From Bacteroidota bacterium (GTDB lineage: Bacteria; Bacteroidota; Bacteroidia; Bacteroidales; JAAAOM01), in contig JAAAOM010000031.1 of the NCBI GenBank assembly GCA_009908855.1, positions 62,001 through 126,000 on the forward strand: a DNA stretch of 64,000 nt, written 5' to 3'. A model generated the notes under the pieces. That model had not been told where the DNA came from, made no database searches, and saw nothing but the letters and a program-made list of their open reading frames with translations. The position numbers and the translations under genes were made by a program. Shown piece by piece: positions 1 to 64,000 of this stretch (positions are counted from its first letter, which is position 1; each line of letters opens with the position of its first letter).

Positions 1-2
1 TT

Positions 3-809
3 ATTTACGCCATAAAAAGTTCATCAAATTATGATTTCACTGAATACTCCGAGAAATCATTGCGACGAAGACTTGCGAAGGTGATGCAGGATCACAACCT
101 GAATATCTCCTCATTAGTTAATAAAGTTAAGTCAGACAAAAAGTTCCTTGAGCAAATCGTGAAAGAAATTACGGTTAATACCACCGAGCTTTTTCGTGAC
201 CCCCAGGTTTGGCAAAATTTACGTTACAATATACTTCCCCGGTTTAAAAACAATTCAGTTATAAATGTATGGCATGCAGGATGCTCTACCGGACAGGAAG
301 TCTATTCCCTGATGATTTTGCTTAACGAGCTGGAAATGTTTGAGAAAACCAAAATGTATGCCACCGATTTAAACACGGATGTGTTAGAAAATGCCAATAA
401 GGGTGAATATAAATACAGGTTTAATATCGGATATTTGGATAACTTCGATAAAGTTATTAAGGAAAATCCGTATAATTATGACGAATATTATGATATCCCT
501 TATGATAAATATTTTACAATAGATAAATCAAGGGATATTATTAAAATGAATGATTTTCTGACACAAAAACCAGTTTTTAAAAAACAGGACCTGGTAAAGG
601 ATGAAAATACATTGTATGTTAAATTTGATTTGATACTTTGCAGAAATGTTATTATATATTTTAACTATAATTTACAAAACCGGGTTTTTGATTTATTTCA
701 CCGGAATTTGTACGAAGGAGGCGGACTGATTCTGGGAATGCACGAAACTATTTTGGGAAATTATTCACTCAAATATAAAAAAAGAGGACATGCTTATTTT
801 AAAGTTTAG
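3..809 (+). CDS. cheR: CheR-type protein-glutamate O-methyltransferase (5' partial)
   Basis: The open frame runs in from the left edge without a stop, so the true start lies outside the window; the first visible TTG (60) is internal. CheR transfers a methyl group from SAM to glutamates of chemoreceptor-like proteins in the cytosol. Visible are the helical N-terminal CheR domain (a run of arginines followed by the 'TELFRDPQVW' motif), then the Rossmann methyltransferase with SAM motif I 'HAGCSTGQEVYSL' and the conserved 'LCRNVIIYFN' near the C-terminus. All look intact, so an active enzyme is expected. It is followed 30 bp later by a membrane sensor and shares the block with a CheB domain and a second, degenerate CheR. 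No MCP, CheA or CheW gene is nearby, so its substrate is unlikely to be a classical chemoreceptor from this locus. Confidence 0.93.
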   Translation: MYAIKSSSNYDFTEYSEKSLRRRLAKVMQDHNLNISSLVNKVKSDKKFLEQIVKEITVNTTELFRDPQVWQNLRYNILPRFKNNSVINVWHAGCSTGQEVYSLMILLNELEMFEKTKMYATDLNTDVLENANKGEYKYRFNIGYLDNFDKVIKENPYNYDEYYDIPYDKYFTIDKSRDIIKMNDFLTQKPVFKKQDLVKDENTLYVKFDLILCRNVIIYFNYNLQNRVFDLFHRNLYEGGGLILGMHETILGNYSLKYKKRGHAYFKV

Positions 810-839
810 TGATTTTCCATTGAATTGAAGCAACTATTT

Positions 840-3455
840 ATGAAAAGTATAGCGAAATTATCAGTAAGAGGGAAATTAATATTTACTGCATTGTCAGGAA
901 CGATATTTGTTTTTGCCTTTCTGTTACTGAATAACCTTTATTTAAATTATAATGTTAAACTCAATGAAAAGGAAGAAATTCTTCAGAACCTGAAAAAAGA
1001 AGTCATTCTTCTCCAAAATGAGGAAAACGCCTATCTCACAGAATTGGTTAACAACAATGATATTTTATTCCTAAATATCGACAATCATTTGGTTAAAATA
1101 GAAAAACGGTATCAAACGGCATCCCGGTTAATCGATTCTGTACGTCTTTTTAACATATATGCTTCGGATACAATTTGGCTTGAAACACTGGATAATGTAG
1201 ATGCTTACCTGGATGAACTATATCATCAATACGAAGACCTGATTCTTAATTATAAAGAAAGAGGAACCGTACATCACAACTTAATTAAACAATGGACTAA
1301 TGCCGGTGAAGAACTGGAGTCTTTAATGTTTGAAAGTAACCAAATTCCATTAATCGCTGAAATAACCACTTTACGGAAAAATGAGAAAAACTATCTGATT
1401 TATGCTGATATTGAAACCCTTGATATCATTATTAACACCATTGAGAATATCAAAGCACTGATAAATTATGAATACCCTGAATATTCTTATAAAACCATAG
1501 AGCTGTGCGATAGATATTTAATGTTGGCCAAACAAATTGGCGCCATTAATGAACGAATAGGGATTGGTGCAAACGAAGGGTTACGCCAACAACTTACATC
1601 TTTAGCCAACATATTGGATTCTCATCTGTACGATTTATCCGAATATCAGCAGGAACAAATACAACAATACAAGAACAGAGCGTACAATGGTATGTTAATC
1701 GCTTATGGTGTATTGATACTCCTGTATTTTCTATTATTGTTTTATATCGGTAATTCCATAAACAAACCACTTTACCGCGTGAATGAATACCTTGAGCGAC
1801 TTACCAAAGGTGAACTACCCGAAAAAATAGACTGGAATATAAAAGGTGAACTCGGTATTCTTATTAACCGACTCAATCACTTTATTTTTACCTTAAAGGA
1901 AAAAAAGGATTTTGCCATTAAACTAAGTAATGGAAATCTCGAAGAATCCATCGATTTAAAAAGCCGCAAAGACATACTGGGTAAAACACTTATAAGCCTT
2001 CAAAATAATCTTAAATATGCCAATGAGGAACATGAGAAACACTTACAGGAAAATAAATTGCGACAATACATTAACGAAGGCATTAATAATATTTCCGAGG
2101 TTTTTCAATTACATAGCAACGATCTGGGTCATCTGGCCGACGAGTTTATCATACGGCTGGTGAAATACCTGGATATAGTTCAGGGTGCACTGTTTCTGAT
2201 GAACAGAGAGAAAAAAGAAACCATACTGGAATTAAAAGGTGCCTTTGCCTACGATCGTAAAAAATACCTCGAAAAGGAAATTAAATTGGGACAAGGTCTG
2301 GTAGGAACCTGCGCACTGGAGAAAAAACCTATTAAACCCAGGCATTTACCCGATGACTATATCAATATCACATCCGGACTTGGTGATAGTCCGCCCAGTC
2401 ACTTGTTTCTGGTACCCGTAATGAATGATGATGTGGTTGAAGGGGTGATTGAGCTGGCTGGTTTAAAAGAATTTGAGGACCACCAGTTGGAGCTTATCAA
2501 AACCATAGCCAATAATCTGGGCTCGGCGCTTGGCTCCATACGCGTCAATGCTCAAACAGCCGAATTACTTAAAAAATCACAGCAACAAGCCACCGAAATG
2601 TCGGAACAGGAAGAAGAAATGCGTCAGAACATGGAAGAGTTGCAGGCCACACAGGAGGAAGCCGCACGGCGAGAAGAAGAGACCAAAAATATTATGAGCG
2701 CATACCACAAAGCTGTGTTATATATGGAATATGACCTTGACGGCAAAATTGAAGAGGTAAACGATAATTATATCCGGTTGTTTAATCGCGACAAATCCAA
2801 AATTGTCGGTAAATTCCATAGCAATATTTATAACATCGATCATGAATCGGAAATTGAAAAGAAACTATGGGCCGATTTAAGAATGGGCGAGCAGCAAACC
2901 CGAATCGAGGCGTATGTTAACGATAATGGCGAAAAAAAATGGCTGTATCAGCAGTACACACCGGTTTTAAATGCCAGTAACGAAACGTACAAAGTAGTTA
3001 ATATTGCTTATGATATCACTGAACAAAAAAATAAGGAATCAGAAATTCATGCCAGAGAGCAGGAAATTAAATCGGAAAAGCGTGAATTCGAGGTTCTTAA
3101 ATACATTTTTGAACAAACCATTGCCAAAGCCGAGTTTAGCGTGGAAGGACAAATTGTAGAGCACAACAGAAACTTTGAGAAGCTTATCGGATTGGAGGCT
3201 GAAGACCTGAAAGATAAGCTGTATAATGAATATTTGAACAAAGTTGAAATTGAAAAATTTGACGGTATATGGGAACATATCCTGCAATCAAAAAGGTCAA
3301 TTTCTTCATTATTGAGAAGAACAAAACCATCAGGCGAAAATATATGGATCAGCGCAACTTTTTCGCCCGTATTTCATGAATCAAAAGACCAAATCGACAA
3401 AATAATCATGCTTGGCAGTGATATAACTGAAAATATACAACGAATTACCAGATAG
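840..3455 (+). CDS. Membrane sensor with HAMP-GAF-PAS-PAS, no output domain
   Basis: ATG 840 gives 871 residues; an in-frame TTG at 825 is possible but less likely. The order is: a basic start, TM1 (about residues 15-35), a helical extracytoplasmic sensor region (about 40-280), TM2 (about 285-305), a HAMP and a HAMP-like segment, GAF (about 420-570), a Gln/Glu-rich coiled coil with 'EEMRQNMEELQATQEE', then PAS1 (about 625-735) and PAS2 (about 750-865). No histidine kinase, GGDEF, MCP signalling hairpin or phosphatase domain follows, so it must act by protein contact or by controlling a neighbour. It lies between two CheR-like genes and upstream of CheB, which makes it a candidate methyl-accepting protein. 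That is inference. Its GAF and coil resemble those of the phosphatase encoded at 5661-8261. Confidence 0.88.
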   Translation: MKSIAKLSVRGKLIFTALSGTIFVFAFLLLNNLYLNYNVKLNEKEEILQNLKKEVILLQNEENAYLTELVNNNDILFLNIDNHLVKIEKRYQTASRLIDSVRLFNIYASDTIWLETLDNVDAYLDELYHQYEDLILNYKERGTVHHNLIKQWTNAGEELESLMFESNQIPLIAEITTLRKNEKNYLIYADIETLDIIINTIENIKALINYEYPEYSYKTIELCDRYLMLAKQIGAINERIGIGANEGLRQQLTSLANILDSHLYDLSEYQQEQIQQYKNRAYNGMLIAYGVLILLYFLLLFYIGNSINKPLYRVNEYLERLTKGELPEKIDWNIKGELGILINRLNHFIFTLKEKKDFAIKLSNGNLEESIDLKSRKDILGKTLISLQNNLKYANEEHEKHLQENKLRQYINEGINNISEVFQLHSNDLGHLADEFIIRLVKYLDIVQGALFLMNREKKETILELKGAFAYDRKKYLEKEIKLGQGLVGTCALEKKPIKPRHLPDDYINITSGLGDSPPSHLFLVPVMNDDVVEGVIELAGLKEFEDHQLELIKTIANNLGSALGSIRVNAQTAELLKKSQQQATEMSEQEEEMRQNMEELQATQEEAARREEETKNIMSAYHKAVLYMEYDLDGKIEEVNDNYIRLFNRDKSKIVGKFHSNIYNIDHESEIEKKLWADLRMGEQQTRIEAYVNDNGEKKWLYQQYTPVLNASNETYKVVNIAYDITEQKNKESEIHAREQEIKSEKREFEVLKYIFEQTIAKAEFSVEGQIVEHNRNFEKLIGLEAEDLKDKLYNEYLNKVEIEKFDGIWEHILQSKRSISSLLRRTKPSGENIWISATFSPVFHESKDQIDKIIMLGSDITENIQRITR

Positions 3456-3459
3456 GCTT

Positions 3460-4296
3460 ATGATTGAGTTAAGCGTTGTTGATACAAGAACAATTTGCAG
3501 AATAGTGCAGGAAAAGCATCAGTTTGATCTTTCCGGATTTGCACATACATCTCTCAAATACAGGCTTGCCAAACTAATGGCCCAGTATAAAATTCAGGAG
3601 CTTGATATCTTGTTGGCCAAAATTGGACAGGATGATGGATTTTTCGATTCCTTTTTGCATGATTTGTTGGTTCCGTCCACCGAAATGTTCAGAGACCCTT
3701 CCCTGTGGAGATGGCTAAAGGAAGGATATTTTCCTTCCATCAAAGATAAAATGACCGGTAATTATAAAATATGGCTGCCATTGTGTGTTGACGGATATGA
3801 ACTACATACCCTCACCATTGTGTTAAAAGAATTGGAATTGCTCGATAAAGTAAAGATTATTGCAGGTGTACTTACCAATAAAAGCAAAGAAGTAATTGAG
3901 GAAGGTATTTTACCCCTTAAAAAATACGAGATCAGCGCTGAAAATTATAAGAGATACCAGGGACAGGCAAATTTTGATGACTATGTAGCAAAACACGATT
4001 ATTATGTGGTTCGCGACAGGTCTTTAATAAAGAATGTACAGTTTATCAAACAAAATAATCTTTTTGATCATGCCCCCGGTAATGTAAAACTGATTTTATT
4101 CAGGAATCACTGTATCTATTTCAACCCGTCTATGCAGGAAAGGGTATTGGTAGAATTGCATCATAACCTTTCTGCAACCGGATTATTCATTATCGGTGCA
4201 AAAGAAAAGATTAAAAATATTGAATCAAGTGATACTTATGATTTAATTGATGAAGGAGAAAGCGTTTATAAAAAAAAATTCGTAAGTAAAAGTTAA
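3460..4296 (+). CDS. Degenerate CheR-like protein, probably inactive methyltransferase
   Basis: The 278-residue protein follows the CheR plan along its whole length: helical N-domain, 'STEMFRDPSLW', a Rossmann-like core, and 'LFRNHCIYFN' where active CheR has 'LCRNVIIYFN'. The SAM-binding loop is eroded: residues 104-114 read 'IWLPLCVDGYE', whereas the upstream paralogue has 'VWHAGCSTGQE'. The Gly-x-Gly turn and the small residues that hold SAM are lost. It starts 4 bp after the sensor gene and ends 1 bp before cheB, so it is kept in a tight operon and is not a decaying pseudogene; the frame is intact. A likely role is receptor binding or a decoy or regulator of the active CheR. Loss of catalysis is inferred from the motif only. 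Confidence 0.82.
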   Translation: MIELSVVDTRTICRIVQEKHQFDLSGFAHTSLKYRLAKLMAQYKIQELDILLAKIGQDDGFFDSFLHDLLVPSTEMFRDPSLWRWLKEGYFPSIKDKMTGNYKIWLPLCVDGYELHTLTIVLKELELLDKVKIIAGVLTNKSKEVIEEGILPLKKYEISAENYKRYQGQANFDDYVAKHDYYVVRDRSLIKNVQFIKQNNLFDHAPGNVKLILFRNHCIYFNPSMQERVLVELHHNLSATGLFIIGAKEKIKNIESSDTYDLIDEGESVYKKKFVSKS

Positions 4297-4297
4297 C

Positions 4298-4867
4298 ATG
4301 TCGACTTATAAAGCAGTAATAATAGGCGGATCAGCCGGTAGTTTTCAGGTAGTAACTAAAATTCTTAGTTCCATACCTACCGGTTTTCCTTTGCCCATAC
4401 TTTTATGTTTACACCGTTTAAAACATGTTCGATCAGGATTTGTGGAAGCATTGTCCTTAAAATCAAATATTCCGGTTATTGAACCCAATGATAAGGATTC
4501 CTTAAAACCCGGCATTGCCTATCTGGCCCCGGCCAATTACCACATGTATGTTGAACTGGCAAACCGGATTGCCTTATCAACCGATGATCCTGTAAACCAT
4601 TCGCGTCCGGCCATTGATCTGTCATTTATTACAGCCGCCAACGCTTACCGCCAAAAATTAATCGGCATCATTTTATCAGGAGCCAATCGCGACGGTGCCA
4701 TGGGACTTAAAAAGGTGCATGAACACGGCGGAACGACTATCGTTCAGGACCCGGCTGAATGTGAGGTTAAAACCATGACGGAAGCATCATTACAGATTAC
4801 ACAGGTGAATTACGTTTATCGATCCGATGAGATCATTAATTTTTTAAAAAAATCAGTTAGATCATGA
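4298..4867 (+). CDS. cheB: Stand-alone CheB-type protein-glutamate methylesterase domain
   Basis: CheB methylesterases remove methyl groups from receptor glutamates and can deamidate glutamines. The 189 residues are a methylesterase domain only. The catalytic triad is visible: Ser12 in 'IIGGSAGS', His39 in 'LCLHR' and Asp132 in 'ILSGANRDGAMG'. The N-terminal receiver domain of classical CheB is absent, so the enzyme is not switched on by CheA phosphotransfer; activity must be constitutive or set by a binding partner. The stop overlaps the next start as ATGA (4864-4867), and the start is 1 bp after the preceding stop, suggesting translational coupling within the signalling operon. Single-domain CheB proteins are known next to CheR in Bacteroidota. 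Confidence 0.93.
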   Translation: MSTYKAVIIGGSAGSFQVVTKILSSIPTGFPLPILLCLHRLKHVRSGFVEALSLKSNIPVIEPNDKDSLKPGIAYLAPANYHMYVELANRIALSTDDPVNHSRPAIDLSFITAANAYRQKLIGIILSGANRDGAMGLKKVHEHGGTTIVQDPAECEVKTMTEASLQITQVNYVYRSDEIINFLKKSVRS

Positions 4868-5643
4868 ATTTGCCAAATAAATATCGCAACATCGGATTAA
4901 TAATATTGATTGTTATGATCCTGATATTATTGATTTCCGTTGCTATGGTACGGAACATCATAATGACAGGCGGAATAGAAGGAAAAGGGTTGGTGTATAT
5001 ACTACTGAGTTTTGCCATAGCAGGCGTATTTTTGTTGTATTTAATAATTTTACGGCTCACTGGTTGGGAAATAAAAAATTATTTTATCGCCGAATATAAT
5101 GCTGAAAAAAATGAAACCGAAGAGGAAGAAAAAGTAGAAGAAGTTCAGGAACAAACCGATGAAAAGATATTAACTTTAGAAGAGCTTGAACGTAACATTT
5201 TCCCGCAAAAGAAGTTTAAATACCTCGACAGTTATGCTGAAAAATTACTCATTAACCTGGGTAAGTTTATGGAAATTAGTCAGGGTGTTTTTTACAGGTT
5301 GGATGATAATTCGGGAAAATTCAGGCTAATAGCTAAATATGCTACTGCCGTTGAAAAGGAAGCAGAAGAAATTGGGCCGGGTGAAGGATTAACAGGACAA
5401 GTGGCAATCGACAAAAAAATGAATATTATTGACGAAGTGCCTGAAAACTATTTACAAATTGTATCCGGTCTGGGCAAAGGACAACCCGCACAGCTGGTTA
5501 TCGTACCCATACTTAAAAATAATGAAGTGTCGGCTATCATGGAGCTTGCTTCACTTAAAAAGTTTAGCGATAGTTTTTTATCATTGCTTCCTGATTTAGC
5601 CAATAATTTAGGTAAGCAAATAGATAATTTTGAATTGAGATAG
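4864..5643 (+). CDS. Membrane-anchored GAF-domain protein
   Basis: The protein has 259 residues with two N-terminal membrane helices (about 9-30 and 42-64). A Glu-rich, probably coiled linker follows (about 75-110, with 'TEEEEKVEEVQEQ'), then a single GAF domain (about 120-255). There is no catalytic output. The GAF shares signatures with those of the upstream sensor and the downstream phosphatase: a 'QGV/QGA' strand, a 'G-x-GL-x-G' turn, an 'I-x-SGL' element and a 'VPI' strand. It therefore looks like a stripped-down paralogue that could hetero-oligomerise with them. Translation is probably coupled to cheB through the 4-bp overlap. Its ligand is unknown. A membrane adaptor role is inferred from architecture alone. 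Confidence 0.8.
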   Translation: MNLPNKYRNIGLIILIVMILILLISVAMVRNIIMTGGIEGKGLVYILLSFAIAGVFLLYLIILRLTGWEIKNYFIAEYNAEKNETEEEEKVEEVQEQTDEKILTLEELERNIFPQKKFKYLDSYAEKLLINLGKFMEISQGVFYRLDDNSGKFRLIAKYATAVEKEAEEIGPGEGLTGQVAIDKKMNIIDEVPENYLQIVSGLGKGQPAQLVIVPILKNNEVSAIMELASLKKFSDSFLSLLPDLANNLGKQIDNFELR

Positions 5644-5660
5644 TACAAAACAGGGTAGGT

Positions 5661-8261
5661 ATGTTTAAGAAAATAACAGATATCATTAAGAATAATACCA
5701 TCATTTATGGTTTTGTAATAGGTTTGCCTATTCCCATTTTAGGATGGATTCTTGATTTTGTAAGCAGTAAGGAACCCGTTACCTTTTCCTATTTCATAGG
5801 TCTTTACTCCGAAAACCTGCTGCACTGGATGTTGCTGATTTTCCCGTTTGCCCTTTCTGCCCTTTATTACCGCCAAGCCAACAGCAAAGAAAATTTAATT
5901 GAGGAATACAATACCGAAATAACCAAAACCGAAAAACGCATCGAAGAAACCGCCAGATTTGCTAAAGAAATCGGTGAAGGTAATTTCGATTCCGAGCTTC
6001 AGGTTGAAAAAGAAGATGCGCTGACCCAGTCGTTGCTGTTAATGCGCGATAATTTAGCTGAGAATAGCCGTCGCGAAGCCGAACAAAGCTGGATTGCAGC
6101 CGGAAAAGACAAGATATCAAACATCCTGCGATTGCACACAAAAATTGATGAGCTTTGCTATGAAGTCCTGGTAGCATTGGTTGATTACATTGAAGTAACC
6201 CAGGGTGCTATCTATTTATATTCCGAAGAAAATAAAAAACTGGAAAACAAAGCTACTTATGCCTATAATCGCCGTAAATACATTGAGCAGGAGTTTGAGG
6301 TAGGGCATGGCCTTATTGGTCAATGTGCTTATGAAATGGACTATGTTTACCGTACCGAAATACCCGAGGGATATGTTTCAATAACATCCGGTATATTAGG
6401 TGATAAAAAACCATCAAGCATTTTATTGGTGCCATTAACCAGCGATGAAAAACTGCAAGGTGTACTGGAATTTGCATCCATCGAAATCATTCCTGATAAC
6501 ACCATTGTTCTGCTCAAAGAACTGGGGGAAATTATTGCCCGTACCATTTTCAACCTTCAGATAAATGCCCGTACAGAGCAATTGCTAAAGGAATCGCAGG
6601 AGATGACTACTGAACTTCAGGAGAATGAAGAGGAACTCAGACAAAATGCGGAGGAAATGCGGGCAACGCAGGATGAGCTAAGAAAATCAAATGAACAGCT
6701 TGAGAAACAATTTCAGGAAGTTGAAAATGCTCAAAAAAGACTGTATTCGCTACTTGAAAATGCCTCTGAGGTTATTGCCATTTATGACGAGGATATGGTC
6801 ATGAAATATGTCAGCCCGTCAGTAGAGAAAATTCTGGGATTTGAACCCGAGGAAATGATGTCGGGAAAAGATATGGACCGCCTTACACGCAAAGGAGAAT
6901 CCGCCTTGCGTAATATGTTTAAAGAATTACTGAACAGCCCTGACGAAGTACAGTCCATTCAGTATACCTACATGAAAAAAGACGGGCACAAAATATTCCT
7001 GGAAACAACCGGTCGCAACCTCTTAGAAGACCCTGCAATACAGGGAATAATTCTCAACTCCAGGGATATCACCGAGCGCAAACGTGCCGAGAAAGAGGAG
7101 CGAATGAAAAGTAAAATGCAGGCTCTGTCAGAGAACTCACTCGATATGATCCTGCGTCTGAGTACGGTGGGCCAGTTCTTCTATGCAAACCCGGTGGTGG
7201 AGGACTACTTCAACATTTCGGCCAAAGAGATCATCAATAAAACACTGAACGAAATAGTAATTCACGAAGTATTCTTTAACTACTTTAAAGAAACCATCGA
7301 GGAAATAAAAGCCAAACCCTCGAAACACAACAAAGAAATAAATGTGCCGCTTAAATACGGTGAGAAAGAAACACACCGGATCATGAGCATTGATGCCATC
7401 CCTGAATTTAACGAAAATGAGTTGGAAACCATTTTATTTGTGGGGCATGATATTACCGAAGCCAAACGAATTGAAATGGAGATTCAGGAGAAAAACAAAA
7501 AGATCGAAGACTCCATCAACTACGCACAACGAATTCAAACATCCATATTGCCCAACAATGCCGTAATTCGCGATGTGTTCCCGAAATCATTCATTTTTTA
7601 CAAACCACGTGATGTGGTAAGTGGTGACTTCCCGTGGTTCTTTAAAAGAGGAGAAAATATTTACATTGCCGCGGTTGATTGTACCGGGCATGGTGTGCCT
7701 GGTGCATTGCTGTCGTTCATTGGATACTTTATTCTCAATAATATTGTTGACCATGACAAGGAACAAACAGCCGCACAGGTATGCGATGCTTTGCATTATG
7801 GTGTACGCACAACATTGCGTCAGGACAGGGCCGATGCTAATCAACGCGATGGTATGGACATTGCCCTGTGTAAGATAAATCCTTCAAAGAATGAATTACA
7901 GTACGCCGGCGCACATCGCCCGTTGTACTATTTATCAAAGGGTGAGTTGGAAGAGTTCAAAGGAAACAGGAAAGCAATTGGTGGTATCCCTCACCGAAAA
8001 AAGCCGGAAAAAGATTTTGAAAATTATGTTATAAATTACAAGCCCGGAGATAAAGTATTTTTCTTTTCTGATGGTTTACCCGACCAATTAGGTGGCCCGG
8101 AAATGAAAAAATATTCTCCGAAAAGAATACGCGAAACCATTTTGGAAAATGAAAATTACTCGATGCAGGAGTATAATGATCATTTTGCAAAAGATTTTGT
8201 AAACTGGAAAGGAGACACCAAACAAATTGATGATGTCTTGCTAATTGGAATAGAATTTTAG
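5661..8261 (+). CDS. Membrane GAF-PAS-PAS-SpoIIE (PP2C) serine/threonine phosphatase, SiaA-like
   Basis: The protein has 866 residues: two membrane helices (about 13-32 and 47-70), a HAMP-like helical segment (about 75-150), GAF (about 165-305), a coiled coil with 'EEELRQNAEEMRATQDE', PAS1 (about 370-480), PAS2 (about 490-600), and a SpoIIE-type PP2C phosphatase from about residue 618 ('SINYAQRIQTSILP'). Metal-ligand motifs are present: 'SGDFPWF', 'AVDCTGHGVPGA', 'DGMDIALC', 'FFSDGLPDQ' and 'DDVLLIGI'. Most relatives have GDFYW or GDFFW, so the proline is unusual. The SiaB and SiaC genes follow at once, so the expected job is that of Pseudomonas SiaA: dephosphorylating SiaC in response to a signal. 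Here the sensing module is GAF/PAS instead of the usual periplasmic sensor. Confidence 0.9.
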   Translation: MFKKITDIIKNNTIIYGFVIGLPIPILGWILDFVSSKEPVTFSYFIGLYSENLLHWMLLIFPFALSALYYRQANSKENLIEEYNTEITKTEKRIEETARFAKEIGEGNFDSELQVEKEDALTQSLLLMRDNLAENSRREAEQSWIAAGKDKISNILRLHTKIDELCYEVLVALVDYIEVTQGAIYLYSEENKKLENKATYAYNRRKYIEQEFEVGHGLIGQCAYEMDYVYRTEIPEGYVSITSGILGDKKPSSILLVPLTSDEKLQGVLEFASIEIIPDNTIVLLKELGEIIARTIFNLQINARTEQLLKESQEMTTELQENEEELRQNAEEMRATQDELRKSNEQLEKQFQEVENAQKRLYSLLENASEVIAIYDEDMVMKYVSPSVEKILGFEPEEMMSGKDMDRLTRKGESALRNMFKELLNSPDEVQSIQYTYMKKDGHKIFLETTGRNLLEDPAIQGIILNSRDITERKRAEKEERMKSKMQALSENSLDMILRLSTVGQFFYANPVVEDYFNISAKEIINKTLNEIVIHEVFFNYFKETIEEIKAKPSKHNKEINVPLKYGEKETHRIMSIDAIPEFNENELETILFVGHDITEAKRIEMEIQEKNKKIEDSINYAQRIQTSILPNNAVIRDVFPKSFIFYKPRDVVSGDFPWFFKRGENIYIAAVDCTGHGVPGALLSFIGYFILNNIVDHDKEQTAAQVCDALHYGVRTTLRQDRADANQRDGMDIALCKINPSKNELQYAGAHRPLYYLSKGELEEFKGNRKAIGGIPHRKKPEKDFENYVINYKPGDKVFFFSDGLPDQLGGPEMKKYSPKRIRETILENENYSMQEYNDHFAKDFVNWKGDTKQIDDVLLIGIEF

Positions 8262-8302
8262 AGTATTAACTTAAATATGTCATTATAATAAACTAAATAA
8301 TT

Positions 8303-8896
8303 ATGGGCAAAGAGAAAGATGTGAAAGGATTTCTGGAATTTGTTTACGAATTCTACAAATCCATGAAAGCACACGAAATTACATTGGTGTACGAGGGCGA
8401 AATAACGCACCAAATCACCAAAGCTTTTACCTCGCTTGCTGAATCAAACATGGCGAAGGAAGATGAAGCAGGTACTGTACAACGAAAAGTATTTCATGTA
8501 ATGGTCGAATGTTTACAAAATATTAGTAAACATGCCGATGATTTTACGTCTAACGATTATCTTTTCTCCGGAAGAGGTATATTTTTAGTTAGTAAAGGGG
8601 AAAATGAATACAGCATCACAACCGGCAATGCCGTGGAAAATGACCGTATAGAAGAATTGACCACCATGCTGGAAGACATTAACCGAATGGATAAGGATGC
8701 GTTAAAAGATCTTTACAAACGCCAAATTAAAGAAGGGCGATTGTCCGAAAAAGGAGGTGCCGGCCTCGGCTTTATCGATATTAAACGTAAAACCGGGAAG
8801 GAGCTTGAATACCATTTCCTGCCCATTTCGGATAACACTTCATTCTTTTTATTAACTTCGACAATTTCCCGCGAACTAAATTCACAACAAGATTAA
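8303..8896 (+). CDS. siaB: SiaB family protein kinase (DUF6272)
   Basis: The 197-residue soluble protein has a divergent GHKL-type ATP-binding fold. The N-box is visible as 'HVMVECLQNISKHA' and the glycine-rich lid as 'EKGGAGLGFIDIKRKTG'. In Pseudomonas aeruginosa SiaB phosphorylates SiaC, opposing the phosphatase SiaA. The gene sits between a SpoIIE phosphatase and a SiaC homologue, and ends 1 bp before the siaC start, exactly the context expected for a partner-switching set. No sensor domain is present, so input must enter through the phosphatase. The family assignment rests on these boxes plus gene order. Confidence 0.87.
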   Translation: MGKEKDVKGFLEFVYEFYKSMKAHEITLVYEGEITHQITKAFTSLAESNMAKEDEAGTVQRKVFHVMVECLQNISKHADDFTSNDYLFSGRGIFLVSKGENEYSITTGNAVENDRIEELTTMLEDINRMDKDALKDLYKRQIKEGRLSEKGGAGLGFIDIKRKTGKELEYHFLPISDNTSFFLLTSTISRELNSQQD

Positions 8897-8897
8897 T

Positions 8898-9278
8898 ATG
8901 GAAGCAATAAAAATTCAAGGAACAGAGGACACACCTAAAATTATTTTGGATGCGGATAACGATTTCTTTGAAATTTCAGGTCGTTCATTGCCGGAAGATG
9001 TAACATCCTTTTACGAACCGGTTATCAATTGGTTGGACGAATATGCCGAAAGTCCGAAAGATAAAACGGTTTTTAATTTCAAACTGGTATATTTCAATAC
9101 AGCTTCCTCGAAATTATTACTCGATATTTTAATGAAGTTGGAAGAAATACACGAAAATGGTAATGACGTGCTCATACGTTGGCATTATCCCGAAGAAGAC
9201 GAAGATATGCAGGAAGCGGGCGAAGAATATGCCGATATTGTTGATGTACCATTTGAACAGGTAGGTTACCCGGGATAA
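8898..9278 (+). CDS. siaC: SiaC family regulatory phosphoprotein (DUF1987)
   Basis: This small acidic cytosolic protein (126 residues) belongs to the SiaC/DUF1987 family, the phospho-switch of the SiaABC system. The family hallmark 'KLVYFNTASSKLLLDI' is present. By direct count its threonine is residue 68, the same number as the phosphorylated Thr68 of P. aeruginosa SiaC. In Pseudomonas, unphosphorylated SiaC binds and activates the diguanylate cyclase SiaD. No GGDEF gene occurs in this window, and the next gene (54 bp on) encodes an ABC transporter with TerB and FHA-like domains. The partner here may therefore differ; that is inference. The start follows siaB by 1 bp. Confidence 0.92.
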   Translation: MEAIKIQGTEDTPKIILDADNDFFEISGRSLPEDVTSFYEPVINWLDEYAESPKDKTVFNFKLVYFNTASSKLLLDILMKLEEIHENGNDVLIRWHYPEEDEDMQEAGEEYADIVDVPFEQVGYPG

Positions 9279-9332
9279 AACTAAAAATTCATTGTTACCG
9301 TTGCCATTAGCGGACGGCACAACCTGTAAATT

Positions 9333-12300
9333 ATGAGTGAAGAAATTCTTAGAGCCCTCATGCAACTTTTTGCGATCATCGCCAAACAGGATGAAGGCGT
9401 TGAATCGAACCAGGTAGAATATGTCCATAACTTTCTTACCCAGCAATTGGGGGATGAAGAAGTACAGGAATATTTTACTCTTTTCAAAAAGCAGGCAGGA
9501 TTTGATGAAGATGAGGAAGAAGAAACAGATGATAAGGGGGAAAAGAAAAAGAAAAGGCTAACATCCGTAAAGGAGTCAGTGAAGGTATTGGGAATATGTA
9601 AAAAGATTAATAAAACCCTTACCCAGAAACAAAAAATCGTTGTGTTGGTGAGGCTGTTTGAAATTGTTAATACCGACCGTAAATTTACCGAACAACGTAT
9701 GGCCATTATCAATACGGTGGCCGAGGTATTTAACATTCTAAAAGAAGAGTTTGAAGCTACACGACAATTCGTGATCAACAATGACCCCGCCCAACTGGAT
9801 GATCCTAATTTGCTCGTAATTAATGATAACGATGAACCCTTTGGTCAATGCAAAAGAATTAAAACCAAAGAGCTAGACGCCCATATATTTATTCTGCGCA
9901 TTAAAAGTGTTGATCTGTACTTCTTAAAATATACCGGTCATGAAGACCTGTTCCTGAACGGATTACCAGTCAATAATTCACGTATTTATCTGTTTGCCAA
10001 CGGGAGTACCATTAAACTCCCTAAAGGACGGCCCATTTATTATAGTGACATCGCCGGTCGATTCCTGGCTGATATGTCTGCCAGTAAAATTTCGTACGAC
10101 TGCAAGAACGTATTTTTTCAATTTCCCAATGGTAACATCGGACTCAGGGATATCAGTTTTTCGGAAGGCCATGGCCGTTTAATAGGTATTATGGGAGCCA
10201 GTGGAGCCGGCAAAACTACCCTGTTGAATGTATTGTGCGGTATTGAAAAGCCATCCGATGGACAGGTGCTGATCAATGGTCTCAATCTGCACACCGAAAA
10301 AGATAAACTCGAAGGGGTGATCGGTTACATCCCACAGGATGACCTGCTGATTGAAGAATTAACCGTATTTCAAAATTTATACTACAATGCCAAACTTTGC
10401 TTCAAAGACAAAAGCGAAGAAGAAATAACCCAATTGGTTAATAAAACCTTATCAAATTTAGGTTTGATAGACCGTAAAGATCTGAAGGTTGGATCACCGT
10501 TAAACAAATTTATCAGCGGCGGCCAGCGTAAACGTTTGAATATTGCGCTCGAGTTAATCAGGGAACCCTCCATACTGTTTGTGGATGAGCCAACATCCGG
10601 ACTCTCATCGCGTGATTCGGAAAATGTAATGGACCTGCTGCGTGAACTTACCCTGAAAGGCAAACTGATATTTGTGGTCATTCACCAACCATCATCAGAG
10701 ATTTACAAAATGTTTGATAAAATGATCATCCTCGATACCGGTGGATACCTGGTTTATTATGGCAACCCGGTTGAAGGAGTGATGTATTTCAAACGCCTGG
10801 ATATGCAGATTAACAGTGATGTAGGTGAATGCCCTACCTGCGGTAATGTTAATCCCGAACTTATTTTTAATATAATCGAGGCTAAAGTGGTGGACGAGTA
10901 CGGAAATTTAACCGATCACCGTAAGGTATCACCTCCCAAATGGGAATCGTATTTTAAAGATAATCTCGAAATCGATGAAGCCGAGCAGATTGATGATCCA
11001 CCGCCAAAATCATTAAATATTCCCAACTGGCTTAAACAGTTTAACATTTATACCATACGCGATTTTCTGTCGAAAGTAAGCAATCGGCAGTATATCGCCT
11101 TAAACCTGCTGGAAGCACCTATACTTGGTTTTATATTATCATTTATCATCCGCTATATTGCCGATCCCGAATCGAACATTTACATATTCAGGGAGAACGA
11201 AAATATACATATATACATTTTTATGTCATTGATTGTTGCCTTGTTCCTGGGTTTAACGGTCAGTGCCGAAGAGATTTTCAGAGACCGGAAAATTCTTAAA
11301 CGCGAATCGTTTTTGAATCTCAGCCGGTCAAGTTATTTACTGTCAAAAGTATTGCTGTTATTTACAATTTCAGCCATACAGGCCATAACTTTTATCCTGA
11401 TTGCCAATACTATATTGGGCATCAAAGGTATGACCTTTAATTACTGGTTTGCCCTGTTCAGTACGGCAGCCTTTGCCAATATGCTGGGACTTAATGTGTC
11501 GGCATCATTTAATTCGGCGGTTACCATTTACATCATTATTCCGTTATTAATGATCCCGATGATGATTTTAAGCGGTGCCATGTTCCCGTTCGATAAACTC
11601 AATCGTTCCATCAGCTCGGTAGGCAAAGTACCGCTCATTGCCGAGATAATGGTAACCAAATGGTCGTATGAGGCTTTAATGGTTCATCAATTCAAAAGCA
11701 ATAAGTTTAATAAAAAGTTTTATCCGGTTGATAAAGTAGAAGTTGAAACGGATTTTAAAAAAGTATATTTCCTGCCTGAGATGAACCAGCGACTGGACAA
11801 AGTAATTGCTGAATTGGCTGAAAATGGCCAGGTGGAAGAAACTGCTGCTGACCTGGAATTAATTCGCAATGAAATTCGTAAAGAAATGCGTTTGGTGCCA
11901 CAGGTTGAATTTGACATGATGGACCAGTTAACACCCGGGAATTTCTCCAGGAATGTAGCCCGCAAAGTAAGGGAATACTTTAAAAAACTGGATCAGCATT
12001 ACAGTCAGGAGTTCCAAATCGCCAATAAGAAAAAGGAAAATATGATCAATTTCTATATGGAACGAGATCCTGAACTGTTCAAATCAATGCGAAATACATA
12101 CCACAACGAGGGAATTGAAGACATTGTGCGTAAAATTTATGAGAAAAATAAAATCGTTGAATATGAAAATGAGCTTATTCAGCAAATTGAACCCATTTAC
12201 CTGGACCCATTGCCCGATCATCAATTTGAATTCAGGTCACATTTTCTGGCTCCGCAGAAACATTTCCTGGGTGTTTATTTTGATACCTACTGGTTTAATT

Positions 12301-12410
12301 TATGTGTGATATGGCTGTTCACCCTTATCCTTTATGTGAGTTTGTATTACGAATGGCTTAAAAAGCTATTGAATATAAATTTTAGCATCAGATTGAAAGG
12401 GAAAAAATAA
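9333..12410 (+). CDS. TerB / FHA-like / ABCG-type ABC transporter fusion
   Basis: The protein has 1025 residues. The N-terminus (about 1-140) is a helical TerB-like domain with a charged loop. Residues about 165-245 form a beta-rich segment resembling a degenerate FHA domain ('LFLNGLPV' then 'LFANGSTIKLPKG'). An ABC ATPase follows (about 255-480) with Walker A 'GASGAGKTT' (about 288), signature 'SGGQRKR' (about 395) and Walker B 'ILFVDEPTSG'. The C-terminal half holds an ABC2-type membrane domain (about 585-790), a soluble acidic insert and a last membrane helix near the C-terminus. Order and fusion resemble ABCG half-transporters and the FHA-ABC protein Rv1747 of Mycobacterium. It follows siaC in the same direction, so control of transport by the Sia switch is plausible. 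The substrate is unknown. Confidence 0.88.
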   Translation: MSEEILRALMQLFAIIAKQDEGVESNQVEYVHNFLTQQLGDEEVQEYFTLFKKQAGFDEDEEEETDDKGEKKKKRLTSVKESVKVLGICKKINKTLTQKQKIVVLVRLFEIVNTDRKFTEQRMAIINTVAEVFNILKEEFEATRQFVINNDPAQLDDPNLLVINDNDEPFGQCKRIKTKELDAHIFILRIKSVDLYFLKYTGHEDLFLNGLPVNNSRIYLFANGSTIKLPKGRPIYYSDIAGRFLADMSASKISYDCKNVFFQFPNGNIGLRDISFSEGHGRLIGIMGASGAGKTTLLNVLCGIEKPSDGQVLINGLNLHTEKDKLEGVIGYIPQDDLLIEELTVFQNLYYNAKLCFKDKSEEEITQLVNKTLSNLGLIDRKDLKVGSPLNKFISGGQRKRLNIALELIREPSILFVDEPTSGLSSRDSENVMDLLRELTLKGKLIFVVIHQPSSEIYKMFDKMIILDTGGYLVYYGNPVEGVMYFKRLDMQINSDVGECPTCGNVNPELIFNIIEAKVVDEYGNLTDHRKVSPPKWESYFKDNLEIDEAEQIDDPPPKSLNIPNWLKQFNIYTIRDFLSKVSNRQYIALNLLEAPILGFILSFIIRYIADPESNIYIFRENENIHIYIFMSLIVALFLGLTVSAEEIFRDRKILKRESFLNLSRSSYLLSKVLLLFTISAIQAITFILIANTILGIKGMTFNYWFALFSTAAFANMLGLNVSASFNSAVTIYIIIPLLMIPMMILSGAMFPFDKLNRSISSVGKVPLIAEIMVTKWSYEALMVHQFKSNKFNKKFYPVDKVEVETDFKKVYFLPEMNQRLDKVIAELAENGQVEETAADLELIRNEIRKEMRLVPQVEFDMMDQLTPGNFSRNVARKVREYFKKLDQHYSQEFQIANKKKENMINFYMERDPELFKSMRNTYHNEGIEDIVRKIYEKNKIVEYENELIQQIEPIYLDPLPDHQFEFRSHFLAPQKHFLGVYFDTYWFNLCVIWLFTLILYVSLYYEWLKKLLNINFSIRLKGKK

Positions 12411-12478
12411 ATTTTTATATTCATCTGTTTTTTAATATTTTTATTTTAAACATTGACAACCGTTGAGTAATAATCAAA

Positions 12479-13396
12479 ATGAGTGCAATTATGTATAAAA
12501 AAATACCGTATATCCTGTTGGTCATTTTGTTCGCTTTTTCCTGTAAGTCGGGGCAGGAAAGTGGAGGAGAATTTGGTGAGGTACCCGATTCAGTATTAAG
12601 CGAAGGCTTACTGGAAATAAATGAAGATGTGATGCAGGATATTGTACAGAATATATCCTCGCCCGTGGAAATGGCCGCATTATTAAAAAGTTTGGGCGTT
12701 CCTTTTTCAAGCGAATATTTAGCACCTACCGACAAAGTGGACAATCTTACAACCAGCTTTAAGCAGGCTTTTAATCTGGGTGTTTACGGCGCCGATCTGG
12801 GATACCTGAATATGTACAACAAAACCAATGCAGTATTGGATTATATACAGGCCATTAAAGTACTTTCGGATGCAATTAGGGTAGGACAATTTTTTGACTT
12901 TAACACATTAAAACGGCTGGCCACCAACAATACCAATCTCGATTCGTTGATGTACATCTCCGTGCATAGTTTTAACCAAATGGATAAATATTTACGGAGC
13001 AATAAGCGCAGTAATTTAAGTACACTAATTCTTACCGGTGTATGGATTGAAGGATTGTATCTGGCCACCCAGGTAGCCAAAGAAGAGGATAATGCCGACC
13101 TGAAAGAACGCATTGGTGAACAAAAATTAATTCTTGAAAAATTAATTATTGTGTTGGAAAATTTCAGCAGAGATACCAATTTCGCTAATTTGGTTGCCGA
13201 TTTTAAAGATTTGCAAGAAACATTTGAACCTGTGGAGATATCTTATGTTAAGGGTGAACCCGAAGCCATTGAAGAAGACGGCATGTTGATAATTGTACAA
13301 AATGAAAAAAGTGTAGTAGATATTTCTGACGATACACTTACAGAGATTATCGATAAAACCGAGGAGTTAAGAAATAAACTCATTAGTGCTATCTAA
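12479..13396 (+). CDS. Predicted lipoprotein of unknown function
   Basis: The protein has 305 residues (from ATG 12479; ATG 12491 is an alternative that keeps the signal). It starts with a lipoprotein signal peptide ending in the lipobox 'FAFSC', so it should be lipidated on the periplasmic side. The remainder is mostly helical and acidic, without a domain I can name. It is the tenth gene of the signalling block, 68 bp after the ABC transporter, and precedes a small secreted protein with no terminator between. It could be the periplasmic or outer-membrane partner of that transporter; this is inferred from position only. Confidence 0.8.
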   Translation: MSAIMYKKIPYILLVILFAFSCKSGQESGGEFGEVPDSVLSEGLLEINEDVMQDIVQNISSPVEMAALLKSLGVPFSSEYLAPTDKVDNLTTSFKQAFNLGVYGADLGYLNMYNKTNAVLDYIQAIKVLSDAIRVGQFFDFNTLKRLATNNTNLDSLMYISVHSFNQMDKYLRSNKRSNLSTLILTGVWIEGLYLATQVAKEEDNADLKERIGEQKLILEKLIIVLENFSRDTNFANLVADFKDLQETFEPVEISYVKGEPEAIEEDGMLIIVQNEKSVVDISDDTLTEIIDKTEELRNKLISAI

Positions 13397-13429
13397 AAAG
13401 TGGCCATTTAAAACTAAAAATCAACACGG

Positions 13430-13870
13430 ATGAAAAAAATATGCTATATACTCACGCTCTTTTTCTTTACTACTGTGCTTGTTAAAGCCCAGGGTACAGA
13501 CATTTTGGTAGCTCAGTGCGCGGCAAGTGCCGGTGAAAATGTAACCTACTTAAAAGATTTCGTTGTTGAGCTTGAAGCGGCTACAGCAGGCGAAAAACCG
13601 CCTCAAGCCAAATTTTCAATGGTTTTAAGTAAAAATACCATGTACCGATTTACGATTTGTACAGCTCCTGATTCCGAAGGTGAAGCCATCATCCAGTTGT
13701 ATGATATGAATACACTGTTGGGCAGTTCATTTATCATGGCCACCGGTAAAAGCTATCCGGGATTTAATTTCAAATGTCAAAAAACGGGTGTGTACCATGT
13801 ATTTATTTCTATTAAAGATGGTAAACCAGGTAGAGCAGTGGGAATATTATCGTTTGTTGAAAAACTTTAG
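13430..13870 (+). CDS. Small secreted beta-sandwich-like protein
   Basis: The protein has 146 residues with a cleavable signal peptide (cleavage probably after 'VLVKAQ'). The mature part is rich in beta-strand-forming segments and resembles small pre-peptidase-like sandwich domains ('MYRFTICTAPDSEGEAIIQLYD', shortened here as 'MYRFTICTAPDSEG'), with three cysteines. No catalytic motif is seen. It is the last gene before a strong terminator, 33 bp after the lipoprotein gene, so it probably belongs to the same transcription unit. Function is unknown. Confidence 0.78.
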   Translation: MKKICYILTLFFFTTVLVKAQGTDILVAQCAASAGENVTYLKDFVVELEAATAGEKPPQAKFSMVLSKNTMYRFTICTAPDSEGEAIIQLYDMNTLLGSSFIMATGKSYPGFNFKCQKTGVYHVFISIKDGKPGRAVGILSFVEKL

Positions 13871-13899
13871 ATAAAACCATTCATAATAAAACAACAAAG

Positions 13900-13927
13900 C
13901 CGTTAAGTATTTCTTAACGGTTTTTTT
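13900..13927 (+). terminator. Rho-independent terminator of the signalling operon
   Basis: An 8-bp perfect stem (13900-13907 with 13913-13920, arm CCGTTAAG) has a 5-base loop and is followed by seven T residues. It lies 29 bp after the stop of the secreted-protein gene and marks the end of the long plus-strand block. Confidence 0.88.
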
Positions 13928-13991
13928 ATGCCTTACCGCTGTAATAACAATTGGATTGTTAAAGCCCATAATTATCCCGAATTCATGAACG

Positions 13992-14954
13992 CTATTCAAT
14001 GTAAACAGTTATAATGGCGGTAACTATGAATATAAAAAACAATAAACGGTTTAATATAACAGGTCTGACATTTGAGAAATAGTGTGAGAATAGAAAGGAA
14101 CAGGGTATGGCAATTAGGTAGATAATTTCATTTTTTATCTCCGGAATCAGAAAAAACAATACCACACAAAGTATAAACATACACCAGAAAATAAGATAAT
14201 AACGCCTTGCATATATTTTCATATTCATAAATCGGGATACAGTATGGATGCTGGATATGATAATTAGTAATCCCGAAATACCCAGAAAAACTTTATCAAT
14301 AATTGTACGGTTTAAAACTGTTTTATGTTCGGTAAACAGATTATTAAAATATGCGGTAAAATGTGAAAAAGAGAGATCGAAAATATAGAATATACCCCAT
14401 AAAGCGTAAAACACAATAACCACACCAACCACCGGATATATGAGCTCACGCCAGTTTGGTTGTCGAAGCAGGCCGTAGCTAATATAGATCAGCACGATAA
14501 ATATGAGTGAAGGTGCATATAGGGCGTTTATAAGGCCCAATATTAATCCGGCATAAAAGTAGTTGTAGGAAATCCCTTTTTGTTTAAATGAATGAAAAAT
14601 GGTAAAGAAAATAGCCAATAAACCTAAGGAGGCAAACATAACAGGCTCAATGCTGTTACCACGGGTAACCGGGAAAACCAAAAAAACATAAAAAAGAGCA
14701 GGAAAATAAGTACGTACACGGATAAAATTGAATACTACATTCAATCGCACCATACATGCGGCAATAATTATGATTAAACCTGTTGCTGCAATTTTCGAGA
14801 ACCAGGCATTCCAGTGTATTTCAATATGTTCGCCAAGTAATGGCAGTGTATTTATACTTTCATTGGTCGTTGGAATAAAAATAATCGTAGTAGCAATAAA
14901 TAGAAGAATAAACAAACTGATCAATGACTGGTCTTGTTGAAAAAGCCTTAGCAT
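13992..14954 (-). CDS. Polytopic membrane protein, DUF6427-like
   Basis: The protein has about 320 residues and is almost entirely hydrophobic, with roughly nine to ten predicted membrane helices. I chose ATG at 14954; a TTG six bases upstream (14960) is the only other in-frame start. The composition, length and N-terminus ('MLRLFQQDQSLISLFILLFI') resemble the Bacteroidota DUF6427 family, whose function is not established. It is the last gene of a minus-strand group, but a terminator lies between it and trxA, so it is probably transcribed on its own from a promoter I could not identify. Confidence 0.75.
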   Translation of the reverse strand: MLRLFQQDQSLISLFILLFIATTIIFIPTTNESINTLPLLGEHIEIHWNAWFSKIAATGLIIIIAACMVRLNVVFNFIRVRTYFPALFYVFLVFPVTRGNSIEPVMFASLGLLAIFFTIFHSFKQKGISYNYFYAGLILGLINALYAPSLIFIVLIYISYGLLRQPNWRELIYPVVGVVIVFYALWGIFYIFDLSFSHFTAYFNNLFTEHKTVLNRTIIDKVFLGISGLLIIISSIHTVSRFMNMKIYARRYYLIFWCMFILCVVLFFLIPEIKNEIIYLIAIPCSFLFSHYFSNVRPVILNRLLFFIFIVTAIITVYIE

Positions 14955-14980
14955 AGTCAAAAAATTTCAGTAAAAATAAA

Positions 14981-15012
14981 AAAAAGCATAAGAAATTAAT
15001 CTTATGCTTTTT
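14981..15012 (-). terminator. Terminator of trxA
   Basis: A 12-bp perfect stem (14981-14992 with 15001-15012, arm AAAAAGCATAAG) has an 8-base loop. Read on the minus strand it is followed by a T-rich run. It lies just after the trxA stop codon. Confidence 0.85.
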
Positions 15013-15035
15013 ACATGTTTAATTTTTTTGATCTA

Positions 15036-15353
15036 TTAAAGTATCGCCTCTAATTTATTCACTAAATTACTTTTGGGTACTGCACCTACCTGTTTGTCAA
15101 CCACTTCGCCATTTTTAAAAAATAAAATGGTAGGAATATTGCGTATACCGTATTTCATAGTAACCTGCTGATTGCTGTCAACATCCAGTTTACCCACTAC
15201 TACTTTATCGTTGAATTCGTCTCCAATTTCGTTTACAATAGGACCGATCATTTTACAGGGCCCGCACCATTCTGCCCAAAAATCAACAATTACAGGTTTA
15301 TCTGCGTTAATTACCTGTTCTTCAAAATTCGCATCTGTTAATTCTACTGCCAT
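15036..15353 (-). CDS. trxA: Thioredoxin
   Basis: The protein is a 105-residue classical thioredoxin, the cytosolic dithiol reductant of ribonucleotide reductase, methionine sulfoxide reductases and other targets. The active site W-C-G-P-C-K has Cys30 and Cys33; the buried Asp24 ('VIVDFWA') and the cis-proline motif 'IRNIPTIL' are present. There is no signal peptide, so it acts in the cytosol. The gene follows dnaE on the same strand after 62 bp and ends at a strong terminator. Its reductase is probably the TrxB encoded at 47622-48614. Confidence 0.97.
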   Translation of the reverse strand: MAVELTDANFEEQVINADKPVIVDFWAEWCGPCKMIGPIVNEIGDEFNDKVVVGKLDVDSNQQVTMKYGIRNIPTILFFKNGEVVDKQVGAVPKSNLVNKLEAIL

Positions 15354-15415
15354 AGTTGTATTATTTAAGTATATTATGATTTAATTTTAGTCGATAAAAA
15401 TAAGTAATTCTTACA

Positions 15416-18400
15416 TTAAGCAGATACCGCATATTCAATATCGACATTATTTTCTAAATAATCAATGAGACTTTCCGTTATTTCAACTTTCTTATTGCGT
15501 GAAAACAACTGAACACTCATATTTGTTTCGGTGTCGTAAATGTTGAATTTCAGATTCAGGTTTCCCCTGCCGTTGGTAAAGGATTCAATGTCGTTAATCA
15601 GTTCATTGGTAACTTCCGACAGGGGTAGTTTGATTAACATATTTTTAAAATAATCTTCTTTAATATCTGATAACATTCGGATGGTGTGAATTTTGAATTC
15701 CAACTCCGGATTATCGCGGCGCCAGGGATTCTCCTGTACTTTTCCCTGAAGCATTAAATAATAATCTTTGGCAAAAAAGTTTTTGAACTGCATGTAGTCT
15801 TTGCCAAACATCAAAAAGCTGTATGAATCGGTATAATCCTCCAGGGTCATGGTACCAAAAGGTTTACCTGTTTTGGTGAGCCGCTCACCGGCAGCTGTCA
15901 CAACGCCTGCAATGGTTATTTCGCGATTTTTTAATGCTTCAAGGTCTTTCATTTCCGACAACGGTATACAATTCAGGTTACTCAGTTCAAACCGGAATGT
16001 ATCCAGCGGATGGGCTGACAGATACATGCCAATGTAGTCCTTTTCTTTATTCAGCCTTTCAAAAATGCTCCATGGTTCAGCTTGCGGTATGGCGGGTTTG
16101 GCAATTTCTATGGCTGTATTTTCGCCAAATAAATTGGGCATCCCGTTATCGTTATTTTTAAGATTGATACTGAATTTAAGCAACGCATCAATAAAATTAA
16201 TATCATTGGTAGATGCGCCAAAGAACTGGTGGCGGTCAATTTCAGGAAAGGAATCGAATGCACCGGCTATCGCCAGGGCCTCAATACTCCTTTTATTAAC
16301 TATGGATGTATTGATGCGTTCAGCAAAATCATAAACCGATTTGTACAGTCCATGGGTCCTTCTTTCCTCAATAATATGCGCAACGGCATTTTCACCCACA
16401 CCTTTTATGGCTGCCATGCCAAACCGGATATTTCCTTCATTATTGACAGCAAATCGCGAAATAGATTCATTTACATCGGGCCCAAGCACTTTGAGCCCCA
16501 TGCGACGGCATTCATCCATGAAAAAGGTAATTTTCTTAATATCATTCAAATTACGGCTCAATACGGCCGACATAAATTCAGCCGGGTAATGGGCTTTTAA
16601 ATAGCCGGTTTGATAAGCAATGTATGAGTAGCATGTAGCATGCGATTTGTTAAAGGCATATTTGGCAAATTCTTCCCAGTCTTTCCATATTTTCTCAACA
16701 ATCTTTTGTTCATAGCCTTTTTGGGTACAGCCATCGATGAATTTTACTTTCAAGTCATCCATCATGGCTTTAATTTTTTTGCCCATGGCTTTCCTTAGTG
16801 AATCGGACTGCCCCCGTGTAAAACCGGCCAGCTTGCGGGCCAATAACATCACCTGCTCCTGGTAGACCGTAATTCCATACGTGTCCTTCAGAATCTCTTC
16901 CATATCGGGATGGTCGTAGGCAATTTTGGAGGGATCGTGCTTGCGCTGAATAAACTGCGGTATGTATTCCATTGGTCCCGGACGATAGAGGGCGTTCATG
17001 GCAATAAGGTCTTCAAATACCGTTGGTTTGAGCTCTTTAAGGTATTTCTGCATGCCGGGCGATTCGAACTGGAACAAACCGACGGTCTCGCCCCGGCTGA
17101 ATAACTCGTAGGTTGGTGCATCATCAAGGGGTACATGATCGATGTCAATTTCTTCCTGTTTCGATAGTTTGATATTTTCAACGGCATCTTTAATAATAGA
17201 CAGGGTTTTAAGCCCCAGGAAATCCATTTTTAACAGCCCTATATCCTCCACATGTTTGCCATCGTACTGGGTAACATAGGTAAGCTCGGAGTCTCTGGCC
17301 GTTGAAATGGGCACGTATTTCTCCAGGTCATCCTTACCGATGATGATACCGCATGCATGTGTACCAGTACTGCGGACCGACCCTTCCAATACTTCGGCAT
17401 TTTTTAGTACGGACGCAATATCTTCATTGGGACTGTTTTTTTCTTTGGCCAGTTCTTTGTTTTCTTCATAGGCTTTGGTGAGGTTCATACCGGGCCGTTC
17501 GGGAACCATTTTGGCCAACCGGTCTGATTCGGAAAGTGAAAGACCCTGCACACGTGCCACATCACGTATGGCCGATTTGGCTGCCATCGTGCCAAATGTG
17601 ATGATATGCGCTACGCGCTTGGCGCCGTATTTATCAACTACCCATCGCAGCACTTTGGCACGGCCGTCGTCGTCAAAGTCAATATCGATATCGGGCATGG
17701 ATACACGGTCGGGATTCAGGAATCGCTCAAACAGCAGTTGATATTCAATGGGATCAATCTCGGTAATACGCAGGCTGTAGGCAACGGCTGACCCGGCTGC
17801 TGATCCGCGGCCAGGGCCCACCGATACATCCATTTCGCGGGCTGCTTTCAAAAAATCCCAGACAATAATAAAATAACCCGGGAATCCCATGTTATCAATG
17901 GTCTGTAATTCAAAATCCAGGCGGTCCTTTATTTCCTGCGATAAATTTTCACCCCAACGCATTCTGGCACCTTCGTAAGTGATGTGTCGTAAATATTCCG
18001 ATTCGTTGTTGAATTCTTCAGGCAATGTAAAGGCAGGCATAACAGGTTCCCGGTCGAGCGGATAATCTTCGATCTTATCTACAATCTCTTGTGTGTTTTC
18101 AAGTACTTCAGGTATGTCAGCGAACAACTCCCGCATCTCGGCCTGTGTTTTAAACCATTCCTGCCTGGTGTAATGCAGGCGGTTCTCATCGGTGATATCC
18201 TTGCCGGTGCTTATACAAACCAGCCTGTCCTGGGCTTCGGCATCTTCCTGATTAATAAAATGAACATCGTTGGTGGCAATTACCTTAACAGCATGTTTTT
18301 TGCCCAGTTCAAGCAGCTTTTGGTTGGCAAAATTCTGTCGTTCAAATACATCGGCGTCTATTTTGGGGTTCCCCGACGGATGCCGTTGCACTTCCAGGTA

Positions 18401-19648
18401 AAAGTCGTCTTTGAAGATAGCCTGAAGTTCCAGCACCACTTTTTCGGCTTCTTCTATTCCTTCTTCAAGTAATACGCGATTTACCATTCCGCCCAGGCAG
18501 GCCGAGCTGGCAATAATGCCTTCGTGATACGCTTTAAGCAATTCCGTATCGATGCGCGGTTTGTAATAGTATCCCTCAAGCCAGGCATAAGAAACCATGC
18601 GAATTAAGTTATGATAACCGGTTTCATTTTTGGCCAACAATACCAGGTGATCACCACCGGCATCCACTTTGTCTTTTTGCTCATGCCTGTTACGACGTGC
18701 TACATAAACTTCACAACCCAGAATGGGTTTAATGCCTTCTTTTAAGGCTGTTTTATGAAATTGCTTGGCACCAAACATATTCCCGTGATCGGTTATGGCT
18801 ACGGCAGACATACCGTCTTCCCTGGCTTTTTTAATAAGTCCGCCAATTTCCGCCGCTCCGTCCAGAATGGAAAACCGGGTATGCACGTGAAGGTGATTAA
18901 AAGCAACCGAATGGTCAATTTCATGTTTATCAACATCGGGTGGAGCCGGCGTTTCTGCCGTTTCCTGCATATCCCAATGCGATTCAATGTCGATCTCCTC
19001 CAACGGTATGGTATCAGTATGTTTTTGCAGGAAGCGAATGAGCGTTTCCGGCTCAATTTTAAGCTGATGGGCCGTGAGAACTTTTTGCCGTATAAGCTCC
19101 AGGAAAGCCCTGGCGGTAGCTGTCACATCGGCAGAAGCATTATGTGCCTCATCAAACCCTTCATTGAATAGCCGTTGATATAATTCTGTTAAATTGGGCC
19201 ATTTGAATCGACCTCCTTTTCCGCCCGGTATGGCGCAGAAATCGGTGCTGGTTTCCTTAGTGCAAAGCGTTGGGATGTTTAAAAATGGCGAATCGAATTG
19301 ATAACGCATGAGTTCAGCACCAACAATACTCACATCAAACGCTACATTGTGGCCTACCAATAAATGCGTTTTTGCCAGCGATTTATTAAATTCTTCAATA
19401 ACAAATGCCAGGTCATGTCCTTTTTCGTTGGCAAGTTCAGTGGTTATACCATGCACCTTAGCAGCATCAAACGGTATTTCATAACCATCGGGCCTTACTA
19501 TGTAATTTTTGGCCTCGATAAATTGGCCCGCCTCATCATGAATTTGCCAGGCCAATTGAACCATGCGGGGCCAGTTATCCGAATCGGTTATGGGTGCCCT
19601 GAAATTCTTAGGCAGCCCCGTGGTTTCCGTATCAAAAACTAAATACAT
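15416..19648 (-). CDS. dnaE: DNA polymerase III alpha subunit with fused DnaQ-like 3'-5' exonuclease
   Basis: The protein has 1410 residues, longer than the roughly 1160 of E. coli DnaE because a complete DEDDh exonuclease is fused at the N-terminus (about 1-190: 'FDTETTGLP', 'GHNVAFD', 'AHNASADVTATA'). It is followed by PHP (about 245-520) and the C-family polymerase core with the catalytic aspartates in 'MPDIDIDFDDDGR', then HhH and OB-fold regions. PHP metal ligands look retained: 'HVHTRFS', 'ITDHGN', 'GCEVYVA', 'SACLGG' and 'ATNDVHF'. It is the replicative polymerase. Fused proofreading means it would not need a separate epsilon subunit. The only start is ATG 19648. Confidence 0.96.
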   Translation of the reverse strand: MYLVFDTETTGLPKNFRAPITDSDNWPRMVQLAWQIHDEAGQFIEAKNYIVRPDGYEIPFDAAKVHGITTELANEKGHDLAFVIEEFNKSLAKTHLLVGHNVAFDVSIVGAELMRYQFDSPFLNIPTLCTKETSTDFCAIPGGKGGRFKWPNLTELYQRLFNEGFDEAHNASADVTATARAFLELIRQKVLTAHQLKIEPETLIRFLQKHTDTIPLEEIDIESHWDMQETAETPAPPDVDKHEIDHSVAFNHLHVHTRFSILDGAAEIGGLIKKAREDGMSAVAITDHGNMFGAKQFHKTALKEGIKPILGCEVYVARRNRHEQKDKVDAGGDHLVLLAKNETGYHNLIRMVSYAWLEGYYYKPRIDTELLKAYHEGIIASSACLGGMVNRVLLEEGIEEAEKVVLELQAIFKDDFYLEVQRHPSGNPKIDADVFERQNFANQKLLELGKKHAVKVIATNDVHFINQEDAEAQDRLVCISTGKDITDENRLHYTRQEWFKTQAEMRELFADIPEVLENTQEIVDKIEDYPLDREPVMPAFTLPEEFNNESEYLRHITYEGARMRWGENLSQEIKDRLDFELQTIDNMGFPGYFIIVWDFLKAAREMDVSVGPGRGSAAGSAVAYSLRITEIDPIEYQLLFERFLNPDRVSMPDIDIDFDDDGRAKVLRWVVDKYGAKRVAHIITFGTMAAKSAIRDVARVQGLSLSESDRLAKMVPERPGMNLTKAYEENKELAKEKNSPNEDIASVLKNAEVLEGSVRSTGTHACGIIIGKDDLEKYVPISTARDSELTYVTQYDGKHVEDIGLLKMDFLGLKTLSIIKDAVENIKLSKQEEIDIDHVPLDDAPTYELFSRGETVGLFQFESPGMQKYLKELKPTVFEDLIAMNALYRPGPMEYIPQFIQRKHDPSKIAYDHPDMEEILKDTYGITVYQEQVMLLARKLAGFTRGQSDSLRKAMGKKIKAMMDDLKVKFIDGCTQKGYEQKIVEKIWKDWEEFAKYAFNKSHATCYSYIAYQTGYLKAHYPAEFMSAVLSRNLNDIKKITFFMDECRRMGLKVLGPDVNESISRFAVNNEGNIRFGMAAIKGVGENAVAHIIEERRTHGLYKSVYDFAERINTSIVNKRSIEALAIAGAFDSFPEIDRHQFFGASTNDINFIDALLKFSINLKNNDNGMPNLFGENTAIEIAKPAIPQAEPWSIFERLNKEKDYIGMYLSAHPLDTFRFELSNLNCIPLSEMKDLEALKNREITIAGVVTAAGERLTKTGKPFGTMTLEDYTDSYSFLMFGKDYMQFKNFFAKDYYLMLQGKVQENPWRRDNPELEFKIHTIRMLSDIKEDYFKNMLIKLPLSEVTNELINDIESFTNGRGNLNLKFNIYDTETNMSVQLFSRNKKVEITESLIDYLENNVDIEYAVSA

Positions 19649-19945
19649 ACCGCTTTCCCTGTGTTAATTATTTGCTGCCCGTCTTTTTATATATCAGACC
19701 GGCGGATATACATATCATGTTAGGTTAACATCTCGATTTACAAAGATAAGTCGAAAAGACAGCAAAGGGGAAATATGTTAAAAACTATTGAAAACTCAAT
19801 CGATTCACAAATTCCGCATAAATGTTTTTAGCTTGCAGGCAATTAATTGGAACAATTCACACTTTTCATTGGTTTAATTATTTCAAAATCTATGGCGCAC
19901 GGCATTTTATGCAGGCAATTGTAAGGTGTGAAAAATGGAATAAAC
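19649..19945. other. Divergent intergenic region between dnaE and a TonB-type protein
   Basis: The 297-bp AT-rich spacer must carry promoters for both flanking genes. On the minus strand a TATCTTTG (19748-19741) matches the Bacteroidota -7 consensus TAnnTTTG, about 95 bp before dnaE, but no well-spaced -33 element is seen. No coding potential or RNA structure was recognised. Confidence 0.45.
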
Positions 19946-22390
19946 ATGATAAGAAGATACGGAATTCTATTTATATTTCTCTTTATTGCTGCGGCTTTGA
20001 ATGCACAGCACAATACCATTCACGGAATCGTTAAAGATGCCCAAACGGGTAAACCGATTGAAACGGCAACCATTGCATTGCTTCATCCGGTGGACTCAGG
20101 TATTGTTAAAGGAACCATTACCGATTCAACGGGAAAATTCAGTATTAAAGCCTCTGACGGGGAATATATGGTTAAAATTCAATATGTTACGTATCAATCG
20201 GTAATTAAATCCGGTATAATGACAGGCCCCAATCATCGCAATGTTGATATCGGCAAGGTATTTCTGGAGGAATCGCATCTTGAATTATCAGAAGTGGTGG
20301 TGGAAGGTGAACTGAGCCACATGACCATGGAAGGTGGTAAAAAAGTATTTAATGTTGGCAGGGATTTGAGCTCTGCTGGTATGAGTGCGGCAGATGTACT
20401 GGAAAATATTCCGGCCGTAACGATGGATATTGAGGGGAACATTAGTTTGCGGGGAAGTCAGGGTGTACGGGTATTGGTGAACGGGAGGCCATCGAGCATG
20501 ATGGGACTGTCGGGAACCGAGGCGCTGCGATATTTTCCTGCCAATCTGATTGAGAAGGTGGAGATCATTACCAATCCATCGGCCAAATATGAAGCACAGG
20601 GAGCCGCCGGCATCATAAACATCATTTTGAAAGAACAACAGGCGTATGGCTTAAATGGTACTTTTAGCTTTGAAGCCGGTTATCCAAAGGACTACGGGGC
20701 CTCTGTAAGCATGAACTACCGGAATAAATGGTATAATATTTTCGGAAATTATAATATCAACACCAATGAGAATCCGGGAGGCGGATGGAGCGAACGCACC
20801 TTTAATTACCCTGATACTACTTATTCACTAAGAACGGATAACGACCGTATAAGAGGTGAAATTAGCCATAATATACAGTTTGGTTCCGATTTTTATTTTA
20901 CACCCAACGATGTATTAAAAATATCAGGTGGTTATGAAATTGATGACGAAGATAATTATACCGATATAACGTATTTTGATTACAGTGATGCCCGTATCCA
21001 TCCTGAAGACCTTACCAAACGTTCAGTCAGAGATGAACTGGAAGAGGAAAAAGACGGTGACTATGAGTTGAATGCCAACTATGAGAAAAAATTCGGCAGC
21101 AAAGACCATAAACTAACCGCCGATGCGCAATGGCGTAACAGCATTGAGATTGAAGATGCCAGCCTGATTGAAACCAGCGGCTTACCCGGGACGGAAATGG
21201 ATACATCGTTGTTCCAACATTCACTAAATGATTCGGAAGTAAAAGCATACCTGGCTAAAATAGACTATACATGGCCATTTAGCGAGGATGGTAAATTTGA
21301 AACCGGATTCAGGGGAGAAATGCGTGAAATTGTAAATGAATATTATGTGGATCAAAGGGAAACGGAAGCAGACCCATGGAGCAGACTGGAAAGGTTTTCG
21401 AATATTTTTACCTATAACGAGGCCATTTACGGGTTGTATGCCATGTATGAAAATACGTTTGGGATGTTTACCATCCAGGGGGGACTACGGTATGAGTTTA
21501 CCGGCATCGGCACTGAATTGCAAACGGAAGCAGCGGGTAACGATCGTTCCTATTCCAATTTCTTTCCAAGCTTTGCGCTGAGTTATGATTTAAACGAATT
21601 GAATTCAGTTCAACTTAGCTATAGTCGACGATTAGACCGCCCTCATTTCAGGGAGCTGAATCCGTATAATACCTTTAACGACCGCAGAAATTACCGAACG
21701 GGCAATCCGGATCTGGACCCTGAATTTACCGGTGCTTACGACCTGGGTTATATTTACAATGATAGAGATGGCGGCACATCATTTTATATGGGAGCCTTCT
21801 ACAGACGTACCATAAATGAAATTGAACGTGTTGATACCATTAATGATGACGGTATTACGGTAATGAAACCTTTTAATCTGTCTTCGCGCGATAATATGGG
21901 TGTTGAAACCCGTTACAGTATGGAATTGTATGACTGGTGGGATTTTAACATCAGTAGCTTTGTTTACAGGGGAACGACCACAGGGAATGCTGCCGGTGAA
22001 GACCTGAATGCTTCGTCATACACCATGGATGGCAGGGCCATGCTCAATTTTGATGTTAGTGATTGGTTTGAATTGCAATTCAATGCTTATTACCGTGCTC
22101 CTGAAGAGGAAGGACAGGATAAGGAAAAGGCTATGTATGCCATCAATATGGGAATCAGGCGTGATCTGTTTAATAAAAAAGGCAACCTGTCATTCAGTAT
22201 TAGGGATATATTCGATACACATAAATATCAAAGTACAACCGAAGGTAGTAATTTCACTTCACGCAACCAGTTTCAGTGGCGATACGGGCCCGTGTTTTCG
22301 CTTTCCTTTTCGTACCGGCTTAAAGACACCAATAACAATGAAAAACGGGGCCATGTATTCAATGGCGGCGGTGGTCCGGATGATGAATAA
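19946..22390 (+). CDS. TonB-dependent-receptor-like outer-membrane beta-barrel protein
   Basis: The protein has 814 residues from ATG 19946, which puts a good signal peptide at the start ('GILFIFLFIAAALNAQ'); a GTG 18 bp upstream is in frame but unlikely. Domain order: CarboxypepD_reg-like beta domain (about 22-105, 'IHGIVKDAQTGKPIETATI'), a TonB plug domain (about 110-220, 'SAADVLENIPAVTMD'), then a long beta-barrel of the 'outer membrane protein beta-barrel family' type with the 'SYSRRLDRPHFRELNPY' motif. It sits in the outer membrane and probably imports or binds an unknown ligand. No SusD partner is adjacent, so it is not a classic polysaccharide-utilisation pair. It ends 45 bp before an inverted-repeat element. 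Confidence 0.9.
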   Translation: MIRRYGILFIFLFIAAALNAQHNTIHGIVKDAQTGKPIETATIALLHPVDSGIVKGTITDSTGKFSIKASDGEYMVKIQYVTYQSVIKSGIMTGPNHRNVDIGKVFLEESHLELSEVVVEGELSHMTMEGGKKVFNVGRDLSSAGMSAADVLENIPAVTMDIEGNISLRGSQGVRVLVNGRPSSMMGLSGTEALRYFPANLIEKVEIITNPSAKYEAQGAAGIINIILKEQQAYGLNGTFSFEAGYPKDYGASVSMNYRNKWYNIFGNYNINTNENPGGGWSERTFNYPDTTYSLRTDNDRIRGEISHNIQFGSDFYFTPNDVLKISGGYEIDDEDNYTDITYFDYSDARIHPEDLTKRSVRDELEEEKDGDYELNANYEKKFGSKDHKLTADAQWRNSIEIEDASLIETSGLPGTEMDTSLFQHSLNDSEVKAYLAKIDYTWPFSEDGKFETGFRGEMREIVNEYYVDQRETEADPWSRLERFSNIFTYNEAIYGLYAMYENTFGMFTIQGGLRYEFTGIGTELQTEAAGNDRSYSNFFPSFALSYDLNELNSVQLSYSRRLDRPHFRELNPYNTFNDRRNYRTGNPDLDPEFTGAYDLGYIYNDRDGGTSFYMGAFYRRTINEIERVDTINDDGITVMKPFNLSSRDNMGVETRYSMELYDWWDFNISSFVYRGTTTGNAAGEDLNASSYTMDGRAMLNFDVSDWFELQFNAYYRAPEEEGQDKEKAMYAINMGIRRDLFNKKGNLSFSIRDIFDTHKYQSTTEGSNFTSRNQFQWRYGPVFSLSFSYRLKDTNNNEKRGHVFNGGGGPDDE

Positions 22391-22434
22391 CAATGGTTTG
22401 CGGTTTTTTAGGGAACGGACGTATTTCCAACTAT

Positions 22435-22610
22435 GTAAATGAATTCTACTTTGATAAGTTGAACTGAGACAGTGTTCGGAAAGCTATTGGAATAAACCAC
22501 TGATTAGCATTCCCTTTCCCCGCCTACGCGGGGAAAGAGTGGTGCTTTGTAAAAGTTGTGTGCGACGTTATTTATTAAAAGCTTAACCTGTCAAAGTAGA
22601 ATGAATTTAC
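22435..22610. repeat. 176-bp MITE-like element with 20-bp terminal inverted repeats
   Basis: The ends 22435-22454 and 22591-22610 are inverted copies of each other with 18 of 20 positions matching (core ATTCTACTTTGA). Inside is a perfect 10-bp hairpin (22514-22523 with 22528-22537, arm CTTTCCCCGC). There is no open frame. The right end overlaps the last bases and the TAA stop of the methyltransferase gene. No target-site duplication was seen. Confidence 0.6.
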
Positions 22611-23362
22611 TCTCCGCTTAACCGGGCAATGTAAAAAACATATCCGAAGTATTGGTTGTACTTGTTAAAAATGTCAATTTCCTGCATTTCATGTTCAATT
22701 ACTTTTAATGCAGCAGGATTGCTTCCATGTTTAACCAGAAATTCGGGAAATTTTTTCTGTAATGGATGGTAGTAATTGTCCGTCCAGCATTCATTGGGAA
22801 GCACAAAGTGTGCCACAGGCAGCAAACCGCACTTTTCAATGGTTTGTATATTGCCCGATATGCCATCCATTGCGGGATATTCGTTTTTCCAGTAGGTGGT
22901 GAGTTCAGATGGTTGGTGACGGGTGAGCCGGCTGATTTCGGTAACCGCCAGATATCCATTCGGTTTTAAAAATTGCTTCCAGTAGTTCAGGCCCTTTTCA
23001 AATCCCATGTTATAGATAGCCCCTTCTGACCATATTATATCAAACCCGGCATCCGGAACGGGTAATTTGTCCATAGAGCCTGGGAGCGTGGTGATTCGGT
23101 TTGACATGCCTTTTTCATTTGCCCTTGTTTGAAGTTGTTCCAGGAATTCGGGAGCCTGGTCCACGGCTGTTATTGAACCATTTAATTGTTCGGCCAGCAC
23201 AATTGTCTGAGCCCCCGTGCCACATCCGATATCCAGTATTTTTAGCGCGTTTGTATTCGTAACATTCACAAATTCCAGGGCTTTATTGGTCATCTCGTTG
23301 CTCCCGGGGCCTTGTCTTTCGGAATCTTTGTGTAAATCAATTAATAATTCAATGGTTTCCAT
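22607..23362 (-). CDS. Class I SAM-dependent methyltransferase
   Basis: The 251-residue soluble protein has the UbiE/Coq5-like methyltransferase fold: motif I 'ILDIGCGTGAQTIVLA' (about 43-58), acidic 'ITAVDQAPEFL' after strand 2, and 'FDIIWSEGAIYNMGF' at motif IV. The acceptor cannot be told; relatives act on small molecules or quinones. The gene lies 34 bp downstream of rpiA on the same strand and is probably co-transcribed. Its stop codon falls inside the terminal repeat of the 22435-22610 element, so the final residues may have been supplied by the insertion. Confidence 0.88.
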   Translation of the reverse strand: METIELLIDLHKDSERQGPGSNEMTNKALEFVNVTNTNALKILDIGCGTGAQTIVLAEQLNGSITAVDQAPEFLEQLQTRANEKGMSNRITTLPGSMDKLPVPDAGFDIIWSEGAIYNMGFEKGLNYWKQFLKPNGYLAVTEISRLTRHQPSELTTYWKNEYPAMDGISGNIQTIEKCGLLPVAHFVLPNECWTDNYYHPLQKKFPEFLVKHGSNPAALKVIEHEMQEIDIFNKYNQYFGYVFYIARLSGE

Positions 23363-23396
23363 AGGCAGGGTATTCTGTTAGGGCAATAGGACGGCG

Positions 23397-24086
23397 CTAT
23401 ACTTTGTTAACTGATTTTGTAGTTTCAATGACCTGTACCTCACCTGACCGGTATCCCACAAATATCTTATCGGCCATTTGGATGAACAGACCATGGTCAA
23501 CAACCCCGGGAATGGTATATATTTTTTTATTCATTTCTGTCGGGTTGTTAATGGTGCCAAACTCACAATCCAGGATATAATTGCCATTATCGGTGATGAA
23601 ATATTGGTTCTTACCAGCTCTTATGGTAACCTGACATCCCAGTGACTCAATTTTTCGCCGGGTCATTTCCAGGCCAAAGGGCAGAACTTCAACAGGCAGG
23701 GGAAATTTTCCGAGATGAGTAACCAGCTTTGATTCATCCACTATTACCAGAAATTTATGACTGGCGGCTGCCACTATCTTTTCGCGCATCAACGCGCCGC
23801 CTCCGCCTTTAATAAGATTTAAGTCCGGGTCCACTTCATCGGCTCCGTCTATGGTTATATCGATATGGTCGAACTCGGCAAAAGTAACAATCGGTATGTT
23901 TAATTCTTTGGCCAGTGCTTCTGATTCGTTCGAGGTAGCAATAGCGCGTATTTGCAATCCTTCTTTTACCCGCTCACCTATGCGCTTGATGGCCCAATGG
24001 GAGGTGGTTCCCGAGCCCAGGCCTACCACCATCCCGTTTTCAATCTTTTCTACAGCAGCATCGGCGGCTATCTTTTTAACCTGCAT
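23397..24086 (-). CDS. rpiA: Ribose-5-phosphate isomerase A
   Basis: The 229-residue enzyme interconverts ribose-5-phosphate and ribulose-5-phosphate in the pentose phosphate pathway. Family signatures are complete: 'VGLGSGTTSHWAI' (phosphate binding), 'TIDGADEVDPDLNLIKGGG' (catalytic Asp), 'ALMREKIVA', and the conserved C-terminal 'GVVDHGLF'. Length is typical of RpiA. A TAnnTTTG element (TACATTTG) lies about 30 bp upstream. The methyltransferase gene follows in the same unit. Confidence 0.97.
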   Translation of the reverse strand: MQVKKIAADAAVEKIENGMVVGLGSGTTSHWAIKRIGERVKEGLQIRAIATSNESEALAKELNIPIVTFAEFDHIDITIDGADEVDPDLNLIKGGGGALMREKIVAAASHKFLVIVDESKLVTHLGKFPLPVEVLPFGLEMTRRKIESLGCQVTIRAGKNQYFITDNGNYILDCEFGTINNPTEMNKKIYTIPGVVDHGLFIQMADKIFVGYRSGEVQVIETTKSVNKV

Positions 24087-24115
24087 CTGATAATTTGTTT
24101 TTACGCTTAATTCGA

Positions 24116-24123
24116 CAAATGTA
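24116..24123 (-). promoter_or_regulatory. Candidate -7 element of rpiA
   Basis: Read on the minus strand the eight bases are TACATTTG, matching TAnnTTTG. It would give a 5' leader of roughly 20-25 bases. No properly spaced -33 TTTG was found, so the call is weak. Confidence 0.35.
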
Positions 24124-24219
24124 AATACTTTTTTTGATCAGGCGTAAGGCAAATGTATTAACATGCCATTAACAAGATGATAAAGAATATTTCAGAGATT
24201 TGTGAAATACTTAAATTTG

Positions 24220-24358
24220 GGTATCGGATTTTATACCCAAAAACTAAAAAATGAACAGGTTTTTATTATAACACACCCCTAAACCCCTCTGAAGAGGGGA
24301 ATTTGTGGTGTTCATTTTTAGTTTTATAATACTTAGGTTAATAATTCGATACTCATTT
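24220..24358 (+). repeat. Dispersed palindromic repeat A, copy 1
   Basis: The 139-bp element has imperfect terminal inverted repeats: one end reads GTATCGGATTTTATACCC followed by AAAAACTAAAAAATGAAC, and the other carries the reverse complement TTCATTTTTAGTTTT and ATTCGATAC. The centre holds a CCCCTCTGAAGAGGGG hairpin. It is almost identical (one difference noted) to copy 2 at 24850-24988 and is related to the inverted copy at 36258-36397. It lies just upstream of doxX and fills most of the 308-bp gap after rpiA. Confidence 0.85.
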
Positions 24359-24394
24359 ACTTAAATTTACTTTGTAAAGTATTCATGCAGGCTT

Positions 24395-24808
24395 ATGAAA
24401 AAATTATTAACAACAAATTACAATCCCCGTTTATTGGATATCTGGTTGCTGTGTTTACGCATATTGGTTGCGGCATTTATGCTTACACATGGCTTACCTA
24501 AATTTATGAAGTTAATAGAAGGCCAGGGTGGGTCCTTTATAAGTGTGTTGGGTATGGGGGCTGAACTATCATTGGCCATGGCCGTATTTGCCGAGGTAGG
24601 GTGTTCGGTGTTGATTGGCATTGGATTGTTTACTCGACTGGCTTCCATAACCCTGGTTATAACCATGTTGGTTGCTGCTTTTATAGCCCATGGCGATGAT
24701 CCGTTTGGTAAAAAAGAAATGGCTTTGCTGTATCTATTGATTTATGTGACTGTATTGGTTGCCGGAAGCGGAAGGTATTCATTGGATCGATTGTTAAGCT
24801 GGCCATGA
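24395..24808 (+). CDS. DoxX family membrane protein
   Basis: The 137-residue inner-membrane protein has four membrane helices and the DoxX-family pattern: 'LLCLRILVAAFMLTHGLPK' at the start, 'EVGCSVLIGIGLFTRLAS' in the middle and 'GSGRYSLDRLL' at the end. Members of the family are linked to quinone/thiosulfate redox chemistry or oxidative-stress responses, but the role here is not known. The gene is alone and is flanked by two near-identical 139-bp repeats in direct orientation, so it sits in a cassette-like unit that could be deleted or duplicated by recombination. Confidence 0.9.
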   Translation: MKKLLTTNYNPRLLDIWLLCLRILVAAFMLTHGLPKFMKLIEGQGGSFISVLGMGAELSLAMAVFAEVGCSVLIGIGLFTRLASITLVITMLVAAFIAHGDDPFGKKEMALLYLLIYVTVLVAGSGRYSLDRLLSWP

Positions 24809-24849
24809 GCAGGGGTGATTGTTATTTGCATTCTAAATTATATATTATA

Positions 24850-24988
24850 GGTATCGGATTTTGTACCCAAAAACTAAAAAATGAACAGGTTTTTATTATA
24901 ACACACCCCTAAACCCCTCTGAAGAGGGGAATTTGTGGTGTTCATTTTTAGTTTTATAATACTTAGGTTAATAATTCGATACTCATTT
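24850..24988 (+). repeat. Dispersed palindromic repeat A, copy 2
   Basis: It has the same length and orientation as copy 1 (24220-24358); the only difference I found is TTGTACCC in place of TTATACCC near the left end. It lies 41 bp after doxX. Confidence 0.85.
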
Positions 24989-25330
24989 TATATATTTTGT
25001 CCCCTATTCTACATGCGATGAGTTAGAATCGGGAGGTATTATTTTTAATGGTTTCGGAAATGGTAATCAAAAAGTGAGGATCGTCATTCGATGCTCACTT
25101 TATATTCTTGTGTATTGTATAGCAATACAAAAATTTACGTGCCTCAATGTGTTCATAAGCCGGTTAAATCAGTCTTTTTTTTAATATTTTTTACGAATCG
25201 TGTTAAAAGGATTTCTTATTTGTGCAAATAAGATTAAATTTGTAGCAAAGGTCTTTTGGTGTTTTTATAAATTAATCACACATATTTATAAATCAGAAAA
25301 TATAGTATTCATCGGTACTTATTTAAGAAA
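24989..25330. other. Intergenic spacer with a hairpin
   Basis: The AT-rich spacer of 342 bp has no gene. It contains one 13-bp stem with a single mismatch (25071-25083 with 25089-25101, arm AAAGTGAGGATCG) and a 5-base loop, without a following T-run. The XRE regulator begins at its right end. Confidence 0.5.
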
Positions 25331-25588
25331 ATGAGAAAAGTTACAGAAAATGAAAAGGATTTTTTAATGAATCTGGGCAATTCCATCGCCCGCATTCGAC
25401 TTGCTAAGGGGCTCACACAGGCGCAGTTGGCAGCGAAGATAAACCTGCCACCGGCCACCATCTGGCGGTATGAGAATGCCGAGACCGGTCCCGGCGTGCT
25501 GGTTCTCCATCGGATTGCCGGTGCACTGGATGTGACCCTCCAGGAAATACTGGACAATATGTTGGATAAAAATGAAAAAGAGCGCTAA
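25331..25588 (+). CDS. Small XRE-family helix-turn-helix regulator
   Basis: The protein has 85 residues and is essentially one Cro/C1-type DNA-binding domain: 'LGNSIARIRLAKGLTQAQLAAKINLPPATIWRYENAETGPGVLVLHRIAGALDV' holds helices 2 and 3 (motif 'LTQAQLAAKINLPPATIWRY'). There is no effector domain. From about 25375 to 25555 the coding sequence is visibly richer in G+C than the surrounding AT-rich DNA and than most genes here, which hints at acquisition from elsewhere. No toxin or restriction partner was found next to it, although such regulators often come from mobile modules. Confidence 0.85.
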   Translation: MRKVTENEKDFLMNLGNSIARIRLAKGLTQAQLAAKINLPPATIWRYENAETGPGVLVLHRIAGALDVTLQEILDNMLDKNEKER

Positions 25589-25768
25589 TTATTTTGTAAT
25601 AATTACAAAGCGATTCCGCACTGCGCCCAAAACACCATTAACAACAGACTGAACAAAAGGCTTGGTCTGCTTCAGTGGTAAGTCTTTCCAATCATCCATT
25701 ATTAGTGTGGTAATTGTCAAATAAGTTAACTAATTGATTGCATGATACCAGCCTATATTAGACTTACC

Positions 25769-25790
25769 TTTCCCTGCGCAGGCAGGGAAA
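25769..25790. repeat. Short hairpin related to the one at 22514-22537
   Basis: A perfect 9-bp stem (arm TTTCCCTGC) has a 4-base loop. The pattern TTTCCC(C/T)GC-N4-GC(G/A)GGGAAA also occurs inside the 22435-22610 element, so both belong to one small repeat family. Confidence 0.6.
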
Positions 25791-25878
25791 AGTTTCTTTT
25801 TTCGACCTGAATTGACGATTCCTTGTTTTGTCAAAGAATAAATTGATTATCCACAATCATGTATATACTAATTACAAA

Positions 25879-26019
25879 AAAAAAGCAATTTTCGAAAATG
25901 CCAGCAAACGCTTCTGTCACATTGAGCGTAGTCGAAATGTCCTGGTAATGCGTTCTAATAACCCTTCGACTACGCTCAGGGTGACCACCTTACAAGGCAT
26001 TTTCGAAAATTGCTTTTTT
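25879..26019. repeat. 141-bp nested palindrome
   Basis: The outer arms are a perfect 24-bp inverted repeat (25879-25902 with 25996-26019, including GCAATTTTCGAAAATGCC). An inner 14-bp perfect arm pair (25923-25936 with 25965-25978, TGAGCGTAGTCGAA) is nested inside. The inner sequence is a dispersed palindrome type often seen in Bacteroidota genomes (from memory). Confidence 0.8.
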
Positions 26020-26162
26020 CAATTATGAGCGATTGCAGATATTCATTAAGAATAATAACATAAATATTCTTAAAGGCGTATAAGTTAATTTATTTAGTAA
26101 TTACCACACCAGATAATATCGCTTCAAAAGTTGTATTTAAAGCTGATTATACCTGTTGATGT

Positions 26163-26861
26163 TTAGAAATCGATTGCCCTGCCATCCCTGAAAAATCCGC
26201 CGGATGGGCCATTATCCGGCAAGGTAGCAGCATGGACAATGCCTTTGGCACCTTCAGGTATGGATCGACTGGCATTGGAACCACCCATATCGGTACGTAC
26301 CCATCCCGGACAAACCGAATTTACCAGTATATTTTTGTGACGCAGGTCAGCAGCCAGTTTGATGGTTAATACATTCATCCCGGCTTTGGAAACCGCATAT
26401 CCGGGAGTACCGCCTGTCATGCCGCTAATGGCTCCCGATCCGCTGCTTACATTTACAATGCGACCGTAATTTTTTTCTATCATAAACGGCAGCACAGCCT
26501 GTGCCATGCGCCAGGCAGCTATAAGATTGGTTTCTATTGTTTCTTTAACAGTGCTGAGATCGGCATTTACGGCATTTTGCCAGGTATCATAATTGATACC
26601 GGCATTGTTGACCAATACATCAAGTTTTCCGAATTTATTTTTTATATAATCGCAGACCGCGGATACACTTTTTTCGGATGTGACATCCAATGGGTGATAC
26701 CATACATTGTCAGGCTTTTCCAAATCCTTCAGGGCTATCATTCCCTTATCCTTATCACGACTGGTAAGTATAACCTGATAACCTTTTTCATACATTTGTT
26801 TAACCACTTCCAGTCCTAATCCTTTATTGGCGCCTGTTACCAGGGCAATTTTGTCATTCAT
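26163..26861 (-). CDS. Short-chain dehydrogenase/reductase
   Basis: The 232-residue classical SDR has the NAD(P)-binding glycine motif 'TGANKGLG' (about 8-15), 'NNAG', the catalytic Ser in 'VNVSSGSGAI', and Tyr/Lys in 'GYAVSKAG'. The Arg just after strand 2 ('ILTSRDKDKG') suggests NADP(H) preference. It resembles carbonyl-reductase-like SDRs, so it probably reduces a small aldehyde or ketone; the substrate is unknown. It appears single, separated by 212 bp from the next minus-strand gene. Confidence 0.92.
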   Translation of the reverse strand: MNDKIALVTGANKGLGLEVVKQMYEKGYQVILTSRDKDKGMIALKDLEKPDNVWYHPLDVTSEKSVSAVCDYIKNKFGKLDVLVNNAGINYDTWQNAVNADLSTVKETIETNLIAAWRMAQAVLPFMIEKNYGRIVNVSSGSGAISGMTGGTPGYAVSKAGMNVLTIKLAADLRHKNILVNSVCPGWVRTDMGGSNASRSIPEGAKGIVHAATLPDNGPSGGFFRDGRAIDF

Positions 26862-26980
26862 AATTCAATGTTCTTGTATTACTTGCATGAATAACATTTA
26901 CATGGAACCAAATGTTTGAACAAATAAGGAATGTTTACCTATTGCAACGTCATATCTAAAATGACGGTTCCCTTCGCTCA

Positions 26981-27019
26981 CCCCTGACCGCCTGCTTAGT
27001 TAAAGCGAGAGGTCAGGGG
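26981..27019. repeat. Imperfect hairpin between SDR and BASS genes
   Basis: A 9-bp perfect stem (26981-26989 with 27011-27019, arm CCCCTGACC) has a 21-base loop. No T-run follows on the minus strand, so it is more likely a dispersed palindrome than a terminator for the upstream minus-strand operon. Confidence 0.4.
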
Positions 27020-27073
27020 AGTGGGGGCTTTATATGTCAAGGCGTATGTGACATAAAACTACATTTATATCCA

Positions 27074-28018
27074 TCAGGCTTTTTCCCTCGACCAGTACGC
27101 GGCCACCGCCAATCCTGCTAAAATATGCCATATCCCCCACCAGGCTGCAATAAACACCATACCCCCAATGGCCATGTCCGATGGAAATATATTGGGATAA
27201 AATAATAATACAAGTGCCAGACCTGAATTCTGGATACCGGTTTCGATGGTAAGTGTTTTCCTTTCTTTGTGATTAACACGCCAATAACCTGAAAACAGAT
27301 AGCCGGTTGAAAAGGCCAGGAAGTTCTGTATCAGCACAATCAGAAATATGTATTTGATATACAGCACAAAATATTCGTAATTGTTGGCAAAGGCAAAAAC
27401 AACCATACCCATAAACGCCACAATAGAAACAATTTTAAAGGGTTGAATAATTCTTCTTGTTAGGTTGGGCATGCGATGATTAAAGATCATACCCAAAATG
27501 ACGGGAATACCCAATAGTAAAGCAACTGTCCTAAACATTTCATTTCCGTCAATTTCGAGTGCTCTAATCAGGGCTCCGGCTTTTGCATTATAAACATCAT
27601 TAAACACACCACCCCAAAAAGAAAAATTCAAAGGTGTAATAACAATCGCAAAAAGTGTTGAAAATGCTGTTAATGAAACGGATAAAGCTGAGTTTCCCTT
27701 TGCCAGTGAGGTGATGCAGTTTGAGATGTTCCCGCCCGGACAGGAAGCTACCAATATCATTCCCAATGCCATGGTGGGTGTTATAATATTTCTCAATAAT
27801 ATGGCAACAACGGTTGTTACCAGAGGGAGCAGCACAAACTGGGAAATGATACCTACTATTACTGGTTTGGGAAACTGCACAACCTGTTTAAAATCTTTCA
27901 TTTTAATTTCCAGGGCTACTCCAAACATAATTAAGGCCAGTGTTATGTTTAACACGTATAAGCTTTCCGTTGAAAAATTCAACTGTATTGTATCGAGTTC
28001 TTTTAATGTCTGTAACAT
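27074..28018 (-). CDS. Bile acid:sodium symporter (BASS) family transporter, copy 1
   Basis: The 314-residue inner-membrane protein has about nine to ten helices. It shows the BASS family features 'LVASCPGGNISNCITSLAKGN' (here 'CPGGNISN' as the Na+/substrate crossover region), an early 'MFGVALEIKMKDF' and a late 'ETGIQNSGLAL'. Family members take up bile acids, pantoate, pyruvate or other organic anions with Na+. The gene lies 62 bp downstream of the PlsC-ACP-AMP-ligase gene on the same strand, probably in one operon. A second BASS gene at 44222-45277 has the same kind of upstream neighbour. Confidence 0.92.
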   Translation of the reverse strand: MLQTLKELDTIQLNFSTESLYVLNITLALIMFGVALEIKMKDFKQVVQFPKPVIVGIISQFVLLPLVTTVVAILLRNIITPTMALGMILVASCPGGNISNCITSLAKGNSALSVSLTAFSTLFAIVITPLNFSFWGGVFNDVYNAKAGALIRALEIDGNEMFRTVALLLGIPVILGMIFNHRMPNLTRRIIQPFKIVSIVAFMGMVVFAFANNYEYFVLYIKYIFLIVLIQNFLAFSTGYLFSGYWRVNHKERKTLTIETGIQNSGLALVLLFYPNIFPSDMAIGGMVFIAAWWGIWHILAGLAVAAYWSREKA

Positions 28019-28080
28019 GGTTCATTAGTTTAATGATTAATCTTTTAGCTCATTTCCTGATGCCGGCCGGGTTTTACATT

Positions 28081-30720
28081 TTAAGATACCGTTTGTGTTA
28101 GCCTTTTATAATCAGTTTTACCTGTACCCAGCAGGGGAATATCTTTTACAGGTTGTATTTCATGCACGCGCATGATATTTGAAAACCCCTGGGATTTCAG
28201 GTAATTATTGGCTTGTTCAGCAGTCATTTTGATTTTGGTAAATACAATGATTTTTGGTTGTTCTCTTTGTTCATCACCCACAACAGCCAATACCTGTTCA
28301 TCAGGTGATCCGAATTTTTCAATCAGTGCATTTTCGATAGCCGGCAAGCTAATCATCTCACCGGCAATTTTAATAAAACGTTTTAACCTGCCGGTAATGA
28401 ATAAATCGCCATTTGTACCGATATAACCCAGATCACCCGTTTTGTAATAAGTCTTATCATTAATGGTTAAAAAGGGTGATGGGATATCCTTATTTAAATA
28501 CCCGTTAAAAATGCTGTACCCACGCACCACAATCATTCCTTCCTGTCCATTTGGCAAAGGCTTCTCTGATTCCGGATCAATGATCTGGTAGTACACCCCC
28601 GGAATAAATTCACCTACACTTTTCAAATCATTTGTTTCGGGTGAGGTAACCGATAATATGGGTGAACATTCGGTAATACCATATCCCTGCAGTAAAATAG
28701 CAACGTCTTTTGTTTTCTTTTTAAACCTATTGGCAATGGAAGGATGTAAACTTTCAGCCCCGGTAATGGCCAGGCGAACCGGGTTAAAATCTTCATCGGA
28801 TGAGACGTTCATGATCATATTTAAAAATGTAGGCGTGACTAATAATACAGATGATTTTGTGTGTGCCATAATCCTGGCAATTTCTTTCGAATCGGTCGGG
28901 TCTGGTGTATAGGCCACTTTCACCCCTGTGACCATTGGCATGATGGACAATACCGTAAAGCCAAAACTGTGGAAAGGGGGCAGGAATCCGAGCAAAATGT
29001 CAGTATTGTACACATCTACCTTCTTCAGCACACCCCAAAGGTTATACAGTATATTTTTATGGGTTAACGGAACCGCCTTTGGCTGACTTTCACTACCGGA
29101 TGTGAATAATATTACTGCTGTTTGATTGCCATTGGGGCCTTTATAAAATTTACCAGGCATCCATGATTTTAATAACGCTTTAATTTTCATACCCAACGAA
29201 ACGGTTTTGATTTCACGATCAAAAAAGAGGCAACGGTCTTTAAAACTTGTGGGTAATTGATTGGCTACTTTGTCAAAAAAGGCGGAAGCGGTGATTATTC
29301 TGCTAAGCCTTGCTGAGTCCATACAGCTTTGTAGCATTTTTGGCCCTACCGTCCAGTTCAGCATAACAGGAATTTTACCGGCCAGGTAGGTGGCCATAAT
29401 GAGTAAGGAAGTACTCTGCAACGCGGGTAGCATGATACCGACATGTTGATCTTTTACCTGTTTTTTAATCAATTCGGAAACCACGAAGGCTTTCAATAGA
29501 AAATCCCTGCGCGTTTGGCTTCCCATCATCTTATCATAAGCCAGCGGTAAATATTTTCGACTTGAACACATTTGTATGAAGTGATCGGGGATGGACCCTT
29601 CCGGATTCAGGGTGATTTGTTGCTTTTCTTCATTGGTTTGTGCCAGGGTTGATGGTTTTAATAATTCTTGTTCACCGGAATCACCCAGGGCGATCATGCA
29701 AAGATCCGCCACGGATTTAATTTTTGCATAATCGCCATTGAAAGAAATGCCAAATTCATTTTCAATGGCTGAAATAATAAACACCTGTGTAATTGAATCG
29801 ACATTCAGGTGCAACGATAAGTTCGATTTCAGCTGAATAAGTTCTTTATTCACACCTGTTTCCTTTGCAATGATATCCTTAACAATTTCTTGTACTTCGC
29901 GGGGTATGTCATTGGGGTTTATATCCTGTGCAGCCTCAACATCCTGCAGGGAGCCTTCGATATGATCGGGAAGTTTTCGTTTAAGTCCGGGCACATAAAA
30001 GAAATGCTTCAGATAATGAACTTCTTCTTCTCTCTGCTGATTATAATACCCTTCCAAAAAGGAATTGAATGCTGTTTTAGAAGCGACCGAATGCGTTCTG
30101 GCTTCCGTTGTAATATCAATAAATTCTATACTTACGTTTCGTTTTGGTACAAAAAAGACAAGATTGGCCAGGATATAAAACAGTCCTTTGAGCAGGTTTG
30201 AAAGGATGGGCGGAATTTCACCCGTCCAGGCTTTCGACCACATACTGCCCCAGAGTCCGCTTACCCGAACACCGATTATTTGTACATCGTTGGGTGAATT
30301 TTGTACAATACTGTAAGCGCCTGATTTATTAAATATTTTTTCAAATCCCTGCCCGGTTAATTGACCTGATGGGTAAATCAGAACATTTTGTCCTTTCCCA
30401 AGTATTTCCAGAGTACTGTCAGTCATTTTACCAATCACATGTTTGTCAACCTTGCCCGATTGCATATTGCCAACCGCAACGGCATTCAGTTTTCTAAACA
30501 GACGTTTAATGAGGGGGATATTTAATAATCTGGCTGATACAATGGGAACAAACCCCTGGTATTTAAACAACTGTGCGAACAATATCTGTGCATCAACATG
30601 TGCCTGATGATTGGGTAGAAATAATTTGGGTTTCCGGCTTCTTAGAAGGTCTTCACCGGTTATACTTACCCGGTAACGTGTGGCAAGTATTAGTCTGTAT
30701 AAAGCGGCCATTGTTTTCAT
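28081..30720 (-). CDS. PlsC acyltransferase - acyl carrier - AMP-dependent acyl ligase fusion
   Basis: The protein has 879 residues. Residues about 1-215 form a PlsC-type acyltransferase with the HX4D motif (His38 to Asp43 in 'NHQAHVD') and 'LIYPSGQLTG'. Residues about 275-345 are an acyl carrier domain with the attachment serine in 'LNVDSI' (Ser309 by count). Residues about 375-875 are an ANL ligase: 'LFTSGSESQPKAVPLT', 'YGITECSP', 'YYKTGDLGYI', 'KRFIKIAGEMISLPAIE' and the C-terminal Lys in 'GTGKTDYK'. E. coli Aas joins the first and last parts and recycles lysophospholipid, but has no internal carrier. Here acyl chains could be activated, loaded on the internal carrier and transferred by one protein. 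A membrane-associated location is likely. Confidence 0.9.
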   Translation of the reverse strand: MKTMAALYRLILATRYRVSITGEDLLRSRKPKLFLPNHQAHVDAQILFAQLFKYQGFVPIVSARLLNIPLIKRLFRKLNAVAVGNMQSGKVDKHVIGKMTDSTLEILGKGQNVLIYPSGQLTGQGFEKIFNKSGAYSIVQNSPNDVQIIGVRVSGLWGSMWSKAWTGEIPPILSNLLKGLFYILANLVFFVPKRNVSIEFIDITTEARTHSVASKTAFNSFLEGYYNQQREEEVHYLKHFFYVPGLKRKLPDHIEGSLQDVEAAQDINPNDIPREVQEIVKDIIAKETGVNKELIQLKSNLSLHLNVDSITQVFIISAIENEFGISFNGDYAKIKSVADLCMIALGDSGEQELLKPSTLAQTNEEKQQITLNPEGSIPDHFIQMCSSRKYLPLAYDKMMGSQTRRDFLLKAFVVSELIKKQVKDQHVGIMLPALQSTSLLIMATYLAGKIPVMLNWTVGPKMLQSCMDSARLSRIITASAFFDKVANQLPTSFKDRCLFFDREIKTVSLGMKIKALLKSWMPGKFYKGPNGNQTAVILFTSGSESQPKAVPLTHKNILYNLWGVLKKVDVYNTDILLGFLPPFHSFGFTVLSIMPMVTGVKVAYTPDPTDSKEIARIMAHTKSSVLLVTPTFLNMIMNVSSDEDFNPVRLAITGAESLHPSIANRFKKKTKDVAILLQGYGITECSPILSVTSPETNDLKSVGEFIPGVYYQIIDPESEKPLPNGQEGMIVVRGYSIFNGYLNKDIPSPFLTINDKTYYKTGDLGYIGTNGDLFITGRLKRFIKIAGEMISLPAIENALIEKFGSPDEQVLAVVGDEQREQPKIIVFTKIKMTAEQANNYLKSQGFSNIMRVHEIQPVKDIPLLGTGKTDYKRLTQTVS

Positions 30721-31242
30721 AATCTAACATTTTTTTATATTTTTAATCAAAGTAAAAACAGAAACGAGCCTGATAAAAATGGTATACCGGGTATGCTGGC
30801 CAATTTTTTGCAAAAATTGCAAATTGAAATATAAGGGTGCTATAATGTAGCAATGCATTTGCAATAAATGCAATAAAGACTTTTATGTCTTATTTATTAT
30901 GAGAGATATTATACGGCCAAATCGGATTTATTGCTATATTTTATTCCTCAGCATAGGCATAAGAAAAAAGGTTAAGACAGTATAGAACGATTAAACCATG
31001 CAATATTACAATTACATAATATCAGTTCATCATATTAAGTTTTAATCGGTTACAGGCTGACAATTATAACAATTATGTATGTAAGAATCCCCTTAATTAG
31101 AACAAAGAAAAATAGTTCTCGTAAACCAGAACAAGGAAACCAAATATATACACCCTGAAACAAAATTGAATGATCTAATAAAATATGGGACAAGATTTAC
31201 CCATTAATTTCATAAGTTTATGTTTTTCAAATCTGATAATCA
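30721..31242. other. Intergenic region upstream of the Reg_prop sensor kinase
   Basis: The AT-rich spacer of 522 bp between divergent genes holds no credible open frame. Around 30810-30885 there are several short TTGCAA/TGCAAT words (an imperfect repeated pattern), which could be regulator sites, but no clear operator or promoter pair was resolved. Confidence 0.45.
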
Positions 31243-34200
31243 ATGAAACATGACCAGGCTTTCAGGAATTGGTATTATTTGCTTTTTGTTGTGACTTTTG
31301 TGATACAAATAACGTCATGCGCGCAAAATCAAGACAAGGATTTATCAGCGTCTAAGGAAACCAAAGAAAAAAATTATACGCATCCTCTCATTTATACACC
31401 CGGCACCGATACAGTGGCATTGCCCATGGTTATATCACTCAAAACATGTCCTAAACCACGATATGTTGATATACCAGAGAAGCCAGGGGGATTTTACACA
31501 GTGCATCATGCGGAGGGGAATGAAGAAAAGATTGATCTAAAGCCACCCGAAACAATTTCGTTACCGATAGTTACTACGCCATTACCTTTAAATAGTGATA
31601 AAGTGGAAATTGACCAATCTGCTGCAGGCACTGGCTTTTTCTCTACGTATACCAGCGATGATGGCCTTGCTCTTGACGCAATCGTCTGCGGCTTAAAAGA
31701 TCAAAGCGGGAATCTTTGGTTTGGAACGTATGGTGGTGGTGTTTCTCGTTACGACGGTAAATCCTTTACGAATTTCACCACCGCACAAGGGCTTGCTAAT
31801 AACAATGTCAGATCAATCATGCAAGACAAAAGCGGGAACCTGTGGTTCGGAACCTATGGTGGTGGCGTGTCACGTTATGATGGGAAATACTTTTTGAACT
31901 TTACAACCGCACAGGGGCTCGCTAATAATATAGTCCTGTCGATCACGGAGGATCAAAACGGAAATCTCTGGTTTGGAACGCATGGAGGCGGCGTATCTCG
32001 TTATGATGGGAAATCCTTTACGACTTATACCACCTCACAAGGGCTTGCGAACAACCAGGTCAGGTCAATCACAGAAGATCAAAACGGAAACCTTTGGTTT
32101 GGAACTTTTGGTGGAGGTGCCTCCAGGTATGACGGAAATACCTTTACCAATTTTACCACCTCACAGGGGCTTGCAAATAATCATGTGGTGTCAATCACCG
32201 AAGATCAAAACGGAAATCTCTGGTTTGGAACGCATGGCGGTGGTGTATCTCGTTATGATGGGAAATCCTTTATGAATTTCACCACTGCACAAGGGCTTGC
32301 CAATAATTATGTTTTGTCCACCGGGAAAGATCAAAACGGAAACCTGTGGTTTGGAACCTCTGGCGGTGGTGTGACTCGTTTTGACGGGAAAGTCTTTACG
32401 AACTTTACCACTTCACAGGGGCTTGCTAATAATAATGTCAGGTCAATCACGGAAGACCAAAGCGGAAACCTCTGGTTTGGAACTTTTGGCGGTGGCGTGT
32501 CTTGTTATGGTGGAAAATCCTTTATCAACTTTACTACCTCACAGGGGCTTGCTAATAATATTGTCGTATCTATCGCGGAAGATCAAAACGGAAACCTTTG
32601 GTTTGGAACATTTGGCGGTGGCGTGTCTCGTTATAATGGTTATTCCTTCACGAATTTTACTATCTCACAGGGACTTGCCAATAATAGGGTATTGGCCATT
32701 ACGGAAGACCAAAGCGGAAACCTTTGGTTTGGAACTTCAGGTGGAGGCGTGTCTCGTTTTGATGGTAAATCCTTTACGAACTTTACCACCTTACAGGGGC
32801 TTGCTGATAATAAAATCAGGTCAATCACGGAAGATCAAAACGGAAACATCTGGTTTGGAACTTCTGGTGGTGGGGTGTCTCGTTTTGATGGTAAATCCTT
32901 TACGAATTATACCACCTCACAGGGGCTGGCTAGTAATCATATTTGGTCAATCACCGAAGATCAAAATGGGAACCTTTGGTTTGGAACGTATGGCGGCGAC
33001 GTGTCACGTTATGATGGGAAATCATTTACAAATTTCACCACCGCACAAGGGCTTGCAAATAAAATAGTCTTGTCAATTACCGAAGATCAAAACGGAAACC
33101 TCTGGTTTGGAACGTATGGCGGTGGCGTATCCCGTTATGACGGGGAATCTTTTGTGAATTTTACTACCCAGGATGGTTTGGTTGATAACCATGTTACACA
33201 AATACTCATTTACCAAGATAAAATCTTCATAGGTAGCAACTTAGGTTTATCTACCCTTTTATATTTTAAACCAAAGTCAGCCCAATCAAATAATAAAAGT
33301 CATATAATGCCTCAGAATGATATGCCTAACAGCGAATTAAATAAATACACTCCTGTTTTTGAGACATACAATTCTGCTACAGGCTATCCCGTGAAAGATG
33401 TAAATTCTAATGGCTTACATCTCGACAATAAAGGAATTATTTGGGCAGCAACCGGCAGTGACAAAACATCACTTGTACGTTTAGACTATGATGCCATTCT
33501 CAAAAACGAAAGCCCTCCAAAAGTTATTTTACAGAACTTAAAAGTCAATAATCAAAATATATGTTGGTATAACCTGGCAGGAAGATCAAAACCCAAAGTC
33601 CTAAGTTCCGGATCACATGATTCTATAAATTTAGGATTTGATTCTTTGAGCTTGCAATTCGAGTCTTCAAAAGCAGACAGCCTGGCAATTATCAACGAAG
33701 AAAACATCACCTTTGGCAAACCTCTGAATGAAGCCTTGCGCGATACCATGCGCCAAAAATTTGGCGATATAAAATTCGGTGGAATTACCCGTTTTTATCC
33801 ATTGCCCAAGGATCTTATTTTACCTTACAAGCATAATCATGTTACTTTTGAGTTTGCCGCTGTGGCACCTGCACGGCCTTTTCTTGTCAAATATCAGTAC
33901 ATGCTGGAAGGCTACGATAATGGATGGAGTCCTGTAACCAATAAATCATCGGCAAGCTACGGTAATATAGATCAAGGAACTTATACCTTTAAACTGAAAG
34001 CCTGTAGTCCGGATGGTATATGGAGTGAACCTGTTGTCTATACTTTCAGCGTTTTACCTCCCTGGTGGCGTAGCTGGTGGATGTATTCAATTTATGCTAT
34101 TGTCTTTATTGGCACAATATACCTTCTTTACCGCTGGCGGGTAACAAAACTGAAAAAGGAAAAAGAAACTCTGGAACTAACAGTAAAAGAAAGGACGATA

Positions 34201-35079
34201 GAAGTAGTAAAACAAAAGGCTGAAATAGAACATAAAAACGAAGTGTTATATGCGAGAGAAGAAGAGCTGCAAGCTGCTAATAAAGAATTAAGAGCAAAAA
34301 ACAAGGAACTAATTGATAAAAATGAAATCATAAACCTGAAAAATGCAGAATTAAAAGATAGTCAGGAAAAATTACAAAAACTAAATACCGACAAAGACCA
34401 TTTTATCCAAATGCTCGCACACGATCTAAGAAGTCCGTTTAATATGATACTGGGCTTTTTAAATTTATTAACAATGAATATTCACAAATACGATATTGGA
34501 ACAATTGAAAAACAAATTATTTTAATTAATAGTACCGCTAAGAACACTTTTGGTTTATTGGAAGACATATTAACTTGGGTAAGAGCTAATTCAGGTAAAA
34601 TAGCTTTTGAGCCGCAAAAATTAAATTTTTCAACAATTTGCAACGAACTTATTGAAAGGTTGAAGCTAACTGCAGGTACAAAAGAAATAAAAATCAATTA
34701 TTCTTCAGCTCAAGAAATTCACTTTTTTGCTGATAAAAACATGATAATGACTATTTTAAGAAACCTGATTTCTAATTCAATAAAATTCACTCATAAAAAT
34801 GGCAGGATTGATGTTTATGCTGAGCAAAACCCTTCAAATATTACAATAACTGTTTCAGACAACGGTATTGGAATAGAACCTGAAATATTAAATAAACTTT
34901 TTGATATTTCGCAAAAAATTACAACAGATGGAACAGCCAATGAAAAAGGAACAGGCTTGGGTTTATTGCTTTGCAAAGAATTTGTAGAAAGACATAATGG
35001 CAAAATTTGGGTAGAAAGTGAAATAGGAAATGGTTCCGCATTTAGCTTTACAATTCCTGGCAAACCAGAAAATGAATGA
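31243..35079 (+). CDS. Sensor histidine kinase with Reg_prop propeller and Y_Y_Y domain
   Basis: The protein has 1278 residues. An N-terminal hydrophobic segment ends in the lipobox-like 'VIQITSC'. Then come twelve 42-residue propeller repeats (about 157-660, 'NLWFGTYGGGVSRYDGKSF' type), a Y_Y_Y beta-sandwich (about 860-950), a membrane helix ('WWMYSIYAIVFIGTIYLLY'), a long coiled coil, HisKA with phospho-acceptor His1060 ('LAHDLRSPF'), and HATPase with 'NLISNSIKFTH', 'DNGIGIEPE' and 'GTGLGLLL'. This is the periplasmic layout of Bacteroidota hybrid two-component systems, which often sense oligosaccharides, but the receiver and AraC domains are missing, so a separate response regulator is needed. 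None is encoded next to it. Confidence 0.94.
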   Translation: MKHDQAFRNWYYLLFVVTFVIQITSCAQNQDKDLSASKETKEKNYTHPLIYTPGTDTVALPMVISLKTCPKPRYVDIPEKPGGFYTVHHAEGNEEKIDLKPPETISLPIVTTPLPLNSDKVEIDQSAAGTGFFSTYTSDDGLALDAIVCGLKDQSGNLWFGTYGGGVSRYDGKSFTNFTTAQGLANNNVRSIMQDKSGNLWFGTYGGGVSRYDGKYFLNFTTAQGLANNIVLSITEDQNGNLWFGTHGGGVSRYDGKSFTTYTTSQGLANNQVRSITEDQNGNLWFGTFGGGASRYDGNTFTNFTTSQGLANNHVVSITEDQNGNLWFGTHGGGVSRYDGKSFMNFTTAQGLANNYVLSTGKDQNGNLWFGTSGGGVTRFDGKVFTNFTTSQGLANNNVRSITEDQSGNLWFGTFGGGVSCYGGKSFINFTTSQGLANNIVVSIAEDQNGNLWFGTFGGGVSRYNGYSFTNFTISQGLANNRVLAITEDQSGNLWFGTSGGGVSRFDGKSFTNFTTLQGLADNKIRSITEDQNGNIWFGTSGGGVSRFDGKSFTNYTTSQGLASNHIWSITEDQNGNLWFGTYGGDVSRYDGKSFTNFTTAQGLANKIVLSITEDQNGNLWFGTYGGGVSRYDGESFVNFTTQDGLVDNHVTQILIYQDKIFIGSNLGLSTLLYFKPKSAQSNNKSHIMPQNDMPNSELNKYTPVFETYNSATGYPVKDVNSNGLHLDNKGIIWAATGSDKTSLVRLDYDAILKNESPPKVILQNLKVNNQNICWYNLAGRSKPKVLSSGSHDSINLGFDSLSLQFESSKADSLAIINEENITFGKPLNEALRDTMRQKFGDIKFGGITRFYPLPKDLILPYKHNHVTFEFAAVAPARPFLVKYQYMLEGYDNGWSPVTNKSSASYGNIDQGTYTFKLKACSPDGIWSEPVVYTFSVLPPWWRSWWMYSIYAIVFIGTIYLLYRWRVTKLKKEKETLELTVKERTIEVVKQKAEIEHKNEVLYAREEELQAANKELRAKNKELIDKNEIINLKNAELKDSQEKLQKLNTDKDHFIQMLAHDLRSPFNMILGFLNLLTMNIHKYDIGTIEKQIILINSTAKNTFGLLEDILTWVRANSGKIAFEPQKLNFSTICNELIERLKLTAGTKEIKINYSSAQEIHFFADKNMIMTILRNLISNSIKFTHKNGRIDVYAEQNPSNITITVSDNGIGIEPEILNKLFDISQKITTDGTANEKGTGLGLLLCKEFVERHNGKIWVESEIGNGSAFSFTIPGKPENE
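31711..33222 (+). repeat. Twelve tandem 126-bp in-frame repeats in the propeller
   Basis: Twelve consecutive units of exactly 126 bp each encode 42 residues starting at N-L-W-F-G-T. Units are highly similar at the DNA level (for example GAAGATCAAAACGGAAACCT recurs), with variation concentrated at a few positions. The regular length and similarity point to recent expansion or ongoing homogenisation. Confidence 0.93.
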
Positions 35080-35316
35080 ATACGCAGGAATTATAGCTTT
35101 AATTAAAGAAAATACTTGCTTACCCTGGTAAATATTAGTTCGTATTAAAATTTTCATAGATGGGATATGGTCTGTGAACTAAAAAGAGCATAATTTATAA
35201 ATGAATCCATTGAAGGAATGACATACGAATTAACAGTTTGATTACATATTATTAGGTTTGCATGATAATAACTACGTGCGCATTTTAATTTTTACGTGTG
35301 GGTTTATGATAATTAT

Positions 35317-36252
35317 ATGGTGAATAAAAACAAACAGAAAAACTTATGGCTGATAACAGGTTTTGTACTATTATGGAATTCGGGATTTATAGGAGCTGAA
35401 TTTGGACTGCCTTTTACCGGTGCATTTACTTTGTTGTTCTATCGCTACCTGGCTTTATCGCTGCTTATTTTTATTTACTTATCGGTAAGGAATCAGTTTT
35501 ATTGGGTTGGATGGCGTATTGCCTGGCCACAAATGATAATTGGTGTACTTGCACACGGGGTTTGGTTGTCGTGTGTACTTATCGCAATTGATTATGGTGT
35601 GCCTGCAGGTATTGTGGCCCTGGTTGTTGCACTTCAGCCGTTAGCTACAGGTGCATTGTCCGGTTTAGTGGCCGGCGAACCTACACCGTTGAACCGTTGG
35701 TTGGGGTTGCTGATCGGATTTTCAGGCGTGGCTGTTCCGGTGATAATTCGTGTCAATTTTAAGGATCCGTCTGAAGTTTTTGCCTGGTTAATTCCGCTGG
35801 GTTCGGTTATTGCCATCACAGCGGCCAGTCTCTTTCAACGAAAAATTAACCTGAATATAGAAAATCAGCGCATTCCGGTAAGCCTCTCCCTTTTTTATCA
35901 AAGCACGGCCACAACTATTGCCATGGCAGTACCGGCATTAATCATTGAGGAATTATATATTGAATGGAATATGACTTTTATTGTGGCATTGGCCTGGCTT
36001 ATTGTAGGTGTTTCGCTTGGGGCTTACGCGCTTATGTGGATATTGATTGACCGTATTGATGCTACCAAAGTGGCATCCCTGTTTTATCTGGGACCACCGG
36101 TTACCATGTTTATGGCATGGATGGCCTTCGGCGATCAGGTACAGCTAATTGATTTGACCGGGGTTGTCCTTGTATTTCTCGGAGTTCTCCTTACTTATTT
36201 TAATAACTCCCACTGGCGTGCTTTTACAAAAAGATTGAAAAAGGTAAGATAA
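35317..36252 (+). CDS. EamA/DMT-family transporter
   Basis: The 311-residue inner-membrane protein has ten predicted helices in two EamA halves, each with the family pattern ('GFVLLWNSGFIGAEFGLPF' at the start, 'PLATGALSGLVAGEP' in half one, 'LIVGVSLGAYALMWILIDR' and 'LFYLGPPVTMFMAW' in half two). I chose ATG 35317; a GTG 21 bp upstream is in frame. The family exports metabolites such as amino acids, but the substrate cannot be told. The gene is single: 237 bp follow the kinase before it, and a repeat A copy follows it. Confidence 0.9.
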   Translation: MVNKNKQKNLWLITGFVLLWNSGFIGAEFGLPFTGAFTLLFYRYLALSLLIFIYLSVRNQFYWVGWRIAWPQMIIGVLAHGVWLSCVLIAIDYGVPAGIVALVVALQPLATGALSGLVAGEPTPLNRWLGLLIGFSGVAVPVIIRVNFKDPSEVFAWLIPLGSVIAITAASLFQRKINLNIENQRIPVSLSLFYQSTATTIAMAVPALIIEELYIEWNMTFIVALAWLIVGVSLGAYALMWILIDRIDATKVASLFYLGPPVTMFMAWMAFGDQVQLIDLTGVVLVFLGVLLTYFNNSHWRAFTKRLKKVR

Positions 36253-36257
36253 AATTT

Positions 36258-36397
36258 AATGAGTATCAGATTATTGACCTATATAATTAAAAACTAAAAA
36301 TGAACACCACAAATTCCGCTCTTCAGAGAGGGTTAGGGGTGTGTTATTATAAAAACCTGTTCATTTTTTAGTTTTTGGGTACAAAATTCGATACCCA
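36258..36397 (-). repeat. Dispersed palindromic repeat A, copy 3 (inverted, diverged)
   Basis: The roughly 140-bp element is the reverse complement of copies 1 and 2, with about the same ends (ATTCGATACCCAT at the right, GAGTATCAGATTATTGACCT at the left) and the central GAGGG/CCTCT-type hairpin. It carries scattered substitutions. It lies just after the EamA gene and before the aminotransferase gene. Confidence 0.78.
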
Positions 36398-36474
36398 TAT
36401 AAAATTTTTCTGTCCTGTAACTTTCTACGGAATCATGTGTCTTATGCCAACAAACTTATTGAAGTAAAAGCGTA

Positions 36475-38412
36475 ATGATTGATAACCAAATAAAAAGCGA
36501 AAACAAAAAAGTACTTGAAAAAGGTATTTATGCTGCACTTGAAACCTATGCAAATGTTCATCGTGGCACCGGTCATCATTCCCGTATAACTTCTCATTTG
36601 TATGATCAGGCAAGAGATATAGTACTGGAATACCTGCAATTACACAAATCCCAATATACAGTTATTTTTGGCAATGCCTATCGGGCAACTGTTCTCACCC
36701 GACAATTGAACCCAAAATACTATCAAATAATTACCAGCAAAGAAGTTGGACTGGCATTGGGCGTAACAGCCGTAGTAGTAAGAAAACGATCGTTGCCGGG
36801 AGGTGCACCCGCACAAACCGGAGGTGGAACGACCAATTTAATAGCTACCGACTGGGTTCTTTGGACATACGGTCCTGAAAGATATGAAGCGGGCACACCG
36901 GCCATTATTAATGTTATAACTTTTGCCTGTGCCCTAAAGCAATTAATCAAATCCCGGGCTGATATTTTACATAATTCGGAACCTGAGACTACCACTGCAC
37001 AGGAAATATTGTACCATGATGAATTAGAGCTCTACTCCGGGAAAGAATTGCTAAAAACACTCAGAAAATCATTAATTGGCCATAACCACAAGGTTCCTAC
37101 AATATATAGCGATCGCACATTTATCAATCTCGATAACAGTGCCAGCACACCAACTTTTAAACCTGTTTACGATGTATTCCGGGAAGCGCTTTACCAACCA
37201 TTACATGTTCAACAGGATATAATTCAAGAAGTTAAATCCATCTGTTCACGATTTTTAAATGCCCCGCAGGATAAATTTGACATAATTTTCACATCAAATA
37301 CGACCGAAGCCATTAACCTGGCAGCCGAAAGTCTGGGGAGATATAGCAAACTTGATACCGATCCGGTGATTGTAAATACCATGCTTGAACATTCATCGAA
37401 CGACCTGCCCTGGCGCATGTTATCCGGTCATTCATTAATCCGTATAACCGCCAATGATGATGGCTTTATTGATATGAATGAGTTGGAAAACATCTTAAAA
37501 GCCTACAACCAGGATAACCAAAATGATCGTAAAAGAATAATGTTGGTAAGCATTACCGGGGCTTCGAATGTGTTGGGTACTTGTAACGATATTGGTGCTA
37601 TTAGTCGGGTTGTGCACAAATACGGTGCACAATTATTGGTGGATGCTGCTCAATTAATTGCACATCGTAATATTGATATGGATGCTGATGGTATCGACTA
37701 CCTGGCGTTTTCCGGCCATAAAATTTATGCACCGTTTGGCTCCGGGGCGCTTATCGCAAGGCACGGATATCTAAAGTTTAATAAGGATGAACAGCAACAA
37801 ATTGAGGCATCGGGCAGTGAGAATACTGCCGGAATAGCTGCCCTGGGAAAAGCATTGTATTTAATGCAACGCATCGGAATGGATGTTATCCGTCGGGAAG
37901 AACAAGAACTGACTGCTCAATTGTTAAACGGGATGTTATCCATACCGGGTTTACGCATACATGGATTAAAAAGCGCAGAGGATCCGCAATTCGACCGCAA
38001 ATTGGGTGTAATTCCTTTTGAAATAAAAGGTATGATGCCGGATGTAATGGCAAAAAAACTATCAAAACAGGGTGGAATCGGGCTTCGCTATGGATGCCAC
38101 TGTGCACATATTTTGGTTAAACATATACTGCAGGTTGGTGCCGGATTGGAAAAATTTCAGAAGGTCATGCTAACCGTACTCCCAAATATTAAATTACCGG
38201 GGGTAACAAGGGTAAGTCTGGGTTTAAGCAATACAACCGATGAGGTGGATGAATTTCTACAAATACTTCGACAAATAAGTATTCCCGGTGCAAAAAACGA
38301 GTCCGGTCAGGCATCAAAGCACATGAAACCGGTATGGACGGACGGGGAAATAAAAAAACAATTAAAGGACAGAATAAAACGTGCCTCAAAACAGGTGTAC
38401 GGTGAGTGTTGA
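36475..38412 (+). CDS. Class V aminotransferase-fold (SufS-like) enzyme with decayed N-terminal duplicate
   Basis: The protein has 645 residues. The C-terminal part (about 215-610) is a complete SufS/CsdA-like PLP enzyme: 'FINLDNSASTPTF', 'FTSNTTEAINLAAESL', 'LVDAAQLIAHRNIDMDADG', PLP Lys416 in 'AFSGHKIYAPFGSG', and Cys543 in 'RYGCHCAH', placed like the catalytic Cys of SufS. Residues about 1-185 look like a second class V fold ('YANVHRGTGHHSRITSHLYD', a SufS hallmark; 'ERYEAGTPAIINVI') but lack the central part with the lysine. It may act as a cysteine or selenocysteine lyase or a related desulfurase. The substrate is not known, and no SufE or SufU gene is adjacent. Confidence 0.85.
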   Translation: MIDNQIKSENKKVLEKGIYAALETYANVHRGTGHHSRITSHLYDQARDIVLEYLQLHKSQYTVIFGNAYRATVLTRQLNPKYYQIITSKEVGLALGVTAVVVRKRSLPGGAPAQTGGGTTNLIATDWVLWTYGPERYEAGTPAIINVITFACALKQLIKSRADILHNSEPETTTAQEILYHDELELYSGKELLKTLRKSLIGHNHKVPTIYSDRTFINLDNSASTPTFKPVYDVFREALYQPLHVQQDIIQEVKSICSRFLNAPQDKFDIIFTSNTTEAINLAAESLGRYSKLDTDPVIVNTMLEHSSNDLPWRMLSGHSLIRITANDDGFIDMNELENILKAYNQDNQNDRKRIMLVSITGASNVLGTCNDIGAISRVVHKYGAQLLVDAAQLIAHRNIDMDADGIDYLAFSGHKIYAPFGSGALIARHGYLKFNKDEQQQIEASGSENTAGIAALGKALYLMQRIGMDVIRREEQELTAQLLNGMLSIPGLRIHGLKSAEDPQFDRKLGVIPFEIKGMMPDVMAKKLSKQGGIGLRYGCHCAHILVKHILQVGAGLEKFQKVMLTVLPNIKLPGVTRVSLGLSNTTDEVDEFLQILRQISIPGAKNESGQASKHMKPVWTDGEIKKQLKDRIKRASKQVYGEC

Positions 38413-38491
38413 TTATGAGTAAAATGTAACAATGCGGTTGAATCTGCAAATTTGAGGAAATAGAAAACACTATTGGTATGAACGGCATGGT

Positions 38492-39217
38492 ATGTCGGGT
38501 AGTAACGGCACATCGGGTTCAGACGGTTCAAACGGTACTTTTGGGGCTGATGGTGGCCATGGCAGTGAGGGCTATAATGGGTACGATGGCTCTCAAGGAC
38601 CGGATTTATCGGTATACCTGGATGCTTATTATGATTCGTTGTTGGCCCAAACACTTATGAAAGTAGCCATAAAAAGTAGCATGAGAAGCAAACTAAAGCG
38701 CTATCTGATTAATCCCGATGGAGGTGCTATCACGATTAGGAGTATCGGTGGAGCAGGCGGTGATGGCGGCTGTGGAGGAGATGGCGGAGATGGTGGCGAT
38801 GGCGCTGATGGTAACAGAAACGTGGAGCGCCGGAAAATAAATGATAGCACCTGGGTAGAGGAAGTATATTATGATCCGGGCGAAAATGGCGGTGATGGCG
38901 GACATGCTGGCGACGGGGGGAGGGGCGATAATGGTGGCGATGGCGGTAATATTTTTCTCTTGATGACGGAGGCTGGCTTGATATACGAATCGCTTGTTAT
39001 GGACGAAAGCATTGGTGGGCCGGGAGGACCGGGAGGACGAGCAGGCTCCGGTGGTGATGGTGGAAATGGTGGCGATGGCGATCCCGATGGACGAAATGGT
39101 AACGACGGCTGGTCCGGTTCAGATGGTAACAATGGAAGGTTGGTCACAACGGTGATGTTTATAAGGAAAAGGTTATGGAAATACCCTGGTGATTGTCGCA
39201 ACGATGAAATCATTTAA
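38492..39217 (+). CDS. Gly/Asp-rich collagen-like low-complexity protein
   Basis: The 241-residue protein consists of glycine-rich blocks (pattern G-x-x-G, 'GGDGGDGGDGADG', 'GPGGPGGRAGSGGDGG') interrupted by two more ordinary segments (about 30-85 and 105-175). It has no signal peptide or membrane helix. In-frame codons continue upstream to a stop at 38453 and read glycine-rich-compatible sequence (a Gly directly before the Met), so the true protein may once have been longer at the N-terminus or the start may be misplaced. Its last 8 bases overlap the end of the convergent antiporter gene. The function is unknown; extracellular matrix-like proteins have this composition but would need a signal. 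Confidence 0.65.
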   Translation: MSGSNGTSGSDGSNGTFGADGGHGSEGYNGYDGSQGPDLSVYLDAYYDSLLAQTLMKVAIKSSMRSKLKRYLINPDGGAITIRSIGGAGGDGGCGGDGGDGGDGADGNRNVERRKINDSTWVEEVYYDPGENGGDGGHAGDGGRGDNGGDGGNIFLLMTEAGLIYESLVMDESIGGPGGPGGRAGSGGDGGNGGDGDPDGRNGNDGWSGSDGNNGRLVTTVMFIRKRLWKYPGDCRNDEII

Positions 39218-40160
39218 AAAGATAGACGCTATATCCCACATAAGCAATCAGCAGAATAGCTGCTTCCCATCGATCCAGCTTTTGGCGCTTACCGGTAAAC
39301 ATCGTAATGAAAAGCAATAGTGTTCCGCCAGCTAACAGGTATATATCGGAATTGAATTTAACATCGTATAGTACCGGTTTAACAAGCGAACTGGTAGCCA
39401 GAATAAAAAATATGTTGAATATATTGGAGCCAATTATATTACCCACGGCTATGTCGTTATTCTTTTTGATGGCCGCAATTACTGAAGTAGCCAGTTCAGG
39501 AAATGAAGTTCCGGCGGCAATTATGGTAAGTCCGATAATTTTTTCACTCACGCCCATGGTGGTTGCCATTTTCACTGCATTGTCCAGCACTAACCTGCCG
39601 CCAACAATCAACCCCGCCAAACCTGTCAGTATATAAAGCCAGGTTTTGAATGAAGAATATATTTTTTTTTGATTGGTTTCCTCAATTGAAAAATCTGACT
39701 TTAGCTGTTTATATACATAAAAAAGGAATGCCACAAAAAAAAGAAGCAGCATTATGCCATCAATCCGACCCAGACTATTTTCTCCGCTAATTAAAAAATC
39801 ATTGGACATTACAAACAGCACTATGATGGCCAACAAGGAAAGTGGTATCTCTATCCGTACTGTACTGGATTGCACGGTCAATGGGGTAATCAAACCGGCT
39901 ATACCCAGTATTACAAACAGGTTTAAATTATTGCTACCAATCACGTTACCATAAACAATAGCATGGTTACCTTTAAAGGCGGCAAAAGTGTTTACAACCA
40001 GTTCCGGTGCTGATGTGCCAAAGGCTACAATGGTCAGGCCAATGGCCAGGTCTGAAATGCCGTTTTTTCGAGCCAGTACAGAAGCGCCTTCAACCAACCA
40101 GTCGGCTCCTTTTATAAGAAGAACCAATCCCGATAAAAGGAGAATTATTTGAAGTGTCAT
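39210..40160 (-). CDS. Calcium/sodium antiporter, CaCA family (YrbG-like)
   Basis: The 316-residue inner-membrane protein has ten predicted helices and two alpha repeats with the hallmark motifs 'AFGTSAPEL' (about 48-56) and 'AAGTSFPEL' (about 214-222), each followed by 'GNVIGSN' or 'GNIIGSN'. Members exchange Ca2+ (or K+) for Na+. The gene is the last of three on the minus strand, 50 bp after the DUF2490 gene, and its 3' end overlaps the convergent Gly-rich gene by 8 bp. Confidence 0.95.
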   Translation of the reverse strand: MTLQIILLLSGLVLLIKGADWLVEGASVLARKNGISDLAIGLTIVAFGTSAPELVVNTFAAFKGNHAIVYGNVIGSNNLNLFVILGIAGLITPLTVQSSTVRIEIPLSLLAIIVLFVMSNDFLISGENSLGRIDGIMLLLFFVAFLFYVYKQLKSDFSIEETNQKKIYSSFKTWLYILTGLAGLIVGGRLVLDNAVKMATTMGVSEKIIGLTIIAAGTSFPELATSVIAAIKKNNDIAVGNIIGSNIFNIFFILATSSLVKPVLYDVKFNSDIYLLAGGTLLLFITMFTGKRQKLDRWEAAILLIAYVGYSVYLFK

Positions 40161-40210
40161 TTTAATTTATTTCTAAATGGATATCGGATTATTTTCCTTT
40201 AAATTAACAA

Positions 40211-40879
40211 TCACAACGTATAAAACCAACCCAACTTTAACCATAAATTATGGCTAATTTTACGATCCAACAATTTTTCCAATCGATAATCAAGGCCTGC
40301 TTCTAATTTATTTTTACTCCCGACGAAATACCCCAGGGCAATTGCCAACCGGTTTTCAAAATCGTTTTTTCCATCCTGACGGGAATATAACGCTTCATCA
40401 GAAAGAATTATAAAATATTCACCCGGATCAAGGGATTCACCCTCCAACGGAATTTCAGTAGATAATCGGTAACGGATGCGATATTTAACGGCTGCACCTG
40501 ATTGATAAAAAGTCTGGTCGATCCTAAACCGATGTCCCAAACGAAAGCCGGAATATTTTTGTACCGCCGCTATTTGCTGAATGGTACGGTGGGCGTTATT
40601 TCCTTTTTCCACAAGTCGGAATTGATAGCCCAGTGCGCCTTTCCAAAAAGGATTGAACCGGTAGTCCAGAAACGACTGAAAATCGGTTTGGCTATATGAA
40701 TATTCCCATTTATCGAAATATGTCTCATGCTGAGATTCAATTTTGGTGGTATGCTTTAATTTTTCGTTTAACGAATAGCTTATCGCTATCTCAGGTAGTA
40801 TTCCTGCATGAAATGTTGACTGCTGTGCAGCTACACCAAGAGATATTAAAATCAGTAACGGAGATAATATATGGCGCAT
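40211..40879 (-). CDS. DUF2490 family outer-membrane barrel protein
   Basis: The 222-residue protein has a signal peptide (cleavage probably after 'LGVAAQ'). The mature part alternates hydrophobic and polar residues like a small beta-barrel and ends in an aromatic-rich strand ('LWLKLGWFYTL'). It matches the general pattern of DUF2490 proteins, predicted outer-membrane proteins of unknown function. Its start overlaps the stop of the preceding gene by one base (TGATG), so the two are translationally coupled. Confidence 0.82.
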   Translation of the reverse strand: MRHILSPLLILISLGVAAQQSTFHAGILPEIAISYSLNEKLKHTTKIESQHETYFDKWEYSYSQTDFQSFLDYRFNPFWKGALGYQFRLVEKGNNAHRTIQQIAAVQKYSGFRLGHRFRIDQTFYQSGAAVKYRIRYRLSTEIPLEGESLDPGEYFIILSDEALYSRQDGKNDFENRLAIALGYFVGSKNKLEAGLDYRLEKLLDRKISHNLWLKLGWFYTL

Positions 40880-41448
40880 CAGTAATTCAGATTATCAGTT
40901 GGTAATAGTTTAATAATGCGTTGTTCAATCAATATGCCCATGTGGTCAAACAACCCTTCCCACAGTTCGTTATGGTTTTCGTTCTTACCATAGAATTCAA
41001 TTTCATATCGGGTTGTGATATCCTCCGTTTCATGTTCATCAATGGCATCTTCCAGGTCATCGGGTTCGCCTGTCCATTGTTGTTGAATCTTTCGTATATT
41101 ATATTTTGTAAAGGCAGAATCCATGTAATGAATTACATTCCTACGAACATAATCAGGTAATTCATCCCAATCCATGTAAATCTCAATATCTTCAATCACG
41201 CCTTTCGTATTAAACTCAACGCTGTGGTTGCGATTGTTCCATTTTAATTTGGCTTCATAACTAGCCTTACCGGTGGTTTCTTCATAATACCATTTGACTT
41301 TATCCACTTTTTCGTAGGCGTCATTCAGCCACCTGATAGCCTTTTGGGGCACGTCTTTGCTATCGATACGCTTTTCAACCTCCGTTTTTACCTGCGCAAG
41401 TCCATTAACCGAAATCAAAAGCGCAATAAGTGTTGCTGATTGTTTCAT
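40879..41448 (-). CDS. Secreted PepSY-like protein
   Basis: The 189-residue protein has a signal peptide ('SATLIALLISVNGLAQ'). The mature part resembles PepSY-like / DUF2874 proteins of Bacteroidota: repeated 'W..E....ASYEAKLKWNNRNHSVEFNTKG' type strands (here 'ASYEAKLKWNN' and 'SVEFNTKGVIEDIE'). Such proteins are periplasmic and their role is unclear. It heads a three-gene minus-strand unit with the DUF2490 protein and the cation antiporter. Confidence 0.78.
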   Translation of the reverse strand: MKQSATLIALLISVNGLAQVKTEVEKRIDSKDVPQKAIRWLNDAYEKVDKVKWYYEETTGKASYEAKLKWNNRNHSVEFNTKGVIEDIEIYMDWDELPDYVRRNVIHYMDSAFTKYNIRKIQQQWTGEPDDLEDAIDEHETEDITTRYEIEFYGKNENHNELWEGLFDHMGILIEQRIIKLLPTDNLNY

Positions 41449-41599
41449 TGATTATCATGTTTAAGAATTCTAAACAGCCAATCATTAAAAAAGTTGTGTG
41501 GTTAATAGGTGTTTTTCAAATAATGATTTTACCGAACTGGAATGCCTCAGTCCTGAAAAAGTTCTTATCGGCATATTTTGCAAGCATAAAGACATCTAA

Positions 41600-41821
41600 C
41601 TACGAACCATCAATGCCCAACAAATCAAAAGGGGCCACACTAAAAAAAGTATGTAACAAGATTGCCATGAGCACGATAAAACCAATAAATCCGAACATAA
41701 CAAATAATTGGGTTTTGGAAGTTTTTTGAATTTCCTGCCTGTCTTTTAAATCGCAAACCTCTCCGGGGCAATATTGCACTTTGTATTTGAAAAAAAGTGG
41801 ATAAAACTTACAACCAGGCAA
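41600..41821 (-). CDS. Possible small single-pass membrane protein
   Basis: The open frame of 73 residues has a TTG start (41821) and no ATG. It encodes a Cys-bearing N-terminal part (three cysteines, 'QYCPGEVCDLKD'), one strong membrane helix ('LFVMFGFIGFIVLMAILLH') and a short tail. The hydrophobic segment and clustered cysteines look more like a gene than a chance frame, but the start codon, the lack of a clear ribosome site and the absence of a family match keep this uncertain. A plus-strand frame at 41430-41729 overlaps it and looks less convincing. Confidence 0.35.
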   Translation of the reverse strand: MPGCKFYPLFFKYKVQYCPGEVCDLKDRQEIQKTSKTQLFVMFGFIGFIVLMAILLHTFFSVAPFDLLGIDGS

Positions 41822-41982
41822 ATTAAAGCTGTTTCAAAAAATAAAAACACGGAAGATTTAAAATAGTTACTGTAATAGTACATTGTTATATAATTTATCT
41901 GTATTTACTTGCATGTGTCCGTCAAAACTTTTTTTTTTATGTTTACTTGTTATTATGCATTACACATCAAATATTTATAATT

Positions 41983-44160
41983 ATGAAAACCCTTATTGTA
42001 TTTTCCTTAACCGTGTTTTCACTTGTTTCATTCGCACAAACTGAAACCTGGAAAGACCACACCAAAGATATAGATTCCAGGGTACAAGACTTGCTATCAC
42101 GCATGACAGTGGAAGAAAAATGTACCCAAATGCTTAACCATTCAGATGCCATACCGCGCCTGGGTATTGAGCAATATAACTGGTGGAATGAAGCATTGCA
42201 CGGGGTAGCACGATCGGGTAAAGCTACTGTGTTTCCACAGGCCATAGGGTTAGGTGCTACCTTTGATGAAGATTTGATGTTCCGCATAGGTACGGCGGTG
42301 AGCGATGAGGCCAGGGCTATAAATAATGATTTGCGTGAATCGGGCAAACCATATATCCAATATATGGGACTGACCTTTTGGAGTCCGAATGTGAATCTTT
42401 TTCGTGATGCCCGTTGGGGCAGGGGACAGGAAACTTTCGGTGAAGACCCGTACTTAACCGGACTGATGGGATCAGCTTTCATAAAGGGCATGCAGGGTGA
42501 TCATCCCAAATATCTTAAAACAGGCACCTGCGCCAAGCACTATGTGGTGCACAGCGGACCCGAGGGAGAACGGCACGTTTTTAATGCAGTGGCTGATAAA
42601 CAGGATATGTACGAATCTTATTTGCCGGCGTTCAAAGCATGCGTCGATGCAGGCGTTGAATCAATAATGTGTGCGTATAACCGTACCAATGATGAACCCT
42701 GTTGTGGAAGTGAATACTTATTACAGGATATCCTGCGTGATGAATGGGGGTTTAAAGGTCATATATTAAGCGATTGCTGGGCATTGTTAGATTTTCATAC
42801 CGGACACATGGTAACTGACAATATGGTTGAATCTGCTGCCATGGCTCTTAAAGCAGGCGTTAATTTGAATTGTGGCGATACCTATGATTCTTTGTTTGTT
42901 GCCTACCAACGTGGAATGGTAACAGAAAAGGAGATCGATGAAAACCTGGCCATATTATTGCGAACACGATTCCGTCTGGGACTGTTTGATCCGCCATCTG
43001 AAAATCCGTATACCCAAATTCCCCTGTCTGTAATACGAAGCCCTGAACACCAGGACCTGGCTTATGAAGCAGCTTTGAAATCTATCGTACTATTACAGAA
43101 CAAGAACAACGTTCTTCCTCTGAGAAAGGACCTGGGATTTATTTATATGTGCGGACCGCTGGCAGGCGATCAAATGGCTCTGGTAGGTAATTACAACGGA
43201 CTAAGCCCCGATATGACGAATTTTGTAGAAGGAATTGTTGAACAAACATCGCACTCAACACGGGTGCAATACCGTCCGGGTACATTATTGGCCAATACGC
43301 CCAGGAATGAAATTGACTGGTACAGTGAACTGGCCCGTGAAGCTGATGCAACACTCGTGTTTCTGGGATATACACAGCGTCTTGAAGGTGAAGAGGGGGA
43401 AGCAATGGCGTCACCAACCAAAGGTGACAATTTTGAAATGAAACTACCGGAAAACCAATTGGTTATGTTACGAAAACTGGCTGAAGGGCATGATAAACCA
43501 ATTATTACTGTAATTTCTGCCGGTTCGCCCGTTGATTTACGGGAAATACGCGAACTTTCCGATGCCATCATCTATGCATGGTATCCGGGGGAAAAAGGTG
43601 GTAAGGCATTTGCTGATATTGTATTTGGAAATGAATCACCTTCCGGAAGACTGCCTATTTCATTTCCCATCGACGTTAATCAATTGCCTGATTTCAGTAA
43701 TTACGATATGCAGGGACGTACCTATAGATACGCAGATGACAATATTATGTATCCTTTCGGGTATGGCCTTGGTTATTCAGACTTTGCCTACAACGAACTA
43801 ATGATTCCTGATAAGCAGGTTCAAAAAGGCGATTCAGTGGAAATATCATTTTCAATTACCAATATTGGTGATTATGATACTGATGAGGTGGTACAGGTTT
43901 ATTTGAGAAAAACGGATGCTCCCCAATGGGCCCCGAATATGGAACTGATCAGATCGTTTCGACTGAGCCTTCAACAAGGGCAATCCAGGTCACAGACCTT
44001 CTTTGTTCAGCCTGAACAAATGGAATTATACAATGTAAAGGGTGAAAAAGTATTATTAACTGGTGAATATGAAGTGATTGTGGCAAACAGGGCACCGGTT
44101 AAAGGAACGGATCATGATAAAACATCAAAGTACCTGATTACATCATTTATGGTTGAGTAA
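41983..44160 (+). CDS. Secreted glycoside hydrolase family 3 enzyme, beta-xylosidase-like
   Basis: The 725-residue protein from ATG 41983 has a signal peptide ('LIVFSLTVFSLVSFAQ'). GH3 N-domain (about 30-350), GH3 C-domain (about 375-600) and a fibronectin-III-like C-terminal domain (about 640-720) follow in the standard order. 'YNWWNEALHGVARSG' and 'SPNVNLFRDARWGRGQETFGEDPYL' are typical of plant-type and bacterial beta-xylosidases; the nucleophile is expected at Asp264 ('LSDCW'). It should hydrolyse beta-linked xylo- or gluco-oligosaccharides in the periplasm. No T9SS C-terminal sorting domain is seen. It stands alone; the nearest gene on the right is convergent. Confidence 0.94.
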   Translation: MKTLIVFSLTVFSLVSFAQTETWKDHTKDIDSRVQDLLSRMTVEEKCTQMLNHSDAIPRLGIEQYNWWNEALHGVARSGKATVFPQAIGLGATFDEDLMFRIGTAVSDEARAINNDLRESGKPYIQYMGLTFWSPNVNLFRDARWGRGQETFGEDPYLTGLMGSAFIKGMQGDHPKYLKTGTCAKHYVVHSGPEGERHVFNAVADKQDMYESYLPAFKACVDAGVESIMCAYNRTNDEPCCGSEYLLQDILRDEWGFKGHILSDCWALLDFHTGHMVTDNMVESAAMALKAGVNLNCGDTYDSLFVAYQRGMVTEKEIDENLAILLRTRFRLGLFDPPSENPYTQIPLSVIRSPEHQDLAYEAALKSIVLLQNKNNVLPLRKDLGFIYMCGPLAGDQMALVGNYNGLSPDMTNFVEGIVEQTSHSTRVQYRPGTLLANTPRNEIDWYSELAREADATLVFLGYTQRLEGEEGEAMASPTKGDNFEMKLPENQLVMLRKLAEGHDKPIITVISAGSPVDLREIRELSDAIIYAWYPGEKGGKAFADIVFGNESPSGRLPISFPIDVNQLPDFSNYDMQGRTYRYADDNIMYPFGYGLGYSDFAYNELMIPDKQVQKGDSVEISFSITNIGDYDTDEVVQVYLRKTDAPQWAPNMELIRSFRLSLQQGQSRSQTFFVQPEQMELYNVKGEKVLLTGEYEVIVANRAPVKGTDHDKTSKYLITSFMVE

Positions 44161-44221
44161 TGTATAACGACTTAGAATATTAGCTGCAATAATGGGGTGC
44201 ATTTTCAATTATCCATCCTTT

Positions 44222-45277
44222 TTACTTCCTTTTTTGAGCGGGCTCGGTATCCTGACTCGGATCATTAACCAGACGTCCCGGCAGAAATCCTTTTGGATAA
44301 TTGGTTATGTAGTCTTTGCCAAACAAACGATTGTGAATTATTGTGTTGCGGTATACGTCCCAGTCGAATTTACCATACTTTCGATAGAGCAGAGTGATAA
44401 TCGATGAGGTAATAACGATGAATGTGGAATATAAAATAGCCAGCCATAACATCTGACTTTGAACAGGTTCCTGAAAACTAAGCAGGATAATGGCAAAAGC
44501 AATTGGTCCGTTCTGTATTCCGGTCTCCAGCGATATGGCCCGTTGAAACAATGGATACATACCAAACAAACGTGAAAAATAATAACCGAAGAAAAACCCC
44601 ATAAGTCCTAACCCCAGCGCTCCCACATATATTTCAACCGGGGTTTGCATAAAGAGTTTACCGTGCCGGATAAATGCGGTAGCAATTAGATAAAGGATAA
44701 CAATTATACCCACAAATCCGGCCGTATCTTCGGTAGCTTTGGCCCAGTCTCTCGATTTTCTTCTTATGATCATTCCCAATGCAACCGGCACCAACACAAG
44801 TGCTAACGAACTGATAATGTTACCGGTTGGTATTACAAATTCTGCTTTTGAACCGGTTGCCTGCATACTGGCTGTAAGCTGATTGGTAAATTTCACGGTG
44901 TACAATTTTAACAATAATGGCATCATAATAAGTGCCATTAAAGTTGATGCGGTCGTCATGGATATACTCAGCGCTACATTACCTCTTGAAAAATAAGCAA
45001 ACATATTGGATGTTGTACCACCGGGCAGACAACCGATAAGGATTAATGAAATAGCAAATGCCGGATGAAAATTGAGCACAGTAGCCAACGTGAATGCAAT
45101 AAAGGGCATCAGTCCGAATTGCGATAGAAACCCGATAAATACACCTCGTGGTTTGCGTATTACTGCTTTGAAGTCCTCAACCCTTAAGCTGGCTCCCATA
45201 CCCAGCATGATCACAAATATCATCAATGCCAGCATTATTTTATCATATCCGTATAGCAATTGGGTATCAAAATCCAT
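44222..45277 (-). CDS. Bile acid:sodium symporter (BASS) family transporter, copy 2
   Basis: The 351-residue inner-membrane protein has about nine to ten helices and BASS hallmarks 'LIGCLPGGTTSNMFAYFSRGN' (shown as 'CLPGGTTSN') and 'LETGIQNGPIAFAI'. It has a longer C-terminal cytosolic tail than the first copy. The start is only 1 bp after the stop of the acyl-CoA ligase gene, so the two are surely co-transcribed. This suggests that the imported carboxylate is activated by the ligase; the substrate is unknown. Confidence 0.92.
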   Translation of the reverse strand: MDFDTQLLYGYDKIMLALMIFVIMLGMGASLRVEDFKAVIRKPRGVFIGFLSQFGLMPFIAFTLATVLNFHPAFAISLILIGCLPGGTTSNMFAYFSRGNVALSISMTTASTLMALIMMPLLLKLYTVKFTNQLTASMQATGSKAEFVIPTGNIISSLALVLVPVALGMIIRRKSRDWAKATEDTAGFVGIIVILYLIATAFIRHGKLFMQTPVEIYVGALGLGLMGFFFGYYFSRLFGMYPLFQRAISLETGIQNGPIAFAIILLSFQEPVQSQMLWLAILYSTFIVITSSIITLLYRKYGKFDWDVYRNTIIHNRLFGKDYITNYPKGFLPGRLVNDPSQDTEPAQKRK

Positions 45278-45278
45278 G

Positions 45279-47213
45279 TTAATTTTTGTTTTTGGCTGTT
45301 TTTTCAGTTAATTCGGTAATTACGTGATTGTATTTTTGTTCAACCACATGTCGCTTTATTTTGTATAAGTTAGTTAGTTCGTGTCCAACCTGAAACGGAT
45401 CGGTTAATAACCTGAAATCCCTGATTTGTTCATATCGCTTAAATCCGTTATTGCTTTCGGTCATTTTTTTAATCTCATCCCGTATAATTTTTTGGGCTTC
45501 TGTATTATTGGCCAGGTCTTTAAAGGATTGCACTTCAACACCATTTTGTCTAAATTCATCCAAAACCGGCACTATCAGCGCATTTAAAAATTTCTTATCC
45601 TGGCCAACCACCATGCAGTGATCAATAAACTGGCTTTGCTGCAAGCGCATTTCTATGGGTTCAGGCTCCACATTTTCACCACTGGACAAAACAATGGTCG
45701 CTTTTGAGCGTCCAAGGATTTTCAGACAATCATTGTAAGTGATCATCCCCAAATCACCGGTATGTAGCCATCCATTACGCAAGGTTAATTTGGTAAGTTC
45801 GGGATTGCGGTAATAACCTTTCATTACCTGGGGGCCCCGTACACATATCTCTCCACGTTTGGATTTTCCATTATGCGGAAACTTAGCATTCGGAAATAAT
45901 ACTTCGTTGGTGTCCGGATCAATAATACGTACTTCCGTTTCCGGAATTGGCGGGCCAACTGTGCCAACCACCAGGTTATTGCCGGAACGAACTGAAATGA
46001 CGGGCGTAGATTCCGTCATGCCATAGCCTTCAAGCACTTCAATACCAATGAAATTGAAAAATCGGTCCACTTCATTGGGCAATGCTCCGCCACCCGAAAT
46101 GGTCATTTTTAATGAACCACCGGCGCTGAGTCTGATCCTTTCGAGCACGGCTGCATTAAAAAATCCATACCAGGGCATTACAATCACCCGGCGAATTATA
46201 TGAAAGGGTAATATCAATAAATGCCTCCATAATGGTTGCCGGTGTATTTTTAAATATTTATTGGTAATAAAATATTGAGATGTTTTGTACTGACGGGAAA
46301 GGAAATAGGCTATATTAAATAAAACCCGCCTTACCGGATGTGAAGCTTTAACACCTTTTAATATGCGTTGATACATGTTTTCCCATAACCGCGGTGCCGA
46401 AGCCATGAAGGTAGGTTCTACAGCACGCATATCATCGGCCAGGGTTTGCACACTTGAGTAATAGGTACATCCACCGAAACTGATGGTGTACATTTCAATA
46501 AGCCGTTCAAAAATATGCCAAACAGGTAGAATGGATAAAACCCTGTCCGTGCAGTTATGATGTACCGGAAGGTTACGAATCTGTGAAATCATATTGGAAT
46601 GGGTAAGCATTACACCTTTGGGTTGACCTGTTGTGCCGGAAGTGTAAATTAATGTAAACAAGTCATCCGGCTGGATACCGTCAATACGTTCTTCAACCCT
46701 TCGGTCTCCCTGTTGTCTTAGTTCCTTACCCAACAGTATAACTTCCTGAATGGTTTTTATTCCTTCCGCAGGCTGACTTTTTGGATTGAGCATGATGATC
46801 TCCCGCAGTAATGGAAGACGGTCGCGGAAACCGAGAATTCGGTCCTGTATAGCTTTGTTTTCCACAAAAGTAACCCGGATATCAGCATGTTCCATAATAT
46901 AAAATAACTCCTCGTCCGATACATCATGTCCACGGGGCACATCAGCAGCACCGCAGAACTGAACGGCATAATCCGATAATATCCATTCAAACCGGTTATC
47001 ACTGAATATACCTACATGGTCTCTTGCTTCCACACCCAGTTCAATTAGCCCTGTAGCCAGGTTTATACCCTGTTCATATAAATCGTAATACGATACCGGG
47101 TTCCATTTCAATGCCTTTTCCCGAATGGCAAAAGCCGGAAGGGTACCGAACTTCTCCGCTGCCTGCTGATAAAACTCAGCCATATTGGCAATGTCATAAA
47201 TACGTTCACTCAT
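45279..47213 (-). CDS. AMP-dependent long-chain acyl-CoA synthetase
   Basis: The 644-residue ANL-superfamily ligase resembles bacterial FadD15-like enzymes. Visible are the ATP motif 'LIYTSGTTGQPKGVMLTH', 'GYGMTESTPV', 'WLHTGDLGMI' and 'ILGRSKATIVLSSGENVEP'. A membrane-interacting region with aromatic and basic residues sits around 270-350. It should convert fatty acids or related carboxylates to acyl-CoA with ATP. The BASS gene starts 1 bp after its stop. Compared with the fused ligase at 28081-30720 it has no acyltransferase or carrier domain. Confidence 0.93.
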   Translation of the reverse strand: MSERIYDIANMAEFYQQAAEKFGTLPAFAIREKALKWNPVSYYDLYEQGINLATGLIELGVEARDHVGIFSDNRFEWILSDYAVQFCGAADVPRGHDVSDEELFYIMEHADIRVTFVENKAIQDRILGFRDRLPLLREIIMLNPKSQPAEGIKTIQEVILLGKELRQQGDRRVEERIDGIQPDDLFTLIYTSGTTGQPKGVMLTHSNMISQIRNLPVHHNCTDRVLSILPVWHIFERLIEMYTISFGGCTYYSSVQTLADDMRAVEPTFMASAPRLWENMYQRILKGVKASHPVRRVLFNIAYFLSRQYKTSQYFITNKYLKIHRQPLWRHLLILPFHIIRRVIVMPWYGFFNAAVLERIRLSAGGSLKMTISGGGALPNEVDRFFNFIGIEVLEGYGMTESTPVISVRSGNNLVVGTVGPPIPETEVRIIDPDTNEVLFPNAKFPHNGKSKRGEICVRGPQVMKGYYRNPELTKLTLRNGWLHTGDLGMITYNDCLKILGRSKATIVLSSGENVEPEPIEMRLQQSQFIDHCMVVGQDKKFLNALIVPVLDEFRQNGVEVQSFKDLANNTEAQKIIRDEIKKMTESNNGFKRYEQIRDFRLLTDPFQVGHELTNLYKIKRHVVEQKYNHVITELTEKTAKNKN

Positions 47214-47621
47214 GGTAGAGTTGTTAGTCAGTTTTTGCTTCCGATATATTCCGGAAATAATGCACTCGCATTATTATCTGATATATAACGGATAAAAATA
47301 AGAAATTTTAGATATGTAAATCTTGTTTTACCCGAAATCGGTAACGAATAATTGAAAAATTATAAGTGATTCCTGTGGGTTAACTTCACTAATCGAACGA
47401 AATATTATTCGGAGCCTGCGGTGCTTTCGTGTTCGGTTCATATATATCCGGATATGTCCAATGCAATGAGTTTTTGACAGATACTTGTTTATTTTATGCA
47501 ATCCTGTCATATTTGCCCCTTAAATAGATTCAATATTATTTTTGGTATATAAATTGTCATATAATAATAAACATATATAAATTATTACATATAAAATATT
47601 ATTAACTTAAAGACCTGTTTC
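47214..47621. other. Divergent intergenic region between acyl-CoA ligase and trxB
   Basis: The 408-bp AT-rich region has no convincing gene. A short minus-strand open frame of 60 codons lies at 47328-47510 but has no ribosome site or domain. The trxB promoter is at 47512-47544. Confidence 0.5.
47512..47544 (+). promoter_or_regulatory. Candidate Bacteroidota-type promoter of trxB
   Basis: TTTG (47512-47515) and TATTTTTG (47537-47544) match the -33 and -7 consensus with a 21-bp spacer. A transcript start near 47551 would leave a leader of about 70 bases before the trxB ATG at 47622. Confidence 0.5.
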
Positions 47622-48614
47622 ATGGCCAAATTCAAAACACTTGATACTACAACAGAGAAATCTGAAAAAAAAAGCCAACCCGAAGGAGAGGCAGAACATG
47701 TTAGATGTTTAATAATTGGTTCGGGACCTGCCGGATATACCGCGGCTATATATGCGGCACGAGCCAATTTAAAACCAGTTTTATACGAAGGGCTACAGCC
47801 TGGTGGCCAGCTTACTACAACAACCGATGTTGAAAATTACCCGGGCTATCCTGATGGGATTATGGGACCGCAAATGATGGAGGAGTTTAAGCACCAGGCA
47901 GGACGATTTGGAACCGATATTCGTTTTGGTTATGCCACTTCGGTGGATTTTTCCTCATCGCCGCATAAAGTAATAATCGATGAGAAAAAAGTAATTGAAG
48001 CCGATTCAGTGATTATCGCTACAGGTGCTGAAGCTAAATACCTGGGACTGGAATCAGAGAAGAAATTTATGGGTTCTGGTGTATCGGCATGTGCAACCTG
48101 TGACGGATTCTTTTACAAAAACCAGGATGTAATAGTGATTGGTGGCGGCGATACCGCAGCGGAAGAGGCTTTGTATCTTTCTGGTTTGTGTAGTAAAGTT
48201 TATCTGGCGGTACGGAAAGATTACATGCGTGCTTCAAAGATTATGCAGGAAAGAGTAATGAATACCGATAATATTGAGGTTTTATATGGTCACCAGACCA
48301 AGGAAATTGTCGGAGAGCAGGGCGTGGAAGGTGTTATTTTGGACAATATGGGCAATGAAGTAAAGCTGGATGTAAAAGGATTTTTTGTGGCCATCGGGCA
48401 TAAACCAAATTCTGATATTTTCAGAGATTATATTGATATGGACGATGTTGGGTATATCAAAACCAAACCTGATACCGCTAAAACCAATGTAGAAGGGGTT
48501 TTCGCATGCGGCGATGTCATGGATTCGGTTTATCGTCAGGCGGTTACCGCTGCAGGTACTGGTTGCCGTGCTGCCATAGATGCTGAACGTTACCTGGGTG
48601 AGAAAGGATTATAA
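47622..48614 (+). CDS. trxB: Thioredoxin-disulfide reductase
   Basis: The 330-residue flavoenzyme reduces thioredoxin with NADPH. Signatures: FAD motif 'IIGSGPAGYTAAIYAAR', redox pair Cys157/Cys160 in 'SACATCDGFF', NADPH motif 'VIGGGDTAAEEALYLSGL', and 'GVFACGDVMDSVYRQAV'. A hydrophilic N-terminal extension of about 25 residues ('TTTEKSEKKSQPEGEAEH') precedes the FAD fold, which most short bacterial TrxB lack. The partner thioredoxin is probably the TrxA encoded at 15036-15353. Confidence 0.96.
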   Translation: MAKFKTLDTTTEKSEKKSQPEGEAEHVRCLIIGSGPAGYTAAIYAARANLKPVLYEGLQPGGQLTTTTDVENYPGYPDGIMGPQMMEEFKHQAGRFGTDIRFGYATSVDFSSSPHKVIIDEKKVIEADSVIIATGAEAKYLGLESEKKFMGSGVSACATCDGFFYKNQDVIVIGGGDTAAEEALYLSGLCSKVYLAVRKDYMRASKIMQERVMNTDNIEVLYGHQTKEIVGEQGVEGVILDNMGNEVKLDVKGFFVAIGHKPNSDIFRDYIDMDDVGYIKTKPDTAKTNVEGVFACGDVMDSVYRQAVTAAGTGCRAAIDAERYLGEKGL

Positions 48615-48641
48615 TAATAAAATCCGATAGTCCTAAAATAT

Positions 48642-48677
48642 AAAAGCAGGGTCGCAATACTTAGCAACCCTGCTTTT
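48642..48677. terminator. Bidirectional terminator between trxB and the oxoamine synthase gene
   Basis: An 11-bp perfect stem (48642-48652 with 48667-48677, arm AAAAGCAGGGT) has a 14-base loop. The arm ends are A- and T-rich, so it can terminate transcription from both sides. It lies 28 bp after trxB and 20 bp before the convergent gene's stop. Confidence 0.85.
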
Positions 48678-48696
48678 CTTATCAGGATCAAATATC

Positions 48697-49956
48697 TTAA
48701 GAAAAACTGGCAATCTGACCGGATTCAGATTTATACTTACCCGCCTTTAACTTCTCTGCCACCTCGGCAAATGCTTTGATTGTACGGTCTACATGCTCCA
48801 GTGTATGGGCAGCAGTAGGGATTATCCTTAGCATAATGGTTCCTTTTGGTACAACCGGGTATACCACAATGGAACAGAATATCTTGTAATTTTCACGCAG
48901 GTCAACCACAATATTGGTTCCCTCGGCCACATTTCCTTCAAGAATTACGGGTGTAACAGGCGATTCGGTATGTCCCAGGTTAAAATTCTTGTCCCGTAAA
49001 CCTTTTTGCAGGGCATTTACAACTTTCCAAAGCTGTTCGCGAAGGCTGTTTTCATTTTTTAATAATTCCAGACGTTTTAATCCACCAATTACCATTGGCA
49101 TGGGCAACGATTTGGCAAATGTTTGTGAACGCATATTGTATTTCAGGTAGTCAATTATTTTTTCTTCACCGGCAATAAATGCTCCAATACCAGCCATTGC
49201 TTTGGCAAAGGTGCTGAAATAAAGATCAATTTCATCCTGCACACCAAAATGTTCACCTGTACCGGCTCCTGTTTTACCCATTGTGCCAAATCCATGTGCA
49301 TCATCAACCAATAGTCGGAAATTATATTTATTCTTTAATTCAACAATTTTATCCAGTTTTCCCAGATCACCTGCCATTCCAAATACACCTTCGGTAATTA
49401 CCAAAATACCACCACCGGTATTTTCAACCAGCTTTTGAGCTCGGTCCAACATGATTTTTAGTTTATCCATGTCGTTATGAGCAAATATAAAACTCTTACC
49501 ACCGGCAGCTTTGTGCAGCCATATCCCGTCCATGATGCAGGCATGTGATTCGGAATCAAAAACAATTACATCGTGCCTGTTTACCAACGACTGAATGATA
49601 GAAATCATACCCTGATAGCCATAATTTACCAGGAATGCGTCTTCTTTACGCACGAATTCAGCCAATTTATGTTCCAGCTCTTCATGTTTTCCGGTTTGCC
49701 CCGACATCATTCTGGCTCCCATAGGATAAGCCATACCATATTGCGATGCCGCCTCGGCATCTGCTTTTCGTACTTCGGGGTGATTAGCCAATCCGATATA
49801 GTTATTCAAACTCCATGTTAATACTTCTTTACCTCTGAAGGTCATAATAGGTTCAATTTCACCTTCTAATTTTGGAAACGTAAAGTATCCATGCGCATCT
49901 TTTTGATATTGACCCAACGGTCCTTTATCTTTAATTATTTTATCAAAAATGTCCAC
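48697..49956 (-). CDS. Alpha-oxoamine synthase (serine palmitoyltransferase / cysteate acyltransferase-like)
   Basis: The 419-residue PLP enzyme condenses an acyl thioester with an amino acid. The fold-type I landmarks are present: 'NNYIGLANHPEV', 'MMSGQTGKHEELE', 'SESHACIMDG', 'LVDDAHGFGTMG' and PLP Lys252 in 'FSTFAKAMAGIGAF'. The family also contains 2-amino-3-ketobutyrate CoA ligase and 8-amino-7-oxononanoate synthase. In Bacteroidota a single gene of this type most often serves sphingolipid (SPT) or sulfonolipid (cysteate acyltransferase) synthesis; which one cannot be told from sequence motifs I can check. A well-spaced promoter lies just upstream (49991-50021). Confidence 0.88.
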   Translation of the reverse strand: MDIFDKIIKDKGPLGQYQKDAHGYFTFPKLEGEIEPIMTFRGKEVLTWSLNNYIGLANHPEVRKADAEAASQYGMAYPMGARMMSGQTGKHEELEHKLAEFVRKEDAFLVNYGYQGMISIIQSLVNRHDVIVFDSESHACIMDGIWLHKAAGGKSFIFAHNDMDKLKIMLDRAQKLVENTGGGILVITEGVFGMAGDLGKLDKIVELKNKYNFRLLVDDAHGFGTMGKTGAGTGEHFGVQDEIDLYFSTFAKAMAGIGAFIAGEEKIIDYLKYNMRSQTFAKSLPMPMVIGGLKRLELLKNENSLREQLWKVVNALQKGLRDKNFNLGHTESPVTPVILEGNVAEGTNIVVDLRENYKIFCSIVVYPVVPKGTIMLRIIPTAAHTLEHVDRTIKAFAEVAEKLKAGKYKSESGQIASFS

Positions 49957-49990
49957 GTTTTAACTATTTTAGGTTATAAAATCAAGGTAG

Positions 49991-50021
49991 CAAATGTACT
50001 TTTTTTTGCTTTGATAACAAA
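49991..50021 (-). promoter_or_regulatory. Bacteroidota-type promoter of the oxoamine synthase gene
   Basis: On the minus strand TTTG (50021-50018) is followed after exactly 19 bases by TACATTTG (49998-49991), a full match to TTTG-N19-TAnnTTTG. The leader to the ATG at 49956 would be about 28 bases. Confidence 0.65.
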
Positions 50022-50049
50022 TGGCAAAATATTTTTCAGCCATCTATCG

Positions 50050-50079
50050 TTTCAAGTTAAACAACTTTTAATAGCTTTG
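50050..50079 (+). promoter_or_regulatory. Candidate promoter of the bamD operon
   Basis: TTTC (50050-50053) and TAGCTTTG (50072-50079) are separated by 18 bases and resemble the Bacteroidota -33/-7 pair, with one mismatch in the -33. It would give a leader of about 30 bases to the bamD ATG. Confidence 0.45.
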
Positions 50080-50114
50080 CCCAATTTTCTCAAAGAAAGC
50101 ATTATTTTTGCGCC

Positions 50115-50933
50115 ATGAAAATTCAAATCTGCAGAATTCTTAATATTATACTTGTAATCAGTTTGTTATATGCATGTTCGGGTTACGAGAAACTGTTAAA
50201 GTCGGATGATTACTACCTGAAGTATGAAAAAGCCAAGGAATATTACAACGAGGGTGAATATGTAAAATCCGGTACATTACTGGACCAAATATCACCTGTG
50301 TTTCGTGGTACCAATAAAGCTGACAGCATTGTGTTTTACCAGGCGTATTGCTCCTATCAGCAAAACGATTATATTACAGCCGGTTTTCATTTTAAGCAAT
50401 TGACCAATTCGTACCCGAACAGTGAGTTTTTTGAAGAAGCCAGCTACATGGTTGGCTATTGTCATTACCTGAATTCCCCCAGGCCCAGTCTTGACCAGAC
50501 CGAAACACAAAAAGCCATTGAAGCATTTCGGTTATTTCTGTTTAAATTCCCTAATAGTCAATGGTCTGATGATGCCAGGGAATACATTGCTGAATTGAGA
50601 GATAAACTGGTGGAAAAGTCTTATGAGAATGCCAAATTATATTTTGACCTGGAGCTATACAAGTCGGCCATTATAGCTCTAAATAACAGTTTAACCGATT
50701 ATCCGGATACAAAATATCGTGAAGAAATTATGTTTTTAATCTTAAAATCACGATTTTTGCTTGCTGAAAAAAGTGTGCAGCAGAAAAAACAGGAAAGATA
50801 CCAGTCAACAGTCGATGATTATTATTCGTTTGTAGCTGAATTTGAAGACAGTGAGTATAAAAAAGAAGCAGACAGAATGTACCGGATAGCATCGTCAAAA
50901 TACGACAATAATAGAAATATAGAAGAACAATAA
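50115..50933 (+). CDS. bamD: BamD-type outer-membrane assembly lipoprotein
   Basis: The 272-residue lipoprotein (lipobox 'SLLYACSG', Cys at about 20) consists of TPR-like helical repeats: 'KYEKAKEYYNEGEYVKSGTL', 'YYQAYCSYQQNDYITAGFHF' type units and 'AIEAFRLFLFKFPNSQWSDDA'. It fits BamD, the periplasmic lipoprotein of the BAM complex that inserts beta-barrels into the outer membrane. It heads a conserved Bacteroidota operon with rpoZ (1 bp gap), coaBC and a DUF4835 gene. Confidence 0.93.
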   Translation: MKIQICRILNIILVISLLYACSGYEKLLKSDDYYLKYEKAKEYYNEGEYVKSGTLLDQISPVFRGTNKADSIVFYQAYCSYQQNDYITAGFHFKQLTNSYPNSEFFEEASYMVGYCHYLNSPRPSLDQTETQKAIEAFRLFLFKFPNSQWSDDAREYIAELRDKLVEKSYENAKLYFDLELYKSAIIALNNSLTDYPDTKYREEIMFLILKSRFLLAEKSVQQKKQERYQSTVDDYYSFVAEFEDSEYKKEADRMYRIASSKYDNNRNIEEQ

Positions 50934-50934
50934 A

Positions 50935-51285
50935 ATGATGGATTTCAAAAGAACAAAAGCACCGCTTAGTACTATAACCCGTGATGTGGCATCGTTGGAA
51001 GCCAAAACAGGTAATATATATCAAACAGTAGCGATATGTGGTAAACGTGCCAATCAGATATCGGTTGAGTTAAAACAGGAACTTAATCGTAAATTAGAAG
51101 AATTCGCCTATTATACTGATAATTTGGAAGAAGTTTTTGAGAACAGAGAACAAATTGAGATCAGTAAATTTTATGAGCGTATGCCAAAACCAACATTAAT
51201 TGCGCTGGATGAATTTGAGAGTGATGAACTATACATACGTACACCTGAAGAAGAAAGCAATACCGATGTAACTCCGAATGAGTAA
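50935..51285 (+). CDS. rpoZ: RNA polymerase omega subunit, Bacteroidota type
   Basis: The 116-residue protein has the omega/RPB6 signature: an early 'TGNIYQTVAICGKRANQIS' motif, followed by a helical charged region ('ELKQELNRKLEEFAYYTDNLEE') that is longer than in proteobacterial omega. It stabilises RNA polymerase. Its 3' end overlaps the start of coaBC by 8 bp, and the upstream bamD stop is 1 bp before its start. The gene order alone is diagnostic for Bacteroidota. Confidence 0.88.
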   Translation: MMDFKRTKAPLSTITRDVASLEAKTGNIYQTVAICGKRANQISVELKQELNRKLEEFAYYTDNLEEVFENREQIEISKFYERMPKPTLIALDEFESDELYIRTPEEESNTDVTPNE

Positions 51286-52495
51286 TTCGAAAAATATTTT
51301 ACTGGGAATAACCGGAAGCATAGCAGCCTATAAAGCTGCTATTCTTATTCGTTTACTGATCAAACAAGGGGTGCAGGTAAAAGTTATCATGACCCCGCTA
51401 TCCAAAGAATTCATTTCACCGCTTACACTTGCCACATTATCCAAAAACCCTGTATTGGTTGATTTTTTCAATCCTGAAAACGGATCGTGGAACAGTCATG
51501 TCGACCTGGGTATATGGGCTGATGCCTTTTTAATCGCTCCTGCTTCGGCGAATACCATTGCCAAAATGGCACACGGAATAGCGGATAATCTATTGCTAAC
51601 CAGTTATCTGTCGGCCCGTTGCCCGGTTTTTGTTGCTCCGGCTATGGACCTGGATATGTTTCGGCATCCAACTACCAGTCAAAACATCGAGGTATTAAAA
51701 AAATACGGTAATATTATTATTGAACCTTCAACCGGTGAACTGGCCAGCGGACTGGAAGGTAAAGGGCGAATGGAAGAGCCGGAAATGATAGTTGACCAGG
51801 TTTTAAATTCGCTACCTGCTGAAATTACTGACCAACAAAATATTTTAAAGGATAAAACCATTTTAATTACTGCCGGTCCAACCCGTGAGCCAATTGATCC
51901 GGTGCGATTTATCAGCAATTATTCCTCCGGTAAAATGGGGTATGCCATTGCTGAAGCACTGGCTAACAGGGGGGCGAATGTTATTCTTGTAAGCGGACCG
52001 ACTCATCTTAGCACCCGTCATCAGGGAATTGAAACCTTAATGGTAGAAACAGCTGATGACATGAAGGCTTTGTGCGATAAGCATTTTCCGAATTGTGACG
52101 GAGCCATTTTAACCGCTGCAGTAGCTGATTACAAGGCTGCCCGGCACTCGAAACAAAAAATTAAAAGAAATGATACAAGATTGAGCCTGGAACTGGTTAC
52201 CAATGCCGATATTGCTGCACACTTGGGAACCATTAAAAATGAGAACCAATTTTTGGCAGGATTTGCGTTGGAAAGCGAAAATGAAGAGGGTAACGCCCTA
52301 GAAAAACTAAAAAAGAAAAATTTTGATTTTATTGTACTGAATTCAATCAATGACCACGGGGCCGGCTTTCATACAGACACAAATAAAATTTCTATCATCG
52401 ACAGGTATAATAAAATCCATAAGTTTGAGTTAAAGAAAAAGACGGAAGTGGCATCGGACATCATACATTTCCTGGAAAAATATTTAACATCATGA
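51278..52495 (+). CDS. coaBC: Bifunctional phosphopantothenoylcysteine decarboxylase/synthetase
   Basis: The 405-residue enzyme catalyses two steps of coenzyme A synthesis from 4'-phosphopantothenate. N-terminal CoaC flavoprotein domain (about 1-180): 'LGITGSIAAYKA', the active-site His in 'NSHVDLGIWAD', 'APASANTIAKMAHGIADNLL' and 'APAMDLDMF'. C-terminal CoaB domain (about 190-400): 'LITAGPTREPIDPVRFISN', 'SSGKMGYAIAEA' and 'AAVADYKA'. It overlaps rpoZ by 8 bp and its own stop overlaps the next start as ATGA (52492-52495). Confidence 0.96.
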   Translation: MSNSKNILLGITGSIAAYKAAILIRLLIKQGVQVKVIMTPLSKEFISPLTLATLSKNPVLVDFFNPENGSWNSHVDLGIWADAFLIAPASANTIAKMAHGIADNLLLTSYLSARCPVFVAPAMDLDMFRHPTTSQNIEVLKKYGNIIIEPSTGELASGLEGKGRMEEPEMIVDQVLNSLPAEITDQQNILKDKTILITAGPTREPIDPVRFISNYSSGKMGYAIAEALANRGANVILVSGPTHLSTRHQGIETLMVETADDMKALCDKHFPNCDGAILTAAVADYKAARHSKQKIKRNDTRLSLELVTNADIAAHLGTIKNENQFLAGFALESENEEGNALEKLKKKNFDFIVLNSINDHGAGFHTDTNKISIIDRYNKIHKFELKKKTEVASDIIHFLEKYLTS

Positions 52496-53409
52496 GATTT
52501 TTTATACTGCTTATTGGCCTTATTATTATTTGTACTCCTGAAAACGCCAAGGCACAAGAGCTTCAGTGCAATGTAAATATTGTTCACTCAAAAATTCAGG
52601 GAACCAACAAACAGGTTTTTGAAACATTACGCAACGCCATTCGGGAGTTTATGAACGGAACTTCATGGACCAATCATGTATATGCCGTTGAGGAACGTAT
52701 TGAATGTAATTTATTGTTGAATTTAACAACACAGGAAGGAAATAAATATACCGGAACATTACAAATCCAGTCAAGGCGACCTGTTTACAGTTCATCTTAT
52801 TCAACGGTAATGATGAACTATGTTGATGAGCGAATTATATTCAATTATCAGGAGTATGATCCGTTGGAGTTTAATGTGAATTCACATACCTCTAACTTGA
52901 CTTCTTTGTTGGCCTATTATGCCTATATAATAATTGGTATGGATTACGATTCATTTGCTATGAAAGGTGGGGAGCCGTTCTTTAAGGCGGCTGAGCGAAT
53001 TGTAAATAATGCCCAAAGTGCTCCTGAACCGGGTTGGAAAGCATTTGAAACCAATAAAAAAGACAATCGCTTTTGGTTGGTTGATAATATTCTTGACGAT
53101 GCATACAGTCCGGTGCGTGAGTTTATGTATAATTACCATCGTCACGGGCTGGATAAAATGTTTGATAACACCGCTCAGGCCAGGGGGGAGATAGCCAATT
53201 ATGTGCAGGATTTGCAGGATGTTAACAGGCGTAAACCCGATCCGTTTATGCACTACTTAAAAGTGGTGGTTGAAGCCAAAGAAGACGAGCTGGTGCAAAT
53301 TTTTACCGAAGGAACAAGAGATGAAAAGGCAAGAGTATACCGTTCCTTAACCGAAATAAATCCTTCTAAATCAAATGTGTACGAGCAGATTAACGAGGAG
53401 CAACAATAA
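52492..53409 (+). CDS. DUF4835 family secreted protein
   Basis: The 305-residue protein has a signal peptide ('FILLIGLIIICTPENAKAQ'). The mature part matches the DUF4835 pattern: 'ELQCNVNIVHSKIQGTNKQV' start, 'ERIECNLLLNLT', 'LQIQSRRPVYSSSYSTVMMN' and 'LAYYAYIIIGMDYDSF'. It is always found next to coaBC in Bacteroidota. Some databases, to my memory, link the family to the type IX secretion apparatus (PorD); I cannot confirm that. It is translationally coupled to coaBC and is the last gene of the operon here. Confidence 0.92.
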   Translation: MRFFILLIGLIIICTPENAKAQELQCNVNIVHSKIQGTNKQVFETLRNAIREFMNGTSWTNHVYAVEERIECNLLLNLTTQEGNKYTGTLQIQSRRPVYSSSYSTVMMNYVDERIIFNYQEYDPLEFNVNSHTSNLTSLLAYYAYIIIGMDYDSFAMKGGEPFFKAAERIVNNAQSAPEPGWKAFETNKKDNRFWLVDNILDDAYSPVREFMYNYHRHGLDKMFDNTAQARGEIANYVQDLQDVNRRKPDPFMHYLKVVVEAKEDELVQIFTEGTRDEKARVYRSLTEINPSKSNVYEQINEEQQ

Positions 53410-53444
53410 CATGTAAAGGTTCCTTCTACAATCTTTATTCTATC

Positions 53445-55094
53445 TTATTTCAAATATTTATTTAACAGTTTATTGAGTTGATTGATATCAATGGGTTTGG
53501 TAATGAATTCATCACAACCAGCACGAAGGGCTCTATTCCGGTCACTTTCATAAGTATGAGCTGATTGTGCTATGATGGGCAGTTGCAACTTTTCTTTTCG
53601 TATAGCCTGAATAGCCTCAATACCATCCATTTCAGGCATTTTTAGGTCCATCAGAACAAGGTCGGTTTGTTTTTTTAATGCAAATTCTACTGCTTCAAGT
53701 CCATTTCTGGCTCTTTCAATTTGATATTGCTTTTTTAGGATATTATATAGTAATTGAAAATTAGAATCATTGTCTTCTGCTACTAATATACGGATGTTAT
53801 CAATTCGAACCCGGCGTTCTATTTTTGGTAATTGTATCGTTTCAGCCGCATCTTCTGCTTGCGGATATTTGCTTTCGGATTTGGTAATTCGCTGTTCAAT
53901 GGTAAAGACAAATCTCGATCCCTTACCCATTTTTGACTCAACATGTATTTCACCGCCTAATAATTTTACAAGGCTTTTACAAATTGCCAGTCCCAGCCCG
54001 GTTCCCTGACTAAAAACGTTTAACTTTGTAAAGGTATCAAATATATCGTTCTGTTTGTCAGCTGGTATGCCTATACCTGTATCTTTCACAAAACATTCAA
54101 TGGTGTTTTCATTGGTTTTGGAGTAACCAATTTCGATAAAACCCTTTGTGGTAAATTTTTTTGCATTGTATACCAGGTTGTTCAATACCTGCATCAATTT
54201 GGTCTTGTCGGTAAATACTTGTAAATCGGGTTCCCGGGGTGAAAATTTTAATGTTACCGATGATTTGAGTCCGAACTTTTGAGTGGCAATCACATTTTCA
54301 AATAAGCCATTCAATCCAAATTGTTTCGGATAAATATCAACTACACCTGCCTCAATTTTACTATGATCCAACAGATCGTTTATCAATTTCAGCAACAATT
54401 CGGTATTCGAGCTAATATATCGCATAAACAGTTCTCGTTCCTGATTGGTTATATCCTCATCGCAAATGAGGTTTGAAAATCCAACAATGGCATTTAAAGG
54501 GGTTCGCACCTCATGGCTGATGTTGGCCAGGAAAGCAGATTTTAGTTTATCGGCCTGTTCTGCCTTTTCTTTGGCCTTCACCAATTCATTCTGAAGTATA
54601 ATAAGTTGTGTAATGTCTCTGCTGATCCCGACTAACCCTATGCAGTTCCGGTTATCATCATACATAGGAAATTTAGTTTCCATCAAATGCATTTTGTCTC
54701 CGGGTACATTTTCAATTTCAATAATGTGATTCATTACCGGCGTTTCGGTATTCATTATTTGTTGTTCTTCATCATACGCTTGTTGAGCATGCTTAAAATA
54801 GTCAAAATCGGTTTTTCCGTATGCATCTTCTTCTCTTTCTTCCCCCAGTACATGAACCTGTGCTTTGTTTATTAATAAGAAACGGCTTTGGCGATCTTTG
54901 AAATATATGGTATCCGGTATGGCATCTATGAGGCTTTTGAAATTCATTGCATCACGGCCAATAATTTTATAATATTGATGCAGTCTTTTAATTTTTGTTC
55001 TGAAAAAAATAATGCAACCCGTCACCGAAACTACTCCTATGACGATCGATAGCCAAATCAACTCAATATTTTGGGACTGCATTAAGGTATTCAT
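53445..55094 (-). CDS. Hybrid histidine kinase with PAS, HisKA, HATPase and receiver
   Basis: The 549-residue protein has one N-terminal membrane helix (about 12-31), a PAS domain (about 50-165, 'NFKSLIDAIPDTIYFKDRQS'), HisKA with 'LANISHEVRTPLNAI', HATPase ('NNLVYNAKKFT', 'VKDTGIGIPADK', 'GTGLGLAICKSL') and a C-terminal receiver with phospho-acceptor Asp in 'LVLMDLKMPEMDG' and Lys in 'FITKPID'. No DNA-binding output or Hpt domain is present, so phosphate must pass on to another protein. The gene runs opposite to its neighbours and sits between the bamD-DUF4835 block and the GH2 gene. Confidence 0.95.
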   Translation of the reverse strand: MNTLMQSQNIELIWLSIVIGVVSVTGCIIFFRTKIKRLHQYYKIIGRDAMNFKSLIDAIPDTIYFKDRQSRFLLINKAQVHVLGEEREEDAYGKTDFDYFKHAQQAYDEEQQIMNTETPVMNHIIEIENVPGDKMHLMETKFPMYDDNRNCIGLVGISRDITQLIILQNELVKAKEKAEQADKLKSAFLANISHEVRTPLNAIVGFSNLICDEDITNQERELFMRYISSNTELLLKLINDLLDHSKIEAGVVDIYPKQFGLNGLFENVIATQKFGLKSSVTLKFSPREPDLQVFTDKTKLMQVLNNLVYNAKKFTTKGFIEIGYSKTNENTIECFVKDTGIGIPADKQNDIFDTFTKLNVFSQGTGLGLAICKSLVKLLGGEIHVESKMGKGSRFVFTIEQRITKSESKYPQAEDAAETIQLPKIERRVRIDNIRILVAEDNDSNFQLLYNILKKQYQIERARNGLEAVEFALKKQTDLVLMDLKMPEMDGIEAIQAIRKEKLQLPIIAQSAHTYESDRNRALRAGCDEFITKPIDINQLNKLLNKYLK

Positions 55095-58662
<3,568 letters not shown>

Positions 58663-58748
58663 GATATTAATGCCCGGGCAGCACTGATATGCCGGTGAAA
58701 TATTAAACCTGTTTTTTATTTTTGCATTGCGCTATGATTAGATAAAGT

Positions 58749-60428
58749 ATGCTTAAATCCCTGTCCATTGTAAATTATGCCCTGATTAATCAGATTGAGA
58801 TATCCTTTCAGGAAGGATTCTCAATTATTACCGGGGAGACCGGTGCAGGAAAATCGATTTTACTGGGTGCTCTGGGACTTATACTGGGTAAAAGGGCCGA
58901 TACCAACGTTTTATTGAATAAAGAACAAAAATGTGTGGTTGAAGGTCAATTTCTGGTAAAGGATTATGATTTACATTCCTTTTTCAGGGAGCATGAGCTG
59001 GATTATGATGAGGAAACCATCATCAGAAGAGAAATTTTACCGAGCGGTAAGTCCAGAGCATTTATCAACGACAGTCCCGTCAACCTGAGTATATTGCAGG
59101 CGTTAACCACCCAACTAATTGATATCCATTCACAACATCAGAACCTCAATCTTAATAATCAGCAATTTCAACTACAGGTGATTGACGCGCTGGCCGGTAA
59201 TAATGAAGAATTGCGGGAGTATAAAACCGCCTACAAGGCTTTTAAAGAAGCCGAAAAAAGTTACAAAACACTGAAAGAAACCGCCGACAAAGACTCCAAC
59301 GAGCTGGATTATCTGCAATATCAGTACCAGGAATTAGAAAAAGCCGCATTGCAGCAAAATGAGGATGAAGCACTTGAAGTTGAACAGCAGGAACTCGCTC
59401 ATGCCGAAGAAATAAAGGAAGCACTGTCGGCTTCAGTGTCATTGCTGACTACGGACGATCGGGCCATTCTGAATCAATTACGTAGTGTTTATGATCATAT
59501 TAAATCTGCCGCTTCTCATTTAACGGCTATCAGGGATATTCCGGAAAGGATTGAATCTGGCCTGATTGAGCTCAAGGATATTGCAAGGGAAATTGAATCC
59601 TGGTCCGGGAAAATTAATCACGATCCGGAAAGGTTAGAACTGGTGAACAGCAGAATAAATCTAATTTATCAATTGCAACAAAAGCACAGGGTGAGCTCGG
59701 TTAAGGAACTTATTGATGTTCAGCAAAAACTGGATGAACAAATCAGCAATATTGAATCGTTCGATGACCGGCTTGAAGAGCTTGAAAAAGAATACCACGC
59801 AACCTATAAAGAGCTATTAGAAAAAGCCAATGCATTAAGTAAAACACGTATAGCGGCAGGACATAAAGGGCAGACACAAATAGATGCTTTGTTATCAGAG
59901 TTGGCAATGCCTCATGCACAGTTCTATATAAAAATAACAGAAGCCGGAGATATTACGCCAAACGGCAAAGACGATGTGCAGTTCCTTTTCAGTGCCAACA
60001 AAGGAATGCAGGCTGTTGAGCTTGCCAAAGTTGCTTCAGGTGGTGAATTATCCCGCGTTATGCTTAGTGTAAAATCATTATTAACACATGTTAAAGGACT
60101 TCCCACCATCATCTTTGATGAAATAGATACCGGTGTATCCGGCGATGTGGCTGATAAGGTCGGTAATATCATTAAAGCCATGTCAGGTAACATGCAGGTT
60201 ATTAATATAACACACCTGCCACAGGTTGCCAGCAAAGGTGAACATCATTTTAAAGTATATAAAGACGACAACACCAATGCCACCGAGACACATATTAAAC
60301 AACTTACCGAAGAAGAGCGCATACAGGAAATAGCCAAAATGCTAAGTGGTGAACATATTACCGATGCCTCCCTTGAAAATGCCAAAGAACTATTAAGAAT
60401 TAATCAGGTTATTGCCAAACAGTCATAA
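58749..60428 (+). CDS. recN: DNA repair protein RecN
   Basis: The 559-residue SMC-like ATPase of double-strand break repair has Walker A 'ITGETGAGKSILLGALGL' near the N-terminus, two coiled-coil arms (about 155-380), and signature/Walker B in the C-terminus ('LAKVASGGELSRVMLSVKS', 'TIIFDEIDTGVSGDVADK', 'VINITHLPQVA'). In many Bacteroidota recN directly follows the DUF4835 gene. Here a kinase and a GH2 gene lie between. A TATTTTTG element at 58717-58724 could be its own -7 box. Confidence 0.96.
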   Translation: MLKSLSIVNYALINQIEISFQEGFSIITGETGAGKSILLGALGLILGKRADTNVLLNKEQKCVVEGQFLVKDYDLHSFFREHELDYDEETIIRREILPSGKSRAFINDSPVNLSILQALTTQLIDIHSQHQNLNLNNQQFQLQVIDALAGNNEELREYKTAYKAFKEAEKSYKTLKETADKDSNELDYLQYQYQELEKAALQQNEDEALEVEQQELAHAEEIKEALSASVSLLTTDDRAILNQLRSVYDHIKSAASHLTAIRDIPERIESGLIELKDIAREIESWSGKINHDPERLELVNSRINLIYQLQQKHRVSSVKELIDVQQKLDEQISNIESFDDRLEELEKEYHATYKELLEKANALSKTRIAAGHKGQTQIDALLSELAMPHAQFYIKITEAGDITPNGKDDVQFLFSANKGMQAVELAKVASGGELSRVMLSVKSLLTHVKGLPTIIFDEIDTGVSGDVADKVGNIIKAMSGNMQVINITHLPQVASKGEHHFKVYKDDNTNATETHIKQLTEEERIQEIAKMLSGEHITDASLENAKELLRINQVIAKQS

Positions 60429-60616
60429 AACAATATTAGGCTGAACACAATCCTTTGTAAACAACTTAGGATTATCGTTACCCTGAATGAAGCGTTTATT
60501 TATCCGTTCTTCCCAAGCCATGCCCATGTCAATTTATTTAAAATAATAATTGATTAATCATTCTTTATAATCTTTCTATATTATGATGTACGGGTATTTT
60601 CATATTAGAATTCTTA

Positions 60617-60624
60617 TATATTTG
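60617..60624 (+). promoter_or_regulatory. Candidate -7 element of the etf operon
   Basis: TATATTTG matches TAnnTTTG and would start a transcript about 28 bases before the etfB ATG. No well-spaced -33 TTTG was found. Confidence 0.35.
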
Positions 60625-60658
60625 TTTTTACACTGTTTAGAATATCAATTCAAAAAAT

Positions 60659-61534
60659 ATGAAAGCCTTAAAAATTGTTGTTTTAGCCAAGCAGGTTCCT
60701 GACACCCGAAATGTTGGGAAAGATGCCATGAAAGCTGATGGAACAGTGAATCGTGCGGCATTACCTGCTATTTTTAATCCTGAGGACCTGAATGCACTGG
60801 AACAGGCATTGCGGGTAAAAGATCAAATACCAGGCACCAAAGTAATATTGCTAACTATGGGACCGGGCCGGGCCGCTGAAGTGATCAGAGAGGGCCTTTA
60901 CCGTGGGGCAGATGAAGGTTATTTACTCACCGATCGGGCATTTGCGGGTGCAGATACCCTGGCAACCTCTTATGCCCTGGCATGCGCTATTCGCAAAATC
61001 AATGATGTTGACCTTATATTTGCCGGCAGACAGGCTATCGATGGCGATACTGCTCAGGTTGGGCCACAGGTAGCTGAAAAAATGCATTTGCCACAGGTTA
61101 CTTACGTAGAAGAAATAACGGAAATAAAAAAAGGGAAAATCACTTTAAAACGTCGTTTGGAAAGAGGGGTTGAAAGTGTTGAATGTCCTATGCCATGCGT
61201 GGTTACCGTAAACGGTTCGGCACCAACCTGTCGCCCCAGAAATGCCAAAGCATTGATGAAATATAAACATGCGCGCACAGTTACGGAACAACAAGACTCA
61301 TCAGAGGATTATATAACACTTTATACCGAAAGGCCCTACCTGGCTATTCCTGAATGGAGTGTAAATGACATCGAATCAGATCTTCAGCAATTGGGTTTAA
61401 CCGGTTCGCCTACAAAGGTTAAGAAAATTGAAAACATTGTCTTTCAGGCCAAAGAAGCCAGAAAAATCGAATCGAATGATGAGGGCATAGAGGATTTGAT
61501 GAAAGAGCTCATTGAAAACCATACACTGGGTTAA
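60659..61534 (+). CDS. etfB: Electron transfer flavoprotein beta subunit
   Basis: The 291-residue protein is the AMP-binding (or second-FAD) subunit of ETF, which passes electrons from acyl-CoA dehydrogenases to the quinone pool. Landmarks: 'IVVLAKQVPDTRN' start, 'VILLTMGPGRAAEVIREGL', 'LIFAGRQAIDGDTAQVGPQVAEKM' (family motif 'GRQAIDGDTAQVGP') and 'ERGVESVECPMPCVVTV'. Length is somewhat above mitochondrial-type EtfB. It begins a three-gene unit with etfA (47 bp on) and an acyl-CoA dehydrogenase. Confidence 0.94.
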   Translation: MKALKIVVLAKQVPDTRNVGKDAMKADGTVNRAALPAIFNPEDLNALEQALRVKDQIPGTKVILLTMGPGRAAEVIREGLYRGADEGYLLTDRAFAGADTLATSYALACAIRKINDVDLIFAGRQAIDGDTAQVGPQVAEKMHLPQVTYVEEITEIKKGKITLKRRLERGVESVECPMPCVVTVNGSAPTCRPRNAKALMKYKHARTVTEQQDSSEDYITLYTERPYLAIPEWSVNDIESDLQQLGLTGSPTKVKKIENIVFQAKEARKIESNDEGIEDLMKELIENHTLG

Positions 61535-61581
61535 GTAAATATCATTTTGTTTTATCGAATACTAATTAAAAGCAAATTAAC

Positions 61582-62601
61582 GTGAACAACATATTTGTAA
61601 TTTGTGAAACGGAGAATGGAAAAATCTCTGATGTAAGCCTTGAACTGCTTACAAAAGGCAGGTCGTTGGCCAATGAATTAAAATGTCAGCTTGAAGCACT
61701 GGTAATTGGTGACCACCTGGCGGATATCGAAAAGCAATTGTATCCATATGGTACCGATATGGTATGGGTAGCCGATGATTCAAGGTTGGTTTTTTATTCA
61801 ACCTTACCATATACCGCCATAGCCGTTCAGTTGTTTAAGGAGCAAAAACCACAAATTGTATTGCTGGGAGCATCCAGTTTTGGGCGTGATTTAGGTCCTC
61901 GCGTTTCTTCAGCCCTGGCAAGTGGGTTAACCGCTGATTGTACCAGCCTGGAAATTGGCGATCATGAAGATAAACGGGCAGGTAAGCAATACACCCATTT
62001 ATTATATCAAATTCGGCCGGCCTTTGGTGGAAATATTGTAGCAACCATAATAAACCCTGACAAAAGGCCCCAAATGGCCACGGTGCGCGAAGGGGTAATG
62101 AAAAAAGCAATACACAACGAAAATTACAAAGGCAAACGTACTGATTTGGATGTGTCAAAATATGTAAAAGATGATGATTTTGTGGTAAAAATCATTGAAC
62201 GACACATTGAATCCTCCAAAGTGAATATTAAAAATGCATCAATTATTGTGGCTGGCGGTTACGGCGTGGGTTCGAAAGAAAATTTTGATCTGCTGGCACA
62301 ACTCGCTGAGACCATTGGTGCTGAGGTAGGAGCATCACGCGCTGCCGTAGATGCTGGCTTTGCCGGGCATGACAGGCAAATCGGGCAAACAGGGGTTACC
62401 GTACGTCCCAAATTATACATTGCCTGCGGTATTTCCGGTCAAATACAACATATTGCCGGTATGCAGGACTCAGCCATGATCATTTCCATTAATAATGATC
62501 CCGGTGCTCCGATTAATAAAATTGCGGATTATGTTATTACAGGTGATTTAACAGAAGTGTTGCCTAAAATGATTAAGTACTATAAGAAAAACACCAAGTA
62601 A
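61582..62601 (+). CDS. etfA: Electron transfer flavoprotein alpha subunit
   Basis: The 339-residue protein carries the FAD-binding C-terminal domain: 'GYGVGSKENFDLLAQLAE', 'GASRAAVDAGF', 'QIGQTGVTVRPKLYIACGISGQIQH' (motif 'GQTGVTVRPKLYIACG') and 'SINNDPGAPINKIADYVI'. The N-terminal half has the usual ETF alpha/beta fold. The start is a GTG (61582), the only start compatible with the family. It forms a heterodimer with EtfB and hands electrons to a membrane ETF:quinone oxidoreductase, which is not encoded here. Confidence 0.95.
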   Translation: MNNIFVICETENGKISDVSLELLTKGRSLANELKCQLEALVIGDHLADIEKQLYPYGTDMVWVADDSRLVFYSTLPYTAIAVQLFKEQKPQIVLLGASSFGRDLGPRVSSALASGLTADCTSLEIGDHEDKRAGKQYTHLLYQIRPAFGGNIVATIINPDKRPQMATVREGVMKKAIHNENYKGKRTDLDVSKYVKDDDFVVKIIERHIESSKVNIKNASIIVAGGYGVGSKENFDLLAQLAETIGAEVGASRAAVDAGFAGHDRQIGQTGVTVRPKLYIACGISGQIQHIAGMQDSAMIISINNDPGAPINKIADYVITGDLTEVLPKMIKYYKKNTK

Positions 62602-62642
62602 GTGATTTTCTGACCATCGGTTGTAAACTTAAAATAAACAAA

Positions 62643-64000
62643 ATGGACAATTTTTATTTAGATAACCCGGAACTAAAATTTCATCTTACCCATCCGTTGA
62701 TGAAAAAAATTGTAGCCCTTAAAGAACGTGATTTCAAGGATAAAGATAATTATGATTATGCACCTATTGATTTCGAGGACGCCATGGACAGCTATCAGAA
62801 AGTGCTGGAGATCGTAGGCGATATTTGTGCCAATATTGTGGGGCCCAATGCTGAAGGTGTCGATCAGGAAGGACCTGTGCATGATAAAAATGGTGTAACC
62901 TACGCAAAAGGTACGCAGGAAAATCTGGATGCCCTGATAAAAGCCGGTTTAATGGGAATTACATTGCCCCGTGAGTTTGAAGGACTTAATTTTCCCATTG
63001 TACCCTACACCATGGCTGCCGATATAGTATCAAGAGCTGATGCGGGATTTGTAAATATATGGGGATTACAGGATTGTGCAGAGACCATACATGAATTTGC
63101 TTCGGACGAACAAAAGACAAAATACTTACCACGGGTATCCAGGGGAGAAACAATGGCCATGGACCTCACAGAACCGGATGCCGGCTCTGACCTCCAGCGG
63201 GTAATGCTTAAGGCAAACTATAACGAGCAGGAGGATCAGTGGTACTTAAATGGCGTAAAACGATTTATTACCAATGGCGATGGGGATATTTCCCTTGTGT
63301 TGGCTCGTTCGGAAGACGGAACGGTTGATGGACGCGGTTTATCTATGTTTATTTACGACAAGGCAAGTAAAGGTGTGACTGTTCGACGAATTGAACATAA
63401 AATGGGTATTATTGGTTCGCCAACCTGTGAACTGGTGTTCAAAAATGCGAAAGCCGAACTGGTGGGTGATCGTAAGCTTGGCCTGATTAAATATGTTATG
63501 TCGCTTATGAATGGTGCCCGACTGGGTATCGCTGCCCAATCGGTCGGGATAGCCGAAGCAGCCTATCGCGAAGCTTTAACCTACGCTGAAGAAAGGGAAC
63601 AATTCGGGAAACCGATTATTCAATTTCCGGCTGTTTATGAAATATTAACGACCATGAAAGCCAAGCTTGATGCTTGTCGCTCATTGCTCTACGAAACAGC
63701 GCGGTTTGTAGATATATATAAAACCTACACGCATATAGCAGAGGAGCGCACCCTCGAAAAAGAAGAACGCAATGAAATGAAGAAATACCAAAAACTGGCT
63801 GATATATACACACCATTAGCAAAAGGGATTTCTTCGGAGCTGTGTAACCAAATGGCTTATGATTCATTGCAAATACATGGGGGATCCGGATTTATGAAAG
63901 ACTATCCCATTGAACGCATTTACCGCGATGCTCGTATCACTTCCATTTATGAGGGCACTACGCAGCTACAGGTTGTGGCCGCAATACGGGGTGTTACGGC
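62643..64000 (+). CDS. Acyl-CoA dehydrogenase (3' partial)
   Basis: The frame opens with ATG 62643 and runs off the right edge with no stop (about 452 residues visible). It has the acyl-CoA dehydrogenase plan: N-terminal helical domain, 'MAMDLTEPDAGSDLQ' and 'LNGVKRFITNGDGDI' in the middle beta domain, and 'LQIHGGSGFMKDYPIERIYRDARITSIYEGTTQLQ' at the C-terminus (here 'IYEGTTQ' with the expected catalytic Glu). The extended N-terminus and continuing C-terminus indicate the longer (about 600-residue) family. It donates electrons to the EtfAB encoded upstream, the first step of fatty-acid or branched acyl oxidation. Confidence 0.94.
   Translation, partial: MDNFYLDNPELKFHLTHPLMKKIVALKERDFKDKDNYDYAPIDFEDAMDSYQKVLEIVGDICANIVGPNAEGVDQEGPVHDKNGVTYAKGTQENLDALIKAGLMGITLPREFEGLNFPIVPYTMAADIVSRADAGFVNIWGLQDCAETIHEFASDEQKTKYLPRVSRGETMAMDLTEPDAGSDLQRVMLKANYNEQEDQWYLNGVKRFITNGDGDISLVLARSEDGTVDGRGLSMFIYDKASKGVTVRRIEHKMGIIGSPTCELVFKNAKAELVGDRKLGLIKYVMSLMNGARLGIAAQSVGIAEAAYREALTYAEEREQFGKPIIQFPAVYEILTTMKAKLDACRSLLYETARFVDIYKTYTHIAEERTLEKEERNEMKKYQKLADIYTPLAKGISSELCNQMAYDSLQIHGGSGFMKDYPIERIYRDARITSIYEGTTQLQVVAAIRGVT

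Follow-up and report, generated by a model that had tools for sequence, protein, structure and literature searches.

The window, the 64,000-nucleotide stretch of a Bacteroidota bacterium genome that was analyzed, opens with 11 co-directional open reading frames on the plus strand, separated by gaps of -4 to 68 nt. The order is cheR1, a HAMP-GAF-PAS sensor gene, cheR2, cheB, a membrane GAF protein gene, a GAF-PAS-SpoIIE gene, siaB, siaC, a TerB/FHA-like ABCG exporter gene, and genes for a lipoprotein and a secreted protein, followed by a terminator (Table 1). The reading frames, the gene families (identified from Pfam and NCBIfam profile matches), and the terminator hairpin were all as first described. 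The start of cheR1 lies outside the window, at L011:13970, and the run begins with cheR1, because the gene upstream of it is divergent. A pattern scan, which is weak evidence on this point, found no Bacteroidota-type promoter pattern within the run.

Table 1. Features of the gene run, in positions of the window.
Feature	Position	Strand	Remarks
cheR1, CheR-type methyltransferase	3..809	+	start codon 31 nt upstream of window
Transmembrane sensor without output domain	825..3455	+	periplasmic helical region, HAMP, GAF, coil, PAS, PAS
Hyperconserved sensor coil SEQEEEMRQNMEELQATQEEAARREEE	2601..2681	+	EELQAT at 2634-2651 fits MCP methylation consensus
cheR2, CheR-like	3460..4296	+	SAM motif degenerate; probably a pseudo-enzyme
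cheB, methylesterase domain without receiver	4298..4867	+	catalytic Ser12-His39-Asp132 conserved
Membrane GAF protein	4864..5643	+	two predicted TM helices, GAF
GAF-coil-PAS-PAS-SpoIIE protein phosphatase	5661..8261	+	SiaA-like catalytic domain, metal-binding Asp intact
Phosphatase coil QENEEELRQNAEEMRATQDELRKSNEQ	6618..6698	+	EEMRAT at 6651-6668
siaB, SiaB-family protein kinase	8303..8896	+	invariant N box (ECLQNISKHA) and G box (GGAGLGFIDI)
siaC phosphoprotein	8898..9278	+	Thr68 (codon 9099-9101) within YFNTASSK, which is invariant
ABCG-type half transporter	9333..12410	+	N-terminal TerB 9354-9767; degenerate FHA fold 9795-10067
Half transporter, nucleotide-binding domain	10143-10598	+	
Half transporter, ABC2 membrane domain	11037-11693	+	
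All-helical lipoprotein, undescribed family	12479..13396	+	conserved alongside TerB-ABC genes
Small secreted protein, no family	13430..13870	+	
Intrinsic terminator CCGTTAAGTATTTCTTAACGG	13900..13927	+	hairpin plus T-run

CheR1 matched the CheR family (7e-37), and its SAM motif, WHAGCSxGQEvYS, is invariant. The original prediction of a second CheR-like protein was correct as to family (2e-19), but the protein has lost its GCS-x-G SAM motif as well as the acid that binds SAM. Because of these losses CheR2 is probably not a normal methyltransferase. CheB matched the methylesterase domain (CheB_methylest, 1e-47) and has no receiver; its catalytic Ser-His-Asp triad was conserved in 49 aligned sequences. 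The catalytic residues of CheR1, CheB, the SpoIIE phosphatase, and SiaB were invariant or nearly so.

The SpoIIE phosphatase is of the SiaA type, with the metal-binding Asp conserved and a match to the SiaA catalytic region in NCBIfam (3e-50) that falls below the equivalog cutoff. SiaB belongs to its family by a wide score (2e-51; NF038262, 173.8 bits versus a cutoff of 85). SiaC matched PF09345 (8e-43), and its Thr68, which aligns with the Thr68 at which Pseudomonas aeruginosa SiaC is phosphorylated (PMC7647112, PMC8457831), was conserved in at least 90% of 73 aligned sequences. The intact catalytic residues and the conserved Thr68 agree with the suggestion that the phosphatase sets the state of SiaC. 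No SiaD diguanylate cyclase was found within the cluster, and the residues with which Pseudomonas SiaC contacts SiaD (D79, R103, L107, and D114) are changed here. Thus, the partner-binding mode of Pseudomonas SiaC is not transferable, and binding as in the SiaC-SiaD complex was rejected.

The exporter has Pfam TerB, ABC_tran, and ABC2_membrane domains in the ABCG arrangement, with the nucleotide-binding domain preceding the membrane domain and with Walker A, signature, and Walker B motifs intact. The FHA-like domain held up as a predicted fold, for which FHA chains were the top structural matches (probability 1.00, E-values only 0.02 to 0.1), but not as a phosphothreonine-binding domain: NG is kept, and GR and the His of SxxH are lost. 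The idea that this domain reads phospho-SiaC is unsupported because the phosphothreonine-binding residues are absent. Profile searches of the TerB-FHA region against solved structures gave no match. Neither the lipoprotein nor the secreted protein matched a Pfam or NCBIfam family; the structure of the lipoprotein matched no fold, and its profile searches against solved structures gave marginal helical matches only.

Loss of the gene order in relatives had been named beforehand as grounds for discarding the prediction. The order was found to be conserved in Bacteroidales and Marinilabiliales, including the cultured genera Marinilabilia, Alkaliflexus, Carboxylicivirga, and Breznakibacter. Among 80 related loci, many of them interrupted by contig ends, the exact 11-gene order was present in 16, nine of the genes in 41, and the core of siaB, siaC, and the exporter, lipoprotein, and secreted-protein genes in 67. 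The gene order is ancient. On the exporter tree the Che block was split from the Sia/ABC genes about four times, and the receiver-less CheB was kept in 22 of 23 genomes searched, in most cases within an intact cheR1-cheR2-cheB-membrane GAF block.

These separations could be taken to mean that the run is two independent modules, Che/GAF and Sia/ABC, joined by a common promoter region, with SiaC regulating a target other than the exporter. This genome has 13 SiaC paralogs, mostly distant from ABC genes; at one locus (L154) siaBC has remained beside the Che block but parted from the exporter gene, and at two others (L099 and L106) the exporter gene is present with no adjoining siaBC. A further locus (L046) has siaB and the exporter gene with no siaC between them. 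However, the 67 loci with an unbroken core argue against independence, as does the occurrence of siaBC, in other arrangements, next to two further TerB-ABC genes, one a second paralog in this genome and the other in a genome of a different family. In addition, a genome without this CheB (G011) has an exporter gene with neither siaBC nor the lipoprotein gene alongside. We regard two unconnected modules as quite unlikely. Repeated adjacency is the one line of evidence for the proposal that SiaC may control the transporter; the SiaC residues used for SiaD contact are not conserved.

The best-conserved 20-residue stretch of the sensor is its coil (0.795 versus a mean of 0.396), which carries Glu-Glu-X-X-Ala-Thr and is found again in the phosphatase and numerous other receptors. 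The consensus for methylation of methyl-accepting chemotaxis proteins (MCPs) is [EQ][EQ]xxA[ST] (PMC1079850). The central site matched this consensus in 24 of 30 unique coils, and the consensus was present in the sensor or the phosphatase at 46 of the 47 loci with cheB in cis. Of 21 genomes that encode this CheB, 20 gave coil matches, the exception being G009, as against none of 14 genomes without it; the matches were obtained by similarity to a single coil, and related genomes do not count as independent cases. Scans of 20 coil proteins detected no output domain in any of them, whether kinase, cyclase, MCP, or another type. A hyperconserved coil of this kind in output-less receptors lends independent support to the proposal that methylation tunes a GAF/PAS sensor array, and the coil glutamates may be methylated by the CheR1/CheB system.

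Glu/Gln-rich coiled coils are frequent linkers, and the coil could instead be a structural GAF-PAS signaling helix with a coincidental motif, the CheR/CheB substrate being elsewhere, for example the membrane GAF protein or the phosphatase. Consistent with this alternative, the sensor gene does not always adjoin cheR1, and at six loci of one clade the sensor in cis has lost the motif while CheR and CheB persist in trans, with the motif retained by further receptors of the same genomes. Against a linker role, however, stand the retention of the consensus Ala in 25 and Thr in 28 of the 30 unique coils next to a variable preceding residue, and a receptor that terminates in the coil and so has no downstream domain to signal to. 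In addition, coil proteins were absent from 13 Bacteroidota genomes without the cluster. On balance a purely structural coil appears fairly unlikely. A rule by which the motif is intact only with cheB in cis holds for most sensors but fails as a strict one, because the motif is intact at loci L080 and L101 with cheB in trans and because the six genomes that lost it in cis retain CheR and CheB in trans.

The absence of CheA, CheW, and CheY noted in the original prediction holds for the window, but the genome encodes CheA, CheW, and two MCPs at other sites. CheR1 and CheB might therefore serve an MCP/CheA array and merely be housed in this operon, with the Sia/ABC genes independent of them. At C22 the genome has an MCP-CheW-CheA cluster without its own CheR or CheB, a second MCP lies at C24, and the search for further CheB/CheR proteins turned up a single one, a CheB-CheR-PAS fusion at C24. 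In Marinilabiliaceae the cluster lies directly downstream of a complete MCP-CheA-CheW-CheR-CheD-CheB operon. That operon, however, comes with a CheR, a CheD, and a receiver-bearing CheB of its own, and thus CheR1 and CheB there are a second, separate methylation set. This set travels with the GAF sensor, membrane GAF, and SpoIIE genes rather than with MCP and CheA, and the coil with its MCP-like site tracks this CheB across genomes. Service to a distant array is, in our judgment, unlikely. Overall, the original interpretation is partly supported: a displaced Che part is kept in trans, but the lack of CheA and CheW does not hold for the system in its entirety.

A search of the literature for this gene set found no description. 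The nearest known systems are RsbK-RsbM-RsbY and SiaABCD. In Bacillus cereus the CheR-type RsbM methylates the CHASE3-HAMP-GAF kinase RsbK, and the phosphatase RsbY feeds the RsbV/RsbW sigma-B switch (PMC12848376). With this precedent the locus shares a CheR-type enzyme that would methylate a HAMP-GAF membrane sensor, followed in the pathway by a phosphatase of the PP2C type and a partner-switch phosphoprotein. However, the B. cereus system has a histidine kinase (RsbK) as its sensor and a sigma factor as its output, whereas the sensor here has no kinase domain and the receptors without output are linked to CheB, a SiaB/SiaC switch, and an ABC exporter. P. aeruginosa SiaABCD (PMC7647112, PMC8457831) shares the SiaA-like PP2C phosphatase, the SiaB kinase, and SiaC Thr68 in a matching motif, but the cluster lacks SiaD, has altered SiaD contacts, and adds CheR/CheB and the exporter. 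Mycobacterium tuberculosis Rv1747, an ABC exporter with an FHA domain that is encoded in one operon with the kinase PknF (PMC3908365, PMC5549992), likewise joins an N-terminal FHA-type domain and Ser/Thr phosphorylation to export; unlike Rv1747, the exporter here combines TerB with a single degenerate FHA fold that lacks the phosphothreonine residues, and partner-switch proteins take the place of a Hanks-type kinase. MCP/CheA systems share the intact catalytic residues of CheR and CheB and the TM-periplasmic-TM-HAMP receptor topology. Unlike them, the coil receptors have no MCP signaling hairpin (MCPsignal in 0 of 20), the locus encodes no CheA or CheW, and CheB has no receiver.

We consider it somewhat probable that the locus encodes one signaling-and-export system in which receptor methylation acts through the phosphatase and SiaC on the exporter. 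This reading builds on the gene set and order, intact active sites, conservation, and coil distribution, all of which were established by sequence comparison. The output-less receptors, comprising the locus sensor and others in the genome, would sense through periplasmic, GAF, and PAS domains. CheR1 would methylate the Glu-Glu-X-X-Ala-Thr site in their common coiled coil, and the receiver-less CheB would demethylate or deamidate it, so that receptor gain is set by adaptation. The coil, which the SpoIIE phosphatase also has, may bring receptors and phosphatase into contact and couple them. SiaB kinase would add, and the phosphatase remove, the phosphate on SiaC Thr68, and dephosphorylated SiaC would act on the TerB/FHA-like exporter, which together with the outer-membrane lipoprotein and the secreted protein would export what is presumably an envelope or surface component. 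More tentatively, and with less than even confidence, we suggest that the receptors are a new methyl-accepting class without MCP hairpin or kinase, whose GAF-linked coil is both the CheR/CheB site and the means of direct PP2C control that leads through the SiaC switch to exporter gating.

To our knowledge, reversible receptor methylation is known almost solely from chemotaxis. The cluster suggests that it can control export instead of swimming. If this is true, receptor methylation would also provide adaptation for a protein-phosphatase switch that controls export, a receptor family would be defined by a recognizable coil, and SiaC would have a target besides diguanylate cyclase. Two groups of Bacteroidota proteins, the orphan CheB proteins without a receiver and the GAF/PAS sensors without an output domain, would then have functions.

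The run at positions 3 to 13870 of the window comprises 11 genes in one direction, spaced -4 to 68 nt apart. The first gene, cheR1, starts 31 nt upstream of the window edge, and the next gene upstream is divergent; a hairpin with a T-run lies 3' of the last gene. The gene names in the original prediction, made from the sequence alone, were borne out by family scans of all eleven genes. The last two, encoding a lipoprotein and a secreted protein, matched no described family in these scans.

Family assignments within the gene run at positions 3 to 13870
Gene	Assignment	Source
First	CheR	Family scan
Second	HAMP-GAF-PAS-PAS	Family scan
Third	CheR-like protein	Family scan
Fourth	CheB_methylest, without receiver	Family scan
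Fifth	GAF	Family scan
Sixth	GAF-PAS-PAS-SpoIIE; SiaA match across the catalytic part	Family scan
Seventh	SiaB family	Family scan
Eighth	SiaC	Family scan
Ninth	TerB, ABC, and ABC2 membrane domain	Family scan

In alignments of 45 to 74 sequences, the SAM motif of CheR1, the CheB Ser-His-Asp, the PP2C aspartates, the SiaB N and G boxes, and SiaC Thr68 were conserved; the SAM motif is lost in CheR2. The window SiaC aligned without gaps to Pseudomonas aeruginosa SiaC, which placed its Thr68 on the experimentally phosphorylated Thr68, and the residues that contact SiaD in the crystal structure are altered. SiaC proteins adjoining TerB-ABC genes share a new acidic helix signature, EDMxEAGEEY, a near form of which occurs in at least one further SiaC paralogue. 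SiaC paralogues occupy 13 places in the window's own 3.35-Mb genome (loci L001 to L008 and others), most without an adjoining siaB or phosphatase gene.

In three genomes of the Marinilabiliaceae group that were read upstream, the cluster lies directly 3' of a chemosensory operon on the same strand, and in two of them it is the Che-SpoIIE half that adjoins the operon. The operon order is MCP-STAS-CheY-Hpt-CheA-CheW-CheW-CheR-histidine kinase-CheD-CheB(receiver), with Pfam domains checked in one of the three genomes. This MCP operon has its own methylation enzymes. Therefore, CheR1 and the receiver-less CheB are a second methylation set there, one that moves together with the GAF sensor and phosphatase. 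MCP, CheW, and CheA are encoded at another place in the window's genome (G000). Locus L186:3729-15620 (G000:C22) encodes MCP, CheW, and CheA without CheR or CheB, adjoining a gene resembling a polyketide synthase, and L024:2877-9187 (G000:C24) encodes a CheB-CheR-PAS fusion and then a hybrid histidine kinase, a separate nonchemotaxis CheB/CheR set.

The best conserved 20 residues of 42 aligned sensors lie outside GAF, HAMP, and PAS, in a coiled coil after GAF that carries a putative MCP-type methylation site. The coil consensus, QEEE[ML]RQN[ML]EE[LM]xATQEE, had a conservation of 0.795 versus a mean of 0.396. The phosphatase carries the same coil. Of the 47 loci that have cheB in cis, 46 have kept the consensus in the sensor or phosphatase. 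Among 35 other genomes, which share kinship and in which coil matches were chosen by similarity, the coil was present in 20 of the 21 with receiver-less CheB versus none of the 14 without it, with up to 17 matches per genome; G009 has receiver-less CheB and no coil match. No output domain was detected in a Pfam scan of 20 coil proteins (one extends beyond its fetched stretch); all domains detected were of the Cache, HAMP, GAF, PAS, propeller, or hemerythrin type. No description of such output-less coil receptors was found in the literature searched. The more specific proposal, that the coil is methylated, is modestly favored. When the window's genome was searched for the coil, three more coil receptors were found; one of them, the HAMP-GAF receptor at L191:1-1677 (G000:C51:25.7 kb), terminates in the conserved coil and is without any output domain. 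The C-terminal end AFIQxxEVELF, possibly a docking peptide, is conserved in several coil sensors (L209, L211-L214, L219, L224, L225) from Marinilabiliaceae and from other clades.

The ABC tree indicated that the Che block (cheR1, cheR2, cheB, and the membrane GAF gene) departed from the locus about four times. Receiver-less CheB was still present in 22 of 23 genomes searched, most of them genomes from which the block had departed, and when relocated it was usually within an intact cheR1-cheR2-cheB-memGAF block. In Carboxylicivirga it lies with the sensor and phosphatase on the contig that holds the Sia/ABC part, 30 to 40 kb away from it. The sole genome of the 23 without any CheB (G011) has an ABC gene without adjoining siaBC or lipoprotein genes. 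The Che and Sia/ABC parts stay together at the genome level. In a rumen clade (L151, L152, L157, L158), a gene for a secreted leucine-rich-repeat protein precedes the relocated block. At L046:9384-13063, the ABC gene directly follows siaB, with siaC missing between them; that genome lacks coil matches.

The exporter's N-terminal part has a predicted fold of a TerB-like helical domain and an FHA-like sandwich. The closest solved structures were FHA domains and PG1108, with weak Foldseek E-values of 0.02 and above, and the FHA-like domain lacks the phosphothreonine-binding residues of FHA. The lipoprotein is predicted to be helical, and structure comparison gave no fold match. Because the exporter is of the ABCG type and is accompanied by a lipoprotein, its cargo would be envelope or surface material. 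Gene linkage suggests that SiaC controls the exporter. Four TerB-ABC paralogues are encoded in the window's genome, of which three adjoin a lipoprotein relative and two adjoin siaBC. A second TerB-ABC gene is convergent to another siaB-siaC pair at L014:7689-11973 (G000:C35:225.7-230 kb), an arrangement similar to one in another genome (G068, L172). Two more (L164 and L165, on G000:C13 and C20) each lie beside a distant lipoprotein relative, and on C20 a divergent gene for a receiver-domain protein adjoins the pair.

The front half of the system has its closest precedent in RsbK-RsbM-RsbY of Bacillus cereus (PMC12848376), and the middle part in SiaABCD; no description of the gene combination was found in the literature searched. 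When the ABC protein was searched against 84,980 species genomes, 80 loci with flanks were obtained. The exact eleven-gene order was found at 16 of the 80, many of those without the full order being interrupted by contig ends; the nine genes from cheR2 to the secreted protein were in order at 41, and siaB-siaC-ABC-lipoprotein-secreted was kept at 67. The lipoprotein marker was rare in an even phylum-wide sample (4 of 158 genomes). Besides the window's own genome, only two of those four had close CheB relatives (59 to 61%), both within a shorter cluster that has a single cheR and no separate sensor. The system is thus narrow in range but old. There is good support for the cluster genes acting as a single functional unit.

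Follow-up and report, generated by a model that had tools for sequence, protein, structure and literature searches.

SiaABC has been studied as a biofilm switch acting through c-di-GMP, and, to our knowledge, only a few ABC transporters are controlled by a small STAS-like protein, MlaB being one such protein. In the extracts of PMC8457831 used here, SiaC of Pseudomonas is related to STAS domains, its unphosphorylated form binds the helical stalks of SiaD, phosphorylation of T68 prevents target binding, and SiaC-type proteins are suggested to act commonly on the product of the adjacent gene; Thr68 of SiaC also appears in the extract of PMC7647112. According to the extract of PMC7367683, a paper whose title concerns ABC transporter regulation, MlaB is a STAS protein that forms part of the MlaFEDB ABC transporter. 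The corresponding extract of PMC5549992 gives FHA I of the mycobacterial exporter Rv1747 as having all residues for phosphothreonine (pThr) binding, namely Gly, Arg, Ser, His and Asn.

The window, i.e. the whole stretch of 64,000 nucleotides that was analysed, holds a locus that shares features with each of these systems. As far as the extracts describe them, the Pseudomonas aeruginosa SiaABCD genes (PMC7647112, PMC8457831) likewise combine a PP2C phosphatase, a kinase and a Thr68 phosphoprotein in one operon, directly followed by the presumed target gene; in the window, however, the next gene encodes an ABC transporter instead of SiaD, and SiaA carries GAF/PAS domains. As in MlaFB, from the Mla system for lipid transport (PMC7367683, extract), a small STAS protein would belong to the cytoplasmic part of an ABC transporter, but here kinase and phosphatase genes accompany the STAS-like protein, which is a phosphoprotein, and additional domains stand at the N-terminus of the transporter. 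With Rv1747, again in the part of PMC5549992 available, it shares a cytoplasmic FHA fold ahead of an ABC ATPase-membrane protein and the involvement of a phosphorylation system, whereas the window's transporter has one FHA domain devoid of the pThr residues, a TerB domain in addition, and an adjoining kinase of the SiaB type. The families of the parts and the SiaABC switch are already known; coupling of this switch to a TerB-FHA exporter and a lipoprotein was not found in the titles and abstract starts of the open-licence papers searched.

Structure of the transporter

The transporter is encoded by a single open reading frame, present and open in the window, with the following parts:

9333..12410, + strand: TerB-FHA-ABCG-type transporter, 1025 aa (open reading frame, Pfam, AlphaFold2, fold searches)
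9333..9776, + strand: TerB domain, residues 1-148, the putative SiaC-docking part (Pfam, AlphaFold2 helices, VIA Z)
9801..10067, + strand: FHA domain in degenerate form (residues 157-245), without a conserved pThr site (AlphaFold2, Foldseek, VIA, residue counts)
10095..10802, + strand: ABC ATPase domain, residues 255-490, in which the Walker A, signature and Walker B motifs are all preserved (Pfam, motif conservation)
11091..12359, + strand: membrane domain, into which a variable stretch of ~215 aa is inserted (ABC2_membrane, hydropathy)

As in ABCG half-transporters, the ATPase precedes the membrane domain and the ABC motifs are complete. Pfam placed ABC_tran at residues 271-422 and ABC2_membrane at residues 569-787, both above cut-off, in agreement with the earlier note, in which an ABCG-type transporter had been read behind the N-terminal domains. 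The catalytic motif residues of the ATPase are kept in 80-81 of the 81 aligned proteins, and 50% of the positions of this domain are at least 90% identical. Hydropathy segments were located between residues 587 and 754 and at 985-1009, five to six in total, the standard used for comparison being the six TM helices and dimer of an ABCG half-transporter. The insert (residues 765-980) precedes the last hydrophobic segment, varies between the aligned proteins (identity reaches 90% or more at 8% of its positions) and is probably periplasmic, the membrane side being that of the ABCG topology, which we take to apply here. Eukaryotic ABCG transporters likewise have the ATPase ahead of the membrane domain, and the best solved matches were fungal CDR1 (E 2.6e-45, over the ATPase part) and human ABCG1 (E 3.1e-40, over residues 270-757); compared with them, the window's transporter adds the TerB-FHA front end and the insert.

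Between the ATPase and the membrane domain a CxxCGNVNPE-like motif was observed (window 10830-10859, residues 500-509), with both Cys kept in 81/81 proteins; it presumably occupies the position of the CPxxYNPAD-like motif of ABCG proteins.

The predicted TerB domain and degenerate FHA fold of the front end are both well supported by the AlphaFold2 model and the fold searches, TerB also by Pfam. The Pfam TerB model matched residues 8-145 with 29.6 bits (cut-off 24.4) and was found in all 78 aligned N-termini (best E 3.6e-12, with a permissive E limit of 10). The AlphaFold2 model of residues 1-255, for which the 78-row alignment served as input, had a pLDDT of 88.0 and a pTM of 0.84 and consisted of seven helices (residues 3-148) followed by a beta domain. 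The two best VIA-align rows, a second look at the hits of Foldseek, were 2h5n (Z 9.4), which carries no functional assignment in its deposition and which we take to be TerB-like, and 2ou3 (Z 7.9), a COG3793 tellurite-resistance protein. TerB was more conserved than FHA: among 81 proteins, identity reached 90% or more at 23% of the TerB positions and at 9% of those in FHA. A TerB-like N-terminal domain had been claimed in the earlier note, which also proposed structure prediction for residues 1-250; Pfam, the model and the fold search confirm the claim, and the model gave TerB helices together with an FHA fold.

FHA domain and phosphothreonine site

The Pfam FHA model gave no match in the transporter at E ≤ 1, and the assignment comes from structure and profile comparison. 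The best Foldseek hit of the front-end model was the FHA domain of MEK1 (5yyz), with probability 1.00 and E 0.016, and no hit of this model fell below E 0.001. From rank 3 down, 31 of the 48 VIA rows have titles that name FHA (Z 7.5 to 6.1, values below 8 being by the tool's own note a possible common arrangement when taken by themselves); other rows, such as Rad53, EmbR and OdhI, are presumably FHA proteins too. The sole PDB sequence match of the front-end profile was again the MEK1 FHA domain (E 0.19, weak alone). The FHA-like character and its degeneracy had both been noticed beforehand, and these comparisons agree with them.

The residues that contact phosphothreonine are not conserved. 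The stretch SLNGTYLNG of MEK1 aligns with GHEDLFLNG of the transporter, in which the second Asn-Gly is kept (N209 in 78/78, G210 in 72/78) and the first is not; among the 78 rows, 'GR' was found in one within the segment expected to contain it, 'SxxH' in five and 'NGT' in one. The window's genome as a whole had no match to the Pfam FHA model, which also misses these degenerate domains themselves. The suggestion that FHA reads a phosphothreonine of SiaC, as in Rv1747, thus finds no support, because the pocket residues are not conserved and the unphosphorylated SiaC is the binding form in Pseudomonas, a logic opposite to that of an FHA-pThr switch. Reading of pThr by FHA was therefore rejected, with the contact residues lost and T68 phosphorylation blocking SiaC binding in Pseudomonas. 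An Rv1747-like switch of this kind, in which FHA binds the phosphothreonine of SiaC or of another protein and so gates the exporter, would be in line with the FHA fold, with the threonine phosphoprotein encoded next door and with a positive partial correlation between SiaC and FHA (+0.23, see below), but the Arg, Ser, His and NGT-Asn of the pocket, present in Rv1747 FHA I in the extract at hand, are not conserved, and Thr68 phosphorylation prevents partner binding in the system described in the extract of PMC8457831; we hold it to be very improbable.

Switch genes and gene order

The genes around the transporter are as follows:

3460..5643, + strand: CheR, CheB (methylesterase domain only) and a GAF membrane protein, upstream of SiaA (Pfam)
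5661..8261, + strand: SiaA-like PP2C phosphatase that carries a GAF and two PAS domains and retains its metal-site motifs (SpoIIE, E 1e-17)
8303..8896, + strand: SiaB-family kinase (NF038262, 173.8 bits, cut-off 85; DUF6272)
8898..9278, + strand: SiaC phosphoprotein with Thr68 (9099-9101) in YFNTASS (PF09345, E 7.5e-43)
12479..13396, + strand: lipoprotein accompanying the transporter, 305 aa with Cys22 (Pfam gave no family above cut-off)
13430..13870, + strand: small protein with a signal-like start, 146 aa (N-terminus; no Pfam family)

SiaC with Thr68, SiaB and a PP2C-type SiaA lie in one gene run, which by sequence corresponds to a putative SiaABC switch. The SiaA model NF038263 matched residues 602-864 with 171 bits, below its cut-off of 700, and the equivalog cut-offs of the Pseudomonas SiaA, SiaB and SiaC models were not reached. 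The DCTGHG motif of SiaA is kept in 46/46 aligned proteins, Glu69 and Asn73 of SiaB in 50/50, and Thr68 in 52 of the 53 operon-linked SiaC.

Upstream, window 60-5643 encodes a CheR, a HAMP-GAF-PAS protein, a second CheR, a CheB methylesterase domain lacking the receiver and a GAF protein, and these genes run on the same strand into siaABC. It is possible that the CheR, CheB and GAF genes at 3460..5643 are the input part of the same gene run. Within the best 80 of 578 loci, homologues of CheR and of CheB were each found upstream in 31 of the 41 linked loci whose flank extends to 9 kb or more. A Bacteroidota promoter motif had two matches in the window, fewer than expected by chance, and none in the transporter operon; counts of sigma-70 matches (70, with 54.3 expected, sd 7.0) and of terminators (9, with 12.0 expected) in the window were not used.

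The scan for related loci was based on the best 80 of 578 confirmed stretches, with a best-segment identity of 49-69%; by record title, 75 are from Bacteroidota, four from Chlorobi/Chlorobiota and one from Planktophila. Named species with the operon include Anaerophaga thermohalophila DSM 12881 (L078) and Flexithrix dorotheae DSM 6795 (L076). Gene-order counts refer to the 64, 70 or 72 of these 80 loci with enough flank. Among the 64 with more than 4.5 kb upstream, SiaC was present on the same strand within 6 kb in 47, SiaB in 46 and SiaA in 45, all three together in 45. From stop to stop, the open frames of SiaC and the transporter are separated by a median of 49 bp (n=52). The neighbouring set of kinase, phosphatase and phosphoprotein pointed out in the earlier note is thus real, and more firmly attached to the transporter than could be known from the window.

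Downstream, 54 of the 72 loci with more than 1.9 kb (best 80 of 578) have a lipoprotein homologue within 3 kb on the same strand, and 53 of the 72 a homologue of the small protein within the same distance. A lipobox-like start was found, with a loose pattern, in 71/72 lipoproteins, and Cys22 is 98% conserved. The AlphaFold2 model of the lipoprotein (pLDDT 87) gave no convincing fold match (best Foldseek E 0.47, best VIA Z 8.0). The small protein, with no Pfam hit at E ≤ 1, is likely secreted, to judge from its N-terminus; the small proteins beside P0001 and beside the transporter of L014 look alike by eye, and BLAST gave no match between them (E 0.63).

Paralogues and two kinds of pairing

The window's genome has four such transporters, and its three full-length paralogues align over residues 1-1015 or more. 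One of them, L013, is convergent to its own SiaB-SiaC pair, with no PP2C gene nearby. The other two, L014 and L015, keep the front end and adjoin a homologue of the lipoprotein, and no SiaC lies on their contigs.

The same two arrangements appear in the order sample (149 genomes, the window's own included). SiaC is directly upstream of at least 39 transporter genes in at least 39 genomes, and convergent beside at least 24 other genes in at least 24 genomes, with both pairings in at least 18 genomes; the chance expectation of adjacency is roughly 0.4% per gene. These counts are lower bounds, taken from 148 transporter rows of the order sample, two further transporter rows and 150 SiaC rows, two transporter rows with short open frames being omitted. 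Among the 44 best-scoring front ends of the order sample at least 39 have SiaC directly upstream, and none with the convergent pairing is within these 44 among the matches listed. In a tree built by a quick method, all 52 operon-linked proteins of the alignment fall in one group of 66 (SH-aLRT 100), which includes several members without adjacent SiaC; the full-length alignment omits L059 and L075, which matched only in part, and L063, whose frame is interrupted by an early stop.

Co-occurrence of the front end and SiaC

In the order sample, 62 genomes have the front end, 63 have SiaC, 57 have both and 81 neither, so that SiaC is present in 57/62 genomes with the front end against 6/87 without it (Fisher p 4e-28, kinship ignored). 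Wherever the best front-end match reaches 1.1e-49 or better (57 genomes), SiaC is present; the best matches of the five front-end genomes lacking it are weaker (3.3e-48 to 7.8e-27). In the phylum sample (118 genomes) three have the front end and five SiaC, including all three. SiaC occurs without the front end in 6 of the 63 SiaC genomes of the order and in two of the five of the phylum. Transporter-bearing genomes were also selected on purpose, 24 in all, of which 18 were counted without adjacent SiaC and six with it; SiaC was found in 23 of the 24, in what is a non-random sample with completeness not given. As far as the flanks show, 17 of the 18 unlinked loci have SiaC only elsewhere in the genome, and the genome of L083 (completeness not given) keeps the transporter with no SiaC match.

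The window's genome has 13 SiaC copies and 5 SiaB, and up to 21 SiaC were counted in other genomes of the order. Of these 13 SiaC genes, ten lack an immediately adjacent SiaB gene, and position 68 is Thr or Ser in 12 and Cys in one. Eleven of the 13 are on contigs without any of the four transporters, and SiaC therefore has other partners. A GGDEF match was not found in this genome (90% complete), so that a diguanylate cyclase SiaD as in SiaABCD was not detected and SiaC needs another output, for which the next gene is the natural candidate.

Proposed mechanism and alternatives

Going beyond what was observed (the genes and their domains, catalytic residues that are conserved, a pThr site that is lost, a conserved gene order and co-occurrence), we infer a direct contact of SiaC with the transporter, docking at TerB, a sign for the regulation and transport in the direction of export. 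A SiaABC partner switch with an ABC exporter as output, whose front end would be bound by unphosphorylated SiaC, more likely at TerB than at FHA, appears to us rather probable. SiaB would phosphorylate SiaC on Thr68, and SiaA would remove the phosphate once its GAF/PAS part, perhaps fed by the upstream CheR/CheB and HAMP/GAF proteins, detects a signal. The unphosphorylated SiaC would then bind the front end, in which the degenerate FHA would serve as a scaffold independently of phosphate, and change the ATPase activity or the dimer arrangement of the transporter, which, through its insert, would work together with the neighbouring lipoprotein and the small secreted protein. Binding of unphosphorylated SiaC to the helical TerB is favoured because of the binding of SiaC to the helices of SiaD, the suggested action on the product of the adjacent gene and the precedent of MlaB. 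With the exporter beside the switch in many Bacteroidota, the switch may turn it on or off directly.

Comparisons of divergence were made for this docking. In a partial mirror-tree of 43 loci, the correlation was -0.13 for SiaC with TerB and +0.23 for SiaC with FHA, which leans slightly against the preference for TerB, and the distances of TerB correlated most with the sensor part of SiaA (0.45). Ten transporters of the linked clade without detected adjacent SiaC, four of which (L039, L042, L044 and L061) have less than 4.5 kb upstream, had lost 3/63 conserved positions in the N-terminal part and 5/228 elsewhere (p 0.38); a ratio test on the same ten leaned weakly the other way (1.33 vs 0.93, p 0.045). 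Compared with linked proteins, those four show more change at conserved positions, in the TerB and FHA parts as well as in the ATPase and membrane parts. Among more distant paralogues, the differences from the linked set are concentrated in the N-terminus (17/63 vs 14/228 conserved positions, p 1.7e-5), which may be just a faster divergence of the N-terminus.

The absence of a docking signal in the mirror-tree and loss-of-linkage comparisons would suit a simple co-expression, in which the target of SiaC would be some other protein and the N-terminal domains would have a role in assembly or in coupling to the lipoprotein. The same-strand gene run, the 11/13 SiaC genes located away from such transporters and the two lipoprotein-flanked paralogues that keep the front end with no SiaC on their contigs point in the same direction. 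However, at least 24 transporter genes have an adjacent, convergent SiaC, and such pairs are therefore hardly co-transcribed; the strong co-occurrence of the front end and SiaC also argues against co-expression only, which we consider unlikely.

The correlation of TerB, after partialling, with the sensor part of SiaA would be in line with a transporter that acts as the sensor, its TerB/FHA part controlling SiaA or SiaB and the transport state being reported to a SiaC output located elsewhere in the cell. Pairs of a transporter and a sensor are generally known, and the many SiaC without a SiaB neighbour are possible outputs. On the other hand, SiaA has its own GAF/PAS domains, and the convergent pair of the window's genome is SiaB-SiaC with no PP2C gene nearby; we give little credence to the transporter as sensor.

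A switch tied to an exporter in a genome without a detected GGDEF protein offers a ready candidate output in Bacteroidota, and phosphorylation-dependent, STAS-like control of an ABC transporter could be examined with purified parts. The wider proposal, that a phospho-switched STAS-like protein directly gates an ABC exporter via TerB in both the operon and the convergent pairings, so that SiaC, present in up to 21 copies per genome, would be a general plug-in regulator in Bacteroidota and act on envelope export in place of c-di-GMP, is one for which we see about equal chances of being right or wrong.

Additional observations at related loci

A response regulator gene (L014, 9964-11112) is divergent from the third paralogue; its C-terminal part resembles a degenerate PP2C by eye, and Pfam confirms the receiver domain only. 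At three loci (L065, L067 and L069), another SiaB-SiaC pair lies ~4 kb beyond the transporter in the downstream direction, encoded on the other strand.
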